DNA of 64,000 nt from Acetobacteraceae bacterium (GTDB lineage: Bacteria; Pseudomonadota; Alphaproteobacteria; Acetobacterales; Acetobacteraceae), in the NCBI GenBank assembly GCA_947474705.1, contig CANJJS010000010.1:22199-86198 (forward strand). Direction: 5' to 3'. The notes beneath the pieces are model-generated. The model was not told the DNA's origin, ran no database searches, and worked only from the letters and a program-made list of their open reading frames with translations. Positions 1 through 64,000 of the stretch are shown here, in pieces. The translations under genes were made by a program, and so were the position numbers. Position 1 is the first letter of the stretch. Every line of letters begins with the position of its first letter.

Positions 1-276
1 TGGACGCAGGCACGCGAAAAGCTAGATATCACGACGGTCATCCTGTCCAACCGGAAATATCAAATTCTGTTGGGCGAGCTGGCGAATGTCGGCGCCAATC
101 CCGGCCGTACGGCGCTGGACATGCTCGATATCGGCAACCCGGATCTGGACTGGGTGAAAATGGCCAACGCCATGGGGATCGAGGCCGCGAGCGCCAATAC
201 CTGCGACGGTTTCGCCGATTTGCTGGCGGGGTCGTTGAACCGGAAGGGACCGTTCCTGATCGAACTGATGATCTGA
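1..276 (+). CDS. Thiamine-pyrophosphate-dependent enzyme (acetolactate synthase large subunit-like), C-terminal part, truncated by window start
   Basis: Open frame from base 1 (WTQAREKLDITTVILSNRKYQILLGELANVG...LDWVKMANAMGIEAA...GPFLIELMI), typical of the TPP-binding C-terminal domain. Confidence 0.75.
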   Translation, partial: WTQAREKLDITTVILSNRKYQILLGELANVGANPGRTALDMLDIGNPDLDWVKMANAMGIEAASANTCDGFADLLAGSLNRKGPFLIELMI

Positions 277-286
277 GGCGGGGGGA

Positions 287-316
287 CCAGGGGCGGCGGC
301 GCGCCGCCGCCCCTGG
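287..316. terminator. Perfect 30-nt palindrome between convergent genes, putative bidirectional terminator
   Basis: CCAGGGGCGGCGGCG/CGCCGCCGCCCCTGG is fully self-complementary. Confidence 0.55.
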
Positions 317-332
317 ACGCGCCGCGTTGGCG

Positions 333-884
333 CTACCGTTGCAGACCCGGCGTGCCCGCCGGCACGGCGTAAAAATTCATCGTCATCGACACGCCCGTAT
401 AATACGCCATCAGCATGATCGTGTCGGAGATACGCTCGTGGCCCAGCGTTTTCACCGCGCGGGCATGAAGCCCATCGGAAATGATGCGATTACTGGCGAG
501 GGATACGGCGACCTCGTAGACGAGCTGTTCCTGTTCGTCCTCGAACGTGACAGGCAAACCCGCCACCATGGCTTCGACCCGCGCATCGCCCAGACCGATT
601 TCCTTGCCGCGCTTTTCATGCGCCGCTGTCGGGTAATCCGAGCGCAATTGCGCGGTGATCACGATGACGGCGATTTCGCGTTCGCGTTCCGTCAGCGCGT
701 TGGCGCCGGCGATGAAATGCGCGCCGAGATGCGAGGCCGCGCGCAGAAGTTTCGGGTTGTGCATCCACACCCGGTACGGGCCGATCATCTTGCCGCGGCC
801 GCCGACCAGATAGTCGTAACCCGCGCGCTGCTCCTCCGACATTTTGTCGAGCGGCAGTTCGTCGTAACGTCCAAACGTTCCCAT
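333..884 (-). CDS. Carboxymuconolactone decarboxylase family protein
   Basis: 183 aa; EREREIAVIVITAQLRSDYPTAAHEKRGKEIGL resembles the AhpD/CMD fold motif. Confidence 0.75.
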   Translation of the reverse strand: MGTFGRYDELPLDKMSEEQRAGYDYLVGGRGKMIGPYRVWMHNPKLLRAASHLGAHFIAGANALTEREREIAVIVITAQLRSDYPTAAHEKRGKEIGLGDARVEAMVAGLPVTFEDEQEQLVYEVAVSLASNRIISDGLHARAVKTLGHERISDTIMLMAYYTGVSMTMNFYAVPAGTPGLQR

Positions 885-897
885 GTTTCGTTCCTCC

Positions 898-1794
898 TCA
901 GGCCGCTTTCGCGGCGGTTTGCTCGATGGTCATGACGCCGTCGCTGCTGGTGGTGCGGCGGAGATCGCGGGGGTAAACGCGGTCGTCGTACTGCCGCGCG
1001 CGGTGCATGGTGGTGCGATTGTCCCACATGACCAGATCGCCCACCTGCCAGCGGTGGGCGTAGACGAATTCGCGCTGCGTCGCGTGTTCCGTCAGTTCGC
1101 GCAACAGGATTTGCGCTTCGGGGACCGGCCAGCCCTCGATCCGTCCGGCGTGCGACGACAGAAACAGAGATTTTCGTCCGGTTTTCCGGTGCGTGCGCAC
1201 CAGACGCTGCCGCACCGGCGCGAAAGCCTTGAGTTCCGCCTCGGTGAAAGGAATGCCAAGCGCTCCTTTCGAAAAAATCCGGCTATGCTCGCAAACCATG
1301 TCGTCGATCGAAAGTTTGGTTTTGCGGTCCAGCATGTCGTAACCGGCGCGCATATCGGCGAACTGCGTGTCCCCGCCCTCTGGCGGCAGCACATGCGCGC
1401 AGAGCAACGAATACCGCGCCGGAATGGCCTTGTACGAACTGTCGCTGTGCCACATCTGGTTGCCGAGACCCGACAGGCGCTTGCGGTCGTCGCGCGCCAG
1501 CAGCCCGCCGGTGGGGGAAATATTGGAAATATCGGACAGCGCCGGATTGTTCCAGCGCATGCCCTCGGCCGCGTTGATCTGGGTGTACGGCGCTTCGAGG
1601 TCGCCGAAATTTTTCGTGAAAGCGATTTGTTCGTCCGTGGTCAGCGGCGCACCCCGCCGGAACACCAACACGGCGTATTTGTCCATCCCCGCGTCGATCG
1701 CGGCGGCCTCCTCTTGCGTCAGAGGACGGCTTATGTCGACACCGGTGCATTCGGCGCCGATCACGGGGTGCAGCGGGGTGAATTCGATGGTCAT
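898..1794 (-). CDS. TauD/TfdA family 2-oxoglutarate-dependent dioxygenase
   Basis: MTIEFTPLHPVIGAECTGVDISRPL...WHSDSSYK...GDTQFADMRAGYD...HRWQVGDLVMWDNRTTMHRA; start chosen at internal ATG. Confidence 0.85.
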   Translation of the reverse strand: MTIEFTPLHPVIGAECTGVDISRPLTQEEAAAIDAGMDKYAVLVFRRGAPLTTDEQIAFTKNFGDLEAPYTQINAAEGMRWNNPALSDISNISPTGGLLARDDRKRLSGLGNQMWHSDSSYKAIPARYSLLCAHVLPPEGGDTQFADMRAGYDMLDRKTKLSIDDMVCEHSRIFSKGALGIPFTEAELKAFAPVRQRLVRTHRKTGRKSLFLSSHAGRIEGWPVPEAQILLRELTEHATQREFVYAHRWQVGDLVMWDNRTTMHRARQYDDRVYPRDLRRTTSSDGVMTIEQTAAKAA

Positions 1795-1905
1795 GCGGGC
1801 TCCCTCCGGAACGCTTATTCCCGATTCCGTGAGCCTTACGCGCGGGTTAGTCAACCGCCGCGATCCGTGGCAAACTCCGCGCGGTTTTACGAAATGGAGG
1901 AAACC

Positions 1906-2955
1906 ATGCGCGGCGTCGTGTTCCATGGCGAAAAAGATCTGGAAATCATGAACTTCCCCGACCCCACGCCCGGTCCGGGCGAGGTCGTCGTGGAAATGAA
2001 GGCCTCGGGCATGTGCGGTTCCGACCTGCACCAATATCGCCGTCCGAAAGCGGGGGGACGCCCGAACGGATTGCCCGCCAGTTCCGGCCCGACCATCGCC
2101 GGACACGAGCCCTGCGGCATCGTCGCGGCCGTCGGCCCCGGTGTCGCGCCCTCCGAGGCCAAGGTCGGCCAGCGCGTGATGGTGCATCATTACCAGGGTT
2201 GTACGCAGTGCGATCATTGCCGCTCCGGATGGCAACAACTCTGCCAGCAGGTCCCCGTGAAAGTGTACGGGTCCAATTCGCATGGGGGACACGCGAAATA
2301 TTTGCTGGTGCCCGCCAACACGATGGTGACGCTGCCGGAAGAACTGAGTTTCGCGGCGGGCGCGGCGATCGCCTGCGGCTCCGGCACGGCCTACGGCGCG
2401 CTGCGGCGCATGAACATTTCCGGACGCGACACCATCGCGATTTTCGGCCAGGGGCCGGTAGGTCTGGCGGGCACGCAGTTCGCAAAGGCAATGGGCGCCC
2501 GGGTCATCGCGCTGGATATCAATCCGCAACGGCTGGAACGCGCGAAAGAATTCGGCGCGGACGAGATCGTCAATCCCGGTTCGAACGATCCGGTCGAAGC
2601 GATCAAGGAACTGACGGGCGGGCGCTACGCCGATCTGACGCTGGACACGTCCAGCAATTCCGAGGCGCGGTTGAACGCCATCCGCTCCACGAAAGTCTGG
2701 GGCACGATGTGCTTCGTCGGCGAGGGCGGCGATGTGAAAATCGACGTCAGCCCGCATCTGCTGCGCCGTCAGCTAACGCTTGTGGCCTCCTGGACTTTTT
2801 CGAACATCATCCAGGCGGAATGCGCGCGTTTCTGCGTGGAACGGAAGGTCGACGTGGACAAGCTGTTCACGCATCGCTGGCAGCTCGACCAGGCGGACGA
2901 AGCTTACAAATTGTTCGACAAACAATCCGACGGCAAAGGCGTGTTTTTGATGTGA
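1906..2955 (+). CDS. Zinc-dependent alcohol dehydrogenase (MDR family)
   Basis: MRGVVFHGEKDLEIMNFPDPTPGPGEVVVEMKASGMCGSDLHQY...AGHEPCGIV...GQGPVGLAGTQFAKAMGARVIALD. Confidence 0.85.
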   Translation: MRGVVFHGEKDLEIMNFPDPTPGPGEVVVEMKASGMCGSDLHQYRRPKAGGRPNGLPASSGPTIAGHEPCGIVAAVGPGVAPSEAKVGQRVMVHHYQGCTQCDHCRSGWQQLCQQVPVKVYGSNSHGGHAKYLLVPANTMVTLPEELSFAAGAAIACGSGTAYGALRRMNISGRDTIAIFGQGPVGLAGTQFAKAMGARVIALDINPQRLERAKEFGADEIVNPGSNDPVEAIKELTGGRYADLTLDTSSNSEARLNAIRSTKVWGTMCFVGEGGDVKIDVSPHLLRRQLTLVASWTFSNIIQAECARFCVERKVDVDKLFTHRWQLDQADEAYKLFDKQSDGKGVFLM

Positions 2956-3584
2956 GCGCCTTACGTCTCTACAATCGCCTGTCCGACATTGGGCTGATCG
3001 CCGGAAGTTCCGGCAATGTCAGCACGCGGTCGAAACATGGCATGACCATCACCCCGTCCGGCGGTTCGCCGGGCGGGGTGTCCCATCGCGACATGGCGAA
3101 GGTTTCCTTGGATGGCACGCGGCTGAACAAAGCCACGCCGTCCAGCGAGTGGGACATGCACGCCGCCATTTATCGCGCGTTTCCCGAAGCCGGCTGCGTC
3201 GTCCACACCCACGCCGACGCCTGCACCGCGCTCGCCTGTCTGAACGAGGATCTACCGCCCTTTCATTACATGGTCGTGCAATTCGGCGGGCCCAATGTCC
3301 GCTGCGCGCCTTATGTCACGTTTGGCACAAGCGCCCTGGCGGACGCGGCGCTGGAGGCGCTGAGGGAACGCACGGCCTGTCTGCTGGCCAATCATGGCAT
3401 GCTGGTTTACGGGCGCGACCCGGACCAGACGCTGTCGCGCGCCATTCTGCTGGAATCCCTCTGCCGCCAATATCTGCTGGCCCGTGCGGCGGGTACGCCA
3501 AAGCTACTGTCCGACGCGGAGATCGCCGTGGCAGTGGAACGCTTCAAAACCTACGGACCGCGCGCGGAGCGGACCAAATCCTGA
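2952..3584 (+). CDS. Class II aldolase/adducin family protein
   Basis: GTG start overlapping the upstream TGA (GTGA); LIAGSSGNVSTRSKHGMTITPSG...HTHADACTALACL...LLANHGMLVYGRD. Confidence 0.8.
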   Translation: MSALRLYNRLSDIGLIAGSSGNVSTRSKHGMTITPSGGSPGGVSHRDMAKVSLDGTRLNKATPSSEWDMHAAIYRAFPEAGCVVHTHADACTALACLNEDLPPFHYMVVQFGGPNVRCAPYVTFGTSALADAALEALRERTACLLANHGMLVYGRDPDQTLSRAILLESLCRQYLLARAAGTPKLLSDAEIAVAVERFKTYGPRAERTKS

Positions 3585-4177
3585 ACCGCCGCGGCAATCG
3601 CCGTTCGCACAGCCTCGACCTCCAGGCTCGCATCGATACGGACATGGCCCGGCCAGGCGGCGATTTGTCGAAAACCGGCATTCACGCGCGCATGAAACTC
3701 TTCGTTGAGCCGTTCGTAACGATCGTCGGCCCCGCCGCGCGCCCGCAAACGCCGGACGGCGACATCCCTGGGCACATCCAGCACCAGCGTCAAATCCGGA
3801 ACGATCCCGATCATCCCGCCGAGCACCGCGATCCGGTCCCGATCGAAGCCCAGCCCGAAACCCTGATAGGCCATGGTCGAATCGTGAAACCGGTCGCAGA
3901 CGACCCAGCTTCCCGCCTCGATCGCCGGCCGGATCGTTTTGGCCACGTGCTCGACCCGCGCGGCGACGTGCAGCATCGTCTCCGCCTCCACGCACCAATC
4001 GATCTGGCCAGACAACAACACGCCGCGCAGGAATTCCGCCCCCGGCGCGCCGCCGGGTTCGCGCGTGCGGACCACGGGAAATCCCTGCTCGCACAGAAAA
4101 TCCGCCAGCAGCCGCGCCTGAGTCGATTTCCCCGCGCCCTCCCCGCCTTCCAGCGCGATCAGGCGTCCCCGCGGCAC
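3551..4177 (-). CDS. tmk: Thymidylate kinase
   Basis: MPRGRLIALEGGEGAGKSTQARLLADFL...VVRTREPGG...VVCDRFHDSTMAYQGFG. Confidence 0.93.
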   Translation of the reverse strand: MPRGRLIALEGGEGAGKSTQARLLADFLCEQGFPVVRTREPGGAPGAEFLRGVLLSGQIDWCVEAETMLHVAARVEHVAKTIRPAIEAGSWVVCDRFHDSTMAYQGFGLGFDRDRIAVLGGMIGIVPDLTLVLDVPRDVAVRRLRARGGADDRYERLNEEFHARVNAGFRQIAAWPGHVRIDASLEVEAVRTAIAAAVQDLVRSARGP

Positions 4178-4178
4178 C

Positions 4179-5378
4179 TCAGCCGCCGGAAATATAGTGC
4201 GAAACGACCGCCAGACCGCGCATCGGTAGGCTCAACCGCGGCACGTCCGCCCCCGCCAGCAGCGGAACATCCATGTGCGGCACGCCCTGCCCGCGCAGCA
4301 GCAGTGTTCCCACCGTTTGCCCGCGTGCCACCGGCGCCTTCAGCGGTGTTTCAAACTGCACCTTGATCGAGGCCGTCTGGCGCCAGGATTTTGGCAGTGT
4401 CACAACCAGATCGCGTCCGCCGACCATCGGCACCGTCTTGTCGGTGCCCAGCCAGACCGGCACATTGTCGATCGTCTCGGCGGCGGAGAAAAGCGTGACA
4501 TTCTCAAAATTCGCGAACGCCCAGTTCATCATGCGATCGGATTCGACGGCGCGCTCGTGCATGGTTTTCATGCCGTTCAGCACCATGATCATCCGCCGCC
4601 CGTCGCGCTGGGAACTGGCGGCGAGCCCGTACCCGCCCGCGTCGGTGTGCCCCGTTTTCAGACCGTCCGCCGTGCCCGCCTGCACCATCGGATGGCGATT
4701 CGGTTGATCGATATTGTTGTATTTGAACGATTTCTCGGCGTCGTATTTGTAGTATTCCGGAAAATCCAGAATAATCCTGCGCGCCAGCGTGGCGATATCG
4801 CGCGCGCTTATGAATTGTTCCGGATCCGGCCAGCCGGTGGAATTGCGGAAGACCGAGCGGGTCATGCCCAGTTCGCGGGCCTTCGTGTTCATCATCTCGG
4901 CGAAACGCTCTTCCGTGCCGCCCACGGTTTCCGCCAGCACCACGGCGGCGTCGTTGCCGGACTGCACGATCACGCCGCGGATCAGGTCTTCCACCATCAC
5001 CTGCTTGCCGACCTCGATGAACATCCGCGACCCGCCCATGGCGGCCGCTTTCGCCGAAACCGTCAGCATGTCCGACAGTTTCATCTGTCCCTTCTTCAAC
5101 CGCTCGTAAACCAAATACATCGTCATGAGCTTGGTCATCGACGACGGCGGCATCTGCTCGTCGGACCGCTTGTCCAGCAAGATCGCGCCGGTGGCGAAAT
5201 CCTGCACGAAGGCCCATTTCGCGGCCGTATCGACGGGACCCAGCGGCGTTTCGCCCGGCGAGCCGGTCGGCGCCGCATCCTTCGGCTTGCCCTTCGGCCG
5301 CGCCGCGAAAGCGCCAGTGGCCATCGCCGGCAGGCCCACCAGCGCCGTGGTCAGCGCGAGACGCCGTGAAAATCTCAT
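4179..5378 (-). CDS. dacA: D-alanyl-D-alanine carboxypeptidase (penicillin-binding protein 5/6 family)
   Basis: Signal peptide; SSMTKLMTMYLVYE (SxxK), SGNDAAVVLAE (SxN), KTGHTDAGGYGL (KTG). Confidence 0.9.
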   Translation of the reverse strand: MRFSRRLALTTALVGLPAMATGAFAARPKGKPKDAAPTGSPGETPLGPVDTAAKWAFVQDFATGAILLDKRSDEQMPPSSMTKLMTMYLVYERLKKGQMKLSDMLTVSAKAAAMGGSRMFIEVGKQVMVEDLIRGVIVQSGNDAAVVLAETVGGTEERFAEMMNTKARELGMTRSVFRNSTGWPDPEQFISARDIATLARRIILDFPEYYKYDAEKSFKYNNIDQPNRHPMVQAGTADGLKTGHTDAGGYGLAASSQRDGRRMIMVLNGMKTMHERAVESDRMMNWAFANFENVTLFSAAETIDNVPVWLGTDKTVPMVGGRDLVVTLPKSWRQTASIKVQFETPLKAPVARGQTVGTLLLRGQGVPHMDVPLLAGADVPRLSLPMRGLAVVSHYISGG

Positions 5379-5395
5379 CGAACCGCCTCCTTCCC

Positions 5396-6355
5396 TCAGC
5401 TCAGAACCCAGTCGCCGATCAGCCCCACCGCGATCGCATAGAAATCGGAAGGATTGTAACGCCGGATCGCCGCGAAATTGTTGAACACCATGAAGGCCTC
5501 GCCACCCGCGCCATCGGGCGCCAGGAGCGCGGCCGCCGTGTCGCCGGATGCCGCCCACCGGCCCGAGGCCGGTTTCACGCCCAAACGCGCCCATTCCGCC
5601 AGCGCGCGCTTCGAATCGCGGCCCGCCGCGGGCACGCCCGGGGGAATGGAGACAGGCTGCCCCCAGGTCTCCCCCGCGCGCCACCCGCTTTTCGCGAGAT
5701 AATTGGCGATGGAGCCCAGCACATCCGCCTTGCTGTTCCAAATATCGCGCCGCCCATCGCCGTCGAAATCCACGGCGAGGCGGACATAGCTTGTCGGCAT
5801 GAACTGCGGCTGTCCCATCGCGCCGGCGTAAGACCCCATCATCCGCGCGGGCGCGATGTCGCCATTGTTCAGAATCTTCAGCGCCGCCATCAGTTCCGAC
5901 CGGAAGAACGCCGCCCGCCGTCCCTCCCACGCCAAAGTCGCCAGCGACTCTATGACCTTATAATCGCCCTGGGTTGTCCCAAAGCTCGACTCGAGACCCC
6001 AGATGCCCGCGATCACATTCGCCGCGACTCCGTAACGGCTTTCCACCCGCGCGAACAAATCCCGGTTCTGGGCAATCGCGGCGCGACCGTTGGCGATGCG
6101 CTTGTCGCTGATCACAAGACCGCGATACCGCGTCCAGGTCATCGAGAACTCGGCCTGGCGCCGGTCCTTGTCGATCACCGACTGGTTCGGCGATACACCG
6201 GCGAAGGCGGCGTCCAGGATATCGCGGCGAATCCCCGCAGCCCCGGCCTCCGCGTAAACACCGGCGACAAAATTCTGAAAACTGCCAGCGGCAAGACCTG
6301 GGCGTGCCAGTCCGGCGGTCAACCCTGTTGCGATGGCGATGCGGCGCGTGAGCAT
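5396..6355 (-). CDS. Lytic murein transglycosylase (MltB family)
   Basis: IAGIWGLESSFGTTQGDYKVIESLATLAWEGRRAAFFRSELMAALKIL...GSYAGAMGQPQFMPTSY. Confidence 0.9.
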   Translation of the reverse strand: MLTRRIAIATGLTAGLARPGLAAGSFQNFVAGVYAEAGAAGIRRDILDAAFAGVSPNQSVIDKDRRQAEFSMTWTRYRGLVISDKRIANGRAAIAQNRDLFARVESRYGVAANVIAGIWGLESSFGTTQGDYKVIESLATLAWEGRRAAFFRSELMAALKILNNGDIAPARMMGSYAGAMGQPQFMPTSYVRLAVDFDGDGRRDIWNSKADVLGSIANYLAKSGWRAGETWGQPVSIPPGVPAAGRDSKRALAEWARLGVKPASGRWAASGDTAAALLAPDGAGGEAFMVFNNFAAIRRYNPSDFYAIAVGLIGDWVLS

Positions 6356-6427
6356 GGGAGCACTCCTGCCACGTGCCGCCGAGTCCCGGCAATCGCTATA
6401 TGCCGCCGGGCCGCGCCTTTTCCCCCT

Positions 6428-7096
6428 TCAGGAATAGCGTTCCTCCGACCAGGGGTCGGCGTCGTTGTGGTAGCCGCGGGTTTCCCAGAAACCTTTATGG
6501 TCGGAGACGGTGAACTGGATCCGGCGCAGCCATTTGGCGGACTTCCACAGATAAAGTTTCGGCACCAGCATGCGGACCGGCCCGCCATGCGCGCGCGTCA
6601 GCGGCTTGCCCTCCCACGAATGCACCAGGAACACATCGGACTGGCCGAAACGTTCCAGCGGGATATTGGTGGTGTACCCGTCGTACGCGGTAAAGATGAC
6701 ATGCTTCGCTTCCGGTAACGGACGGACCAGATCCAGCACGGACTGGGCTGAGACACCGCGCCAGCGATTGTCGTACCGCGACCATTGCGTCACGCAGTGC
6801 ATATCGGACACGCTGTCGGTCTGCGGCAATGCCATGAATTCGTCGAGGCCCAGGCTGAGCCGGTTCTCCACGGCACCATCGATGTCCAGGCGGAATTTTT
6901 CCGGCGTGACGTTGGGCTCCGCGCCAAGATCGAGAATCGGCCAGTCCTGAACCAGACGCTGTCCCGGCGGCAAACGCTCTTTCGCCGGATCGGCGGTCTC
7001 GCCCGTCAGCAGCCGCCCGTCCCGTGCCCATTCCTGCTTTTTTTCGACCAGCTTTTCCCGGATGCCGCCGGAAATTGTCACGTCGTCCTCAGCCAT
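6428..7096 (-). CDS. Sulfite oxidase-like (molybdopterin-dependent) oxidoreductase
   Basis: MHCVTQWSRYDNRWRGVSAQSVLDL...TAYDGYTTNIPLE...HGGPVRMLVPKLYLWKSAKWLRRIQF. Confidence 0.85.
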   Translation of the reverse strand: MAEDDVTISGGIREKLVEKKQEWARDGRLLTGETADPAKERLPPGQRLVQDWPILDLGAEPNVTPEKFRLDIDGAVENRLSLGLDEFMALPQTDSVSDMHCVTQWSRYDNRWRGVSAQSVLDLVRPLPEAKHVIFTAYDGYTTNIPLERFGQSDVFLVHSWEGKPLTRAHGGPVRMLVPKLYLWKSAKWLRRIQFTVSDHKGFWETRGYHNDADPWSEERYS

Positions 7097-7192
7097 CGTT
7101 CCGCTCCATGCCCCGCGCGGGAACTGTTACAATACCGCGTGCCGCCGGGCCAGGGAGAAGCGTTGGCGCGGCCGGCGCCCCCGTGCCGCGGA

Positions 7193-7669
7193 TCAGAGCG
7201 GAATGGCGAGCAGTGTGTCGAAACGCGGGCTGTCGCAGATCGCGATACGTTCCACGAAGCGCCAGGCGCCGGACGGGTCGCGCCGGAGGATGTCGCGGTA
7301 GGCGCCGACCGCGAAGACATCCATTTGTCCTTCGCGCATCGTCCGGACGACCAGAAAGGACGTGTCCGACAGAATGGCGCCCTCCGGTCCTTCGGTCAGA
7401 CGCGGCAGGCCCAGAATGTGGCGGTAACGCTGGCGCTCGTAGATATTGGCCTGGCGCAGCGCGGCGACCCGGTCGCGCAGCATCGCCTGGGTGTCGGCGT
7501 AAACGATGCCCGCCTGATAGCCCTTGGCCACATTATCGGCCGTGGTGATCTTGTAGAGACAGTCCGGATGGAAAAAATCCGGCCAGTCCTCCAGCCGGTC
7601 GGCGTCGATCGCGGCGGCGTATTCGGCGTTCAGCGCGGAGATCTCGAATAAGGTGACGACGTCGGTCAT
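7193..7669 (-). CDS. Aromatic ring-hydroxylating dioxygenase beta subunit
   Basis: MTDVVTLFEISALNAEYAAAIDADRLEDWPDFFHPDCLYKI...; adjacent to the alpha subunit. Confidence 0.8.
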   Translation of the reverse strand: MTDVVTLFEISALNAEYAAAIDADRLEDWPDFFHPDCLYKITTADNVAKGYQAGIVYADTQAMLRDRVAALRQANIYERQRYRHILGLPRLTEGPEGAILSDTSFLVVRTMREGQMDVFAVGAYRDILRRDPSGAWRFVERIAICDSPRFDTLLAIPL

Positions 7670-7673
7670 CGAG

Positions 7674-8921
7674 TCAGATATCCATATGGGCGCGCCAGGC
7701 TTTCCAGAAGCCGCGCACGGAGGCCTCGGTGGCCCGGGTTTCGGAGGTTTCGGCGCTGGCCCCGCCCATTTCGAGGATGGAATCTTCCTCGTTCGCCGCC
7801 GCGATACCGCGTTGGACAAAGCCGCCGACGGCGCCGTCCTCCATCGAGACAAGTCCGGCCGGTCCCGCCAGATTGCCCTGCTTCAGACGCATGTTTCGCA
7901 GTTCGGGCGTATCGTCCGCGAAGCCAATATATGTCCAGTTGAGGTCCATCTTGTCCACGCCGCGCGGCACGATCTGGCGGATCGCCAGGGCGTTGTGGAT
8001 TTGTTGCAAAATAAACCCTGGAAAAATCGACAATATCTGCAACTGGATGTTATCGCCGAACTCCGCCACCGAGGCCATGAAGGACGGGTCCTCCAACTGG
8101 AATCCCTGGTTGTCGGAGCGCATGCCGGCATAAGTGTCGTCCGGACCGGGCGGCGCCGCGAGCGTGGTGGACGCATGCGCGACCCCGTTGGCGCCGACCA
8201 TGACGCCGCCGCCCTGGCTGAGCCTTGTGATCCGGAACGTCGTGAAGAACGTGTGCAAAAGGCTCGCATGGTACGTATCGCGTACGTTCTCCATGTAGAG
8301 TTTCCAGTTGCACGGTAGCGGCTGGGTAAAGCGGCCGATGACTTCCAGTTTCTTGTGCAATACGCGGCGCAGGCGGGCCATCACTTCGGGGCCGACATAG
8401 GTTTCGAAATCCGGGGCCTCCTCCGACAGCGTGCCGAAGACGAGACCGCACACGACGGTCACGCGCAATTTGCGGGGGCCGTGCGCCGCCATGTCGAAAT
8501 TTTCGGGCATGCCGCCCTTGCCGTTCACGCCATGGCGGAAGGCGATGGATTTCAGGTTGCCGCGGAGATCGTAGCGCCAGGCATGATAGATGCAGTGAAA
8601 ATCTTTCCCTTTCCCCGCGTCGTCCAGACAGATCAACGCGCCGCGATGGGCGCAGCGATTTTCGAACGCGGCGATGCCGCCGTCCTCGGCGCGCGACACC
8701 ACGACGGGCATCGCCCCCACCATCGTGGTCCGATAGTCGCCGATGTCGGGCAGGTCGATGTCCAGGCAGAGAAAATGCCAGGCCGGTCCCTCGAAGAGGC
8801 GCGCCTGTTCGTCGCGCGCCACGTCGGGGTCTCGATACACCCAGTAGGGAACCCGGGTCAGACCTTCGGGCCAGTGGCCCATGGACCGATCGTTGGCGAG
8901 ATCGCGTGCTGACTGGTCCAT
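7674..8921 (-). CDS. Aromatic ring-hydroxylating dioxygenase alpha subunit (Rieske)
   Basis: ENRCAHRGALICLDDAGKGKDFHCIYHAWRYDLRG (CxH-x-CxxH Rieske motif); MENVRDTYHASLLH. Confidence 0.9.
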   Translation of the reverse strand: MDQSARDLANDRSMGHWPEGLTRVPYWVYRDPDVARDEQARLFEGPAWHFLCLDIDLPDIGDYRTTMVGAMPVVVSRAEDGGIAAFENRCAHRGALICLDDAGKGKDFHCIYHAWRYDLRGNLKSIAFRHGVNGKGGMPENFDMAAHGPRKLRVTVVCGLVFGTLSEEAPDFETYVGPEVMARLRRVLHKKLEVIGRFTQPLPCNWKLYMENVRDTYHASLLHTFFTTFRITRLSQGGGVMVGANGVAHASTTLAAPPGPDDTYAGMRSDNQGFQLEDPSFMASVAEFGDNIQLQILSIFPGFILQQIHNALAIRQIVPRGVDKMDLNWTYIGFADDTPELRNMRLKQGNLAGPAGLVSMEDGAVGGFVQRGIAAANEEDSILEMGGASAETSETRATEASVRGFWKAWRAHMDI

Positions 8922-8946
8922 GCGGTCCTCCCCGGGTTTCAGACGA

Positions 8947-9396
8947 TCAGAGTTTCGTCGAGGCGCGCGTGAGCAACTTCCACTCGCCCGCCTGCTTCTG
9001 CCAGTTCATCAGAATGTGCAGATTGGTGGAACTTTTCTTGCCATCGGCGACGTTCTCGCTTTCCGCCATCCAATGGAAACGCACGATCGCGGCATCGCCG
9101 ACAACGCGGATCGAGGGCTCCTTATAGACCAGCGAAATCGTCTTGCTCGCGGTGCTGGTGGCGCCTTTCAGAAAGGCGGCCTTGTCTTCGACCCGGCCGT
9201 CGGAGTGGCTGTAGCTCAGCTCCGGCGCGACCAGCGCTTCCAGTCCCTTCCCGTCCTTGGCCGCCTGGGCGACGCGAAACGCCTCCAGGCTTTTCGCGAC
9301 GGCGGCTTCGTCGGCCGTCGCCGCCATCGCCGGGACAATGCCCAGAAGACCGATGGCGAGCGCGGGTAACGCGAGATGGCGGCGATCGATTTTCAT
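8947..9396 (-). CDS. Exported nuclear transport factor 2-like/DUF4440 family protein
   Basis: Signal peptide; LEALVAPELSYSHSDGRVEDKAAFL... FHWMAESENVADGKKSSTNLHILMNWQKQAGEWKLL. Confidence 0.7.
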   Translation of the reverse strand: MKIDRRHLALPALAIGLLGIVPAMAATADEAAVAKSLEAFRVAQAAKDGKGLEALVAPELSYSHSDGRVEDKAAFLKGATSTASKTISLVYKEPSIRVVGDAAIVRFHWMAESENVADGKKSSTNLHILMNWQKQAGEWKLLTRASTKL

Positions 9397-9424
9397 TGTT
9401 TCCTCCGTTGGTTTTGTTTCCGTC

Positions 9425-10207
9425 TCAGTCCTTGTAGTCAGGCTCCTTCTTGTCGAGCATCCGCTTCAACGCGTCGAAATGCCAGACATGGTTCGGCTTA
9501 CCGCCGTACTGGTAGGAATTCCTCTTATATTCGGTCAGCGTGTGGTCGATGACATCGGCCGGCAATGTCTTGAGTTTCCGGCCCGTCCACATCGCGTAAA
9601 GCTGAACCTGCGCGACACGCTCCATATAATACAGCCGGTCGTACGCCTCCGAAACGGTCTGGCCGAACGTCGCGACGCCGTGGTTCGCCATCATCAGAAC
9701 CGTCTTGTCGCCCAACACGCCGGCGAGACGCTCGCCTTCCGCCGGATCGAAGGCCGGACCGGTGTAAATCTCGTCGTAGGCGGTGTGCAGCAGCGTGCCG
9801 AGTTCGGTCTGACCGATCGGCAGAATGCTCTGATCTTCCAGCCGCGCCAGGGCGCTGGTGTAGGGCATGTGCGTGTGAAACACCGCCGCCGCCTTGGCGT
9901 TCAGGCGATGGATCGGGGCGTGGATGCAGTAAGCGGAGCGCTCCACCTCGCCTTCGCCAGACAGGCGCGTGCCGTCGTAGCCGATTTCCATGAAGCAACT
10001 GGCGGTGACCTCGGACCAGTGCAGGCCGAAGGGAATTTGATAATAGCGGTCGTTCGTGCCGGGCACGCGGAGGGTGAAATGATTGAAAATCCCCTCGTTA
10101 AAGCCGTGCATGACAGCGAGGCGATGCGCGGCGGCGAGGTCCACGCGGGCCTGCCAGCGCGCGTCGGAGAGGGAGAGTTCGGCGTTGTCGATGGATTCCA
10201 AGGGCAT
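9425..10207 (-). CDS. Class II aldolase/adducin family protein
   Basis: DLAAAHRLAVMHGFNEGIFNHFTLRVPG...VFHTHMPYTSALARLED...LMMANHGVATFG. Confidence 0.85.
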   Translation of the reverse strand: MPLESIDNAELSLSDARWQARVDLAAAHRLAVMHGFNEGIFNHFTLRVPGTNDRYYQIPFGLHWSEVTASCFMEIGYDGTRLSGEGEVERSAYCIHAPIHRLNAKAAAVFHTHMPYTSALARLEDQSILPIGQTELGTLLHTAYDEIYTGPAFDPAEGERLAGVLGDKTVLMMANHGVATFGQTVSEAYDRLYYMERVAQVQLYAMWTGRKLKTLPADVIDHTLTEYKRNSYQYGGKPNHVWHFDALKRMLDKKEPDYKD

Positions 10208-10319
10208 GTTCGGTCGGGTCCTGTTGGTGAGATTGGAGGATGATCCGCCTGGAGACGAGATGGGTCAACCGGGGGACGCAGAGGCAGACTTCGCGAACAC
10301 CATTGGCCACGGCCCAATC

Positions 10320-10751
10320 TCAGCTTTCTCCCCCTACCATCCCCACCTTCCGCGGCCGCCCGCCTTTCCGCCCATTCCGCCGCGCCACCTCCGCCTTCAA
10401 CACCGGCCGGCCCCGCCCGGCCTGGGCGGCGCGCTGCCGGTCCATCCAGGCCTTGGTCCCGAACAACCCGGCCAGCAGTCCGGCAACGGCGAGATCCACG
10501 TCCAGCGCCGGAAACCGCAACCCATACCCCAGGCCCAAAATCTCCACGGCGGCGAGATCGGCGTCGGACGCGTCTTCCAGCCCCTGCGCCCGCCGCGCCG
10601 GAAACGCGAAGACGCAGCCGTTGTCCAGTTCGACCCGCACGCGCCCCGATCGCGGGTCGTAGCGCGCGTCGCGGGCCCGCGGTTCCGTCGAGAGCGTCTC
10701 CTGGCCCTTCCGCTCCGCCTCCTCGAACATCCGGTCGAGATCGTCAGCCAT
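10320..10751 (-). CDS. DUF2442 domain protein with basic AT-hook-like C-terminus
   Basis: ARYDPRSGRVRVELDNGCVFAFPARRAQGLEDASDADLAAVEILGLGYGLRFPALDVDLAVAGLL...GRKGGRPRKVG. Confidence 0.7.
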   Translation of the reverse strand: MADDLDRMFEEAERKGQETLSTEPRARDARYDPRSGRVRVELDNGCVFAFPARRAQGLEDASDADLAAVEILGLGYGLRFPALDVDLAVAGLLAGLFGTKAWMDRQRAAQAGRGRPVLKAEVARRNGRKGGRPRKVGMVGGES

Positions 10752-10989
10752 GCATCCGCTCCCATGCCCGCGAAAGCATTTTGTGTTGGTCCCTTGCTTC
10801 CGCCAGGATACGCCGGAGATCGGCGCGCGCGATCCCGTTCGTCCAGGTCACCACCACGTCCCCTCCAGGCAACAGGTCGATTTTCGCCTCGCCGCCTTGC
10901 CCAAAGACGTGAATATGGGGCGGGGCATGGTCATTCGCGAAAATCGTGAACTGAAAACCATGGGCACGATGAACGGTCACCATGGCCAT
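10744..10989 (-). CDS. DUF4160 domain protein
   Basis: VHRAHGFQFTIFANDHAPPHIHVFGQGGEAKIDL; 8-bp overlap with the downstream DUF2442 gene. Confidence 0.8.
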   Translation of the reverse strand: MAMVTVHRAHGFQFTIFANDHAPPHIHVFGQGGEAKIDLLPGGDVVVTWTNGIARADLRRILAEARDQHKMLSRAWERMHG

Positions 10990-11083
10990 CTATAACCTAT
11001 CGATGCTGGGTTTTCCATATGAAACCGGAGATCGCGTTCCCCACCGTTGACCGCCGCCCCACCCCGTAGCAAGGATACGCCCC

Positions 11084-11680
11084 ATGATCCTGCTCATCGA
11101 CAACTACGACAGCTTCACCTTCAACCTCGTCCACTTCCTTGGCGACGTCGGCGGACGCTGCGAGGTCGTGCGCAACGACAAGCTAACGGTCGCCGAGGCC
11201 ATGGCGCGCCAGCCCGAGGCCATTGTCCTCTCGCCGGGCCCCTGCACGCCCAATGAGGCCGGGATCTGCCTCGATCTGATCGCCGCCGCCGCGGGGAAGA
11301 TTCCGATCCTTGGGGTTTGTCTGGGCCACCAGTCGATCGGCCAGGCGTTTGGCGGCGATGTGATCCGCGCGCCAACGCCGATGCATGGGAAACTCAGCGC
11401 CGTCAGCCACGACGGCACCGGGTTGATGGAGGGGATTCCGACGCCCTTCAACGCCACTCGCTACCACAGCCTGATCGTCGATCGCGCGACGTTGCCGGAC
11501 ACGCTGGTCCCGACGGCCTGGACGGACGACGGCATTATCATGGCCATGCACCACCGGGACTTCCCGATCCATGGCGTCCAGTTCCATCCTGAAAGCATCG
11601 CCAGCGAGAACGGCCACCGCATTCTGGCGAATTTCCTTGCCATCGCGCGCGGATCGAACGCCCCCGCGCGCGCGGCCTGA
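11084..11680 (+). CDS. trpG: Anthranilate synthase component II (glutamine amidotransferase)
   Basis: MILLIDNYDSFTFNLVHFLGD...LSPGPCTPNEAG...GVCLGHQSIGQAFGG...GVQFHPESIAS. Confidence 0.95.
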   Translation: MILLIDNYDSFTFNLVHFLGDVGGRCEVVRNDKLTVAEAMARQPEAIVLSPGPCTPNEAGICLDLIAAAAGKIPILGVCLGHQSIGQAFGGDVIRAPTPMHGKLSAVSHDGTGLMEGIPTPFNATRYHSLIVDRATLPDTLVPTAWTDDGIIMAMHHRDFPIHGVQFHPESIASENGHRILANFLAIARGSNAPARAA

Positions 11681-11683
11681 CCG

Positions 11684-12700
11684 GTGTCGAACGACCTGAA
11701 ACCGGCGTTGGCCAAACTCGCCGCGGGCGAGACGCTGACGGCCGAAGCCGCCGAAGCCGCTTTCACCGTCATCATGTCCGGCGAGGCCACGCCCGCGCAG
11801 ATCGGCGGCCTTCTGATGGCCATGCGCGTCCGGGGCGAGACGGTCCCTGAAATCGCCGGCGCCGTCCGGGCGATGCGGGCACGGATGACCGCGATCGCGG
11901 CGCCAGAAGGCGCGATCGACGTTTGCGGCACTGGCGGCGACGGCGCGGGCACGCTCAACGTGTCCTCCGCCGCGACGTTTGTCGTGGCCGCCTGCGGGGT
12001 GCCCGTCGCGAAGCACGGCAACCGCGCGTTGTCGTCGCGCACCGGCGGCGCCGATGTGCTGACGGCGTTGGGTGTCAACATCGATACGCCGATGGAGCGG
12101 CTCGAGACCGTCCTGAAAGACGCGGGCGCGGTGTTCCTGTTCGCGCCGCGCCACCATCCTTCGATGCGGCATGCCGCGGGACCCCGGGTCGAACTCGGGA
12201 CGCGGACCATTTTCAACATTCTGGGCCCGCTCTCGAATCCCGCCCGTGTCAAACGCCAACTGACCGGGGTCTTCTCTCCCGCCTGGACCCGGCCGATGGC
12301 CGAAACCTTGGCCGCGCTGGGACATGAAGCGGCCTGGCTCGTCCATGGCATGGGGCTCGACGAGCTGACCGTCGCCGGAGAGAACCAGGTCACCGCGCTG
12401 AGGAACGGTTCGATCGAATCCTTCACGGTGACGCCGGAGGACGCGGGTCTTGTCCGGTCGCCGATCGCCGCCATCGCGGGCGGCGACCCGGCGTTCAACG
12501 CGGAAGCGCTGCTGGCCCTTCTCCGGGGCACCAAAAGCGCCTATCGCGACACCGTCGTGCTGAACACCGCCGCCGCTTTGATCGTCGCCGGACGCGCGGA
12601 CGATCTGCGCGATGGCGCGGATCGGGCGGCGCGCGCCATCGATACCGGCGCGGCCCTTAACGCGCTGGAAACCATGCGCCGCGTAACATCGGCCGCCTGA
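11684..12700 (+). CDS. trpD: Anthranilate phosphoribosyltransferase
   Basis: [52 protein letters not shown]. Confidence 0.95.
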
Positions 12701-12716
12701 GACCTTCGGAGGCTCA

Positions 12717-13547
12717 ATGCCCAACGATCCCGATGCCATTCCCGACGTCCTGCTGCGCATCTGCGCCAATACGCGGGAAGAGGTCGCGGCGAGAAAAGCG
12801 AAGACCTCGCTCGAGTCGCTGCGTCACGCCATCGCCGCCAGCCCCGACAGGCCCCGTGGCTTCGGCGCGGCGCTGAAAGACGCCACCATCCGCGGCAAGT
12901 ACGGCCTGATCGCCGAAATCAAGAAAGCCTCGCCCTCCGGCGGCCTGATCCGGCCGGACTTCGACCCGCCCTCGCTGGCCAAGGCGTATAAAGCGGGTGG
13001 CGCCACCTGCCTGTCGGTGCTGACCGACGAGAAATTCTTCCAAGGCACCGCCGACCATTTGCGAAGTGCCCGCGCCGCGGTCGATCTTCCGGTACTTCGA
13101 AAGGACTTCATGCTCGATCCCTGGCAGATATACGAAAGCCGGGCGATGGGCGCGGATTGCATTCTGCTCATCATGGCCTGTCTCACCGATGCCGAGGCAC
13201 GGGACCTGGAAGCCCATGCCCGCGACATGGGCATGGATGTGCTGGTGGAGGTGCATGACAGGCGCGAACTCGACCGCGCGCTGGGGCTGGAAACGTCGTT
13301 GATCGGCATCAACAACCGCGATTTGCGGACGCTGACCACCGACCTCGCGACGACCGAGGAACTCGCCCCGCTGGTGCCGCCGGACCGGTTCCTGGTCGCG
13401 GAAAGCGGGATTCGGAATACGGAGGACCTGCGCCGCCTGTCCGCGGTCGGACCGAATTGTTACCTGGTGGGCGAGAGCCTGATGCGGCAGGACGATGTAA
13501 CCGCCGCCGTGCGGGCTTTGCTCGGCGACAGCGGCGCCGCGGCGTGA
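12717..13547 (+). CDS. trpC: Indole-3-glycerol phosphate synthase
   Basis: [21 protein letters not shown]...[26 protein letters not shown]...GINNRDLRT...VAESGI. Confidence 0.95.
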
Positions 13548-14023
13548 GCAGCGGCCTCACCCATTTCGACACCGCGGGGAACGCGGTCATGGTCGATGTC
13601 TCGGACAAGGCCACGACCGCCCGGACCGCGACGGCGCGTGCCCGGATCGTCATGGACCCCGCGACGCTGGCCACCATCGAGGCGGGCACCGCCAAGAAGG
13701 GCGACGTGCTCGGCGTCGCGCGGCTGGCGGGTATCATGGCGGCGAAACGCACCGCCGACCTGATCCCGCTATGCCACCCGCTGCCGATCTCCGCCGTTAC
13801 CGTCGATCTGACGCCCGACCGCGCCAACAACGCGGTGGAGATCGCCGCGACCGTGCGCACCACCGGCCAGACCGGGGTGGAAATGGAGGCGCTGACCGCC
13901 GCCTCCGTCGCCGCGCTGACGGTCTACGACATGTGCAAGGCCATCGATCGCGGCATGCGCATCGAGGATTTGCGGGTCGTCCACAAAGCCGGCGGCAAAT
14001 CCGGCGAATTCCGCCAGGATTGA
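13544..14023 (+). CDS. moaC: Cyclic pyranopterin monophosphate synthase
   Basis: GTG start overlapping trpC stop; [27 protein letters not shown]...[11 protein letters not shown]...[23 protein letters not shown]. Confidence 0.93.
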
Positions 14024-14033
14024 CCCGGCGCGC

Positions 14034-14585
14034 ATGAGCGGGCCGCGCATCCTCTTCGGCCTCGACCGCGTGCCCGCGAGCATGGACCCCGGCGATCCGC
14101 GCCTGCCCGGCGTCGCCGCCGGTTCGGGCCCCCTGCGCCTGAACACTGTCCCACTTCCCGCCGAAGCCTGGCCCGAAGCCACGGACCACGCCGCGCGTTG
14201 GGCGGCGCTCCGTACCTGGCTGGTGGCGAGTTGCGGCGATTACAACGAATCCCTCCGCCGCGCCGTCGCGCGTTACTTCGACGCCGTCGCCGCGCATGTG
14301 GCGGAACACCGCGCGGAATTGCCGCGTTTCGATGGCCTGTTCGCGGCGGAGGACTGGATGTGGTCGGCGTTCCGCCCCCTGCCCCGGGCATGGTGGCGCG
14401 TTGGGGAAACCTGGTCGCGCGCGCCGCTCGCCTTCTGGAATGGGCGTGGCGTCATCGCTCTGACCCCGGCGGATATCCCCGGCGGCGGGCTGCCGCCGGG
14501 ACTGGGAGGATTCTGGCGGGGACAGGTGCTACCTGTCAGCCCGTTCCGCCGCGCCGATGCTCAGAGTGTCATTTCCAGCACGTAA
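14034..14585 (+). CDS. Hypothetical protein in the trpGDC-moaC cluster
   Basis: 183-aa ORF 11 bp after moaC, same strand; no family recognised. Confidence 0.5.
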   Translation: MSGPRILFGLDRVPASMDPGDPRLPGVAAGSGPLRLNTVPLPAEAWPEATDHAARWAALRTWLVASCGDYNESLRRAVARYFDAVAAHVAEHRAELPRFDGLFAAEDWMWSAFRPLPRAWWRVGETWSRAPLAFWNGRGVIALTPADIPGGGLPPGLGGFWRGQVLPVSPFRRADAQSVISST

Positions 14586-15772
14586 AGACCGCCATTGAAC
14601 CGGTCGACGGCATAGACGAGACCGTTCTCGTCGACATGCACATCGTTGATCTGAATCGCCTTTTGCGAGTCCGCCGGCGCCTCCGGCACGAAATAGGCGA
14701 CTTCCTTCGGCTGGAACGGATTTTCGATGTCGTGCACCCGCACCCCGCCGTTGAAATAGGTGCCGAACAGCAGGGTCTCGGAGCGGAACGCCGGGCCCGG
14801 CCGGTTTTCGTGCAGATTATGCGCGCCGTAACGTCCGCCCCGGAACGCGTGCTCTTCGACCGGCGGCAGTGGCAGCGTGGAGATATTGACCAGGTTGCTT
14901 TCCATCCGCGCGTCCAGAATCCAGACCAGCTTCGGCCAGTCGATGCCGTCGTCGCGCACGCATTCGTCGCTGACGACAAGAAGGTTGCGGTCAAACAACG
15001 GCATCGCCGTATGCGTGAACCCCGGAAACGGCGGATGCGGATTCCAGTGCGACACCAGTTTCGGCGCGGACAGTTCGGAAATATCGAGAATCATCGCGCC
15101 GCCGTCGAGGTAGCCGAGATAGGCCCGGTCTGGCCGTTCCGGATAGACGTTGGTGTTATGCGCCCGCCAGCCGCTGTCGAATTTTGGGTGGCGCGGCGGT
15201 GGCGGGGCCGCGTCGCCCTCCGCCACGCCCGGATACCACCAGCGGCAAATTTCGCGGGGTTTCGTGGGGTCGCCGATATCGATCCCCCGGAACGGCTGGT
15301 CGTCCAGCAAATTTCGCGGTGTGAAATCGGGTGCGCCGCCGGCGAACCAGATGGTTTTCCCGTCGACAAACCACAATTGATGCACGCCGCGCGAGCATGG
15401 CCCGGAACAATCGAAAAACCCGATCGCGCGCGGGGTCTCCGGCGTCGAAATATCGAAAATTTCGATGCCCGCCGGTCGCAGCCCATGCGTGCTCGTCTGA
15501 TACGCCACCGCCATCAGATCGCCGCACACCTCCAGCGAGTTCGAGCGCACGTTGCGATGTGGCAACTCTGTCTGACAGATAACCTTGGGTTGCCTGGGGT
15601 CGGACACATCGACACCGGAAAAATTCTTCGGCGCGGATTCATGCGCCAGCCACATGATGCGACGCCCGTCGCGGGCGAGTTGGAGGCTCATGCCCTCCCC
15701 GACATTGCCGAACCCGGCGAGCCGGTCCTGAGAGATCAATCGCATGTTCAGGGATTCGGGTTGCGCCACGCT
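14561..15772 (-). CDS. LVIVD-repeat / beta-propeller-like protein
   Basis: VAQPESLNMRLISQDRLAGFGNVGEGMSLQLARDGRRIMWLAHESAPKNFSGVDVSDPRQPKVICQTELPHRNVRSNSLEVCGDLMAVAYQ; start ambiguous (15745 or 15772). Confidence 0.7.
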   Translation of the reverse strand, partial: SVAQPESLNMRLISQDRLAGFGNVGEGMSLQLARDGRRIMWLAHESAPKNFSGVDVSDPRQPKVICQTELPHRNVRSNSLEVCGDLMAVAYQTSTHGLRPAGIEIFDISTPETPRAIGFFDCSGPCSRGVHQLWFVDGKTIWFAGGAPDFTPRNLLDDQPFRGIDIGDPTKPREICRWWYPGVAEGDAAPPPPRHPKFDSGWRAHNTNVYPERPDRAYLGYLDGGAMILDISELSAPKLVSHWNPHPPFPGFTHTAMPLFDRNLLVVSDECVRDDGIDWPKLVWILDARMESNLVNISTLPLPPVEEHAFRGGRYGAHNLHENRPGPAFRSETLLFGTYFNGGVRVHDIENPFQPKEVAYFVPEAPADSQKAIQINDVHVDENGLVYAVDRFNGGLYVLEMTL

Positions 15773-15823
15773 CGTTTCTCCCGCCAGAATGCCGTCGCGG
15801 CACTGTGAAGGATTTCCCGGCGG

Positions 15824-16813
15824 ATGCAAACCGAACCACGTCCCGGAAACGAGTCCGTGCCCGCGACCATTCTCACCGGGTTCCTTGGCAGCGGCAAAAC
15901 CACGGTTCTCAATCGCCTGCTGCGCGCGCCGGATCTGGCCGACACCGCCGTGATCGTCAACGAATTCGGCGAGGTGGGGCTGGATCACCTGTTGATCGAG
16001 CAGGCGCTGGAAAACACTGTCCTGCTCAAAAACGGCTGCATCTGCTGTTCCGTGCGCGGCGATGTTCTCGACACGCTCCAGAAATTGTTTCGAAAACGGG
16101 ACAGTGGCGAAATTCCCTGGTTCCGCCGGATCGCGATCGAAACCACCGGCCTGGCCGATCCCGCGCCCGTCGCGCACACGTTGATCGACACGAACGGGCT
16201 TTGCCATCTCGACGGCATCGTGACGACGGTGGACGCGCAACACGGGATCGCCCAGCTTCACCGCCAGCCGGAAGCGCGGCAGCAGATCACCCATGCCGAC
16301 CGCGTTCTGCTCACGAAAACCGATCTCGTCGCACCCGCCGACACCGCGTCCGTCGAGGCCGCGATCCGTCGCCACAACCCGAACGCGCCGATCCGCCGAA
16401 CCGCCCTTGGCGGCGTCTCGCCAGACGATTTTTTTGGGGTGGGAGCCCAAGGGCAGCCCGCGCTTTGGCTTCATTCCGAGGATCGTGGACACCACCACCA
16501 CCACCACGGGGAAATCGTCTCCACGCTCCTGTGCGCCCCGCACCCGATGCGGGCGAGCGCCCTTGCCCTTTGGCTCGACTCGCTGCTGTCGCTCCGCGGC
16601 GCCGATATCCCGAGATTGAAGGGCATCGTCCGCCTGGAAGGCGACCCTTGCCCGATCGTTGTTCAGGCCGTCCACCACGTTCTCCACCCGATGACCCGGC
16701 TGTCGGCACAGGCGGCGGCGCGCTGGCATGGCGCTGGCGCGGAACTGGTGGCGATTCACCGCGGTCTGCCGGACGCCGGGCTGCGGGCGAGCTTCGACGC
16801 GGTGCTGGGGTAG
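15824..16813 (+). CDS. CobW/P47K family GTP-binding metallochaperone
   Basis: TILTGFLGSGKTTVLNRLL (P-loop), LLKNGCICCSVRGDV (CxCC), GHHHHHHGEI His cluster. Confidence 0.9.
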   Translation: MQTEPRPGNESVPATILTGFLGSGKTTVLNRLLRAPDLADTAVIVNEFGEVGLDHLLIEQALENTVLLKNGCICCSVRGDVLDTLQKLFRKRDSGEIPWFRRIAIETTGLADPAPVAHTLIDTNGLCHLDGIVTTVDAQHGIAQLHRQPEARQQITHADRVLLTKTDLVAPADTASVEAAIRRHNPNAPIRRTALGGVSPDDFFGVGAQGQPALWLHSEDRGHHHHHHGEIVSTLLCAPHPMRASALALWLDSLLSLRGADIPRLKGIVRLEGDPCPIVVQAVHHVLHPMTRLSAQAAARWHGAGAELVAIHRGLPDAGLRASFDAVLG

Positions 16814-16877
16814 GCGCCGGGGGATTGCGCCAGACCCCGCGCGGGGCAGGCGTCAGTTTACGGGCCAAATCCGTCGC

Positions 16878-17010
16878 GACGCCGGCGGACCCATCGTCAT
16901 GGTTCGGTTGGACCGGACCAGCGGCACGCCATCGCGTTACCGGGCGCATTCGCCGTGCCGCGTCCGATGGTCCGGCCAGGCCGAACCATGACCGTATCGG
17001 CGCCGGCGTT
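16878..17010. repeat. Large imperfect inverted repeat in convergent intergenic region
   Basis: GCCGGCG...GTCATGGTTCGG..GGACCGGACCA...CGGCACG versus CGTGCCG...TGGTCCGGCC..CCGAACCATGAC...CGCCGGC. Confidence 0.65.
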
Positions 17011-17070
17011 TACCCTGACACGACCGGTCACCGCGCGCCTTTAGGGCACAGCGCCGGCATCGGGTTTCCG

Positions 17071-17502
17071 TCAGGCCAGCAGCCCGCGGGCGATGGCGAT
17101 GATGCGATGCGCTTCGCTCCAGAGGTCGTAGCGGTCCAGGTCGTCCATATCAGCCCATTCGACCTCGGAGACATCGGTGGCGGCGACCGGTTCGCCGCTT
17201 TCCCAGCGGGCGGCGAAGTCCAGGATCGTGTAATGAAATCTGACCTGGCCGCGATCGTCGCGGCGGATTGTGTCGACATGGGCGCAGAAATGGAGGTCGC
17301 CCACAACGAGCCCGGTTTCCTCCAGCAACTCCCTTCGCGCCGCCGCCTCGCACGTTTCCCCCACGTCCTGGGCGCCGCCCGGCAGGGTCCAACTGCCGAC
17401 ATTCGGCGGCTTGCCGCGGCGGCACAGCAGGACATGGTTGCCCTTGATCACGACGATACCGATGCCGACGAAGGGGCGGGTGGGATATTCGCGGTCGCTC
17501 AT
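17071..17502 (-). CDS. NUDIX hydrolase
   Basis: LPGGAQDVGETCEAAARRELLEETGLVVGDL Nudix box. Confidence 0.9.
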   Translation of the reverse strand: MSDREYPTRPFVGIGIVVIKGNHVLLCRRGKPPNVGSWTLPGGAQDVGETCEAAARRELLEETGLVVGDLHFCAHVDTIRRDDRGQVRFHYTILDFAARWESGEPVAATDVSEVEWADMDDLDRYDLWSEAHRIIAIARGLLA

Positions 17503-18566
17503 TTCGGCGGCTCGGCGGCGGGTGGAGACTGACCCGGTTCGGGCGCGGGCGGGGGCGCCGGGGGTGGGGCTTTAAGGTCGTCCAGAGCCGGGATGAAGGC
17601 TTTTTCTTTCCACTGTCCCGTTTGAAACGCCCAGCCCGCCAGCTTCGCGTTCAGTTTTTCGACATCCGCCTTGCGCGCCTCGGTGCCCGTCACCTTGAAG
17701 CGCGTCCAGGAATCCTTGTCCTGCCGGTTGACCGTGACCGAAATCTCCAGGCCGTCGGACGTCGAGAAAACCGCCTCGCCCGCTTTGTCGCCGATCGGTT
17801 CCTTGTCGCTTTTCACGTCCTGGAAGGTCAGCGTCTCCAGCGCGCGGGCGACATCGTCGAGCTTGTAATCCTCCAGCTTCGGATACTCGGCGGGGACCGT
17901 CACTTTCAGCTTCTCGCCGTCGCGGGCCAGTTCGATTTTGCTGTCGCCGTTGGTGGCGGCGACCTTGGCGATGGTGCCATGGGCGATGTTGATCACGTCG
18001 CGGTCGAGCCAGACCTGCGGGTCGGTGTCCGCCTGCAACCCGCCCTCGGCCAGCCAGCTTTGCGGATCGCCGGGCAGACGCACATAGACCTGTTCCGGCA
18101 CATGGCCCTGGGTGCGCATCCGGCGGTGGCCGACGATGACGGCGACGATCGGCTTGCCGCCGGCGTCCAGCACCCGCAGCAGATTGGCGGTGCCCTCTTT
18201 TTCCGCGGTGGGGTCCTCGACCCCGAGCCGCGCGTATTGCGTGGGATCGGACGTCCGGGGTTCCGTCAACCGCAGTTCGGTCAGCGTCGTCAGCATGCCC
18301 CGCAGCTTGGACTCGAGCACGCGGTAGCCGCCGCGATCGGCGATGCCCCAGATGCCGTCCCTCAACTCGACGACCGTGGTTTTGCCTTTGCCGGTGATTT
18401 CGATCCGGCGCGCGTCCTTCAGCTTCGCCGCGAGGTCCGGGAACATCAGTTTCCCGGAATCCATCGCCACCCGCTGATCCGGCCTTGTCGCGGCGCCGAA
18501 ATACCACCCCGCGCCCACCGCGACGCACCCCGCGACGACCATGGCGAGCAGTCTGTTCTGGTTCAT
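17499..18566 (-). CDS. DUF4340 domain-containing protein
   Basis: N-terminal TM; GKTTVVELRDGIWGIADRGGYRVLESKLRGMLTTLTELRLTEPRTSDPTQYARLGVEDP. Confidence 0.8.
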   Translation of the reverse strand: MNQNRLLAMVVAGCVAVGAGWYFGAATRPDQRVAMDSGKLMFPDLAAKLKDARRIEITGKGKTTVVELRDGIWGIADRGGYRVLESKLRGMLTTLTELRLTEPRTSDPTQYARLGVEDPTAEKEGTANLLRVLDAGGKPIVAVIVGHRRMRTQGHVPEQVYVRLPGDPQSWLAEGGLQADTDPQVWLDRDVINIAHGTIAKVAATNGDSKIELARDGEKLKVTVPAEYPKLEDYKLDDVARALETLTFQDVKSDKEPIGDKAGEAVFSTSDGLEISVTVNRQDKDSWTRFKVTGTEARKADVEKLNAKLAGWAFQTGQWKEKAFIPALDDLKAPPPAPPPAPEPGQSPPAAEPPK

Positions 18567-18581
18567 GCGCGTATCCCCCGC

Positions 18582-20492
18582 TCAGGCCGCCGCCCGCGCG
18601 CGGGCGCGGCGGGTTCGTTGCACCATCGCCAGCACCACCGCGAGCACCGTCAGCGCCGCCGGCACCACGGCGATGTTGACGACCCGCAGCGTGGTGTCGA
18701 GCGAGGAGATTTCGCGGTTCAGTTCCAGTTGCACATCGCGCAGCTTTTTACGCGTATCGACGATGTCCTTGCGGGCCGCGTCGATGGCGGCGCGCTGTTC
18801 CGGGGTGATCACGGCCTCGGCCTTGCCGCCCTCCGCGCCGCCGCCGGTGCGCAGACCGCGGAGGGTTTTTTCGACCTCTTCCAGATGGGTTTTCAGCGCC
18901 TGCTCGGTCTGGCGATACTTCGCCTCGGCGTTGCTCTGGATCGCCGCGACGCGTTCGAAGGGCCGGTTGGTGTCGCCGCGCGAGCGGAGCCCGATCAGCG
19001 AATCGCCGCCCGCCAAGGTGCCGATCAGGTTGGCGACGAAGGGGCCGTTGTCGGCGAAGGGGGTGGCGGTGGACTGGCCGAAGAAATCGGCGACGCGCAC
19101 CCAGTAACGATCCGCGAGAATATCGGAGTCGGCGACCACGACCATGTTCGCGGGCTCTTTCGTCTGCGCGACATGGGCCGGGAAATTGTCGGGACGCTTC
19201 TTGTCGGCGGGCAGGTCCGGCGGACCGGCGAAGGCGGATTTCAACTGTCCCCGGACGCGGGCGGCGATGACGCGCGGCCCGCCCTCGGGTTTGAAATTCG
19301 CCAGGATTTTGGCGGGTTCCGGCATCGACAATTTGTCGCGCGGCACCGAACCGGACCGCGCGCTGGTCGTCAGCAGCGGGGTGAACTCGATGGTCGCGCC
19401 CGCCGCCTTCGAAATCGACCCCGGCGAGGCCACGGTCACCTGCGTCAGATCGGCGGTCGCCGGATCGTCCTTGTTGATGCCATCGCGGATATTGAACCAG
19501 GCGACATAGTTCACCGCCTGCATCCGGTCGTCGCCACCGGCGCGGACCCGCCAGGCGCCGGTCAGATCGCCGGTCACCTGTGCCGAATCGAACGCGACCC
19601 CCCAGGCATCGAACAGTTTCTTCAGGTCGGAGGAGGTGTCCGTGGGCGGCATGCCCGTCGGCGAGGGCGTCGCCGCCATCGCCTCGCTCCAGGGATCGAC
19701 CATCGCCATCAGCTTGCCGCCGCGCATAACGAACTGGTCGATGGCGTAAAGCGTGGGTTCGGACAGCTCGCGCGCGGAGGCGACGAGCAGCACCTGAATC
19801 TCCGGGTCGATCGTCTGGGCGTCCAGCGGGATCGTCTTGATCTGGTTGGTCTGGCGCAGCAGCAGCGACGACGCGTAGGGCTGCCCGCCCGGCCCCCTGC
19901 CCTGCGACATCATCATCGCGCGGGGATCGCCATCCAGCGGCAGCGAGGACATGACGCCCACGACTGTCCGTTTCGGGTTGGAAAGTTCGTAAACCAGCTT
20001 GGTCAGGTCGAATTCCAGGAACCGCTCGCGCTCCGCCTGGAAGAAGGGGATGGTGCGCTCGTCGTCTTCCAGGTTCGATCCGGCGAGGCCGAAATAGACC
20101 TGGTTGCCGCCGTTATCGACCGGAACGCCCTGCAACCCGTAGGCGACGGCGCGGTCCTCGGTGTCGGAGAAGGGTTCGGGGTCGTAGAATTCGACGCGCA
20201 CCTTGCCGTTGGAGACCGAGGCGTATTCGCGCAGCATTTCCCGGATGTGGTCGGCGTAGGTGCCGTAGACCGGGATCGTCGCGCCAAGACGCCGCGAATA
20301 GAAGAAGCGCAGCGTGATCGGCTCCTTCAAATTCGCCAGCACCTGTTTGGTGCCGCGCGACAGGGTGTACATTTGCCCCTGTGTCGCGTCGATCCGGATG
20401 CTGGAGAGGCGCGCGTCGGCGAACATGTTGACACCGATGGCGATGGCCGCGGCGGCGAGGATGCCGACAATCGAAAAAGACAGACGCCGCAT
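18582..20492 (-). CDS. GldG-type ABC system accessory protein
   Basis: 636 aa with terminal TM segments; RGTKQVLANLKEPITLRFFYSRRLG...; adjacent to the ABC-2 permease. Confidence 0.8.
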   Translation of the reverse strand: MRRLSFSIVGILAAAAIAIGVNMFADARLSSIRIDATQGQMYTLSRGTKQVLANLKEPITLRFFYSRRLGATIPVYGTYADHIREMLREYASVSNGKVRVEFYDPEPFSDTEDRAVAYGLQGVPVDNGGNQVYFGLAGSNLEDDERTIPFFQAERERFLEFDLTKLVYELSNPKRTVVGVMSSLPLDGDPRAMMMSQGRGPGGQPYASSLLLRQTNQIKTIPLDAQTIDPEIQVLLVASARELSEPTLYAIDQFVMRGGKLMAMVDPWSEAMAATPSPTGMPPTDTSSDLKKLFDAWGVAFDSAQVTGDLTGAWRVRAGGDDRMQAVNYVAWFNIRDGINKDDPATADLTQVTVASPGSISKAAGATIEFTPLLTTSARSGSVPRDKLSMPEPAKILANFKPEGGPRVIAARVRGQLKSAFAGPPDLPADKKRPDNFPAHVAQTKEPANMVVVADSDILADRYWVRVADFFGQSTATPFADNGPFVANLIGTLAGGDSLIGLRSRGDTNRPFERVAAIQSNAEAKYRQTEQALKTHLEEVEKTLRGLRTGGGAEGGKAEAVITPEQRAAIDAARKDIVDTRKKLRDVQLELNREISSLDTTLRVVNIAVVPAALTVLAVVLAMVQRTRRARARAAA

Positions 20493-20495
20493 GGA

Positions 20496-21227
20496 TCAAT
20501 CCGCCTTACGCTGGTCGACGAGCACCGTGGTCAGGAACAGCCAGAACCCGATGAACGTCGCGAAGAACACGAGATCCCGCAGCGCGATAATGCCGCGGGT
20601 GAACGCCTGGTAGCGATCGACGATGGCGAAGCTCCGCGCCACTTCCGCCAAAGAGGGCGTGTTGCGGCTGAGGAAGTCCGTGACCAGCGGGTAAGACGCC
20701 GCCGCGAACAGGAAGCAGATCGCCACGCCGAGAACGAAGGCGATGACCTGGTTCCGCGTCAACGCCGACATCGCCGAACCCACGGACAAAAACGCCCCCG
20801 CGATCAGCAACGCGCCGAGATAGCCGGTGGCGACGACTCCCATGTCGGGAGCGCCGAGAAACCGCACCGTCAGCACGATCGGAAAGGTCAGCGCCAGCGC
20901 GATGGCGCAGAACGCCCATGCCGCCAGGAATTTTCCGAGCACCGCCTGTCCCTGGGTGATTGGCAGGGTGAGCAGAAGCTCGATGGTGCCGACGCGGCGT
21001 TCCTCAGCCCAAAGCCGCATGGTGATGGCCGGGACCAGAAGCAGGAAAACCCACGGCAAAAAATTGAAGAAGGGGACGAGGTCGGCCTGGCCGCGGTCGA
21101 AGAAATTGCCCATGTTGAAGGTCAGCGTGCCCTGCAACACCAGGAAGATGACGATGAACACGGTCGCGACGGGGGTGGCGAAATAGGCGGACAGTTCGCG
21201 TCCGGCGATGATCAGGGTCTGGCGCAC
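20496..21227 (-). CDS. ABC-2 type transporter permease (GldF-like)
   Basis: IIAGRELSAYFATPVATVFIVIFLVLQG...ITMRLWAEERRVGTIELLLTLPITQGQAVLGKFLAAW. Confidence 0.88.
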   Translation of the reverse strand: MRQTLIIAGRELSAYFATPVATVFIVIFLVLQGTLTFNMGNFFDRGQADLVPFFNFLPWVFLLLVPAITMRLWAEERRVGTIELLLTLPITQGQAVLGKFLAAWAFCAIALALTFPIVLTVRFLGAPDMGVVATGYLGALLIAGAFLSVGSAMSALTRNQVIAFVLGVAICFLFAAASYPLVTDFLSRNTPSLAEVARSFAIVDRYQAFTRGIIALRDLVFFATFIGFWLFLTTVLVDQRKAD

Positions 21228-21229
21228 GG

Positions 21230-21973
21230 TCAGGCGGCCTCCAACGTCAGTTGCCGGAAGACGTCGTCGAGTTTGCCCGACGGCGCCATTTTGTGCAGTT
21301 CCGCCGGCGTGGCGTCGGCGACGACCTTGCCCGCGGCGATGACGATGGCGCGGGTGCAGACGGCGTCCACCTCCTCCAGGATATGGGTGGAGATGACGAT
21401 GGCTTTTTCCGGCCGCATCTGGTCGATCAGGGTCCGGACCTCGTGCTTCTGGTTCGGATCGAGCCCGTCGGTGGGTTCGTCCAGCACCAGCACAGGCGGA
21501 TCGTGCAACAGCGCCTGGGCCAGGCCGACGCGGCGCTTGAAACCTTTCGACAATGTTTCAACGGGTTGCAGCCTGACGCTCTCAAGCCTGGTGAGGCCGA
21601 GCGCATGGGCCACGCGGTCGGTCAGTTCCGATCCACGGTAGCCGCGGATGCGGGCGCAAAATTTGAGAAATCCGGTGACGGACATTTCGCCGTAGGTTGG
21701 GGCGCCTTCGGGCAGGAACCCGAGCACCGTCCTGGCGGCGACGCCGTCGGACTGGACGTCGTGGCCCAGTATTCGCGCGGCACCCGCGGTTGGGATCATG
21801 AAGCCGGCGAGCATGCGCATGGTGGTGGATTTGCCGGCGCCGTTGGGGCCAAGGAACCCGAGCACCTCGCCTTTCGAGACGTTGAAGCTGACGTTGTCGA
21901 CGGCCGTGAAGGCGCCGAAGCGCTTGGTCAGTCCCTCGATCTCGATAAGAACGGTCTGACCTGTCCCGGACAT
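21230..21973 (-). CDS. ABC transporter ATP-binding protein (GldA-like)
   Basis: GFLGPNGAGKSTTMRMLAG...VETLSKGFKRRVGLAQALLHDPPVLVLDEPTDGLDPNQ. Confidence 0.9.
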   Translation of the reverse strand: MSGTGQTVLIEIEGLTKRFGAFTAVDNVSFNVSKGEVLGFLGPNGAGKSTTMRMLAGFMIPTAGAARILGHDVQSDGVAARTVLGFLPEGAPTYGEMSVTGFLKFCARIRGYRGSELTDRVAHALGLTRLESVRLQPVETLSKGFKRRVGLAQALLHDPPVLVLDEPTDGLDPNQKHEVRTLIDQMRPEKAIVISTHILEEVDAVCTRAIVIAAGKVVADATPAELHKMAPSGKLDDVFRQLTLEAA

Positions 21974-22231
21974 TTATCGTTCTCCTCGCCCTGCCTGTTG
22001 GCTGGGAGATAGCGCATTCGCGGCCCCGCGCAAGGGCGGGCGAACATGTTGGCGCTTTGCCTGACATGGGGCGGGCGGCGGCCAAAGACTTCCATTCTTC
22101 GCGGCGCCGCCACGCGCGCCGTTGCGTCCGGGCGGGCGCGGCATACATTCAGGTGCGAACCCACGGGCCGGACGCGAGTCGGGTCCTGGCCGCGCCGTGC
22201 TCGCGGCATGGGGTGGGTCTGGAGGCCTGAA

Positions 22232-22966
22232 ATGCGCGCGTCGCCGCTTTTTGTTCTGATGTCCTGTTCGTGGCTCGGTTTGGCTGGTCCCGCATGTGCC
22301 TGGACCGCGGGCGAAACCGCGGCGTCCCCAGGTGTCGCCGGCGCGCCGGGTTCGTTGCTGGCGCCGCGGCCGTCCGGGCCGTTGCCCGCGCCGGTTTCAC
22401 CCGATACCGCGGCGCCGCTGCCATCCGGCTGGCCCATGAATGCCGGGGTCCCGGCGGACCCGCGGCAGGCTCAGGAAGCGCCCGGGTCTGGGCGGACCTC
22501 CGTGACGGTGGAACCCTTGCAGCCACTGACCCCGGCCGGGCGGCCCCTTCGCTCCGAACGGGGGCCCTCCGAACGGGGTCCCTTTGGCGCGGCGCCGCTC
22601 TCCCTGGCGCCGCCGCTGTCCGCCACGCCGGGTGGAAAAACGGCGCCCGCCGCCGGTGCGCCGGTCGTGTCCCAGAAACTGCCCACCCCCGCTTTGTCGC
22701 CGGAAGCCGGGCCCGGCGATTTCCTCCGCGCCGCCCGGAGCGCCGTGCTTGGCGGGCGGATCGGCGAGGCCCGCTCGGCCCTGGAAATGGCGCAGACACG
22801 CTTGCTCAGCCGGGTCATCGACGCGGGCAAGGAGCGCGAACCCAGCGACGACCTCGCGGTCAGGCAGATCGGCGAGGCGATTGCGGCGCTGATCGCGAAC
22901 GACCGGATGAACAGTGTCGGCATGATCGAACGCGCGAGCGCGACGCTTGGCGTGCCGCTGAACTGA
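22232..22966 (+). CDS. Hypothetical exported Pro/Ala-rich protein
   Basis: Signal peptide MRASPLFVLMSCSWLGLAGPACA; low-complexity linker; C-terminal DFLRAARSAVLGGRIGEARSALEMAQTRLL. Confidence 0.55.
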   Translation: MRASPLFVLMSCSWLGLAGPACAWTAGETAASPGVAGAPGSLLAPRPSGPLPAPVSPDTAAPLPSGWPMNAGVPADPRQAQEAPGSGRTSVTVEPLQPLTPAGRPLRSERGPSERGPFGAAPLSLAPPLSATPGGKTAPAAGAPVVSQKLPTPALSPEAGPGDFLRAARSAVLGGRIGEARSALEMAQTRLLSRVIDAGKEREPSDDLAVRQIGEAIAALIANDRMNSVGMIERASATLGVPLN

Positions 22967-23040
22967 TCGCGGCCGCGCGGCGGTATTTCGACTCGGTTGG
23001 GCATAATTCCGTTATAAGAGACGTGTCTCAGGAGGGTGCC

Positions 23041-23514
23041 ATGTTCGTGAAGTCTTCGTTCATGAGGCGGTGCGCGGTTCGTGCCCTGGCGATCGCGTGC
23101 GTTCTCGCCGGGATGGCGCCGGCGGTTGAGGCGCGCGTGTTCGTGGGGGTGGGCGTGCCGTTGTATATCGGGCCGCCGGTCCTGATGCCGCCGCCTTATT
23201 ACGGGCCGTATTACGCGGTCCCGCCGCCCTGGTATGGGCCGCCGCCGGGAAGCACCTTCAATTACACGCCGCCACCGGCCGTGCCGCGCGATCTGGCGCC
23301 TCGCGGTGCAGGCCCGTCCGGCGGCGGGTATTCGCCTTCGGGCGGGTACACGCCGTCGATGGGCGGCGCGCCAACCGGAGGGGGACCCGGCGCCGGACAG
23401 GGCGTCTGCCGGGCCGGTCCTTATGTCTGCCCGCTGATCGAGGACGTGCCCCTTGGCGGGGACTGCGCCTGCCCATCGCATGACGGCCGCCCGGTCAGGG
23501 GGCGCGCCGGATAG
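23041..23514 (+). CDS. Hypothetical exported Pro/Tyr/Gly-rich protein
   Basis: Signal peptide then RVFVGVGVPLYIGPPVLMPPPYYGPYYAVPPPWYGPPPG; Cys-containing C-terminus. Confidence 0.6.
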   Translation: MFVKSSFMRRCAVRALAIACVLAGMAPAVEARVFVGVGVPLYIGPPVLMPPPYYGPYYAVPPPWYGPPPGSTFNYTPPPAVPRDLAPRGAGPSGGGYSPSGGYTPSMGGAPTGGGPGAGQGVCRAGPYVCPLIEDVPLGGDCACPSHDGRPVRGRAG

Positions 23515-23529
23515 CGGCGTCCGAGGCGT

Positions 23530-25329
23530 ATGGACCGCCCGCGCCCGAGGCGCATGGACCTGATCGAGGATCGCGCGGCGATAGGCGACGGCCAGTCGAT
23601 CGCTCTGGTCCGGCGCGACGGCGCCATCGACTGGCTGTGCCTGCCACGCTTCGACAGTCCGCCCTGTTTCGCGGCGCTGCTGGGCGGGCCGGAAAATGGC
23701 GTTTGGTGGCTTGGGCCGGCGGATGCGGGCACCTGCGCGCACCGCGCCTACCGCGACGGCACGCTGGTCCTGGAAACCGTGTTCGACCGCCCGGACGGCA
23801 CGGTGGCGATCGTCGACTTCATGGGGCCCGGTCCCGGCACGGTCGCGCGGATCGTCGAGGCCCGGCGCGGCGCGGTCCGCTGCGCCTCCGATTTCGCGCC
23901 GCGGCGCGATTTCGGACGCCGCGCGCCCGTTTTCAGCCCGATGGCGGATGGAACCGGCTTTTTCGCCGGGACGGGGGACGAGCGCCTCGCGATTCGCGCC
24001 GATGTGCCGATGCGCGTGGAGAACGGCGCCGTCGCCGCCCGGTTCGCGCTCGCCGCCGGCGAACGCGCCTGGTTTTCGCTGGCGTATGCGCCGGAGGGCG
24101 CGCCATTCCCTAACGGGCCGGACATGGACCGCGCCCAGGCGGAGGTCGAGGCGGCCTGGCGCGGCTGGATCGCGCGAAGCACCTATCGCGGACGCTGGCG
24201 CGGCGCGGTGGAGCGCGCATTGTTGACCCTGAAGGCGCTGACCTTCGCGCCAACGGGCGCCATGGCCGCGGCGCCGACCACGTCGCTGCCCGAATGGATC
24301 GGCGGATCGCGCAACTGGGATTACCGGTTCTGCTGGCCCAGAGATTCGAGTCTGGCGGCGCTGGCGCTGATGGGCGCGGGGTTCGGCGCCGAGGCACTGG
24401 CGCTGGCGGATTTTTTGGCCCGTTCGGTGCCGGCGGGCGAGGCGGCATTGCCACCGTTGCTTGGCGTGACCGGCGCGCCGCCGCCGCCGGAACGGGAGAT
24501 CCCGTGGCTCGCGGGTTTCGCGGCCTCGCGCCCCGTGCGCGCCGGCAATGCCGCCGTGGCGCAAACGCAGTTGGATGTGTTTGGAGAGGTCGAACTCGCG
24601 CTGTTCGAACTGGTCGCGCGGGGGCTCGCGCCCGCCGGGCGTCACTGGCCCTTTCGCCGGGCGGCGATCGAGCACCTGGAAACCGTCTGGCGCGGGCCCG
24701 ACGAGGGGATCTGGGAGGTACGCGGCGGGCCGCGCCAGTTCACGCTGTCGAAAGTCATGGTCTGGGTTGCCTTCGATCGGGCGATCCGGACGGCGGAAAC
24801 GCATGGGCTGCCGGCGCCCCTGGCGCGGTGGCGGGCGGCGCGGGCGGCGTGCCGGGAGATGGTGCTGACGCGCGGGTTCAACCGGGACCGCGGCGCGTTT
24901 ACTCAGACCCTCGACGGCATCGTGCTGGACGCGAGCCTGTTGCTGTTGCCTTTGGTGGGCTTCCTGCCGCCGGACGATCCGCGGATCGCGGGGACCGTCG
25001 CGGCCATCGGACGAGAGCTTTCGGCGAACGGCCTGATCCGGCGTTACGCAACAGAGACCGGCGCGGACGGGTTGCCGCCGGGGGAAGGCGTGTTTCTCGC
25101 CTGCGGGTTTTGGTATGTCTCGGCGCTGGCGCTGGGGGGACAGCGGACGGAAGCGGCGGCGTTGTTCGAACACATGCTCGGTCTGGCGAACGATGTCGGC
25201 TTGCTGGCCGAGGAATACGATCCGGTGGCGCGGCGCCAGCTTGGGAATTTTCCGCAGGGGTTTTCGCATTTGGCGCTGATCGGCGCGGCCCTGGCGTTGG
25301 ATGGCGGGACCGCGATGCCGCCCGGGTGA
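23530..25329 (+). CDS. Glycoside hydrolase family 15-like protein
   Basis: IEDRAAIGDGQSIALVRRDGAIDWLCLPRFDSPPCFAALLGG...GGSRNWDYRFCWPRDSSLAALAL. Confidence 0.9.
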   Translation: MDRPRPRRMDLIEDRAAIGDGQSIALVRRDGAIDWLCLPRFDSPPCFAALLGGPENGVWWLGPADAGTCAHRAYRDGTLVLETVFDRPDGTVAIVDFMGPGPGTVARIVEARRGAVRCASDFAPRRDFGRRAPVFSPMADGTGFFAGTGDERLAIRADVPMRVENGAVAARFALAAGERAWFSLAYAPEGAPFPNGPDMDRAQAEVEAAWRGWIARSTYRGRWRGAVERALLTLKALTFAPTGAMAAAPTTSLPEWIGGSRNWDYRFCWPRDSSLAALALMGAGFGAEALALADFLARSVPAGEAALPPLLGVTGAPPPPEREIPWLAGFAASRPVRAGNAAVAQTQLDVFGEVELALFELVARGLAPAGRHWPFRRAAIEHLETVWRGPDEGIWEVRGGPRQFTLSKVMVWVAFDRAIRTAETHGLPAPLARWRAARAACREMVLTRGFNRDRGAFTQTLDGIVLDASLLLLPLVGFLPPDDPRIAGTVAAIGRELSANGLIRRYATETGADGLPPGEGVFLACGFWYVSALALGGQRTEAAALFEHMLGLANDVGLLAEEYDPVARRQLGNFPQGFSHLALIGAALALDGGTAMPPG

Positions 25330-25563
25330 GGCGGTCCCGGTGCTCGCGTCTGGAGGCGGCGCCGTTACCCCCGGCTACCGGTCCGCCGCACCGCTTCGAG
25401 CAGCGAATACCCCGCATGGCTGGCGGGTGGACGCCGCCGCCCTTGCCCTCAAACCCCGTTTCGGGCACTCAGCCCCCACTGCTCCAGGGCTTCGCGCGCG
25501 CCGAGGCGGCCGCGCGATCCGTTGGCCAGTTCGCGCCACCGTCAGAAAGCTCCGACAGGAAAC

Positions 25564-26490
25564 ATGTCCACGGAAACCTCGACCAAACACCGGCTGGAAC
25601 TCCCCGCCGCGGTCAACACGCGCCGGATCGTCTGGCCCTATGCCATCGCCATCGGGTCGTATCACGCGATTGCGTTGCTGGCGTTTCTGCCTTGGCTGTT
25701 CAGTTGGACGGGCGTCGGACTTGCCTTCGCGGGGACGTATCTGTTCGGGTGTCTGGGCATCAATCTTTGCTACCACCGCATTCTCACGCATCGCGGCATG
25801 GTCTGCCCGAAATGGCTCGAATACAGTTTCGCGACTCTCGGCGTCTGCTGCCTGCAGGACACGCCCGCGCGCTGGATCGCCGTCCACCGCCGGCACCACG
25901 AGCATTCCGACAAGCGCGACGATCCGCATTCGCCGCTGGCCGGGTTCTGGTGGGGGCATGTCGGGTGGATGCTGCTCGACAATCGGGATCTTTACCGGTT
26001 GGGGATTTTCGATCGCTACGCCAAGGATATTCTCCGGGATCCGTTTTACCGGCGGCTGGAGAAGCCGATCCTCTACGCGGGGATTATTCTGATTTCGTGG
26101 TATGTGTTCTTTCTCGGCGGGTTTCTGACCGGCCTCGCCGCCGGCCACAGTCTGGGCGAGTCCGCCCAATTCGGCGCCAGCGTTTTGATCTGGGGCGTGT
26201 TCGTCCGCACGGTGCTGGTCTGGCACATCACCTGGTCGGTGAATTCCCTGTCGCATCTCTGGGGTTATCGAAACTACGAAACCGCCGACGACAGCCGCAA
26301 CAACTGGCTGGTCGCGGTGCTGACCAGCGGCGAGGGCTGGCACAACAACCACCACGCCGACCCCCGCTCCGCCAGCCACGGCCATGGCGGCTGGGAGATC
26401 GATCTTATCTACGTGTTTGTCAGGGGGCTGGAAAAGCTCGGCCTGGCGAAGGACGTTCGCCGGCCGGGCGCGGGGCTGAAAAAAGGCTGA
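25564..26490 (+). CDS. Acyl-CoA (delta-9) fatty acid desaturase
   Basis: HRILTHRG, HRRHHEHSD and HNNHHADPRSA histidine boxes with TM segments. Confidence 0.92.
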   Translation: MSTETSTKHRLELPAAVNTRRIVWPYAIAIGSYHAIALLAFLPWLFSWTGVGLAFAGTYLFGCLGINLCYHRILTHRGMVCPKWLEYSFATLGVCCLQDTPARWIAVHRRHHEHSDKRDDPHSPLAGFWWGHVGWMLLDNRDLYRLGIFDRYAKDILRDPFYRRLEKPILYAGIILISWYVFFLGGFLTGLAAGHSLGESAQFGASVLIWGVFVRTVLVWHITWSVNSLSHLWGYRNYETADDSRNNWLVAVLTSGEGWHNNHHADPRSASHGHGGWEIDLIYVFVRGLEKLGLAKDVRRPGAGLKKG

Positions 26491-26504
26491 CGGCGCCCAT
26501 GACC

Positions 26505-26775
26505 GCGGGGTGCCGGGTGGCGACACCGGGGCTCCGCCCCGGACCCCACGGGGGCTTTGCCCCTCGACCCCACCAGGGCGGGGGCCCTGGACCCATTTGG
26601 TTGGGGTGTTTGAAGAAGGGGGGCCATCCGCGACGTATCAACGTCCGAGTAGGCCCCCCTTCTTCAAACACCCCAAAGAGACGGCATCCAAGGCCCTGCC
26701 TTGGCGGGGTTCGAAGGGGCAGCGCCCCTCGCGGGGTCCGGGGCGGAGCCCTGGTGTTTCCATTCGGCACGCCGC
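26505..26775. repeat. Nested quasi-palindromic intergenic element, copy A
   Basis: Perfect 25-bp inner arms 26601-26625/26652-26676 (TTGGGGTGTTTGAAGAAGGGGGGCC) around a 26-nt loop; outer arms GGCTCCGCCCCGGACCCC/GGGGTCCGGGGCGGAGCC. Confidence 0.85.
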
Positions 26776-26789
26776 GCGCCAAGGGGGCT

Positions 26790-28331
26790 TCAGTTCTTGC
26801 ACCCCGCGGCGATCGTGACATCGTTGAACCGGTCGTCGCCCGAGGGCAGATACGGCACCAAATTCAGCACGCAGCCCGGCTTGTAGGCGTAGACATTGGA
26901 CCGGGTGATCATCGGGATCGTCGCCACGGACGTCACGACCTCCCGCGCCAGGTCCCGCATCACGCCCACACGCCGAGGGTCCGTCGCGGCCATCGCGCGG
27001 GCCTGGCCCAGCAACTCGTCGATCCGGGGGCTGGCGACGCCGCCGGGGGCATAGGACCCGCCGGTGCCGACGATCTCATGCACCGTCTGGATCGGATCGC
27101 TGCGCCCGCCGTACCGCCCCATCAGCATGTCCGCCCGCGTCGGGGGGCGGTAGAATTGCGTGAATTGCGAGACATCGACGACGTCGAGTTTCATGCGGAT
27201 CCCGACATCGGCGAAATTCGCCTGCAACGCCTCCGCCATCTGGCGATATTCGCTGTTGTTCAGCACGAGATCGGTCAGATCGATCCCGTCCTTATATCCG
27301 GCTTCCGCCAACAGCGCCTTGGCCTTGGCGGGGTCGTAGGGATAGGCGTTCTCCAGTTCCGGCACATAAAATGGCGAGGCGCGCGACCACATCTGCCAGG
27401 TCGCCCGCGCGCTGCCGTTGGTCAGCGCCTCCGCGATCGCCTCCCGGTCGATGGCGTGCGCCATGGCCTTGCGGACGCGGATATCGCCGAGCGGACCTTT
27501 TTTCAAATTGGTATAGATCAGCCACAACGCGTTCTTGTCGGTCATCTGTATTTGCAGACCGGCGCCCTTGGCCTCCGGGATCTGCCGTGGATCGATTTGC
27601 GCGATATTCGCCTGGCCCGAGCGCAGCGCGTTCAACCGCGCGCGGCCGTCGGGGACGTAATGATGTTCGAAGGCGATGGCGCGGCCTTTGATGCCGCCCC
27701 AATATCCGTCGAAGCGGGTGGTGAGGGTTTTCACGTTCGGATCGAAGTTTTTCACGCGGAACGGCCCGGCGCCGATCGGTTTCAGCGCGGAGCCGATGAC
27801 GCCTTCGGTCAGCGCGGCGGGGCTGACCATCATCCCGGCGTTGGCGCCGAACCAAAACTCGATCTGCCCGCTGGGCTTTTTCAGTTTGATGTGGACGACG
27901 TCCTCGCCCCGGTATTCGACGGAGTCGATCAGCTTGAACGTCTCGATGACCGTGGTGCCGGCGCGCGTTCCCAACGCGGTCATGCGTTCGAAATTCCGCT
28001 TCACGGCCTCGGCGTTGAAGGGTGTGCCGTCGTGGAACGTGACGCCTTTCCGCAATTTCAAGGTCAGTTCGGTCAGGTCCGCGTTGCGGGTCCAGGACTC
28101 GACCAGGCCCGGTTCCGGATCGCCCGCGTCGTTCAGGCGGATCAGCGGTTCGTACACCGCCAGCAGCGCCTCATGCGAATAGGAAGAATTGTTCTGCGGC
28201 TCCACCGGGTCGAGCGTCTCGTTCCCCGCCATGTCGTAATAGATCACGGGGGTGTTCAGGTTCGGTTCCGCCGCGCGCGCGGACGCCGCGGTCAGGAGCG
28301 CGAGAGACATCGTCCAGGCGAGAAGGCGCAT
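26790..28331 (-). CDS. ABC transporter substrate-binding protein (peptide/nickel family 5)
   Basis: Signal peptide MRLLAWTMSLALLTAASARA; YEPLIRLNDAGDPEPGLVESWTRNADLTELTLKLRKGVTFHDGTPFNAEAVKRNFER. Confidence 0.9.
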   Translation of the reverse strand: MRLLAWTMSLALLTAASARAAEPNLNTPVIYYDMAGNETLDPVEPQNNSSYSHEALLAVYEPLIRLNDAGDPEPGLVESWTRNADLTELTLKLRKGVTFHDGTPFNAEAVKRNFERMTALGTRAGTTVIETFKLIDSVEYRGEDVVHIKLKKPSGQIEFWFGANAGMMVSPAALTEGVIGSALKPIGAGPFRVKNFDPNVKTLTTRFDGYWGGIKGRAIAFEHHYVPDGRARLNALRSGQANIAQIDPRQIPEAKGAGLQIQMTDKNALWLIYTNLKKGPLGDIRVRKAMAHAIDREAIAEALTNGSARATWQMWSRASPFYVPELENAYPYDPAKAKALLAEAGYKDGIDLTDLVLNNSEYRQMAEALQANFADVGIRMKLDVVDVSQFTQFYRPPTRADMLMGRYGGRSDPIQTVHEIVGTGGSYAPGGVASPRIDELLGQARAMAATDPRRVGVMRDLAREVVTSVATIPMITRSNVYAYKPGCVLNLVPYLPSGDDRFNDVTIAAGCKN

Positions 28332-28405
28332 GATCCCGGTGTTTCCATGGTTGGTTTCGTTGGGCACAACATGGCGGGCGCGGCGCGGCGAGTCCATCGC
28401 GCCGT

Positions 28406-29380
28406 TCAGGCGCCGATATCGTCCTGCCGCTTCGGATCGTAATTCTGTTCGGTCCACCAGACGATCCAGTCCTCGTACGAAATCGGCGGCCATTTCGCCG
28501 GGTTGTCCGGCCCCACGCAGGTGGGCGGCGCTTCGATCCGTGTATCGAGATGCGGCGCGAGGAAGAACGGGATCGCGTACCGGCTTTGCCCCACCGGCGG
28601 CACGGCCCGGTGCGGAGTCGACAGGAACCGCCCGTTGCTCCAGCGTTTCAGCGTGTCGCCCGCGTTCACGGCGAAAGACCCAGGGATATAGGGCATGTCG
28701 ATCCAGTTTCCCTCGACCGTCCGGACCTGCAATCCCGGCACGTCCGACTGCGCCAGAAATGTCATGAAATTCGCGTCGGAATGCGGCGCGATCCCGAACT
28801 GGTTCGCCTCCGCGCGCACCGGCGGGTAATGCGACAGGCGGAGATTGAACTGGCTCTCCACGAAATGCGGGGTGAAGAATCCTGGATCGAGGTCCAGGGA
28901 CACCGACACCGCGGGCAGCAGCCGATTGGTGAAATCCTCCATCGCGTCGAGATAGTCCAGGATATGGGCGCGGAAGCCGGGCAGTGCCGTTTCGTCCGGC
29001 CAGACATTCGGGCCGGTGAAGCGGCGGCCGGTCATGCGCATGGGATTGTCGGGCGCGCGCTCGCGTCGCACGAAAAACGCCTCGTTCAGATCGGGTTTGT
29101 CGTTGGCGTTCACGTCCGAGGTCCACACGGCGTAACGGCCCATCGCCATATAGCCGTTGTTGTGCGCGTTCAGTTTCAGCGCGATCTTTTCGTCCATGGG
29201 ACGCGCGTGGAAACGCTTCGCTTCCGAAAACGTCTGTTCGATCAGCCGCATCGGCACATCGTGGCCGGTAATCACGAAGAACCCGACACGGGAAAACGCG
29301 TCCTGAATTGCCTTCGCCGTGCGTTCCAGCGCGCCCGGTTTCCCGGCGAGATACTCGGTCAAATCGACGATCGGAATCAT
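28406..29380 (-). CDS. Isopenicillin N synthase-like 2-oxoglutarate/Fe(II) oxygenase
   Basis: MIPIVDLTEYLAGK...FFVITGHDVP...FGIAPHSDANFMTFLAQSDVPGLQVRT...NAGDTLKRWSNGRFLSTPHRA. Confidence 0.88.
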   Translation of the reverse strand: MIPIVDLTEYLAGKPGALERTAKAIQDAFSRVGFFVITGHDVPMRLIEQTFSEAKRFHARPMDEKIALKLNAHNNGYMAMGRYAVWTSDVNANDKPDLNEAFFVRRERAPDNPMRMTGRRFTGPNVWPDETALPGFRAHILDYLDAMEDFTNRLLPAVSVSLDLDPGFFTPHFVESQFNLRLSHYPPVRAEANQFGIAPHSDANFMTFLAQSDVPGLQVRTVEGNWIDMPYIPGSFAVNAGDTLKRWSNGRFLSTPHRAVPPVGQSRYAIPFFLAPHLDTRIEAPPTCVGPDNPAKWPPISYEDWIVWWTEQNYDPKRQDDIGA

Positions 29381-29448
29381 GGTGGCGCCTCGTCCCGTTT
29401 CCTCGCGAAACCCTGCCACGCCCCCAGAGCCCGGCCAACCCCGCGCCG

Positions 29449-30687
29449 TTACAGCAACCCGCCCGCCAGCGCCCCGCTCATGCAGGTCGCCATCGTCCCC
29501 GCGAGGATGGAGCGCATCCCCAGCGCGACGACCTCCCGCCGCCGCGCCGGGATCATCGCCCCGAGCCCGCCGATGACAATTCCCAAACTGCCGAAATTGG
29601 CGAAGCCGCAGAGCGAATACGTCAGAATCATCCGTGTCCGCGGCGAAAGCACCTCCGCCGGCATCCGCGAAAAATCCAGATACGCCACGAACTCGTTAAG
29701 CACCGTCTTCGTCGCCATCAATCCCGCCGCCGCCGGGGCTTCGGTCCATGGCACCCCGATCAGCCACATGACGGGCCGGAACGGCAGCGCGAACAGACGT
29801 TGCAGCGTGACCGGGCCGTCCCAGTCCGGCAACAGCGCGAGCCCCATGTTCGCCAGCGTCACCATCGCCACCGTGACCAGCAGCGTCGCCAGGATCGCGG
29901 CGAGGATCGGCACCGCCTCCATCGTCCCCTTCACCAGCGCGTCCACCGCACCGGAAGCGCGTCCGTCCTGGGCTATCGCCGCCTCGCCGCTGTCGGGCGG
30001 GCCGAAGGGCACCAGAATCGCCGCCACCGCCAGCGCGGCGGGCGTGGAGATGACGGAGGCGATGAGGATATTGCCAAGGGCGTTGGGCACCAGCGGGGAG
30101 AGAAACGCGGCGTAGATCACCATCACCGTGCCCGCGACGCCCGCCATGCCGCAGGTCATCAGCGCGAACAACTCGCCGCGTTGCATCCGCGCGAGGTAGG
30201 GGCGGATCAGCATCGGCGCCTCGATCATGCCGACGAAGACGTGCACGGCGGCGCCCAAAGCGAGCGGGCCGGAGATGCCAAGGGTGCATCGCAGCAGGCG
30301 GGCGAAGAGGTTCGAAATCGCCTGCAAAATGCCCCAGTGGAACAGCAGCGACGCCAGCGCGCCGATCGTCAGCACCAGCGGCAGCGCCTGAAACGCGAGG
30401 ATGAAACCGGCGCCGGGGGCGGTTTCAGCGAAGGGGAGCGGCGGTCCCGCCAAATACCCGAACACGAAGCGCGTCCCCGTCTCGGTCGCCCGGTGCAACG
30501 CATGCGCAATGTCGTTCAGCCAGAACATCGCCCGGTTCGCCATGGGCACGCCGATCAGGATCAGGGCCGCGGCGAGCTGAAACGCCAGCCCGCCAAGGAC
30601 GGTGCGCCAGCGGATCGCGCGGCGGTCCTCGCTGAGCAGCCATGCCAGCAGAAGCAGGGCGGCGATGCCCGAATATGCGCGAATCAT
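29449..30687 (-). CDS. Concentrative nucleoside transporter (CNT/NupC family)
   Basis: VFVGMIEAPMLIRPYLARMQRGELFALMTCGMAGVAGTVMVIYAAFL...KTVLNEFVAYLDF...YSLCGFANFGSLGI. Confidence 0.9.
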   Translation of the reverse strand: MIRAYSGIAALLLLAWLLSEDRRAIRWRTVLGGLAFQLAAALILIGVPMANRAMFWLNDIAHALHRATETGTRFVFGYLAGPPLPFAETAPGAGFILAFQALPLVLTIGALASLLFHWGILQAISNLFARLLRCTLGISGPLALGAAVHVFVGMIEAPMLIRPYLARMQRGELFALMTCGMAGVAGTVMVIYAAFLSPLVPNALGNILIASVISTPAALAVAAILVPFGPPDSGEAAIAQDGRASGAVDALVKGTMEAVPILAAILATLLVTVAMVTLANMGLALLPDWDGPVTLQRLFALPFRPVMWLIGVPWTEAPAAAGLMATKTVLNEFVAYLDFSRMPAEVLSPRTRMILTYSLCGFANFGSLGIVIGGLGAMIPARRREVVALGMRSILAGTMATCMSGALAGGLL

Positions 30688-30817
30688 GGGCTGGCGGGTC
30701 TCCCGCGCGGGAACAATCTCCGCTCACCGTTAGCCCCGCCCCGCTTCGCGCGCCAGAGCGTGGCATCGGACGGCGGATCGGTTAAGCTCGCGGGCACGCC
30801 GTATGGAGGATCTCGCG

Positions 30818-31711
30818 ATGTTCGAAACCCGTCCGCTGCATCCGCTGTTCGTGGCCGAGGCCACGGGCATCGATCTGAGCCGGCCGGCCGGGCCCGATCT
30901 GACGCAGGCGATCGAACAGGCGATGGACCGGTTCGGGGTGCTGGTTGTCCGCGGGCAAACGCTCAGCCAGGCCGAGCAGATCCGGTTCGCTGAGGCGTTC
31001 GGGCCGCTCGATCTGGGCCTGCGAAAACTGCCGTCAGGGCCGGCCGCGACCCGGCACCGCCTGGAGCACGAGGCGCTGATCGACATTTCCAACGTCGCGC
31101 CGGATGGCGAGGTGGCGGCGCGCGAATCCCGAAAGGTGCTCAGCAACCTCGCCAACCAGTTATGGCACAGCGACAGTTCGTTTCAGGCGCCGCGCGCGCG
31201 GTATTCGATGCTGTACGCGGTCGTGCTGCCGTCGAAGGGCGGCGAAACGGAATTCGCCGATTTGCGCGCCGCCTACGACGCGTTGCCGGCGGACATGAAG
31301 CGGGACATCGCGGGGCTTGAGACCGAACATTTCGCCCTGCATTCCCGCTTCGGTCTGGGCGATACCGAATACACCCCGGCGCAAATCGCCGCGATCCCGC
31401 CGGTGCGCTGGCCCTTGGTCCAGCGCCATCCGGGTTCGGGACGCGATCTGTTGTTCGTCGGCGTGCATGCCCGCGCGATTCTCGGGATGTCGCTGCCGGA
31501 GGGCCGGTTGCTGCTGTCCGATCTGCTGGAGCACGCGACCCAGCGGGAATTTGTCTACCGGCACCAATGGCGCGTGGGCGATTTGGTCATGTGGGACAAT
31601 CGCGCCACGGTGCATCGCGGACGGCGCTTCGATTTGTCCGAACGGCGGGAGCTACGCCGCTCGACGACGGAAGACCTCCCCGCGCCGGTGGCCGCCGCGG
31701 TCCGATCATAA
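30818..31711 (+). CDS. TauD/TfdA family dioxygenase
   Basis: MFETRPLHPLFVAEATGIDLSRPAG...LWHSDSSFQAP...GGETEFADLRAAYDALP...HQWRVGDLVMWDNRATVHRGR; SD GGAGGA upstream. Confidence 0.88.
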   Translation: MFETRPLHPLFVAEATGIDLSRPAGPDLTQAIEQAMDRFGVLVVRGQTLSQAEQIRFAEAFGPLDLGLRKLPSGPAATRHRLEHEALIDISNVAPDGEVAARESRKVLSNLANQLWHSDSSFQAPRARYSMLYAVVLPSKGGETEFADLRAAYDALPADMKRDIAGLETEHFALHSRFGLGDTEYTPAQIAAIPPVRWPLVQRHPGSGRDLLFVGVHARAILGMSLPEGRLLLSDLLEHATQREFVYRHQWRVGDLVMWDNRATVHRGRRFDLSERRELRRSTTEDLPAPVAAAVRS

Positions 31712-32281
31712 ACCCAGAGCCGCGCGCGCGGCGGCGCGGGCCTCGGCGGCGGCGGGGAATTCGGGTGTCAGAGCCAGGGCCGCGTCGAGGTCGGCCAGCG
31801 CCCGCCGAGGCTCGCCAAGGGCGAGCCAGACGCGGCCGCGATTGTGCAGCGCCGAGGCGAAGCCGGGGTCGAGGCGCAAGGCCTCGTTCAAATCGGCCAG
31901 CGCGCGCACAGGCTCGCCTTTCGCGGCCCAGGCATAGCCGCGGCCATTGAACGCATCCGCGAAGCCGGGATCGAGCCGGATCGCCTCGGTCAGTTCCGCG
32001 ATCGCCCGATCGTGGTCGCGTTTGCCGTTGAAAGCGTAGCCCCGATTGTTAAACGCGGCGGCAAGCGCCGGGTCGCGGCGAATGGCCTCGTCCAGGTCCT
32101 CCAACGCGCGATCGTAACGCTTCAGGCCGTTATAGGCGAAGCCGCGGGCGTTGAAGGCGGCGGCCAAGGGCGCGCGCGCGATCGCCGCGTCCAGCGCCTC
32201 GATCGCCGCATCGTATCGCTTCGCCGCGTTCAGCGCGCGCGCCTGGTCGAGACAATCTGTCCGCGGCTCCGATCCTGTCAC
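31706..32281 (-). CDS. Tetratricopeptide repeat protein
   Basis: Repeated AAFNNRGYAFNGKRDHDRAIAELTEAIRLDPGFADAFNGRGYA units; GTG start at 32281 preferred over ORF start inside repeat copy B. Confidence 0.82.
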   Translation of the reverse strand: MTGSEPRTDCLDQARALNAAKRYDAAIEALDAAIARAPLAAAFNARGFAYNGLKRYDRALEDLDEAIRRDPALAAAFNNRGYAFNGKRDHDRAIAELTEAIRLDPGFADAFNGRGYAWAAKGEPVRALADLNEALRLDPGFASALHNRGRVWLALGEPRRALADLDAALALTPEFPAAAEARAAARAALGL

Positions 32282-32333
32282 ACGCGTCGCTCCCCTGTGC
32301 TCCGCCGGTCTTCGTCCAATGGCCACGAACTGG

Positions 32334-32678
32334 CAACCGTGCCGGGCTCTGGCTCCGTCCGATCGAGGATGGATCGGCGTTGGGGCTCTGCCCCCGAGAG
32401 CCGCGAAGCGGATCGAGCCCGCGAGGGCGCTGCCCTTCGAACCCGCCAAGGGCTCGCCCTTGGAACCCCGGGGTTTGGCCGGTTGTTAAGGGAGGGCCTT
32501 CCACGGATGTTTCAACGTCCTCGCATGGCCCTCCCTTAACAACCGGCCAAAATCGATCGCGGTCCAGGGGACGTTCCCCTGGTGGGGGTCGAGGGGGCAA
32601 AGCCCCTCGTGGGGTCTGGGGCAACGCCCCAGCGCTGGTCTGTCCTCGATCGGACGGAACCCAGGCCCCGCACGGTTG
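32334..32678. repeat. Nested quasi-palindromic intergenic element, copy B
   Basis: Perfect 25-bp inner arms 32474-32498/32527-32551 (TTTGGCCGGTTGTTAAGGGAGGGCC); perfect 16-bp outer arms 32354-32369/32643-32658; CAACCGTGC/GCACGGTTG at 32334/32678. Confidence 0.85.
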
Positions 32679-32745
32679 GCGGCTCTTGCCAGGAGCGCGG
32701 CCGCGCGGGACGATTGGGGGGATCGGACCTGGGGGGGCGAACGCG

Positions 32746-33897
32746 ATGAAATACGATCTGTTGTTGACCGGTGGCGAGGTGATCGATCCCAGCGCGGGGT
32801 TGCGCGGGATCATGGACGTCGCCATTTCCGGCGGCAAGATCGCCGCCGTGGCGCCGTCGTTGCCGGCGCATGAGGCGCGGCGGACGATTTCCGCCGCCGG
32901 CCATTTGGTGATGCCGGGGCTCGTCGACATTCACGCCCATGTGTTCGTGAACGCGCACGACATGGGCGGACGCACGGATGCCATTTGTCAGGCGAGCGGT
33001 GTGACCACTTTGTGCGACGCGGGCAGCACCGGGTCGTCGAATTTTTCCGGGCTTCGGCACACGCTCGACACCCAGGTGCGGACTCGGGTCCGGGCTTTTG
33101 TCAATCTTTCGGCGATTGGAATTACCGGGACGTCGCGGGGCGGGGAATTGTCGCATTTTCCGTATGCCGATCCGGAGGGTTGCGCGCGGACGATTGTCGA
33201 AAATCCGGACCTCGCGATCGGGGTGAAGCTGCGGTTCGGGCCGGGTCTGGTGTGGGAGTATTCCAATGAGCCGGTGAAGCTCGCGCGCAAGACGGCGGAC
33301 ATGGCGGGCGGGGTGCCGATGATGATGCACATCACGGACTCGCCGATTCCGTTGCCCGCGTTGATCGAGCACATGAAGCCCGGCGATATCGTCACGCATT
33401 GTTACCATGGCCGCGCGCATGGGATCATGGGGCAGGAGAAACAGTTTTTGTTGAAGGAGGTCGTGGAGGCGCAGCGGGCGGGGATTATTTTCGACTGCGC
33501 GCATGGGCGGAATCATTTCAATTTCCGGATGATCGAGCGCGCGTTGGATCAGGGTTTTCTGCCGGACACGATCTCGACGGATCTGACCGTGACCTCCGCG
33601 ACCAAGGGGCCGGTGTGGGATTTGCCGACGACCATGTCGAAATTGCTGCATTTCGGTATGCCGCTGGACGAGATCGTCCGCCGGTCCACCGCCGCCCCGG
33701 CCAAAATCATGGGTTACGAGGGCACGGTCGGCACGTTGAAGCCGGGCGCCAACGCGGATGTTTCGGTGTTCGAACTGCGGGACGGGGCGTTCGCGCTGAC
33801 CGACAGCGACGGCGACACCATCACCGCGAAACGCAAACTTTTCGCCAGGCTGACGTTGAAGGACGGGCGTGTTTGGTACGAACGGCCCGCCGCCTGA
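32746..33897 (+). CDS. Amidohydrolase/dihydroorotase-like metal-dependent hydrolase
   Basis: MKYDLLLTGGEVIDPSAGLRGIMDVAISGGKIAAVAP...VMPGLVDIHAHVFVNAHDMGGRTD. Confidence 0.88.
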   Translation: MKYDLLLTGGEVIDPSAGLRGIMDVAISGGKIAAVAPSLPAHEARRTISAAGHLVMPGLVDIHAHVFVNAHDMGGRTDAICQASGVTTLCDAGSTGSSNFSGLRHTLDTQVRTRVRAFVNLSAIGITGTSRGGELSHFPYADPEGCARTIVENPDLAIGVKLRFGPGLVWEYSNEPVKLARKTADMAGGVPMMMHITDSPIPLPALIEHMKPGDIVTHCYHGRAHGIMGQEKQFLLKEVVEAQRAGIIFDCAHGRNHFNFRMIERALDQGFLPDTISTDLTVTSATKGPVWDLPTTMSKLLHFGMPLDEIVRRSTAAPAKIMGYEGTVGTLKPGANADVSVFELRDGAFALTDSDGDTITAKRKLFARLTLKDGRVWYERPAA

Positions 33898-33906
33898 AAA
33901 GAAGCT

Positions 33907-33935
33907 GGACGCCGGGGCGCGAAACCCCGGCGTCC
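33907..33935. terminator. Hairpin between convergent genes
   Basis: GGACGCCGGGG-CGCGAAA-CCCCGGCGTCC, 11-bp perfect stem. Confidence 0.7.
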
Positions 33936-33940
33936 CTTCG

Positions 33941-34519
33941 TCACGCGCCTGGATCGATCCAGCCGATATTGCCGTCGGCGCGGCGATAGACCACGTTCAG
34001 AACGCCAGACTTCACGTCGCGAAACATCATCGCCGGCTGGTCCGCCAGTTCCAGCCGCATCACCGCCTCGCTGACGGACAGATGCGAGATTTCCATTTTG
34101 GTTTCCGCGATCACCGCGGGCGCCAGCGCGGTTTCGGTCTCGTGCGCCTCGCGTTCTTCCTCGGGTTCCGCCTGTAAAACGATCTGCCGCGCCGCATCGG
34201 GCCGCGCCCGGTGCGCCATGTCGCGGTGATGGTCGTTCACCCGGCGGCGATAGCGCCTGAGACGCTTGCCCACATGCTCCACCGCCTTGCCGAAGGCGGC
34301 ATAGGCATCCGCGCCCTCCGCCTCGCCGCGCAGTGTCAGGCCGCGCCCGGCGTGCAGATTGATGTCGCAGTGAAAGCCCAGCCGCGATTTGGCGAAGGTG
34401 ATTCGCGCGTCCTGCGCGTGTTCGAAATACTTACCGGTCACACCGGTCAGATCGTGCGACACACGCTCGCGCAATGCGTCGGAGAGTTCGACCTGCTTGC
34501 CAGAAACCGTGATTTGCAT
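33941..34519 (-). CDS. hpf: Ribosome hibernation promoting factor (long form)
   Basis: MQITVSGKQVELSDALRERVSHDLTGVTGKYFEHAQDARITFAKSRLGFHCDINLHAGRGL...C-terminal VIRRKRF-type domain. Confidence 0.9.
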   Translation of the reverse strand: MQITVSGKQVELSDALRERVSHDLTGVTGKYFEHAQDARITFAKSRLGFHCDINLHAGRGLTLRGEAEGADAYAAFGKAVEHVGKRLRRYRRRVNDHHRDMAHRARPDAARQIVLQAEPEEEREAHETETALAPAVIAETKMEISHLSVSEAVMRLELADQPAMMFRDVKSGVLNVVYRRADGNIGWIDPGA

Positions 34520-34627
34520 CGTTTATCGTCCTTCCGAACGCCAGTCATTCCGCGCGAAACGGAGCGAGCTGGACGGCACCTCATCTGGGTCCCCCCATCT
34601 GGGATTTCCTTGGGCGAGGACCGCGAT

Positions 34628-36130
34628 TCAGGCGGGTACCGTCTTGACCCGCCGGCGACCCACGGAGTTCGGGATGTGCATCGCCTCCCGGTATTTGGCC
34701 ACTGTTCGCCGCGCGATGTCCACACCTTCTTCGCGCAGAAGGTTAACAAGCTGGTCGTCGGAGAGAATGGCTTTCGGGGATTCGCCCTCGATCAACTGGC
34801 GAATGCGATGGCGTACCGCCTCGGAACTATGGCCTTCGCCGCCGCCGGTGGCCCCAATCGAGGTGGTGAAGAAATATTTAAGCTCGAACATTCCCCGCGG
34901 CGTGGAAATATATTTATTGGAGGTCACGCGGCTGACGGTGCTCTCGTGCATTTCCACCGCCGTCGCGATATCGCGCAGAATCAGCGGCCGCAGATACGCC
35001 ACCCCCTGACGCAGGAACGCGTCCTGCGTACGCATGATCTCCGCGGCGACCTTCAGGATCGTCTGGGCGCGCTGTTGCAGCGACCGCACCAGCCAGTTCG
35101 CGCTGGCCAGGTGCTCCGTCAGGAACACGCGCTCCTCTTTTTTCGCCTTGGGCGAGACGCGGGCGAAAAAACTCTCGTTGACCAGCACGCGCGGCATCGT
35201 GTCGGGGTTCAGTTCCAGCAGCCAGCCACCGTCGGGCGCCGCCCGCATGAGAATGTCGGGGACGACGGTTCGCACCGGCTCCGCATCGTAGGTCGCGCCA
35301 GGCTTGGGATCGAGCGCCTTGATCTCGCCGATCATGTCGGCGAGGTCTTCCGAATCGACACCGCAGATCTTCATCAGCGCGCGCGTGTCCCGCCGCGCCA
35401 GCAGTTCCAGATTGTCGAGCAGCGCCACGATCGCCGGGTCGAGCCTGTTTTTGTCCAGCAATTGCGCCGCCAGACACTCCTTCAGGTCTCGCGCGAACAG
35501 GCCGACGGGATCGAAGCGCATCATCTTCGCGCGCACCGCCTCCACGCGGTCCAGCGGTAGGGCCATGGCATGCGCGATCGCCGCGGGATCGGCGGTCAAC
35601 CGGCCCGCCGGGCACAGCAGCGCGATCAAATGCGCGCCGATCATGCGGTCCACGGGATCGTTGAAACTCAACCGGAGCTGCTCGCCCAGATGGTCGCGCA
35701 ACGACGGGCGATCCCCCGCCATCTCGTCGATGCCACGCTCGTCGCCCTCGAAGGACTGGCTGCCGCCACGCCCGTCGTAGGACCCCATGGAGGGCCCGCC
35801 ATCGGCGACCCCGCCGGGGTCGTATTCCTCGGCGTGCGCGTTATCCAGCGGCGCCGCCGCTTCGGTGGGCAGTTTGTCCGCGACCGTCGCGTGCGCGGTG
35901 TCCGCCGGTACATCGGCGCGCAGCGGGATTTGATCCAGGGCCGCGCGCTCGCCGATCGGCGCGTCGGTCGCCTCGGCGCGCTCCAGCAGCGGGTTGCGTT
36001 CGAGTTCCCGCTCGACGAACGTGGCGGCGTCGAGATTGGAAAATTGCAGAAGCTGGATGGCCTGACGCAATTGCGGCGTCATCACCAGCGTCTGGCTCTG
36101 TCGGAGGTCTAATCGTGGGCCAAGCGCCAT
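34628..36130 (-). CDS. rpoN: RNA polymerase sigma-54 factor
   Basis: LDLRQSQTLVMTPQLRQAIQLLQFSNLD...; C-terminal RRTVAKYREAMHIPNSVGRRR RpoN box (ARRTVAKYRE). Confidence 0.96.
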   Translation of the reverse strand: MALGPRLDLRQSQTLVMTPQLRQAIQLLQFSNLDAATFVERELERNPLLERAEATDAPIGERAALDQIPLRADVPADTAHATVADKLPTEAAAPLDNAHAEEYDPGGVADGGPSMGSYDGRGGSQSFEGDERGIDEMAGDRPSLRDHLGEQLRLSFNDPVDRMIGAHLIALLCPAGRLTADPAAIAHAMALPLDRVEAVRAKMMRFDPVGLFARDLKECLAAQLLDKNRLDPAIVALLDNLELLARRDTRALMKICGVDSEDLADMIGEIKALDPKPGATYDAEPVRTVVPDILMRAAPDGGWLLELNPDTMPRVLVNESFFARVSPKAKKEERVFLTEHLASANWLVRSLQQRAQTILKVAAEIMRTQDAFLRQGVAYLRPLILRDIATAVEMHESTVSRVTSNKYISTPRGMFELKYFFTTSIGATGGGEGHSSEAVRHRIRQLIEGESPKAILSDDQLVNLLREEGVDIARRTVAKYREAMHIPNSVGRRRVKTVPA

Positions 36131-36237
36131 GCATGGCGATTAGCGGGACCGCCCCCCCGGGGTCAATGGATTTTCCGAAAAGTTAATGCAAGAAGCGTGC
36201 TAACTGGCCGCACAGGCCACCGAATGGAGTTTTCGAC

Positions 36238-37221
36238 GTGACCGCTCTGACCGTCCACGAGACTTTCATCCCCTCGGATATGCCGGGCGTGTCCCTGTTC
36301 GTCCGCGAAAAACACCTGGAGGGCATGACGCGATTCTCCCCGGGCCGGACCGTGTTGTTCGTGCATGGCGCGACCTACCCGGCGGAAACGGCGTTCGATC
36401 TGGAACTCGGCGGGTTCAGTTGGATGGATTTCATCGCCCGGAGCGGCTTCGACGTTTTTCTGGTCGATGTGCGCGGCTACGGACGCTCGACCCGTCCGCC
36501 CGCCATGGACGCGCCGGCGGAGGCCAATCCGCCCTTCGCCTCCACCGCCGATGCCCGCGCCGATGTGGCGGCGGCCGTGCGCCATATCCAGGCGCGCCGC
36601 GGGGTGGCGCGGGTGTGCCTGATCGGCTGGTCCTGGGGCTGCGCGACGATGGGTAGTTTCGCCGCCGCGTATCCCGATCTGGTGGAGCGGCTGGTTCTGT
36701 TCGCGCCGGGGTGGGTCCGCGATGGAAGCTCGGCCGCCGATCCCGGCGGGTCCCTTGGCGCCTGGCGCGGCGTGACGCGGGCGGCGGCGAAAGAGCGTTG
36801 GCTGAACGGCGTCCCCGCCGCCAAACGCGACCGCCTTGTTCCGCCCGGATGGTTCGACATCTGGGCTGACGCGACCTTCGCCACCGATCCCGCCGGCGCG
36901 GCGATGGACCCGCCGGTGTTGCGCGCGCCCAACGGCGTGGTCGCGGACAGCCGGGCATACTGGTCCGCCGGCAAGGCGTTGTACGACCCCGCGGACATTA
37001 CCGCGCCGACGATGATCGCGGTCGGCGAGTGGGACCGCGACACGCCGCCCGCGCTTGGCCTGACCTTGTTCTCTTTGCTGTCGAACGCCCGCGAAAAACG
37101 TTTCGCGCTGATGGGGGAGGCGACGCACACCGCGTTGATGGAACGCGGACGGATGTCGTTGTTCGATCAGGTGCAGGTATTCCTGGAAGGCGGGGTCGAG
37201 GCGGGTTCTCCGGCCGGTTAA
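36238..37221 (+). CDS. Alpha/beta hydrolase
   Basis: VLFVHGATYPAETAFD...VCLIGWSWGCATMGSFAAAYPDLVERLVLFAPGW. Confidence 0.88.
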   Translation: MTALTVHETFIPSDMPGVSLFVREKHLEGMTRFSPGRTVLFVHGATYPAETAFDLELGGFSWMDFIARSGFDVFLVDVRGYGRSTRPPAMDAPAEANPPFASTADARADVAAAVRHIQARRGVARVCLIGWSWGCATMGSFAAAYPDLVERLVLFAPGWVRDGSSAADPGGSLGAWRGVTRAAAKERWLNGVPAAKRDRLVPPGWFDIWADATFATDPAGAAMDPPVLRAPNGVVADSRAYWSAGKALYDPADITAPTMIAVGEWDRDTPPALGLTLFSLLSNAREKRFALMGEATHTALMERGRMSLFDQVQVFLEGGVEAGSPAG

Positions 37222-37410
37222 ACTGGCTCGGGCGGGAGAAGTGGACGGGGGCCGACAACCGCGGATGGGCGGTTATCGCCGCCGGACCTGAACGCGCGCG
37301 TCACGGGAGAAATTCATTCGCCGCCATGCCTCGCGGAAGGGCGATCCGGGACAATCGCCGCGCGCGAAAACGAGATTTATGTCGCGCCGCGGCGCTCGAT
37401 ACGGGAGCGG

Positions 37411-37444
37411 CGTCGAACGAGGCGGCCTGAGGCCTCGTTCGACG
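37411..37444. terminator. Hairpin between convergent genes
   Basis: CGTCGAACGAGGC-GGCCTGAG-GCCTCGTTCGACG, 13-bp perfect stem, followed by a second hairpin ACCGGTC..GACCGGT. Confidence 0.65.
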
Positions 37445-37466
37445 ACCGGTCTCCGGGACCGGTGTG

Positions 37467-37985
37467 TTACAGCCAGTTCACCGTGCCGAGGAAGTCGCGC
37501 TTTCCGACGGGGACGCCGCGATGGCGCAGAATGTCGTAAGCCGTGGTCACGAAGAAGAAGAAATTCGGCAGACCGAATTGTTGCAGATAATCGGCGCCTT
37601 TCATCTTCCGCTCGTTGCCGCCGGCCATCCAGGTCACGACCTTGTCCTCGTTGCCGTTCACCTGTTCCGGCGTCAGGCTTTTCACGAAAGCGAGGGCTTT
37701 CTCGACGCGGGCCTTGGCGGCGGCGAAGCTGGTGTCGTCCACCGCTTCCAGCGCCGGGCCGGCGACACCGGCCAAACGGCCCGGCGTGTTGCAGCCGAAA
37801 TCGGCGGCCTGACGGATCTGCCGGGCGAGGCAGAACATGTCGGGATAAAGCCGATCGGTCAGGAGCGCCGATTCCTCGATTTTGTTGGCGGCGCAATGCG
37901 CGGCCGCCTTGTCGATAATCGCGATCAACGCGCCGAGCTGTTGCGCGCAGGGCGTCGCGGATGCGTCGTACATGGAATACGCCAT
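37467..37985 (-). CDS. DUF1993 family protein
   Basis: LGALIAIIDKAAAHCAANKIEESALLTDRLYPDMFCLARQIRQAADF. Confidence 0.8.
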   Translation of the reverse strand: MAYSMYDASATPCAQQLGALIAIIDKAAAHCAANKIEESALLTDRLYPDMFCLARQIRQAADFGCNTPGRLAGVAGPALEAVDDTSFAAAKARVEKALAFVKSLTPEQVNGNEDKVVTWMAGGNERKMKGADYLQQFGLPNFFFFVTTAYDILRHRGVPVGKRDFLGTVNWL

Positions 37986-38119
37986 GGGGGTTCCTCCTTG
38001 TGGATTGCGAATGGACGGTCGGAGTGTAAGCGCTTCCCGCCCGACCGGCCAGACCCTTGCCGGTGCCGCCCAGGAGGTTTAGCGTCGCGGTAACAATAGC
38101 CAAACACCAGGAGCGTCCG

Positions 38120-39268
38120 ATGAACGAGCGACTGATTTCGGCCGATAATCACATCGACATGACCTATTGCCCGCCCGATTTGTGGTCGGACGCGGCCCCC
38201 GCGAAGTGGAAGGGCCTGATCCCGCACACCGTGGAGAAAGACGACGGCCTGCACTGGGTCGTCGATGGCAACGAGCAGGGCATGTGGAACGGCGTCGGGC
38301 CGGGCTTCGGCAAATACGAAAAAGGCTCGTTCACGCATGTCGACGAAATGGCGGAGCGCGGTTTCGTCTGGGATTACCGGCGCGGCGCTGTTTCCCGGCC
38401 GACGACCCCCGATCTGCGCGTGAAGGACCTCGACGCGGACGGTGTCCACGCGGAAATCATTTACGGCTGCCTCCGCATCAACGAAATCATCTCAAATCAC
38501 GAAATTCGCGACTGGTCCGATTCCATTTATAACGACTGGGCTGCCGATTTCGCGAAAAAATCCGACCCGAACCGCGTCTTCCCCCTCGCCCTTGTTCCCA
38601 ACACGACACCCGGCGTCGCGGCGGCGGAAGTCCGGCGTTGCGCGAAAATGGGACTGCGCGGGGGCGACATGGCCTTCAAAGGTCTCGCCTTGCCGTTGTG
38701 GCACCACGACTGGGACGAATTGTGGCGCGCCAGCGCGGAATGCAAATTCCCGATCTCCTTCCATTCCACGGGCTTCAAGGCGATCCAGCCGCCCAGCAAT
38801 CCCCAGATGGAAAAGGAATACTTCACCGAATACCGCCTGGTGCGCTCGGCGCTGTTCCAGTTGGACACGATGGAAGTCCTGGTCTCCATCCTCGCGTCCG
38901 GTGCCTGCGAACGCTTCCCGGACTTCAACTTCGTTCTGGGCGAGTCAGGCGTGACCTGGCTGCCCTACGTCTTCGACCGGCTCGACACCGAATATCACGA
39001 CCGCGCGCGCGCGCTTGGGTTCAAGATGAAACCCAGCGATTACTTCCGCCGCCAGGGCTACGTGACCTACCAACAGGACAAATTCCTGGAACCGATCGTG
39101 CCGCTGATCGGCGAGGACCGGATCATGTGGGGCTCCGACTTCCCCCATCCCGACTGCCTCTGGCCGGACTCCCGCCGCATTCTTGGCGAGAACCTCGCGG
39201 GCCTGTCGCGGTCCACGCAGCGTAAGATCGTGCACGACAACGTGGCCGCGCTGTACAACATTCGATAA
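38120..39268 (+). CDS. Amidohydrolase family 2 (metal-dependent hydrolase)
   Basis: MNERLISADNHIDMTYCPPDLW...FPISFHSTGF...GEDRIMWGSDFPHPDCLWPDSR. Confidence 0.9.
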   Translation: MNERLISADNHIDMTYCPPDLWSDAAPAKWKGLIPHTVEKDDGLHWVVDGNEQGMWNGVGPGFGKYEKGSFTHVDEMAERGFVWDYRRGAVSRPTTPDLRVKDLDADGVHAEIIYGCLRINEIISNHEIRDWSDSIYNDWAADFAKKSDPNRVFPLALVPNTTPGVAAAEVRRCAKMGLRGGDMAFKGLALPLWHHDWDELWRASAECKFPISFHSTGFKAIQPPSNPQMEKEYFTEYRLVRSALFQLDTMEVLVSILASGACERFPDFNFVLGESGVTWLPYVFDRLDTEYHDRARALGFKMKPSDYFRRQGYVTYQQDKFLEPIVPLIGEDRIMWGSDFPHPDCLWPDSRRILGENLAGLSRSTQRKIVHDNVAALYNIR

Positions 39269-39275
39269 GTTCGCC

Positions 39276-39302
39276 GCGCGCGCCGGTCCGCCCGGCGCGC
39301 GC
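39276..39302. terminator. Hairpin downstream of amidohydrolase gene
   Basis: GCGCGCGCCGG-TCCGC-CCGGCGCGCGC, 11-bp perfect stem 8 bp after the stop. Confidence 0.6.
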
Positions 39303-39366
39303 CCGGCAAGGGTGCCATGCCGAATCGGTCCTTGCGTCCGATGCGTGGACAAGCCACATCCCCGGC

Positions 39367-39993
39367 ATGATCGATCGTCGCTCCGTCCTGACCGCGGGAC
39401 TTACACTCGCCGGTGGCCTGGCTCTGTCCGGCCGCGTTTTGGCGCAAACCTCGCCGCAAGATCAGGCCGATCTGACACGGATCGAAGCCTATCTGAATGG
39501 CATCCGCACGCTGCGGGCCCGCTTCGTGCAAACCGCGCCCGATGGCGACGTGACACAGGGGCTGGCGCTGCTGCAACGTCCCGGACGGATGCGGTTTCAA
39601 TACGACCCGCCCTCCCCTTTCCTGCTGATCGCCAACGCGGGAACCCTGTTTTTTCACGACGCGCAATTGCGCCAGACGACCAATATCCCCCTCAGCCGCA
39701 CCCCGCTGGGCATCCTGCTCGCGGACCGGGCGAGCCTGTCGGGCGAGGTCACCGTCACTCGATTCGCGCGGCTGACCGGACAGATCCAGGTGAGCCTGGC
39801 GCGGACGGCAAGCCCAGGCGAAGGCACGCTGACATTGATCTTCACGGATTCGCCGATGACGCTGCGGCAATGGGTCGTGCTGGACCAACAAGGCAAACAA
39901 ACCCGCGTGACCCTGACCAACCTGGAACCGGGCGTCGCGATCGACGCGAAACAATTCGACTACCACGCGCTGCCCTCGACCGGCGGCGGCTGA
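39367..39993 (+). CDS. lolA: Outer membrane lipoprotein carrier protein LolA
   Basis: IEAYLNGIRTLRARFVQTAPDGDVTQGLALLQRPGRMRFQYDPPSPFLLIANAGTLFFHD. Confidence 0.88.
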   Translation: MIDRRSVLTAGLTLAGGLALSGRVLAQTSPQDQADLTRIEAYLNGIRTLRARFVQTAPDGDVTQGLALLQRPGRMRFQYDPPSPFLLIANAGTLFFHDAQLRQTTNIPLSRTPLGILLADRASLSGEVTVTRFARLTGQIQVSLARTASPGEGTLTLIFTDSPMTLRQWVVLDQQGKQTRVTLTNLEPGVAIDAKQFDYHALPSTGGG

Positions 39994-40003
39994 CGCGGCC
40001 CAT

Positions 40004-40295
40004 TTGGGGCGGCGGTGTGGGGGAGAGACCGGGGGCTTTGCCCCGGCCCCCGCGGGGGCTTTGCCCCTCGACCCCGCCCCAATGGGCCTTTGGGGCTCGC
40101 TTTTGGAACCTCGGGGTTGGCCTGTTGTTAAGGGTGGGCCATCTCAGCCGCCGATACAGCTTCGCATGGCCCACCCTTAACAACAGGCCAAAATCGATCG
40201 CGGTCCAGGGGACGTTCCCCTGGTGGGGTCGAGGGGCAACGCCCCCGTGGGGTCCGGGGCAAAGCCCCGGTCTCTCCTCCACACCGCCGCCCCAA
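40004..40295. repeat. Nested quasi-palindromic intergenic element, copy C
   Basis: Perfect 24-bp inner arms 40117-40140/40168-40191 (TTGGCCTGTTGTTAAGGGTGGGCC); outer arms TTGGGGCGGCGGTGTGG(G)GGAGAGACCGGGG / CCCCGGTCTCTCC(T)CCACACCGCCGCCCCAA. Confidence 0.87.
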
Positions 40296-40333
40296 GGGTG
40301 GCCACCGGCGGCGCGATCCGGTAAGGGGCGGGC

Positions 40334-41266
40334 ATGATCATCGATATGCACACCCATGCCGGCCGTCCCCGCCGTACTGGCGATGTGGACCGCGCTGTCC
40401 TCGCCACGATGCGTGGCGGCCATGTTGGCGCCGCCGTGGTGGCGGCCATCGCCGACATTCCCGTCATTCGCCGCGATCCCGTCACGAAGCGCCTCGCCAA
40501 GGTTCGCGATCCCTTGCCGGGCGAGTGCCTGGCCGCGACGGAGGGGTACCTCGACAGTTTCGCCGCCGCCGGGATGCGGATCGCGCGGGAGCCGGACGAG
40601 ATCCACGCGGACGATCCGTCTTTGGTGCTGGCCATCGAGGGTTGCGATTTTCTGGATGGCGATCTGGACCGGTTGAACGCGATGGAAGCGCGTGGGGTGC
40701 GGAGCGTGCAGCTCGTGCATTACCTCGTGAACGAGACCGGGGACATTCAGACGGAACCGCCGGTGCATGGCGGGCTGACACCGTTTGGGGCCGAAGCGGT
40801 GCGGCGGATGAACAGTCTGGGCATCATCGTCGATGTCGCGCATTGTTCGGAGGATACGGTGAAGGGTGTCGTGGCGGCGGCGTCGAAGCCGATTTTGTGC
40901 ACGCACGCCAATTTGCGGGAGCCCGGGGTGCCGGACGGCGAGCATCCGCGGTTCATAAGTCTCGAATACGCGAAAATGGTGGCGGGCACTGGCGGGGTCG
41001 TCGGGGCCTGGCTGTCGACCTTGCAGCGCGAAAAAGTGCCGGGGATGATCCGGCACATGTTCCGGGCGATCGACGCGCTCGGGATCGATCATGTCGGCAT
41101 TGGAACGGACATGCCGGCCGGCGTGGCGCAAACCGAAATGCCGGATTTTTCGCGCCATCCGGAACTGGAGGCGGCGTTGCGGGATCGCGGTCTGAGCGCG
41201 GAGGACGTGGAAAAAGTGTGCTCGGGGAATTGGTTGCGGGTGTTCCGGGCGGTACGCGGCGCATGA
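40334..41266 (+). CDS. Dipeptidase, peptidase M19 family
   Basis: MIIDMHTHAGRPRR...LAIEGCDFLDGDLDRLNAMEARGVRSVQLVHYLVNETGD...LGIIVDVAHCSEDTV...IGTDMPAG. Confidence 0.85.
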   Translation: MIIDMHTHAGRPRRTGDVDRAVLATMRGGHVGAAVVAAIADIPVIRRDPVTKRLAKVRDPLPGECLAATEGYLDSFAAAGMRIAREPDEIHADDPSLVLAIEGCDFLDGDLDRLNAMEARGVRSVQLVHYLVNETGDIQTEPPVHGGLTPFGAEAVRRMNSLGIIVDVAHCSEDTVKGVVAAASKPILCTHANLREPGVPDGEHPRFISLEYAKMVAGTGGVVGAWLSTLQREKVPGMIRHMFRAIDALGIDHVGIGTDMPAGVAQTEMPDFSRHPELEAALRDRGLSAEDVEKVCSGNWLRVFRAVRGA

Positions 41267-41949
41267 GCCTCGATTTACAGAAGCGCGCCGCCGCCGCGAT
41301 GGCCGTGGAAATGGTCGAACCCGGCATGATCGTCGGTCTGGGCACGGGCTCGACGGCCAGTCATGCCATCCGGTTGTTGGGCGAGAAATACCGGGCGGGC
41401 TTTCGATTCACAGGCGTTCCGACGTCGCTGGCCAGCGCGGAGCTGGCGCGGGGGTACGGCATCCCGCTGATCGACTCGCCGTCAGCCAAGGAGATCGATC
41501 TGACGATCGATGGCGCGGATGAAATCGGCGCGGCGGATCTCAGCCTGATCAAGGGCATGGGCGGGGCGTTGCTGTGGGAGAAGATCGTCGCCAGCGCCAG
41601 CCGCCGGGTGGCGATCATCGCCGACAGCTCGAAACTGGCGCCACGATTGACCGGCAAGGTCGCGATTCCCGTGGAGGTCGTGCGATTCGGCTGGGAGGCG
41701 ACGTCGGCGCGGATCGCGCGGCTGGGATGCGTGCCGCTGCTGCGCCACGAGCCCAACGGCGAGCCCTTCCGCACCGACAGCGGCCATTACATTCTGCACT
41801 GCCGCATGGACGATTTGTCCGATCCGGCGGCGGTGGAGCACGATTTGCGGGCGATCGTGGGGGTCGTGGAGACCGGGCTGTTCATCGGCCTCGCCCACAC
41901 CGCGCTGGTGGCCTTCGCCGAAGAGGTTCGCCGCTACGACGCGCCCTGA
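41263..41949 (+). CDS. rpiA: Ribose-5-phosphate isomerase A
   Basis: MIVGLGTGSTASHAIRLLGEK...GVPTSLASAELARGYGIPLID...IDGADEIGAADLSLIKGMGGALLWEKIVAS. Confidence 0.95.
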   Translation: MSLDLQKRAAAAMAVEMVEPGMIVGLGTGSTASHAIRLLGEKYRAGFRFTGVPTSLASAELARGYGIPLIDSPSAKEIDLTIDGADEIGAADLSLIKGMGGALLWEKIVASASRRVAIIADSSKLAPRLTGKVAIPVEVVRFGWEATSARIARLGCVPLLRHEPNGEPFRTDSGHYILHCRMDDLSDPAAVEHDLRAIVGVVETGLFIGLAHTALVAFAEEVRRYDAP

Positions 41950-42596
41950 CGGCGGCGGCGTCTTGGGTTGGTCGCGGTGACGATGGCGCATTCCGTCAGG
42001 CCCGCGAGCGGCGAGACATCCGTGACTTTGGTGCCGCGGAGGTCGATTTCTCGCAGGGATGTCAGATGCCGCAGCGGTTCCACATCGGACACCGGGGTGT
42101 CGCCGAGATCGAGGAATTGCAACCGGGTCAGGCCGGAGAGCGGGGAGAGATCGGACACTTTGCCGCCCGCGAGTTGCAGGCCCAAAAGTTGGGTCATGCC
42201 GCGGACCGGCCCGATGTCCGACACCTGGGTGCCGCCGAGATCGAAACGTATCAGGTTTATCAGGCCCGCCAGCGGTTCGATCGTGTCCACGAGTGTCCCG
42301 GTGAGGTGACAGCTTTCGAGCGCCGTCAGACCGGCGAGCGGGCGCAGGTCCGAGACCTCGGTGAACGACAGGATCAGGCTTTTCAGACGGGTCAGCCCCG
42401 CGAGCGGGGTCAGATCGGTCACCCGGGTCAGGCGCAGACCGAGGATTTCAAGATTTGTCAGCGCCGCCAGCGGCGAAAGGTCGCTGACCGGCGTGCGCAG
42501 GACGATCAGTTCGCGCAGCGCGGTCATGCGTCCCACGCCGGAGAGATCGGTCAGGTTGGACCGCTCGATCCGTAAGGAGGTTTGTTCTTCCGTCAT
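41934..42596 (-). CDS. Leucine-rich repeat protein
   Basis: About eight tandem LRR units, e.g. LSPLAALTNLEILGLRLTRVTDLTPLAGLTRLKSLILSFTEVSDLRPLAGL; no signal peptide evident. Confidence 0.85.
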   Translation of the reverse strand: MTEEQTSLRIERSNLTDLSGVGRMTALRELIVLRTPVSDLSPLAALTNLEILGLRLTRVTDLTPLAGLTRLKSLILSFTEVSDLRPLAGLTALESCHLTGTLVDTIEPLAGLINLIRFDLGGTQVSDIGPVRGMTQLLGLQLAGGKVSDLSPLSGLTRLQFLDLGDTPVSDVEPLRHLTSLREIDLRGTKVTDVSPLAGLTECAIVTATNPRRRRRQGAS

Positions 42597-42599
42597 GCG

Positions 42600-43013
42600 T
42601 CAGGGCGGCATCCGGTCGAAATTGGGGATATCCGTCGGCGTGACATCCCATGCCGGGCGGTCCTTGGCGTAGACCACGCGGCCCGCCACGAACCAGTTGT
42701 TATCGTCCACGCAGCCGACCGAAATGTTCTTAATGCCCGGAAAGGCGGAGTTCTCGCCATAGAGCCGGCTGCCGCATTTCGGGCAGAAGTGCCGCGTATT
42801 GACATTGCCGCTGTCGGCGGTCACCGCGAAGGACGCGGTTTCGCCGGACATGTCGACATCTTCGGTCTTGAAGCGCGCCAGCGACATATGGCCGGTGCCG
42901 GAGGCGCGCTGGCAGTCCTTGCAGTGGCATTGTCCCGTGCCGACGGGTGGCCCATGGAGGGTGAAGGTCACCGCTCCACAGAGGCATTTTCCGGTGGCGA
43001 ACACCGCGCTCAT
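42600..43013 (-). CDS. GFA family (glutathione-dependent formaldehyde-activating-like) protein
   Basis: CLCGAVTFTLHGPPVGTGQCHCKDCQRASGTGHMS...NTRHFCPKCGSRLYGE zinc-ligand cysteines. Confidence 0.9.
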   Translation of the reverse strand: MSAVFATGKCLCGAVTFTLHGPPVGTGQCHCKDCQRASGTGHMSLARFKTEDVDMSGETASFAVTADSGNVNTRHFCPKCGSRLYGENSAFPGIKNISVGCVDDNNWFVAGRVVYAKDRPAWDVTPTDIPNFDRMPP

Positions 43014-44200
43014 TCCGCCGCCGCGCGTTTCGGCGGGTTGAGTTCGGCGATGCGCGGGGCGACCTCTTTGCCGAAAAGGGAAATATTCGCCATCGATTCC
43101 TTATGGTCGAGTTGTCCGCCCTGGCCGAAGAACAGGAGATTCCCCACGCCGCCCATGCGCGTGTTGAAAGCCTTGATCTGTTCGTAGACCTCGTCCGGCG
43201 TGCCCGCGAACACGGTTTCGGTGTCCATGAACTGCTGGACGGAGGCGGTGCGGTGGTTGATCGGCTCGCCGTTGCGGTCGGAGACGAAGCGGTTGGCGCG
43301 CGGTCCGCCTTTCATGATCATGGTGTTGGCGGCGATGGAGTTATAGCCCGGCGGGTTGGTGAAGGGCTCGGCGACCACGGGCGCGGTGCGGACGTAATCG
43401 GCGATGATGTCGGCGCGGCGCAGCCCTTCCTCGGTTGTGTTACCGACGCCGATGATCGCGGCATAGGCGAAACGGTCGGCTCCGGCTTCCCAGCCGAGTT
43501 CCCGGGCGCGTTTGCGGTAGGCGTCGTACATCGGCTTGGCGGTGCCGCCGGAGAGCAGGGTGCCGACGACATGGCCGCGCTCGGCCGCCATGGTGCCGGT
43601 GTCGACACTCATGCCGGTCATCCAGATCGGCGGCGTCGGCTGCTGGATCGGCCGCGGCCAGATGTTGACGTTACGATAGTGGTAATATTCGCCTTCCCAG
43701 TTAAACGGGCCGGTCGTGGTCGACAGCGCCTTGATCACGAGGTCGTGCGCTTCCCAGTAGCGGCGCATCAACCGCGCGGGGTTCGAATTGGCCGGCGCGA
43801 TCTCGTAGGGCGCGCCCTTCACGAGACCCATTTCCAGCCGCCCGCCGGACAGGCAGTCGAGCCAGGCCATTTCCTCGGCCACGCGTACCGGGTCGGGGCG
43901 GTTGGCGATGGGATTGCCGAGCGAGAGAAGGCGGGCGTTTTTCGTTTCGCGGGCGATGACGGCGAGCGCCATCGGCACCGAAACGGTCATGCAGGTCGCG
44001 GTGCTGTGATGCTCGTTGACCATGATGTCGATCCCGACCTCGTCGCAGAGGCGGAATTCGTCGAGGTAGCGGTTAAGGAGTTTCCCGGCCTCGGCGGGGT
44101 CGAGGTTTTCGGAGGGGAAGTTCACCCGCAGGGAACCGCGAGCGAGGCCCTTTTCCCAGGCGGGGTGGTAGGCCATTTCGGAGAAATACCAGGTGCGCAT
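43010..44200 (-). CDS. LLM class flavin-dependent oxidoreductase
   Basis: MRTWYFSEMAYHPAWEKG...DEVGIDIMVNEHHSTATCMTVSVPMALAVIARETKNARLLSLGNPIANRPDPVRVAEEMAWLDCLSGGRLEMG. Confidence 0.9.
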   Translation of the reverse strand: MRTWYFSEMAYHPAWEKGLARGSLRVNFPSENLDPAEAGKLLNRYLDEFRLCDEVGIDIMVNEHHSTATCMTVSVPMALAVIARETKNARLLSLGNPIANRPDPVRVAEEMAWLDCLSGGRLEMGLVKGAPYEIAPANSNPARLMRRYWEAHDLVIKALSTTTGPFNWEGEYYHYRNVNIWPRPIQQPTPPIWMTGMSVDTGTMAAERGHVVGTLLSGGTAKPMYDAYRKRARELGWEAGADRFAYAAIIGVGNTTEEGLRRADIIADYVRTAPVVAEPFTNPPGYNSIAANTMIMKGGPRANRFVSDRNGEPINHRTASVQQFMDTETVFAGTPDEVYEQIKAFNTRMGGVGNLLFFGQGGQLDHKESMANISLFGKEVAPRIAELNPPKRAAAE

Positions 44201-44218
44201 GGATCGTCTCCCGCGTTC

Positions 44219-44983
44219 TCAGGGTTTGGCCGCGATGGCGGCGGCGAAGGCGCCGGGCTGTTCCCAGTGCGGGAAATGGCCGGCGTTCGGGATGGTGGTC
44301 AGGGTGGACCCGGCGATTTCGTCCCGCCACGCCTTGGCGTAGTCGAGCGAAACGATGCCGTCGGCCTCGCCCCAGATCAGTTGGGTCGGGATGTCGATCC
44401 GGTGCAGCCAGCGTTTCAGCCGGGGATTGTGCATGTAGGGTTTCCACCCGAACAGCGCGAGCGACTCGCGGGCGCGGGCGATGGCGGCGAGTTCCGTGTC
44501 GGGCAGTGCCGAATAATCGATCGCGCCCTTGTCCGGATCGGCCCATGCCAGGCGCATGAACTCGGCGCGGGGGATGGAGTGCATGTCCGCGATGTCGCGT
44601 TCCAGGTGACCGCGGACCTTAATGCCCAGCGGCGCGGCGAGGACGAGACGGGAGAAGGCGGAGGTGCTGCGGACCGCCATTTCCGCCGCGATCCAGCCGC
44701 CGAAGCTGTTGCCGGCGAGGATGGCGTCTTTCAGCCCGAGTTGTTTGGCGAGGTCGAGGTACAGATAGGCGATCTCGTCCACGGTGCCGAACCAGTCCGG
44801 AAGGCTGGACTTGCCGAAACCTGGGTGGTTGGGGGCGATGACGCGGTGGGTTTTGGCGAGCGCGTCGATCCAGGGGCGGTTGGCCTGCAGGCCTTCGCCG
44901 GGGTGCAGGAACAGGATGGGCTGTCCGCTGCCTTTTTCCTCGATGTCGAGCGTCACGCCCGCGACGGCGATGGTTGTGCTCAT
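44219..44983 (-). CDS. Alpha/beta hydrolase
   Basis: GQPILFLHPGEGLQANRPWIDALAKTHRVIAPNHPGFGKS...AILAGNSFGGWIAAEMA...GHFPHWEQP. Confidence 0.9.
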   Translation of the reverse strand: MSTTIAVAGVTLDIEEKGSGQPILFLHPGEGLQANRPWIDALAKTHRVIAPNHPGFGKSSLPDWFGTVDEIAYLYLDLAKQLGLKDAILAGNSFGGWIAAEMAVRSTSAFSRLVLAAPLGIKVRGHLERDIADMHSIPRAEFMRLAWADPDKGAIDYSALPDTELAAIARARESLALFGWKPYMHNPRLKRWLHRIDIPTQLIWGEADGIVSLDYAKAWRDEIAGSTLTTIPNAGHFPHWEQPGAFAAAIAAKP

Positions 44984-45086
44984 GGGCGTTACGTTTCCTC
45001 CGTCCGGTGATTTGCAATGGAGTTTACGGGTCTGGCGTACCGGGGCAATGGGGCGATGGGAGGCGAAATCGATCGTATATTGGGCT

Positions 45087-45105
45087 GTTTATCGATCGAT
45101 TAAAC
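45087..45105. promoter_or_regulatory. Candidate palindromic operator in divergent intergenic region
   Basis: GTTTATCGATCGATTAAAC: near-palindromic AT-rich site in an AT-rich 267-bp intergenic between divergent operons. Confidence 0.45.
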
Positions 45106-45250
45106 GCCATACGTTTACAATTCGGACTCTATTTCCATTTATTGCTGATAAAATGTCCAAATCGTAATTGTGCAGCGCACCAAAATGCGCATATGCTCCT
45201 CTTGTGCCTAACGGAAAGGCGTTTTTCGTCCCCACCCAACAGGAGCCAGG

Positions 45251-46543
45251 ATGACACGCACACCAGCCAAACACCAGGCGCATCCCACGCGCCGCGCGTT
45301 GCTCGCGACCGCGGGTGCCGCCATCGGAACCGGCGCCATCGGCGGCTTCCCCACCATCTGGGCGCAAAACATCAAGGACATCGTCCTGCGCCACGCCGGT
45401 CCCCCCGTCACCGCCATCCCCGCCATCGCCGAACAGGCCAGCAAGGACCTCGGCTTCACGGTGAAAATGCAGGCTTCGGAAAACGCCGACCTGCTGAACC
45501 GCTTCCTGTCGCAATCCAGTTCGATCGACTGCGCCGATGTCAGCATCGTCTTCCTGAAATACCTGATCGGGCGGAATATCCTGCAAACCATCCCGGTCAA
45601 GAAAGCCAAGGACTGGGACAAGACCATCCCGCTGTTCACGAAAGGCGAATATCCCGACGGGCGCAAAGCCTCGCGCCAGGGCACGATGCCGCTGAACGTC
45701 CTCTACGCCACCTCCGCCGCGGGCGACAAAGTCACGGACGGCACCCCCACGGAATTTCTGACCGGACTGCCCACCGTCACCAATGCCGACACGCTGGGCA
45801 TTCGCCCCGACCTCATGTCCCGGCCCGTCACCTCTTGGGCCGACCTCCTCGCCCCGGAATTCAAGGGAAAAGCCGCGCTTCAGGATTCCCCCACCGTCGG
45901 CGTCATCGACGTCGCCATGGCCGTCGAGGCCCGCGGCGACCTCAAATATGGCAACAAAGGCAATATGACGAAGGAGGAAATCGACAAAACCATCAAGATC
46001 ATGACGGAGGTGAAAAAATCGGGCCAGTTCCGCTCCTTCTGGGGCTCTTTCGACCAGTCCGTGAACCTCATGGCCTCGGGCGAGGTCGTGGTCCAGTCGA
46101 TGTGGTCGCCCGCCGTCGCCGCCGTCCGCTCCCGCGGCATTCCCTGCACTTATGTCGGGCTGAAAGAAGGGTATCGCGGCTGGGGCTATACGCTCGGGGT
46201 GATGAAACATGTCTCGGGCATGCAGCTCGATGCCTTCCACGACTACATGAACTGGTACACGAGCGGGTTCCAGGGCGCCTTCATCGCGCGCCAGGGCTAT
46301 TACGCCGCGCAGCCCGAGAACACGAAGAAGTTCCTCTCGCAGGCGGAATGGGATTACTGGTACGGCGGCAAGCCGGCCGCGACCGACATGCTCAATCCCT
46401 ATGGCAAACTCCAGGAAAAAGCCGGCGTCACCCGCGACGGCGGCGCCTTCTGGGACCGGATGGGCAATGTCGCCGTGTGGAACGCGGTGATGGACGAAGA
46501 CCGTTACCTCACGCGCAAATGGAACGAATTCATCACGTCCTGA
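45251..46543 (+). CDS. Extracellular solute-binding protein (PotD/spermidine-putrescine type) with Tat-like signal
   Basis: PTRRALLATAGAAIGTGAIGGFPTIWAQNIKDIVLRHAG...; followed by two permeases and an ATPase. Confidence 0.88.
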   Translation: MTRTPAKHQAHPTRRALLATAGAAIGTGAIGGFPTIWAQNIKDIVLRHAGPPVTAIPAIAEQASKDLGFTVKMQASENADLLNRFLSQSSSIDCADVSIVFLKYLIGRNILQTIPVKKAKDWDKTIPLFTKGEYPDGRKASRQGTMPLNVLYATSAAGDKVTDGTPTEFLTGLPTVTNADTLGIRPDLMSRPVTSWADLLAPEFKGKAALQDSPTVGVIDVAMAVEARGDLKYGNKGNMTKEEIDKTIKIMTEVKKSGQFRSFWGSFDQSVNLMASGEVVVQSMWSPAVAAVRSRGIPCTYVGLKEGYRGWGYTLGVMKHVSGMQLDAFHDYMNWYTSGFQGAFIARQGYYAAQPENTKKFLSQAEWDYWYGGKPAATDMLNPYGKLQEKAGVTRDGGAFWDRMGNVAVWNAVMDEDRYLTRKWNEFITS

Positions 46544-46558
46544 ACCGGAGTTTTCGTC

Positions 46559-47641
46559 ATGCAACTCGGTGTCTTCATTCCCATTGGGAACAATGGCTGG
46601 CTGATCTCCACGACCTCGCCGCAATATAAACCGACCTTCGATCTGAACCGGACGATCGTCGAAAAGGCGGAAGCCTTCGGTTTCGACTTCGCGTTGTCGA
46701 TGATCAAATTGCACGGGTTCGGCGGGCCTTCCCAATTCTGGGACTATAACCTCGAATCCTTCACGCTGATGGCGGGACTGGCGGCGGTCACGAAACGCAT
46801 CCAGTTGTTCGCCACCTGCGCGGTGCTGACCATGCCACCGCCCTTCGCGGCACGCATGGCGGCGACGATCGATTCGATCTCGCACGGGCGGTTCGGGGTG
46901 AACATTATTTCAGGGTGGCAGCGCCGTGAATATACCCAGATGGGCATCTGGCCGGGCGCGGAACATTACAAACGCCGCTACGATTACTGCGCGGAATACG
47001 TGACGATCATGCGCGATCTCTGGCGCACCGGCGCGTCGGACTTCAAGGGCGATTTCTTCAAAATGGACGATTGCCATTGTTTGCCGATGCCCTCGGCCGA
47101 TATCCCGATCATCTGCGCGGCGCAAAGCGATGCCGGCACGCGCTTCGCGGCCCAGCACGCGGATTACAATTTCTGCGCCAGCTTCGGGTACAACACCCCC
47201 CGCGCGGTGGAGCCCAGCGTCGCCCGCCTGGTGAAAGCGAACGCGGAAACCGGACGCGATTGCGGCGCGCTGATCCTGACCATGGTCATCGCCGACGAAA
47301 CCGACGAAGCCGCCAACGCGAAATGGGAACATTATAAAGCCGGCGCGGATCTGGAGGCGCTCGCCTACCGCGACGAGCAGGCGCGCGACGATCCCAGCAC
47401 CGATATCTATGCCCAACCGAACCGGCGCGATCTTCTGGGTATGAACCGGTTGCCGACCAACCAGGGCGTGCTGGTCGGATCGTACGCCACTGTCGCGAAG
47501 ATGCTCGACGAACTTTCGACGGTGCCAGGCGTACGCGGCGTCATGATGACCTTCGACGATTTCGTCATCGGCATGGAACAATTCGGCACGCGGATCATGC
47601 CGCTGATGCGGTGCCGGGACACGCTGAAGGCCGCGGCATGA
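46559..47641 (+). CDS. rutA: RutA-like pyrimidine monooxygenase (LLM flavin family)
   Basis: [53 protein letters not shown]...[28 protein letters not shown]...[24 protein letters not shown]. Confidence 0.85.
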
Positions 47642-48570
47642 GCGGACAACACTCCTTGCACGCGCCCTTCCTCGGATTTTCCAGGTGGCCGCGTCTCGCT
47701 TTTCCCAACATCCGCCTCACACCCGCGATGGTCTCCTGGCTCCAGGTCGGGCCCCTGGCGCTGGTGCTGATCGCGCTGGTCGCGCTGCCGGCTTTCTTGT
47801 TCCTGGCCGTCAGCTTCTTCGATTACGACCGCACCGGCATCTATCCCGCGTTCATGCTGGACAATTACGCGGACCTGCTGACAACACCCGCGACGTTGCG
47901 GGTCTATGTCAGTTCGCTGAAACTCGCGGGGATCGTGTGGGCCATCACGCTTTTTCTCGGCTTCAACATCGCCTGGTTTCTGGTGTTCCATGTCCGTAAC
48001 GGCATGGTCCGCACCGTGTTCTTCCTGGCCTGCGCGATCCCCTTCTGGACCTCCGGCATCATCCGCACCATCGCCTGGATTCCCTTTCTGGGACGCAACG
48101 GCGCCTTCAACCAGGCCCTGATGTCGCTCGGACTGACCAGCCAGCCGCTGGAATTCCTGCTGTTCTCCGACTTCGCGGTCATTATCACCTATGTCCACCT
48201 GTTCACGCTGCTGATGGTCGGACCCATCGCCAACTCCATGGCGAAAATCGACCCCGCGCTGATCGAGGCCGCGATCGATGCCGGCGCCTCTCGCTTCAAG
48301 GTCATGACAAACGTCGTCATCCCCTTATCGAAAACCGGCATAGCCCTGGGCTCGATTCTCGTCTTCACCCAGGTCATGGGCGATTACTTCGTGGTCCGGC
48401 AAATGAGCGGGGGACAAAGCGCCTCGATCGTCTCGATGCTCTCGACCGAGATCCAGGCGATGCAATACCCGCCGGCCTCCGCCAACGCGATGGTGCTGGT
48501 CGTGTTCGTCGCGGTCATGGTGGGATGCATGATGCGTATCGTCGATATCAGAAAGGAACTTGTGAAATGA
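47638..48570 (+). CDS. ABC transporter permease (PotB-like)
   Basis: ATGA overlap with upstream gene; [38 protein letters not shown]...[31 protein letters not shown]. Confidence 0.92.
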
Positions 48571-49427
48571 TCGTCGGCGGCCCACAGGTCCGGCCCATCG
48601 GCGAAGGCCGGCCCTGGACCTTCTACGCGCTGGGCGGATTGTTCGGCGCGTATCTGCTGTTCCTCTACGGCCCCATGGCGGTGATCTACGTGCTGTCGTT
48701 CCAGGGCGAGAACGGCGGCGTCACCTTCCCGATGGTGGGCGTCTCCACCGTCTGGTTCCAGGACATCGTCAAACCGGGCCAGATGGCGAATATTCCGGTC
48801 TCGTTCGGACGCTCGATCGGACTCGCCGCCCTCGTCGCCTGCATCACCGTCGTCTTCGCGGTCGCCGCCGGTCTCGGCTTCCGCCGGAGATTTCCAGGCT
48901 CCGGCGTCGTCTTCTACATGGCCGTCGCGAGCCTCGTCATGCCAGGACTTCTGGTCGGGTTCGGCATCGGTCTCGGCTTTCAGTTCCTTGGCCTCCAAAC
49001 CAGCCTCTTCACCTCCGCCCTGGGCGCCCAACTCACCTGGACACTGCCCTTCGGCCTCTTCGCCATGTTCGCCGTGGTCAATCGTTTCAATCGCGCGTGG
49101 GAGGAAGCGGCGACCGACCTCGGCGCCTCCGCCTGGCAGCGGCTGCGCTTCGTCACGCTGCCAATCCTTTTGCCGGGTATCCTTGGCGTCGGCATGGGGG
49201 CGCTGACACTCTCCTACGATGAATACGCGCGGACGACGCTGACGATCGGACCTTTGAACACACTGCCGCTGGAGATTTACGCGCTGATCTCCTCGGCCAC
49301 CTCGCCCACGCTGTTCGCGATCGGCACGCTGACCACCGGCGTCTCCTTCGCGATCCTGGCCACGACCCTGGTCCTGGTCTTCCGCATGCAACGCCGCCGC
49401 TCCTTGGCGCTTCCGGAGATGTCTTAA
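48567..49427 (+). CDS. ABC transporter permease (PotC-like)
   Basis: LLFLYGPMAVIYVLSFQGENGGVTFPM...AATDLGASAWQRLRFVTLPILLPGILGVGMGALTLSYDEYARTT. Confidence 0.92.
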   Translation: MIVGGPQVRPIGEGRPWTFYALGGLFGAYLLFLYGPMAVIYVLSFQGENGGVTFPMVGVSTVWFQDIVKPGQMANIPVSFGRSIGLAALVACITVVFAVAAGLGFRRRFPGSGVVFYMAVASLVMPGLLVGFGIGLGFQFLGLQTSLFTSALGAQLTWTLPFGLFAMFAVVNRFNRAWEEAATDLGASAWQRLRFVTLPILLPGILGVGMGALTLSYDEYARTTLTIGPLNTLPLEIYALISSATSPTLFAIGTLTTGVSFAILATTLVLVFRMQRRRSLALPEMS

Positions 49428-49428
49428 C

Positions 49429-50418
49429 ATGGACCCCCGCTTCGACGTCGAACTTATTTCGGTTACCAAACGCTACGGCGCGACCCTGGCCGTCGATGGG
49501 ATCTCGTTGCGCATCCCGCGCGCCAGCTACACCTGCCTGCTCGGCCCTTCCGGCTGCGGCAAAACCACGACATTGCGCATGATCGCGGGGCACGAGGCGA
49601 TTTCCGACGGCGATATCCTCATCGACGACAAGAACGTTTCCCTGCTGCCGCCCGCCGCCCGCGGCACGGCGATGATGTTTCAGAGTTACGCGCTGTTTCC
49701 GCATCTGAACTGCCTGGACAATGTCGCCTTCAGCCTGAAAATGCGCGGCATCGCCAAAGCGGAGCGGCACAAAGCCGCGCGCGAGTTCCTCGACCTGGTG
49801 CATCTCGGCGATTACGCGATGCGGCTGCCCTCGCAGCTTTCCGGCGGGCAGCAACAGCGCGTGGCTTTGGCGCGCGCGTTGATCACCCGGCCCAAAGTCC
49901 TGCTTTTGGACGAGCCGCTGTCGGCGCTCGACCCCTTCCTGCGGATCAAAGTGCGCGAGGAACTGAAGCGTCTGCAACGCGAACTCGAAATCACATTCAT
50001 TCATGTCACCCACAGCCAGGACGAGGCGATGGCGCTGGCGGATCTGATGGTGGTGATGGAGGACGGGCACATTCGTCAGGCCGGGCCGCCGCGCGAAATT
50101 TTCGAAAAGCCGGTCAATCCGTTCATCGCGCGGTTCATTGGCGGCCACAACGTGATGATGTCGGATCAGGGGCCGATCGCCATCCGGGCCGATCGTTGCC
50201 GTCTGGGCGTGGCGAGCGACGGGCCGCATGTCAAAGGGCGTGTCACGGTCGTCGAATATCAGGGCACGATGGTCCGCGTCGCCATCGCCACCGATCCCGG
50301 CGACGAGGTCTCCGCGCTGGTGCCGGACGGGTTGTTTCATGAGCAACCGGTTCAGCCTGGCGATGCCGCGACGCTGGTGTGGCTCGACCGCGACGTGCAT
50401 TGGATGGCGAACGCCTGA
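49429..50418 (+). CDS. ABC transporter ATP-binding protein (PotA-like)
   Basis: LLGPSGCGKTTTLRMIAGHEAISDGDILIDDKNV...LPSQLSGGQQQRVALARALITRPKVLLLDEPLSALDP. Confidence 0.94.
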   Translation: MDPRFDVELISVTKRYGATLAVDGISLRIPRASYTCLLGPSGCGKTTTLRMIAGHEAISDGDILIDDKNVSLLPPAARGTAMMFQSYALFPHLNCLDNVAFSLKMRGIAKAERHKAAREFLDLVHLGDYAMRLPSQLSGGQQQRVALARALITRPKVLLLDEPLSALDPFLRIKVREELKRLQRELEITFIHVTHSQDEAMALADLMVVMEDGHIRQAGPPREIFEKPVNPFIARFIGGHNVMMSDQGPIAIRADRCRLGVASDGPHVKGRVTVVEYQGTMVRVAIATDPGDEVSALVPDGLFHEQPVQPGDAATLVWLDRDVHWMANA

Positions 50419-50450
50419 AATCCGCGATACCCTGCGCGCCCAGAGGAAGG

Positions 50451-50795
50451 ATGGGCCGGATGGAAGCGGACGATCGGGAAATTCGGGAACTGGAGCGCGC
50501 GGCGGAATGGCGTCTTCGAAAGGTGGACGCCAATCCCGCCGACGAGCGCAGCGCCAGGGCGGCGGCGCAATTGTTTAAACTGGCGGAGGATCTGCGCCGC
50601 GGGGCGGACGAAAAACTGCTTTACGAGTATCGTTGCGTTTGCAACTGGCTGAGCGAGTCGGACGGGATTTCCGATTTTGTCCTGCGCGCGGAGGATTACC
50701 GGGCGATGGTCGGATTCGGGGAATGGGCGGAAACCGGGGACGATTATGTGCGGGCGCTGATCGGGCTGGCGCGGGAGACGTTTGGGATGGGGTGA
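50451..50795 (+). CDS. Hypothetical small protein
   Basis: MGRMEADDREIRELERAAEWRLRKVDANPADERSARAAAQLFKLAEDLRR; AGAGGAAGG SD-like sequence upstream. Confidence 0.65.
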   Translation: MGRMEADDREIRELERAAEWRLRKVDANPADERSARAAAQLFKLAEDLRRGADEKLLYEYRCVCNWLSESDGISDFVLRAEDYRAMVGFGEWAETGDDYVRALIGLARETFGMG

Positions 50796-50808
50796 AAACC
50801 CTCGGTCG

Positions 50809-51897
50809 TCACCCGTCGGTATAGGCCCACAGCACGTCCGGCGGCAGTGCCACCGTCACCTGATCGCCCTCCGCGTGCCGCGCGGCGCTGCCGACTTCCA
50901 TGGCTTCGACGGTCGTCCCCAGGAGGGCAAGTTCGTAGACGGTCTGGGTACCCTGGTAGTGGCGGGAGAGCACTTTCGCCGGAAACTGGTTCGGCCCAGG
51001 CAACGGTGGCGCCATGACGACGTTGTCGGGGCGGAGCGCGACTTTCACCGCGGTATTGGGGGTCACGTTGGCGCCAAGGCGGGCCAGAAGCTGGTCGCCG
51101 CCGATGGCGATGGTGCCGAATCCGTCCTCTCGCGACACCGCGATGCCCGCCATTTGGTTGGTGGCGCCGGTGAAGCCCGCGACGAAGAGGTCGGCGGGAT
51201 TGTTGTAAAGTTCCAGCGGCGAGGCGAGTTGCAGCATTTTCCCGTCGCGCATGACGCCGATTCGGTCGCCGAGAACCACGGCCTCGGTCTGGTCGTGGGT
51301 CACGTAAAGCGCGGTCAGTCCGACCCGCTTAATGATGCGGCGCAGGTCGTCGCGCAGGCGTAACCGCAACTGGGCGTCGAGGTTCGACAGCGGTTCGTCC
51401 AAAAGCAGGATTTGCGGTTGGTAGACCATGCTGCGCGCCAGGGCGACGCGCTGCATCTGGCCGCCGGACAATTGGGTCACGGGCCGGTCGGCGTAGCTGG
51501 AGAGTTCGACCAAAGCCAACGCTTCCTCGACGCCTTTGGCGATGTCGGCGCGGGAGGCGCCGCGTGCTTTCAGCGGATAGGCGACGTTCTGGCGCACGGT
51601 CATGTGCGGCCAGACGGCGTAGGACTGGAAGACCATGCCCAGATTGCGCGCCCGCGGCGGCATCAGCACGCCCGCCGCCGGATCGGTATAGACGTTGCCG
51701 CCGATGACGATGCGTCCGGAGGTCGGATGCTCAAGCCCGGCGACGCAACGGAGGGTCGTTGTTTTGCCGCAGCCGGAGGGGCCGAGCAGAACAACGATTT
51801 CCCCGGCCTCGACCGTGAAGCTGACGTCGTCCACGGCGGGGCGGGCGCCCGGCGAAAAGACTTTTTCCAGATGTTCGACGCGCAATTCGGAGGACAT
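50809..51897 (-). CDS. ABC transporter ATP-binding protein (iron/putrescine type)
   Basis: VVLLGPSGCGKTTTLRCVAGLEHPTSGRIVIGGNVYTDPA...VTQLSGGQMQRVALARSMVYQPQILLLDEPLSNLD. Confidence 0.93.
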   Translation of the reverse strand: MSSELRVEHLEKVFSPGARPAVDDVSFTVEAGEIVVLLGPSGCGKTTTLRCVAGLEHPTSGRIVIGGNVYTDPAAGVLMPPRARNLGMVFQSYAVWPHMTVRQNVAYPLKARGASRADIAKGVEEALALVELSSYADRPVTQLSGGQMQRVALARSMVYQPQILLLDEPLSNLDAQLRLRLRDDLRRIIKRVGLTALYVTHDQTEAVVLGDRIGVMRDGKMLQLASPLELYNNPADLFVAGFTGATNQMAGIAVSREDGFGTIAIGGDQLLARLGANVTPNTAVKVALRPDNVVMAPPLPGPNQFPAKVLSRHYQGTQTVYELALLGTTVEAMEVGSAARHAEGDQVTVALPPDVLWAYTDG

Positions 51898-51924
51898 GTC
51901 GGGCCTTACAATTCGAAACCGGCG

Positions 51925-52959
51925 TTATTGGCGGTAGCCGTAGGTTTTGTTCCAGTCTTCCAGCCATTTGTCGTGCAGCGAGACGAACTGGCCGAAGTCG
52001 GGGGTCCAGATTTTGTGTTTCGCGGCATCGAACATGTCGGGCGCCATCGGCGGGTTCTTTAAAGACGTCATGTTGCCCTGATCGCGAATCGATTGGAGCT
52101 GGCCTTCGTCCGACAGCACCCAGTCCATCCACAGGCGCGCGGCGTTCGGGTAACGCGCGCTTTTGGCGATCCCGGCGCCGTAGGGGACGATCACGATGCC
52201 CTCCGATGGGTAGACGGCGTCGATGGGGGCGCCGTCTTTCTTCTTCGGGAACACGATGTTGTAGATCAGTGGCGCGATGCCGATTTCGCCGCGCACGACG
52301 GCGTCGGACAGCGGCCCGCCGGAGGGGAAGAGTTTCGGTTTGGTCGCGGCCTGTTTGGTCCAGTAGTCCTCGCCCAGTACCTGACGTTCGAACATGATGC
52401 GGCTCCAGGTGGTGCCGCCGGAGGGGCCGATGACCTGGCCGATCTGACCCGCGTATTCGGGTTTGGTCAGGTCCATCCAGGATTTCGGCGGATTTTTCAC
52501 CAGTTCCGGGTTCCAGGCGAGCGACCAGGCGGGGGTCGTCGTGGGCCAGAGTTTGGGGTGGACCAGCGCGGCCGGCATGTAGTCGGCGGCGTTGGGCGGG
52601 GTGTAATCGGCGAAGAGGTGGGCGATTTCGGCGGTTTGGCCGCGGTCGGAGTGGTCGACGACGTCGGCTTCGAGTTTGCCCGCGGCGGCCTCAGACTTCA
52701 CGCGCGTGATGAGCTGGCCGCCGGAGGCGCGGACGAAGTTCACCTTCACGAAGGGGAAGCGCTTGTTGAAGTCGCGGATGACGTCCTGCTGGACCTCGGC
52801 GAAGGTGGAGCTGAAGAGGGTCATCTGGCCCTCTTTCTTCGCGGCGTCGATGACCGCGCCCGGTGGTTCGTACGGTTTGGCGGCGCGGGCCGGTCCGAAA
52901 TGGCCGATCAGGCCAAGGGACGCCAGGGAGCCGAGCGCGTGGCGGCGGGTCAAATGCAT
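51925..52959 (-). CDS. ABC transporter substrate-binding protein (iron(III)-type)
   Basis: Signal peptide; IDAAKKEGQMTLFSSTFAEVQQDVIRDFNKRFPFVKVNFVRASGGQLITRVKSEAAAGKLEADVV. Confidence 0.88.
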   Translation of the reverse strand: MHLTRRHALGSLASLGLIGHFGPARAAKPYEPPGAVIDAAKKEGQMTLFSSTFAEVQQDVIRDFNKRFPFVKVNFVRASGGQLITRVKSEAAAGKLEADVVDHSDRGQTAEIAHLFADYTPPNAADYMPAALVHPKLWPTTTPAWSLAWNPELVKNPPKSWMDLTKPEYAGQIGQVIGPSGGTTWSRIMFERQVLGEDYWTKQAATKPKLFPSGGPLSDAVVRGEIGIAPLIYNIVFPKKKDGAPIDAVYPSEGIVIVPYGAGIAKSARYPNAARLWMDWVLSDEGQLQSIRDQGNMTSLKNPPMAPDMFDAAKHKIWTPDFGQFVSLHDKWLEDWNKTYGYRQ

Positions 52960-52974
52960 GACGATGATTCTCCG

Positions 52975-54735
52975 TTAACCGCTGCGGGCGACGCTGGTGG
53001 ACGCGCCGGTGGACAGCCAGTTGGTGAAAGTGATCAGGACGCCCAGAAGCACCATTTGCACGAGGGAGAAGGCGGCGGTGATGCCGATGTTACCGCCCTC
53101 GTAATAGCCAAGGAGCTGTACGGCCATGACCATGGTACCGCTGGAGTAGAGAAAGAGGGAGGAGCCGAGTTCCCGGATGGAGAGGATGAACAGCAGCGTC
53201 ATGGCGGCGACGACTCCGGGCCGGGCCAAGGGTAGCACGATGCTGGAGATGGTCATGACGGTGCCTCGGCCGCAAATCCAGGCGGCTTCTTCCAGTTCCC
53301 GGTGGATTTGCAGGAGCGACGTCGACAAGGCTTTCACCGTGTCCGGGATGAAGCGGGCGACGAAGGCGAGCGCGAGAATCCAGAGTGTCCCGTAGATGCC
53401 GCCTGGCAGGCCGATCCACGCCCAGAGATAGGCGACGCCGATGACGAGGCCGGGGATGGCGACGGGGATGGTGGTGATGACGTCGATGGTGCGTCGCGCC
53501 GGGGCTTTGGTGCGGGTGATGGTGTAGCCGATGGCGAAGGCCAGGATGCCGCCGACGATCGCGGTGAGAATGCCGACCTTCATCGAATTGATAATCGAGG
53601 TAACCGTCAGCGGGTTGTCGAGCATCTTGGTGAAATGCTGCCAACCATACTGTTTCATCTCGAAGATACTCGGGATGTCGCGGATGAACATGAATTTCCG
53701 GAAGGCGGCGACGATCAAGGCGAGGGTCGGCAGGACCACGACAATGAGCAAATAGACGATGGCGAGCCCCAGGGTCATGAAACGCCAGGGGCCGAGGTTC
53801 AGGGAGCGGGGACGGAAGGCTTTGCCGGCCACCGTCGTATAGCTGCGGGAACCGACGATGCGTTGTTGCGCGTAGACCAGAAACCCGGTGACGATCATGA
53901 GGATCACCGCCACGGCGGCCGCGGTGTTGTATTTCGGTGGCGACCAGGCGGTCAGCGCGAAGATATAGGTTGTCAACACATTGATATTGGCGGGCGAGCC
54001 CAGCACGGCGGGGATGCCGTAGATCCCCAGCATGACGATGAAGGACAGCAGCATGCCCGACAGGATCGCCGGCATGATCAGCGGGAAGGTGACGGTCGCC
54101 ATGGTGCGTGTGGCGCTGGCGCCGGAGATTTCCGCGGCTTCTTCCAGCGAGGGGTCCATGTTGCGCAGTGCCGCGGCGGTGAACATGTAGACGTAGGGCG
54201 CGTAGTAGATCCCGAAGACGAAGATCATTCCGGGCATCGAATACATATCGACGCGGATCGACAGTCCGGCCTTGGCGAGGATGAGGTTGAGGAGGCCGGT
54301 TTTGGGCGACCCCAGGATCGCCCAGGCGACGCCGGCGACGAGGGGGGGGACGAAGAGAGGCAGCATGCCCGCGCTGGCGATCAGGGCTTTGCAGGGTGTG
54401 TTGGTGCGGACGACAACCCAGGCGAAGGAGAGGCCGATGGCGACGGCGACGATGGTGCCGCCGCCGCAGGCGATCAGGGAGTTCAGCAGGGCGCTCGCGA
54501 CGTTGGGGTTCATCGCGACGTCGATGAAATTGCCGATTGACAAATCGGACAATTTGTAACCTTCGACGACGGGGTTCGTCGTGGTCAGCGCGCCGATCAG
54601 CAGCATCGCGGTGGGGTACACCACCAGGAACGCCAGAATGGCGATCAGCAGGCCTGACCATGCCCAGGGCAGCAATGCCCGCGCGCGATTTCCGTCCACC
54701 CAGAGTCCTCCCTCGTCGATCGCGGTTCCTGTCAC
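52975..54735 (-). CDS. ABC transporter permease, fused double domain (iron(III)-type)
   Basis: 586 aa with two permease EAA-like regions (LEEAAEISGASATRTMATVTFPLIMPAILSG; LEEAAWICGRGTVMTISSIVLPLARPGVVAA). Confidence 0.92.
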   Translation of the reverse strand: MTGTAIDEGGLWVDGNRARALLPWAWSGLLIAILAFLVVYPTAMLLIGALTTTNPVVEGYKLSDLSIGNFIDVAMNPNVASALLNSLIACGGGTIVAVAIGLSFAWVVVRTNTPCKALIASAGMLPLFVPPLVAGVAWAILGSPKTGLLNLILAKAGLSIRVDMYSMPGMIFVFGIYYAPYVYMFTAAALRNMDPSLEEAAEISGASATRTMATVTFPLIMPAILSGMLLSFIVMLGIYGIPAVLGSPANINVLTTYIFALTAWSPPKYNTAAAVAVILMIVTGFLVYAQQRIVGSRSYTTVAGKAFRPRSLNLGPWRFMTLGLAIVYLLIVVVLPTLALIVAAFRKFMFIRDIPSIFEMKQYGWQHFTKMLDNPLTVTSIINSMKVGILTAIVGGILAFAIGYTITRTKAPARRTIDVITTIPVAIPGLVIGVAYLWAWIGLPGGIYGTLWILALAFVARFIPDTVKALSTSLLQIHRELEEAAWICGRGTVMTISSIVLPLARPGVVAAMTLLFILSIRELGSSLFLYSSGTMVMAVQLLGYYEGGNIGITAAFSLVQMVLLGVLITFTNWLSTGASTSVARSG

Positions 54736-54990
54736 ACCCGCGGGGGCCCTGGCAACGGCCGATTGTCATAAAAAACCCGAAACCCCCTGGGCCCTGGCGC
54801 CTCCAGGTCCGTTGTCATGGCAACCGGAGGTGCTGGTGACGCTCGGCGGGACTGCCTGGCCCGTCATCGCCGGTGGCGGGCGGCGATCCACGATGCGATC
54901 GAAATCGCCGCCTTAAAGGCACGGATGGCGGCCCTTCGGCGACCTGGGCGACGGTCGCTGTTCACAGCGGTTTGGTATTATCTCCCCCGG

Positions 54991-55040
54991 TTACCTCCCC
55001 TGGCCACCTCCCCTGTCACCTCCCCTGTCACCTCCCTCTG
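54991..55040. repeat. 12-bp tandem repeat, about 4 units
   Basis: TACCTCCCCTGG/CCACCTCCCCTG/TCACCTCCCCTG/TCACCTCCCTCTG; the cytochrome c stop codon lies in the last unit. Confidence 0.8.
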
Positions 55041-55435
55041 GGCGACAAGATATAAGCGATCAAATCGTCGGTTTCGTTATTGCTGAGATGCAAATCGGGC
55101 ATCCGTTCGTGCGGCGTGCGGAGGAACACGCGCAGGGCCAGGGCCGAGAGGTCGCGGTTCGCGGCGACGGCGGCGAAGGTCGGCGCGCCATTGGCCGCGC
55201 CGGCGCGCGCGCCGTGCGGAACGTGGCAGTTGGCGCACCAGGCCTCCGCCAGTTTTTTGCCGGCCACGGGATCGCCGGTGTCCTGCGCATGGGCCAGGAC
55301 CGGCAGCGCGGCGATGGCCAGTATCGAAAGCCCGGCCAGCAAGCCTGGCCGGCTTCTTTTGGGGGAATGAGAGGGGGATGCGGACATGGGAGCATGACGC
55401 CGCGGCGGGGGGCCAGACGCATTGACGCAGGTCAA
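55028..55435 (-). CDS. Class I c-type cytochrome
   Basis: Signal peptide; GKKLAEAWCANCHVPHG (CxxCH); ERMPDLHLSNNETDDLIAYIL. Confidence 0.88.
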   Translation of the reverse strand: MTCVNASGPPPRRHAPMSASPSHSPKRSRPGLLAGLSILAIAALPVLAHAQDTGDPVAGKKLAEAWCANCHVPHGARAGAANGAPTFAAVAANRDLSALALRVFLRTPHERMPDLHLSNNETDDLIAYILSPRGR

Positions 55436-55450
55436 GCGGCGTCACGATGG

Positions 55451-56887
55451 TCACCGGGCCGGCAGGACCGAAGCGAGGGGCCCGGTGGATCCGAGGAACA
55501 CCGCGTAGCCCTCGATATCCTCGCCCCCCCAGGTTCGGGCGAGGCGGGCCGCCGCGGTGGGCGCGCGCCAGTCCTCTGGTGCCGGCGGGCCGCTGTAGCG
55601 TTCGGGCCGGATCAGAAGGCCTCGCCCGGTTCCCGGCGCGCGCGGCAGGGCGAAGGTCTCCCAGTGCGGGCCGATGGCGACGACCTTCGATCCCGGCGGC
55701 AGCCACCAGGCCAGTTCGGCCGCCAGACCGTAGGGCTCGGCCGCGACGAAATCGGCGCCGGCGGCGAGTCGCGCGACCTCCACGCGCGCGGCGAGGTCCG
55801 GCCAGCCGAACATTTGGCGGGCGGCGGGATCGCGCGCGCCGGGCAGGACGGGCCAGCCGGACACGACGTGCGCGGAGACGGCCAAGGTCACGGCGAACCC
55901 AATCGCGCAGGAGGGCGCGATCCAGCGCCGCCAGGCGGGCGCGGTCAGGCCGGCGGCGGCCACGACGGCGGCGGGATAAACGATCGCGGGCCAGTTGCCC
56001 TGCACCCGGTCGCCGATCGCGTGTTGCAGAAACATCAGCATGGGCGGCACCGACAGGGCCGCCAGCAGCATCCAGGCGGGATCGCGCGCGCGCGCGGCGG
56101 TGCGCCGGATGGCCCAGACCGTGCCCACGATACACAATACGAACACGCCGGGCGTCGCGAGTCCCGCCTGGCCCGCCACCAGCTCCGCCAGGAACGTCGC
56201 GGCCCGCTCTGGTTGCCAATGCGCGACCCGCCCGCCCTGGCGCGCGAATCCGGCCCATCCGTGGTCCGCGTTCCACGCCACGACCGGCAGGAAGACGAGC
56301 GCGGCGGCCAGCACGCCCAGCCAGGGCGCGGGATGGCGCAGGGCGCGCGGCATCGCGATCAGCGCGAACAGCCCGAGCCCCAGGGGCAGGAACACGCCGG
56401 TGTATTTGCTGGCCATGGCGAGGCCCGCGCAGACGCCCGCGATCAGCCACCAGGCCGGTCCGCCGCCCATGGCGATCCGCGCCGCCGCCCACAACGTGGC
56501 GGTCCAGAAAAACAACAATGGCGTGTCCGGTGTCATCAACACCGCGCCAACGCCCATCAGCAACGTCGCGTTCAACAGCGCCGCCGCCGCCAAACCGGCG
56601 CGGCGGCCGGGAAACAGCCGCTCCGCCGCGTCCCACAGCAAGACCGAGCCCAGCGCCGCTGAAACCGGCCCCAACAGACGGATCCCAAGAGCGCCCTGCC
56701 CCGCCAGTTCCGTCCCCAGCCGGATCCACAACGCCACCATCGGCGGATGATCCAGGTACCCGGCGGCCAGGGAGCGCGACCAGACCCAGTAATAGGCCTC
56801 GTCCGGCACCAGTGGCAGCACGGATGCGAGCCACAGGCGGCCGGCGGTGAGCAGTGCCAGGAGGACGAGGCCGGTTCGAGGGGTCAT
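55451..56887 (-). CDS. ArnT/PMT-like glycosyltransferase family 39 membrane protein
   Basis: LVPDEAYYWVWSRSLAAGYLDHPPMVALWIRLGTELAGQGALGIRLLGPVSAALGSVLLW; multiple TM. Confidence 0.88.
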   Translation of the reverse strand: MTPRTGLVLLALLTAGRLWLASVLPLVPDEAYYWVWSRSLAAGYLDHPPMVALWIRLGTELAGQGALGIRLLGPVSAALGSVLLWDAAERLFPGRRAGLAAAALLNATLLMGVGAVLMTPDTPLLFFWTATLWAAARIAMGGGPAWWLIAGVCAGLAMASKYTGVFLPLGLGLFALIAMPRALRHPAPWLGVLAAALVFLPVVAWNADHGWAGFARQGGRVAHWQPERAATFLAELVAGQAGLATPGVFVLCIVGTVWAIRRTAARARDPAWMLLAALSVPPMLMFLQHAIGDRVQGNWPAIVYPAAVVAAAGLTAPAWRRWIAPSCAIGFAVTLAVSAHVVSGWPVLPGARDPAARQMFGWPDLAARVEVARLAAGADFVAAEPYGLAAELAWWLPPGSKVVAIGPHWETFALPRAPGTGRGLLIRPERYSGPPAPEDWRAPTAAARLARTWGGEDIEGYAVFLGSTGPLASVLPAR

Positions 56888-56904
56888 GCCGGGCGTTGAG
56901 CCCG

Positions 56905-56964
56905 CCCGGATTGGGATGTCCCGAATTGGGATGTCCCCGACTGGGATATCCCCGGCCGGGATAT
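56905..56964. repeat. 15-bp tandem repeat, 4 units
   Basis: CCCGGATTGGGATGT/CCCGAATTGGGATGT/CCCCGACTGGGATAT/CCCCGGCCGGGATAT between two glycosyltransferase genes. Confidence 0.85.
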
Positions 56965-58094
56965 CAACGCGCCCGCCAGACCAGGGTCGACGAAACCGCG
57001 TAGTTCCAAACGACCCCGATGATCGCCCCGATGGCCCCCGCGACGGTCCAGGCGGTATTGGTTTCGTAAAGCGTTTTGGCGATGCCGATATTGGCGATCG
57101 CGCCCACGCCGCAGACCGCCAAAAACAGCACCAGCCCACGCCACAATCTGGGCCCCTTCAGACGCTGGTCGGCATAGGTGACGGCATTGTTCAACTGAAA
57201 ATTAAAGATCATCGCGACCACGGTGGCGATCGTCTGCTCGACGCCGAAGTTCAGCCGGGTAAATTTCCATAGCAGGCCCAGCACCGTCAGATGCACCATC
57301 ACCCCGAAAGCGCCGACAATCGCGAAGGACAGGAACCGGAGCGGCAAATACCCCCCAAACGTCTTGTCCAGCAACAATCCCCCAAACTGGATCATCACCT
57401 GCGCGTTCAGCTTACTCTCGCCCGCCTGACGCTCGTGAAACGCGGCGGGGACTTCCTTGACACGCAAGGGGGCCGGCGAACTCAACACCAGATCGAGCAG
57501 AATCTTGAAGCCCTGGCCGGTCAGATGACCCGCGAGATCGTCGAACAAGGTCCGCGGCAGCATGAAAAATCCGCTCATCGGATCGGTCAGCTTCACCGGC
57601 AGCACGCGCTGCGCCAGCCAGATCCCGCCGTCCGAGAGCATATGGCGCCAGCGATTGGCGAGCCCGTCGTTGTTGCCGCCGTCCACGTGCCGGCTGGCCA
57701 CGGCGAGGTCGTACTGGCCCGACGCCAGTTCGTTCAGCATGACCGGCAGCCGGGTCTCGTCATGCTGCAAATCGCCATCGATCACCGCGACATACCGGGC
57801 GGAGGACGACAACGCGCCCTCGATCACCGCCGAAGCGAGACCGCGGCGCCCGACGCGCCGGAGGCAGCGGACCCGGGGATCGAGCGCGGCGATCCGGCGA
57901 ACCTCGGCGGCGGTGCCGTCGGGACTGTTGTCGTCGACGTAGATCGCTTCCCAGTCGATGCCGCGCAACGCCGCGTCCAGCTTCGCGATCATGGGCGCGA
58001 CGTTCGGGCGTTCGTTGTAGCATGGCACGATCACGCTCAACATCGGCGTGGCGCCGGTTTGTTCGGCGAAGCTCAGCGGCTGGCCCTCTTTCAT
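56964..58094 (-). CDS. Glycosyltransferase family 2 with C-terminal GtrA domain (polyprenol-phosphate mannosyltransferase-like)
   Basis: LSVIVPCYNERPNVAPMIAKLDAAL...YVDDNSPDGTAAEV...VIDGDLQHDE...FAIVGAFGVMVHLTVLGLLWKF. Confidence 0.92.
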   Translation of the reverse strand: MKEGQPLSFAEQTGATPMLSVIVPCYNERPNVAPMIAKLDAALRGIDWEAIYVDDNSPDGTAAEVRRIAALDPRVRCLRRVGRRGLASAVIEGALSSSARYVAVIDGDLQHDETRLPVMLNELASGQYDLAVASRHVDGGNNDGLANRWRHMLSDGGIWLAQRVLPVKLTDPMSGFFMLPRTLFDDLAGHLTGQGFKILLDLVLSSPAPLRVKEVPAAFHERQAGESKLNAQVMIQFGGLLLDKTFGGYLPLRFLSFAIVGAFGVMVHLTVLGLLWKFTRLNFGVEQTIATVVAMIFNFQLNNAVTYADQRLKGPRLWRGLVLFLAVCGVGAIANIGIAKTLYETNTAWTVAGAIGAIIGVVWNYAVSSTLVWRAR

Positions 58095-58349
58095 GACGTG
58101 GCGTTCCCATGTTCCGATTCCGGCGGGATGGTGCCATGGAAATGGTGTCTCAATGGTGGCACGGCGATTAAAAATGCACCATTGCCCAGATCGCGCGGGG
58201 CGGGAAAAAAGGCGCCACCTCTCTTGCGCGGCCCGGTGCGCGCCGCGCCGGCCGGAGAGGCATCGACGGGGTCAGTGCCTCGGGTCCGGCCAACATTCCG
58301 GAACCCTGGACGCCGGAATCGCGCCGCCGCGAGTCAGCGCCGGACAGGC

Positions 58350-58832
58350 TTAGAACGGAACGCCCGCGAGGCTGCGGCTGGTGCGAATGGTCTGTAACGT
58401 CTGCACCCGGCCGACCGTGGGCAAACCGGTCAGTTTCTGCGTCAACTGGTTCTCGTGCGCGGTGTCGCGGGCGACGAGGCGCAGCAGGAAATCGCCGCCG
58501 CCACGGATCATGTGGCACTCGCGCACTTCGGGCCACTGCGCGACCTGCTGTTCGAAGGCCGCCAGGACGGCTTCCTTTTGGCTGTCCAGCCCGACGATGG
58601 CGAAGACGGTGATCTCCCAGCCCAGCTTCTGCGGATCGGTGTCGGCGTGGTATCCGCGGATGACACCGGCTTCCTCCAACGCGCGCACCCGGCGCAGGCA
58701 CGGCGGCGCGGACACGCCGGCGACCCGCGACAGCGCGATGTTCGTGATGCGTCCGTTCTCCTGCAAAGCCGCCAGTATACGCCTGTCGATGGCATCGAGG
58801 TGCGCCGGTGTTTCTGTTGTCGGTGTTTTCAT
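58350..58832 (-). CDS. Lrp/AsnC family transcriptional regulator
   Basis: LDAIDRRILAALQENGRITNIALSRVAGVSAPPCLRRVRALEEAGVIRGYHADTDPQKLG. Confidence 0.95.
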   Translation of the reverse strand: MKTPTTETPAHLDAIDRRILAALQENGRITNIALSRVAGVSAPPCLRRVRALEEAGVIRGYHADTDPQKLGWEITVFAIVGLDSQKEAVLAAFEQQVAQWPEVRECHMIRGGGDFLLRLVARDTAHENQLTQKLTGLPTVGRVQTLQTIRTSRSLAGVPF

Positions 58833-58903
58833 CTATCTGGCTACCAAGGGTCTGGCGGAGGTACGAGTATATTGCGCCGCGCGCCACGGACAAGGGGGGG
58901 CAT

Positions 58904-59211
58904 CCTTCTGGCATCCGGGCGAGGATGGAAAGACCTGGGGCTCCGCCCCAGACCCCGCGGGGGCTTTGCCCCTCGACCCCACCAGGGCGGGGGCCCCCCG
59001 CCTTCGCAGGGGCAAGCCTGGACCCATTTCATTGGGATGTTTCAGGAAGGGGGGCCATCCGAGGCGGTTCGACGGCCACGATAGGCCCCCCTCCCTGAAA
59101 CATCCCAAAGAGTCGGCATCCAAGGCCCTGCCTTGGTGGGGGTTGAGGGGGCAACGCCCCCCGCGGGGTTCGGGGCAGCGCCCTGGGACTCTCCTCCCGC
59201 GGATGCGAAGG
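58904..59211. repeat. Nested quasi-palindromic intergenic element, copy D
   Basis: 25-bp inner arms 59032-59056/59084-59108 (TTGGGATGTTTCAGGAAGGGGGGCC, one mismatch), 27-nt loop; outer arms GGGGCTCCGCCCC / GGGGCAGCGCCC, CCTTC..GCATCC / GGATGCGAAGG. Confidence 0.83.
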
Positions 59212-59307
59212 TTGCGCGAAGCGCCGCGCCGCCATAACGTCCGTCCCCGACACGCCGCCCGATCCGCCGGGACGGACCGGCGCACAACATAGAACGAGGA
59301 TGCCCGC

Positions 59308-60609
59308 ATGAGCGACAAACGGACCGTGACCATCACCCTGGACGGGACCAACAAGAAGTCCGTCATCCCCCTGATGTCTGGCACGGCGGGCGCCGACGTG
59401 TTCGACATCCGCAAGGTCTATGGCGAACTCGGCCTGTTCACTTTCGACCCAGGCTATGGCGCGACGGCGTCGTGCGAGAGCAAGATCACGTACATCGATG
59501 GCGATGTCGGCGTGCTGGAATATCGCGGCTATCCGATCGAGCAGCTCGCCGAGAAGTCGAACTTTCTGGAAGTTTGCTACCTGCTGCTGAACGGCGATCT
59601 GCCGAACGCGGAACAGGGCAAGGACTTCGAGATGGGTGTCATGCGGCACACGATGCTGCACGAACAGCTCCGCACCTTCTACAACGGTTTCCGCCGCGAC
59701 GCGCATCCGATGGCCGTCATGTGCGGCGTGGTTGGCGCGCTCTCCGCCTTCTATCACGACAGCCTGGACATTCACGACGCCGAAAGCCGCCGCATCTCCG
59801 CGTTCCGGCTGATCGCGAAAGTCCCGACCATCGCCGCATGGGCGTATAAATACTCGGTCGGCCAGCCCTTCGTTTATCCGCGCAACGACCTGACCTACGC
59901 GGAAAATTTCCTGCACATGTTCCATGCCGTTCCGGCGGAAGAATATAAAATCAATCCGGTGCTGTCGAAGGCGATGGACCTCATTATGATCCTGCACGCG
60001 GATCACGAGCAGAACGCCTCCACTTCCACCGTGCGTCTGGCCGGGTCCACCGGGGCCAATCCCTTCGCCTGCATCGCGGCCGGCATCGCCAGCCTGTGGG
60101 GCCCCGCGCATGGCGGCGCCAACGAAGCCGTGCTGAAAATGCTGACCGACATCGGCCATGTCCGCAACATTCCCGACTTCCTGGAAGACGTGAAGGATCG
60201 CGGCAACCACGCGAAACTCATGGGCTTCGGCCATCGCGTCTATAAGAACTACGACCCCCGCGCGAAGATCATCCAGAAAGCCTGCCACGACGTGCTGCGC
60301 GAACTCGGCATCAAGGGCGACCCGCTGCTGGATCTGGCCATCGAGCTGGAGAAAATCGCGCTCAGCGACAAATACTTCATCGACCGGAAACTGTACCCGA
60401 ACGTCGATTTCTATTCGGGCATCATCCTGAAGGCGATGGGCTTCCCGACCTCCATGTTCACCGCTCTGTTCGCTGTGTCCCGCACCGTCGGCTGGGTCGC
60501 GCAGTGGAAGGAAATGATCGAGGATCCGGATCAGCGCATCGGCCGTCCGCGCCAGATCTACACCGGCCCGGCCACCCGCCCCTACGTCGACACCGACAAA
60601 CGCGGCTGA
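59308..60609 (+). CDS. gltA: Citrate synthase
   Basis: [38 protein letters not shown]...[51 protein letters not shown]...[14 protein letters not shown]. Confidence 0.97.
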
Positions 60610-60662
60610 AACCAAACGGAGGGGGCGGGCCACCGTCCCCTCCCCGCCTTCTCCTCCTCCCT

Positions 60663-60886
60663 GGGTGTCCCCCCTACGGTGGCCGTACATCCGCGGAATG
60701 AAAATCCGCCGTCTGGCACGCACTCTCCTCGTCATGGCCCGACCTGGTCGGGCCACCGGTAGTGCCAGAAAGGCGGGATTGCGCCGCTCCCGGTCCCCCG
60801 ATCGAGTCGGGGGATGACGAGGAGATGTTGTGCCTGACTTCGAATTTTCATTCCGTGGATGTACGGCCACCGTAGGGTGTCCCCCC
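60663..60886. mobile_element. MITE-like non-autonomous element (200 bp, 60675-60874) with flanking 12-bp direct repeats
   Basis: TIRs TACGGTGGCCGTACATCCGCGGAATGAAAAT (60675-60705) and ATTTTCATTCCGTGGATGTACGGCCACCGTA (60844-60874), one mismatch; GGGTGTCCCCCC at 60663-60674 and 60875-60886. Confidence 0.8.
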
Positions 60887-60902
60887 GGGACAGGCGGAGG
60901 GC

Positions 60903-61466
60903 TTATCGCCGCACCGGCGCCTCCGCGCGTTCGAACATGCCATAGTCCCGTTCGGTCGCCACCAGCCGGACCCGCGCGCCCTCGGGCACACGCCTCGCAT
61001 CGTCCCGCGCCGCCGCCATGTCCCGCCAGGACAGGGCGAGCAAAAACGAGCCCGGCGTCAGCAACGCCTCGTACATATCCCAGTCCTCCAGCCCCGGGGC
61101 GCCTTCGATCCCGCGCGACACCTCCGCCGGGTCCATTCCCGCGGCCGGTTCGATCAACGAGATCGCCCCCCGCGCGCCGGTCCCGCCGGTCTGTCCCACC
61201 CGCAGCCGGTAGTGCCGAAAAATCTCCGTCCGGCCGAGATCCTGTGCCTGGCGGTGGCCCGGGTGCGCCCGCCACCGCGCCAACGCCGCCTCATCCGCCC
61301 ATACCGACAGCGACAAGACCCAGCCGGCCCGGCGCAGCGAACGATACCGGATATTTTCGACAAACCCCTCGATCCCCAGCAACTCCGGCCGCAACGCCCC
61401 CGCGAGGCCCAGATAATCCTCCCAACGCTCGGGCTTCGGCTCAACCTCGAACACAACGGCATACAT
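60903..61466 (-). CDS. Antibiotic biosynthesis monooxygenase (ABM)-like domain protein
   Basis: MYAVVFEVEPKPERWEDYLGLAGALRPELLGIEGFVENIRYRSLRRAGWVLSLSVWADEAALARWRAHPGHRQAQ. Confidence 0.8.
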   Translation of the reverse strand: MYAVVFEVEPKPERWEDYLGLAGALRPELLGIEGFVENIRYRSLRRAGWVLSLSVWADEAALARWRAHPGHRQAQDLGRTEIFRHYRLRVGQTGGTGARGAISLIEPAAGMDPAEVSRGIEGAPGLEDWDMYEALLTPGSFLLALSWRDMAAARDDARRVPEGARVRLVATERDYGMFERAEAPVRR

Positions 61467-61591
61467 CGCGAATTCCTCTCCCGGCTTCCCTTGGCGCGGC
61501 GGTTCCTTCCCCCCATACACCTCCGCCACCCAACCGCGTAGGATCGCCGCGCCGGCCCGCCTCCCCCGTCCGCGCCGCAAAGGAGCCCTCC

Positions 61592-62374
61592 ATGTCCACT
61601 GCCCCACGCCGCGCCGCGTTTGCCCTGCTCGCTTTCCTCGCGACTCCGCTCTCGGCCGTCCCCCTCGCAACCGCCATCGCGGGCGAGGTCGTGGTGCTGA
61701 CCGCCGGCGCCTATAAACCCATCCTCCTCGACGTGACCGGCGAGTACGAAACCGCCAGCCGCGAAACGCTTGGCATTTCGAACGACACCGCCGGCGGCGT
61801 CTCCGCCCGCATTGGCCGCGGCGAGGAAGTCGACCTCGTCGTCCTGCCCATGGCCGGGCTCGCGGCGCTGGAGGCACAAGGGAAAATCGCGCCCGGCACA
61901 GCCGTGCCGCTGGCCAAATCCGGCATCGGCGTCGTCGTCAAGGAAGGCGCCCCGAAACCCGACATTTCCACCGCCGATGCCTTCAAAAAAGTCATGCTGG
62001 CGACACCGTCTTTCGCCATGATCGACCCGGCGGCGGGCGGATCCTCCGGCATCTACCTCGCCAAACTGTTCGAAACGATGGGCATCGCCGAGCAACTGAA
62101 ACGCAAAACCGTCCTCGTGCCCGGCGGCCTGACCGCATCTCGTGTCGACAACGGAGAGGCCGCGATGGCGCTGCAACAAATCAGCGAACTGCGCGCCGTC
62201 CGCGGGGTGCAGTTCGTCGGCCCCTTGCCCGCGGAAATCCAGAATTACACGATTTACGGCGGCGCCATCCCCGCCAAGGCCCGCCGCCCAGAGGCCGGGA
62301 AGGCGCTGTTGCTGTTTCTTCAATCCGATGCCGGACAACGCGCTTTGGCCGCGCGGGGGCTGGAAAAACCCTGA
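61592..62374 (+). CDS. ModA-like extracellular substrate-binding protein
   Basis: Signal peptide; VVVLTAGAYKPILLDVTGEYE...GEEVDLVVLPMAGLAALEAQGKI...LAKSGIGVVVKEGAPKPDISTADAFKKVMLATPS. Confidence 0.85.
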   Translation: MSTAPRRAAFALLAFLATPLSAVPLATAIAGEVVVLTAGAYKPILLDVTGEYETASRETLGISNDTAGGVSARIGRGEEVDLVVLPMAGLAALEAQGKIAPGTAVPLAKSGIGVVVKEGAPKPDISTADAFKKVMLATPSFAMIDPAAGGSSGIYLAKLFETMGIAEQLKRKTVLVPGGLTASRVDNGEAAMALQQISELRAVRGVQFVGPLPAEIQNYTIYGGAIPAKARRPEAGKALLLFLQSDAGQRALAARGLEKP

Positions 62375-62392
62375 CCGGCCATCGCTCGCGCG

Positions 62393-63640
62393 TTACTCGG
62401 GTTCGGATTTGACTTCCGGGACTTTCCACCACACCCACAGGAAATTCAGCGCCAGCAACGCGCCGGTGACCGCGAACACCCAGTTGATCCCAACGCTGGC
62501 GGCGATCGCGCCGCCCGCCAGCGGCCCCATCGTGTTCCCCACGAAATAGGCCGACGAGATCACGCCATAGGCCATCCCGCGTTGCGCCGGATCGGTCAGC
62601 CGCCCCACCATCGCGTTCGACACCGGCAGCACCGCGCCCACGAACAGGCCCAAACCGAAACGCTCCGCCACGAAAGCCGGATATCCCAGCGGCAGCGCCA
62701 TCGGGATCGTGAACGCCGCCGCGCCGGCCAGACAAATCAGCAGCATCCGGCGGTAGCCGATCCGGTCGCTCCGCCGCCCAAGAAACGGCACCGCCAACAC
62801 GCCGGCGAGGCCCGTCGCGGAGAACGCCAACCCGCCGAGTGTCGCGAGATCCGGCCGTGTCCCCAGCATCTCCCGCACATACAACGTGATCACCGGGCCC
62901 ACCGCCTGTGTCGAGAACTGGCCCATCATCATCACGAAAATCACCGCCATCAGCCCGCCGGACGCCATGACCACCCGAAACCCCGCGACCAGCGAGGGCC
63001 GGGGCTTGCTCGCATCGGGCGGCGTGAAGCGTTCGGGGACCAGAAGCAGCGTCGCCACGAAGGCGGAAAAACACATGATGCCCGCGCAATAGAAGGGCAG
63101 CCGGAAACTGCCGGTCAAATCGGCGATCCCGCCGCCGATCAACGGGCCGGCCAGCGAGCCCACGAGCTGGCCCGTGCTCATCAGACCCAGCGAATACCCC
63201 ATGCGCTTTTCCGGGACCGACGAGGCGACCATGACGACCGAGGCCGAACTGAACCCGGCCAGCGCCCCCATCCCCGCGCGCAACGCCAGCATTTGCCAGG
63301 GGCCTTGCGCGAAACCCATCAGAAACGTGAAGATCGCGATCCCCAGCGTGGACCGCAGCACCATCAGCTTGCGTCCGTACCGGTCCGCCAGCCCGCCCCA
63401 GATCGGCGCGGTGAAAATCGCCACGCACGACGTCGAGGCCGCCAGCACGCCCGCCCACATATTGACGGCCGCGGGCGACTCGACGCCCAGATGCGGCAGG
63501 AACAACGGCATCAATGGCGCGACGATGCTGAACGCGACGCTCATGATGAACTGAACCCCAACCATGCTCCAAAGGGCCAGGCGCCAGCGGGGTGGTTCGT
63601 CCTCGTCCCCGGAAGGACGCGTCGTCGCGATGTCGGTCAT
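62393..63640 (-). CDS. MFS transporter
   Basis: FIMSVAFSIVAPLMPLFLPHLGV...IFTAPIWGGLADRYGRKLMVLRSTLGIAIFTFLMG; about 12 TM. Confidence 0.92.
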   Translation of the reverse strand: MTDIATTRPSGDEDEPPRWRLALWSMVGVQFIMSVAFSIVAPLMPLFLPHLGVESPAAVNMWAGVLAASTSCVAIFTAPIWGGLADRYGRKLMVLRSTLGIAIFTFLMGFAQGPWQMLALRAGMGALAGFSSASVVMVASSVPEKRMGYSLGLMSTGQLVGSLAGPLIGGGIADLTGSFRLPFYCAGIMCFSAFVATLLLVPERFTPPDASKPRPSLVAGFRVVMASGGLMAVIFVMMMGQFSTQAVGPVITLYVREMLGTRPDLATLGGLAFSATGLAGVLAVPFLGRRSDRIGYRRMLLICLAGAAAFTIPMALPLGYPAFVAERFGLGLFVGAVLPVSNAMVGRLTDPAQRGMAYGVISSAYFVGNTMGPLAGGAIAASVGINWVFAVTGALLALNFLWVWWKVPEVKSEPE

Positions 63641-63857
63641 CCGCCGCAGCATTCGCGATGCGCCGCGCGGAGTCAAAACCGGGGCGTCGGAATGCAGCGG
63701 TTCTAAATACGAACACCTCGCAACAGAGCGCCGATTGCCCTCTTCGCCGATTTTGACCGAACCCATTATGCAACAGTTTGAGGCTTTTTCAGGCCACCCA
63801 CCATCAATGCGGCGATTTTGCCTGGCGATCCGGCTCGACCTTCGATTCGATCGTCCC

Positions 63858-64000
63858 GTGAGCGCCCTGGCGTCCCTCATCGCGAAGCTGAAAACCACCT
63901 GCGCCGGTCTGCCCGACCGGCGCGAAGGATCGGCCCCCGCGACCTACGCCATGGACGACATCGGTCTGTCGGCGTTTTCCCTGTTCTTCATGGGTAGCCC
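63858..64000 (+). CDS. ISNCY-like transposase N-terminus, truncated by window end
   Basis: VSALASLIAKLKTTCAGLPDRREGSAPATYAMDDIGLSAFSLFFMGSP resembles transposase N-termini (LPDxRxG...YxMxDxGLSAFSxFFMxSPSF). Confidence 0.6.
   Translation, partial: MSALASLIAKLKTTCAGLPDRREGSAPATYAMDDIGLSAFSLFFMGS

Follow-up and report, generated by a model that had tools for sequence, protein, structure and literature searches.

The analysed window is a 64,000-nucleotide stretch of a contig from an Acetobacteraceae bacterium, and the element considered here, copy A, lies in it between the convergent stop codons of two genes, one ending on the plus strand at 26490 and the other on the minus strand at 26790. The initial annotation had placed a nested quasi-palindrome at 26505-26775, filling this gap; its position holds, but the element is slightly larger (about 26487-26793) and its convergent setting proves atypical, being shared by 6 of 53 copies. 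The parts of copy A and the three further copies in the window, none of which is assigned a strand, are as follows:

26487-26527, locus-specific outer left arm of copy A, including the stop codon of the plus-strand gene; base-paired to 26752-26793 (fold-back of the flanks scores 20-22, versus 9.0 for mispaired flanks)
26528-26540, small hairpin H1 of copy A (GGGGC-TCC-GCCCC), which nearly all copies have at the same place
26551-26563, small hairpin H2 of copy A (GGGGC-TTT-GCCCC)
26573-26590, hairpin P of copy A (CCAGGGC..GCCCTGG), an asymmetric module
26601-26625, inner left arm of copy A, 25 nt, 25/25 complementary to 26652-26676
26626-26651, loop of copy A, 26 nt; both orientations occur among copies
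26652-26676, inner right arm of copy A, 25 nt
26688-26704, hairpin Q of copy A (CCAAGGC..GCCTTGG), an asymmetric module
26716-26728, small hairpin H6 of copy A
26740-26751, small hairpin H7 of copy A
26752-26793, locus-specific outer right arm of copy A, including the stop codon of the minus-strand gene
32324-32688, copy B, in a divergent gap, with a copy-specific inverted repeat of about 60 nt from its flanks
40004-40295, copy C, in a tandem gap
58920-59201, copy D, whose left half carries one additional unit and whose stem has one mismatch

As first described, the inner arms of copy A pair at every position around a GGCC-bounded loop, and the concentric outer arms are equally borne out, with 76% complementarity between 26487-26554 and 26726-26793. 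The 307 nt of copy A are predicted to fold into a single hairpin of -135.9 kcal/mol, versus -75.6±4.4 kcal/mol for shuffled sequences (z -13.9), none of 100 shuffles being as stable. The inner hairpins of copies B and C occupy 32474-32551 and 40117-40191, and in all four copies the loops measure 26-28 nt and the arms differ from copy to copy, as had been reported; the further claim that each copy stays self-complementary is exact for A, whereas the inner arms of D pair at 24 of 25 positions, with a single A·C mismatch. A second, unrelated palindromic repeat of about 230 bp lies at 60660-60889, with arms 77-79% complementary; an 835-kb sample of the genome holds four other full or nearly full copies of it (L053, L073, L068 and L062, 86-96% identical) and three partial ones, and no copies were found in the analysed sequence of relatives. 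Its imperfect arms are perhaps those of a young family.

The plan of copy A is that of a dispersed family, whose elements of about 300 bp consist of a locus-specific arm, H1-H2 (GGGGCnnnGCCCC), P, the long hairpin, Q, H6-H7 and a second locus-specific arm, the small hairpins keeping a near-constant spacing in most copies. In the genome to which the window belongs, 191 candidates were found and at least 40 copies were scored, and the 30 strong palindromes with family modules counted in the 835-kb sample extrapolate to a genome total of about 190. With all kinds taken together, strong palindromes reach 53 per Mb there, versus 2.6 per Mb in an element-free relative, G012. Matches were obtained in 16 of 40 genomes searched, all 16 of the same genus, within which copy number varies widely, and none came from the members of other families of the class included in that search. 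Two relatives, about 90% identical to each other, carry 244 and 80 candidate copies: G048 (public MAG CALQHT02, with the submitter label 'Nitrosovibrio') and G016 (CAMBXJ01, labelled 'Asaia'), whose labels conflict. Fifty-three copies, examined against genes called with our own dicodon script, are without exception intergenic (27 in tandem gaps, 20 in divergent and 6 in convergent ones). Among related genomes, the element is present at some sites and absent at the counterpart sites. At three elements (L012 1501-1753, L084 and L088) synteny breaks, the two sides of the copy matching element-bearing sites on two contigs of a relative (site pairs L142 and L110, L148 and L150, L119 and L128), suggesting from sequence comparison that recombination between copies may have caused rearrangement. 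Variant copies also occur: L048 2552-2652 and L059 16962-17016 are deletion derivatives that retain outer parts and miss the core, L077 3715-3932 combines ordinary outer modules with a wholly different core loop (GCGCCGGGACCGTATCGGTCCCGGCGC), and an element of G016 (L105, around 277), adjoining the orthologue of copy D's neighbour gene, is missing most of the long hairpin's right arm, apparently through a palindrome deletion.

The initial annotation had named identity to a known REP/BIME or IS-derived family as the outcome that would tell against its reading. Rfam 15 returned nothing above the gathering score, and the profile of the Y1 transposase (PF01797), the only IS-type profile tried, found no gene in the copy-rich G048 (98% complete, 244 candidate copies), nor in G016, G013, G018, G023 and G004; the genome of the window has one such gene, whose locus of about 2 kb contains neither H units nor core motifs. 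Like REP/BIME sequences and REPINs with their RAYTs, the elements are high-copy, intergenic, palindromic and hairpin-forming, and some REP families likewise divide into subfamilies in which the complementary residues of the stem are alternative ones (PMC3116915, PMC3733652). Mobilisation by a RAYT as a REP or REPIN was nevertheless rejected, given the lack of a Y1 transposase in copy-rich relatives and a unit of about 300 bp against the 20-60 bp of a REP; moreover, GTAGGCC stands at the apex of some copies only and not at the unit end, so that the REP tag (GTAG/CGTC at the hairpin end) is missing. The family shares with MITEs, such as those of Coxiella (PMC5896051), its short, non-coding, high-copy units with terminal inverted repeats, and departs from them in its copy-by-copy arm covariation and in the failure to find a direct target duplication or, in a search confined to PF01797, a parent transposase. 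The repetitive hairpin elements of sponge mitochondria are also intergenic and probably mobile, with types that differ by complementary substitutions (PMC2800124), but the elements described here reside in a bacterial chromosome and have a far larger nested structure. Strictly intergenic and often placed in divergent gaps (20 of 53), they are therefore not intrinsic terminators, and around copy A only two weak terminator-like hits were seen. Loss of SbcCD was likewise discarded as the reason for the persistence of the palindromes: no SbcD (TIGR00619) scored above cut-off in 29 members of the genus, with or without many copies, weaker metallophosphatase hits being present, and this absence cannot therefore explain the difference in copy number. 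A literature search covering sources outside the subscription journals found no description of the family, and on the best reading the repeat family is new and its mechanism known in kind and unusually well displayed.

The changes matched on both sides of the stem, already noticed in the four copies of the window, amount to very strong covariation. In 110 copies from four genomes, a set that favours paired copies since each had to form at least 16 of 22 pairs, a copy's own arms pair at 21.4 of 22 positions, versus 14.1 of 22 when arms are exchanged between copies, and 596 paired cells are double-changed versus 62 mismatches. In a gapless alignment of 27 copies, 99.7% of stem cells are paired (79.6±1.0% after shuffling), 107 cells are double-changed (21.6±4.1 after shuffling) and the covariation score is 0.539, versus 0.129±0.014 in shuffles, which ignore relatedness, and 0.07-0.14 (maximum 0.138) in slid controls, which account for it, with the caveat that a sequence-derived structure tends to win on cells paired. 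Covariation ordinarily counts as proof that an RNA or DNA fold is functional. Selection for structure is one reading, the long hairpin being needed as RNA, or as single-stranded DNA for mobility, and preserved by compensatory mutations; it agrees with the strength of the signal and with an architecture kept in the four genomes although stem sequence varies, the apex GGCC and the H units being conserved. We regard it as unlikely all the same. The excess of G·T pairs that it leads one to expect is absent, the mismatches comprising 20 G·T, 16 A·C and 26 others and hence showing no wobble preference, though so few mismatches, in elements with no assigned transcribed strand, make this a weak test; in GTAG repeats, by comparison, G·T pairing is often seen (PMC3116915, PMC3733652). 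Since gaps of all three kinds, tandem, divergent and convergent, contain copies, no common transcript role is evident, and selection for structure predicts neither the flipped loops nor the palindromic unique flanks, gene ends included, described below.

The orientation of the loop is independent of that of the outer P/Q modules, with counts of 11/6 versus 5/4 in the genome of the window and 10/6 versus 5/9 in G048 (Fisher p 0.69 and 0.27). Among the loci compared, which took in part of G048 and further loci retrieved by searches that yielded no additional pairs, only three pairs of elements were found with both flanks orthologous between G048 and G016. In the first (L143/L131, flanks about 90% identical), the outer modules have the same orientation and the loop is inverted, with 23 of 26 positions identical in inverted versus 14 of 26 in direct alignment, on our own count, and one stem pair is G-C in one genome and T-A in the other, changed on both sides. 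In the second (L151/L087), one stem pair is changed on both sides and the loop keeps its orientation. In the third (L129/L086, whose location coincides with that of L253), the segment from P to Q has the opposite orientation with respect to the flanks; the flank arms show no difference over about 45 nt in G048, against about 14 differing sites of 50, counted by eye, in G016. Such pairs bear on a dedicated mobility process, in which a hairpin intermediate would be copied on one arm in rolling-hairpin style and each new copy would start out with its arms matched, its loop in either orientation at random and its flanks inverted. Matched arms and random loop orientation among copies agree with it, as do the presence or absence of elements between related genomes, the wide range of copy number in the genus and the outer arms partly common to copy A and L002, the closest pair of copies. 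On the other hand, no candidate enzyme was found, the copy-rich relatives having no Y1 transposase, and at one and the same site orthologues show different arms and loops, changes for which no new insertion is needed; we therefore hold this process to be rather improbable. A bolder version, in which an element-encoded or host process copies arm from arm during mobilisation, leaving inverted rather than direct target duplications, and the family is a new class of hairpin-templated mobile element, would, if true, explain nearly everything, and we consider it similarly doubtful.

Self-complementarity does not end with the shared modules. The 60-nt flanks of a copy have a mean fold-back score of 19.2, versus 9.0 for mispaired flanks, 7.5 for flanks taken 80-140 nt out and 7.7 for random intergenic points. 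Similarity of flanks between copies is near background by about 15-20 nt, and pairing within copies extends to 30-50 nt and takes in gene ends, so that the outermost arms, like the long stem, diverge between copies and stay matched within each. These flanks might have been palindromic beforehand, the element having inserted into existing palindromes such as terminators, and REP dimers have indeed been described inside longer palindromes (PMC3733652). This origin of the inverted flanks seems very improbable: when flanks are joined by script as a simulated empty site, 56% of copies score at least 16, versus 5.4% of the element-free gaps of the same genome and 0.5% of G012 gaps, and 38% score at least 20, versus 2.2% and 0 of 202; the strongest palindromic flanks are, besides, those in divergent gaps. 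The one comparable site without an element, the G016 counterpart of L134 in G048, is not palindromic (fold-back 7.5 versus 21), its gap being diverged, with any target duplication unreadable, and representing either the pre-insertion state or a deletion.

Of the two readings offered by the initial annotation, selection on a cruciform or RNA fold and active palindrome correction, the latter fits better in view of the flipped loops, the lack of a wobble preference, the palindromic flanks and the orthologous loci, and the former found no specific support for an RNA fold. We consider it probable that the elements form a family of MITE-like palindromic repeats and that replication template switching is the main agent homogenising their arms and flipping their loops. 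Pausing at the hairpin, a nascent strand would copy the opposite arm and then return, restoring complementarity between the arms; a switch running through the apex would invert the loop, and one starting at the outer arms and running outward would turn unique flanking DNA self-complementary. Dispersal would be the work of some enzyme or process that perhaps adds to the palindromy in its own right. Published work attributes arm homogenisation together with spacer inversion to template switching (PMC8604942), as well as the origin and upkeep of perfect hairpins (PMC8794818), and quasi-palindrome mutations of this kind show the same complementary arms, inverted loop and clustered multi-base changes (PMC8604942, PMC8794818, PMC7202029), whereas here they would extend across about 200 dispersed copies per genome and the unique flanks of each copy. 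Spacer inversion and, the small H loops excepted, homogenisation of arms within copies, both marks of an inverted repeat corrected in this way, are seen in this family. Template switching, which would account at once for the matching of arms, the flipping of loops and the palindromy of unique flanks, is the simplest single cause, and we infer that it is what mainly keeps the arms matched.

Two observations stand against template switching. In the small hairpins, the 3-nt loops of a given copy do not correspond to each other (H1/H7, 20 of 59 versus 18.6 expected; H2/H6, 7 versus 15.2) although they sit between two homogenised zones, which simple arm-long correction does not predict; conversion among copies that keeps the modules separate is a possible explanation, and we have no other good one. 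In the other palindrome family of this genome, the arms have stayed imperfect, at 77-79% complementarity.

Hundreds of copies covary here, and the lack of a wobble preference, the loop flips and the palindromic unique flanks point to mutation as the cause, which makes the family a ready means of testing selection against template switching, and a warning for RNA discovery by covariation. Rates of template switching in bacteria could likewise be gauged from it under natural conditions and, if template switching is the true cause, the family would constitute a natural record of a mutation process that has been studied mostly in the laboratory.
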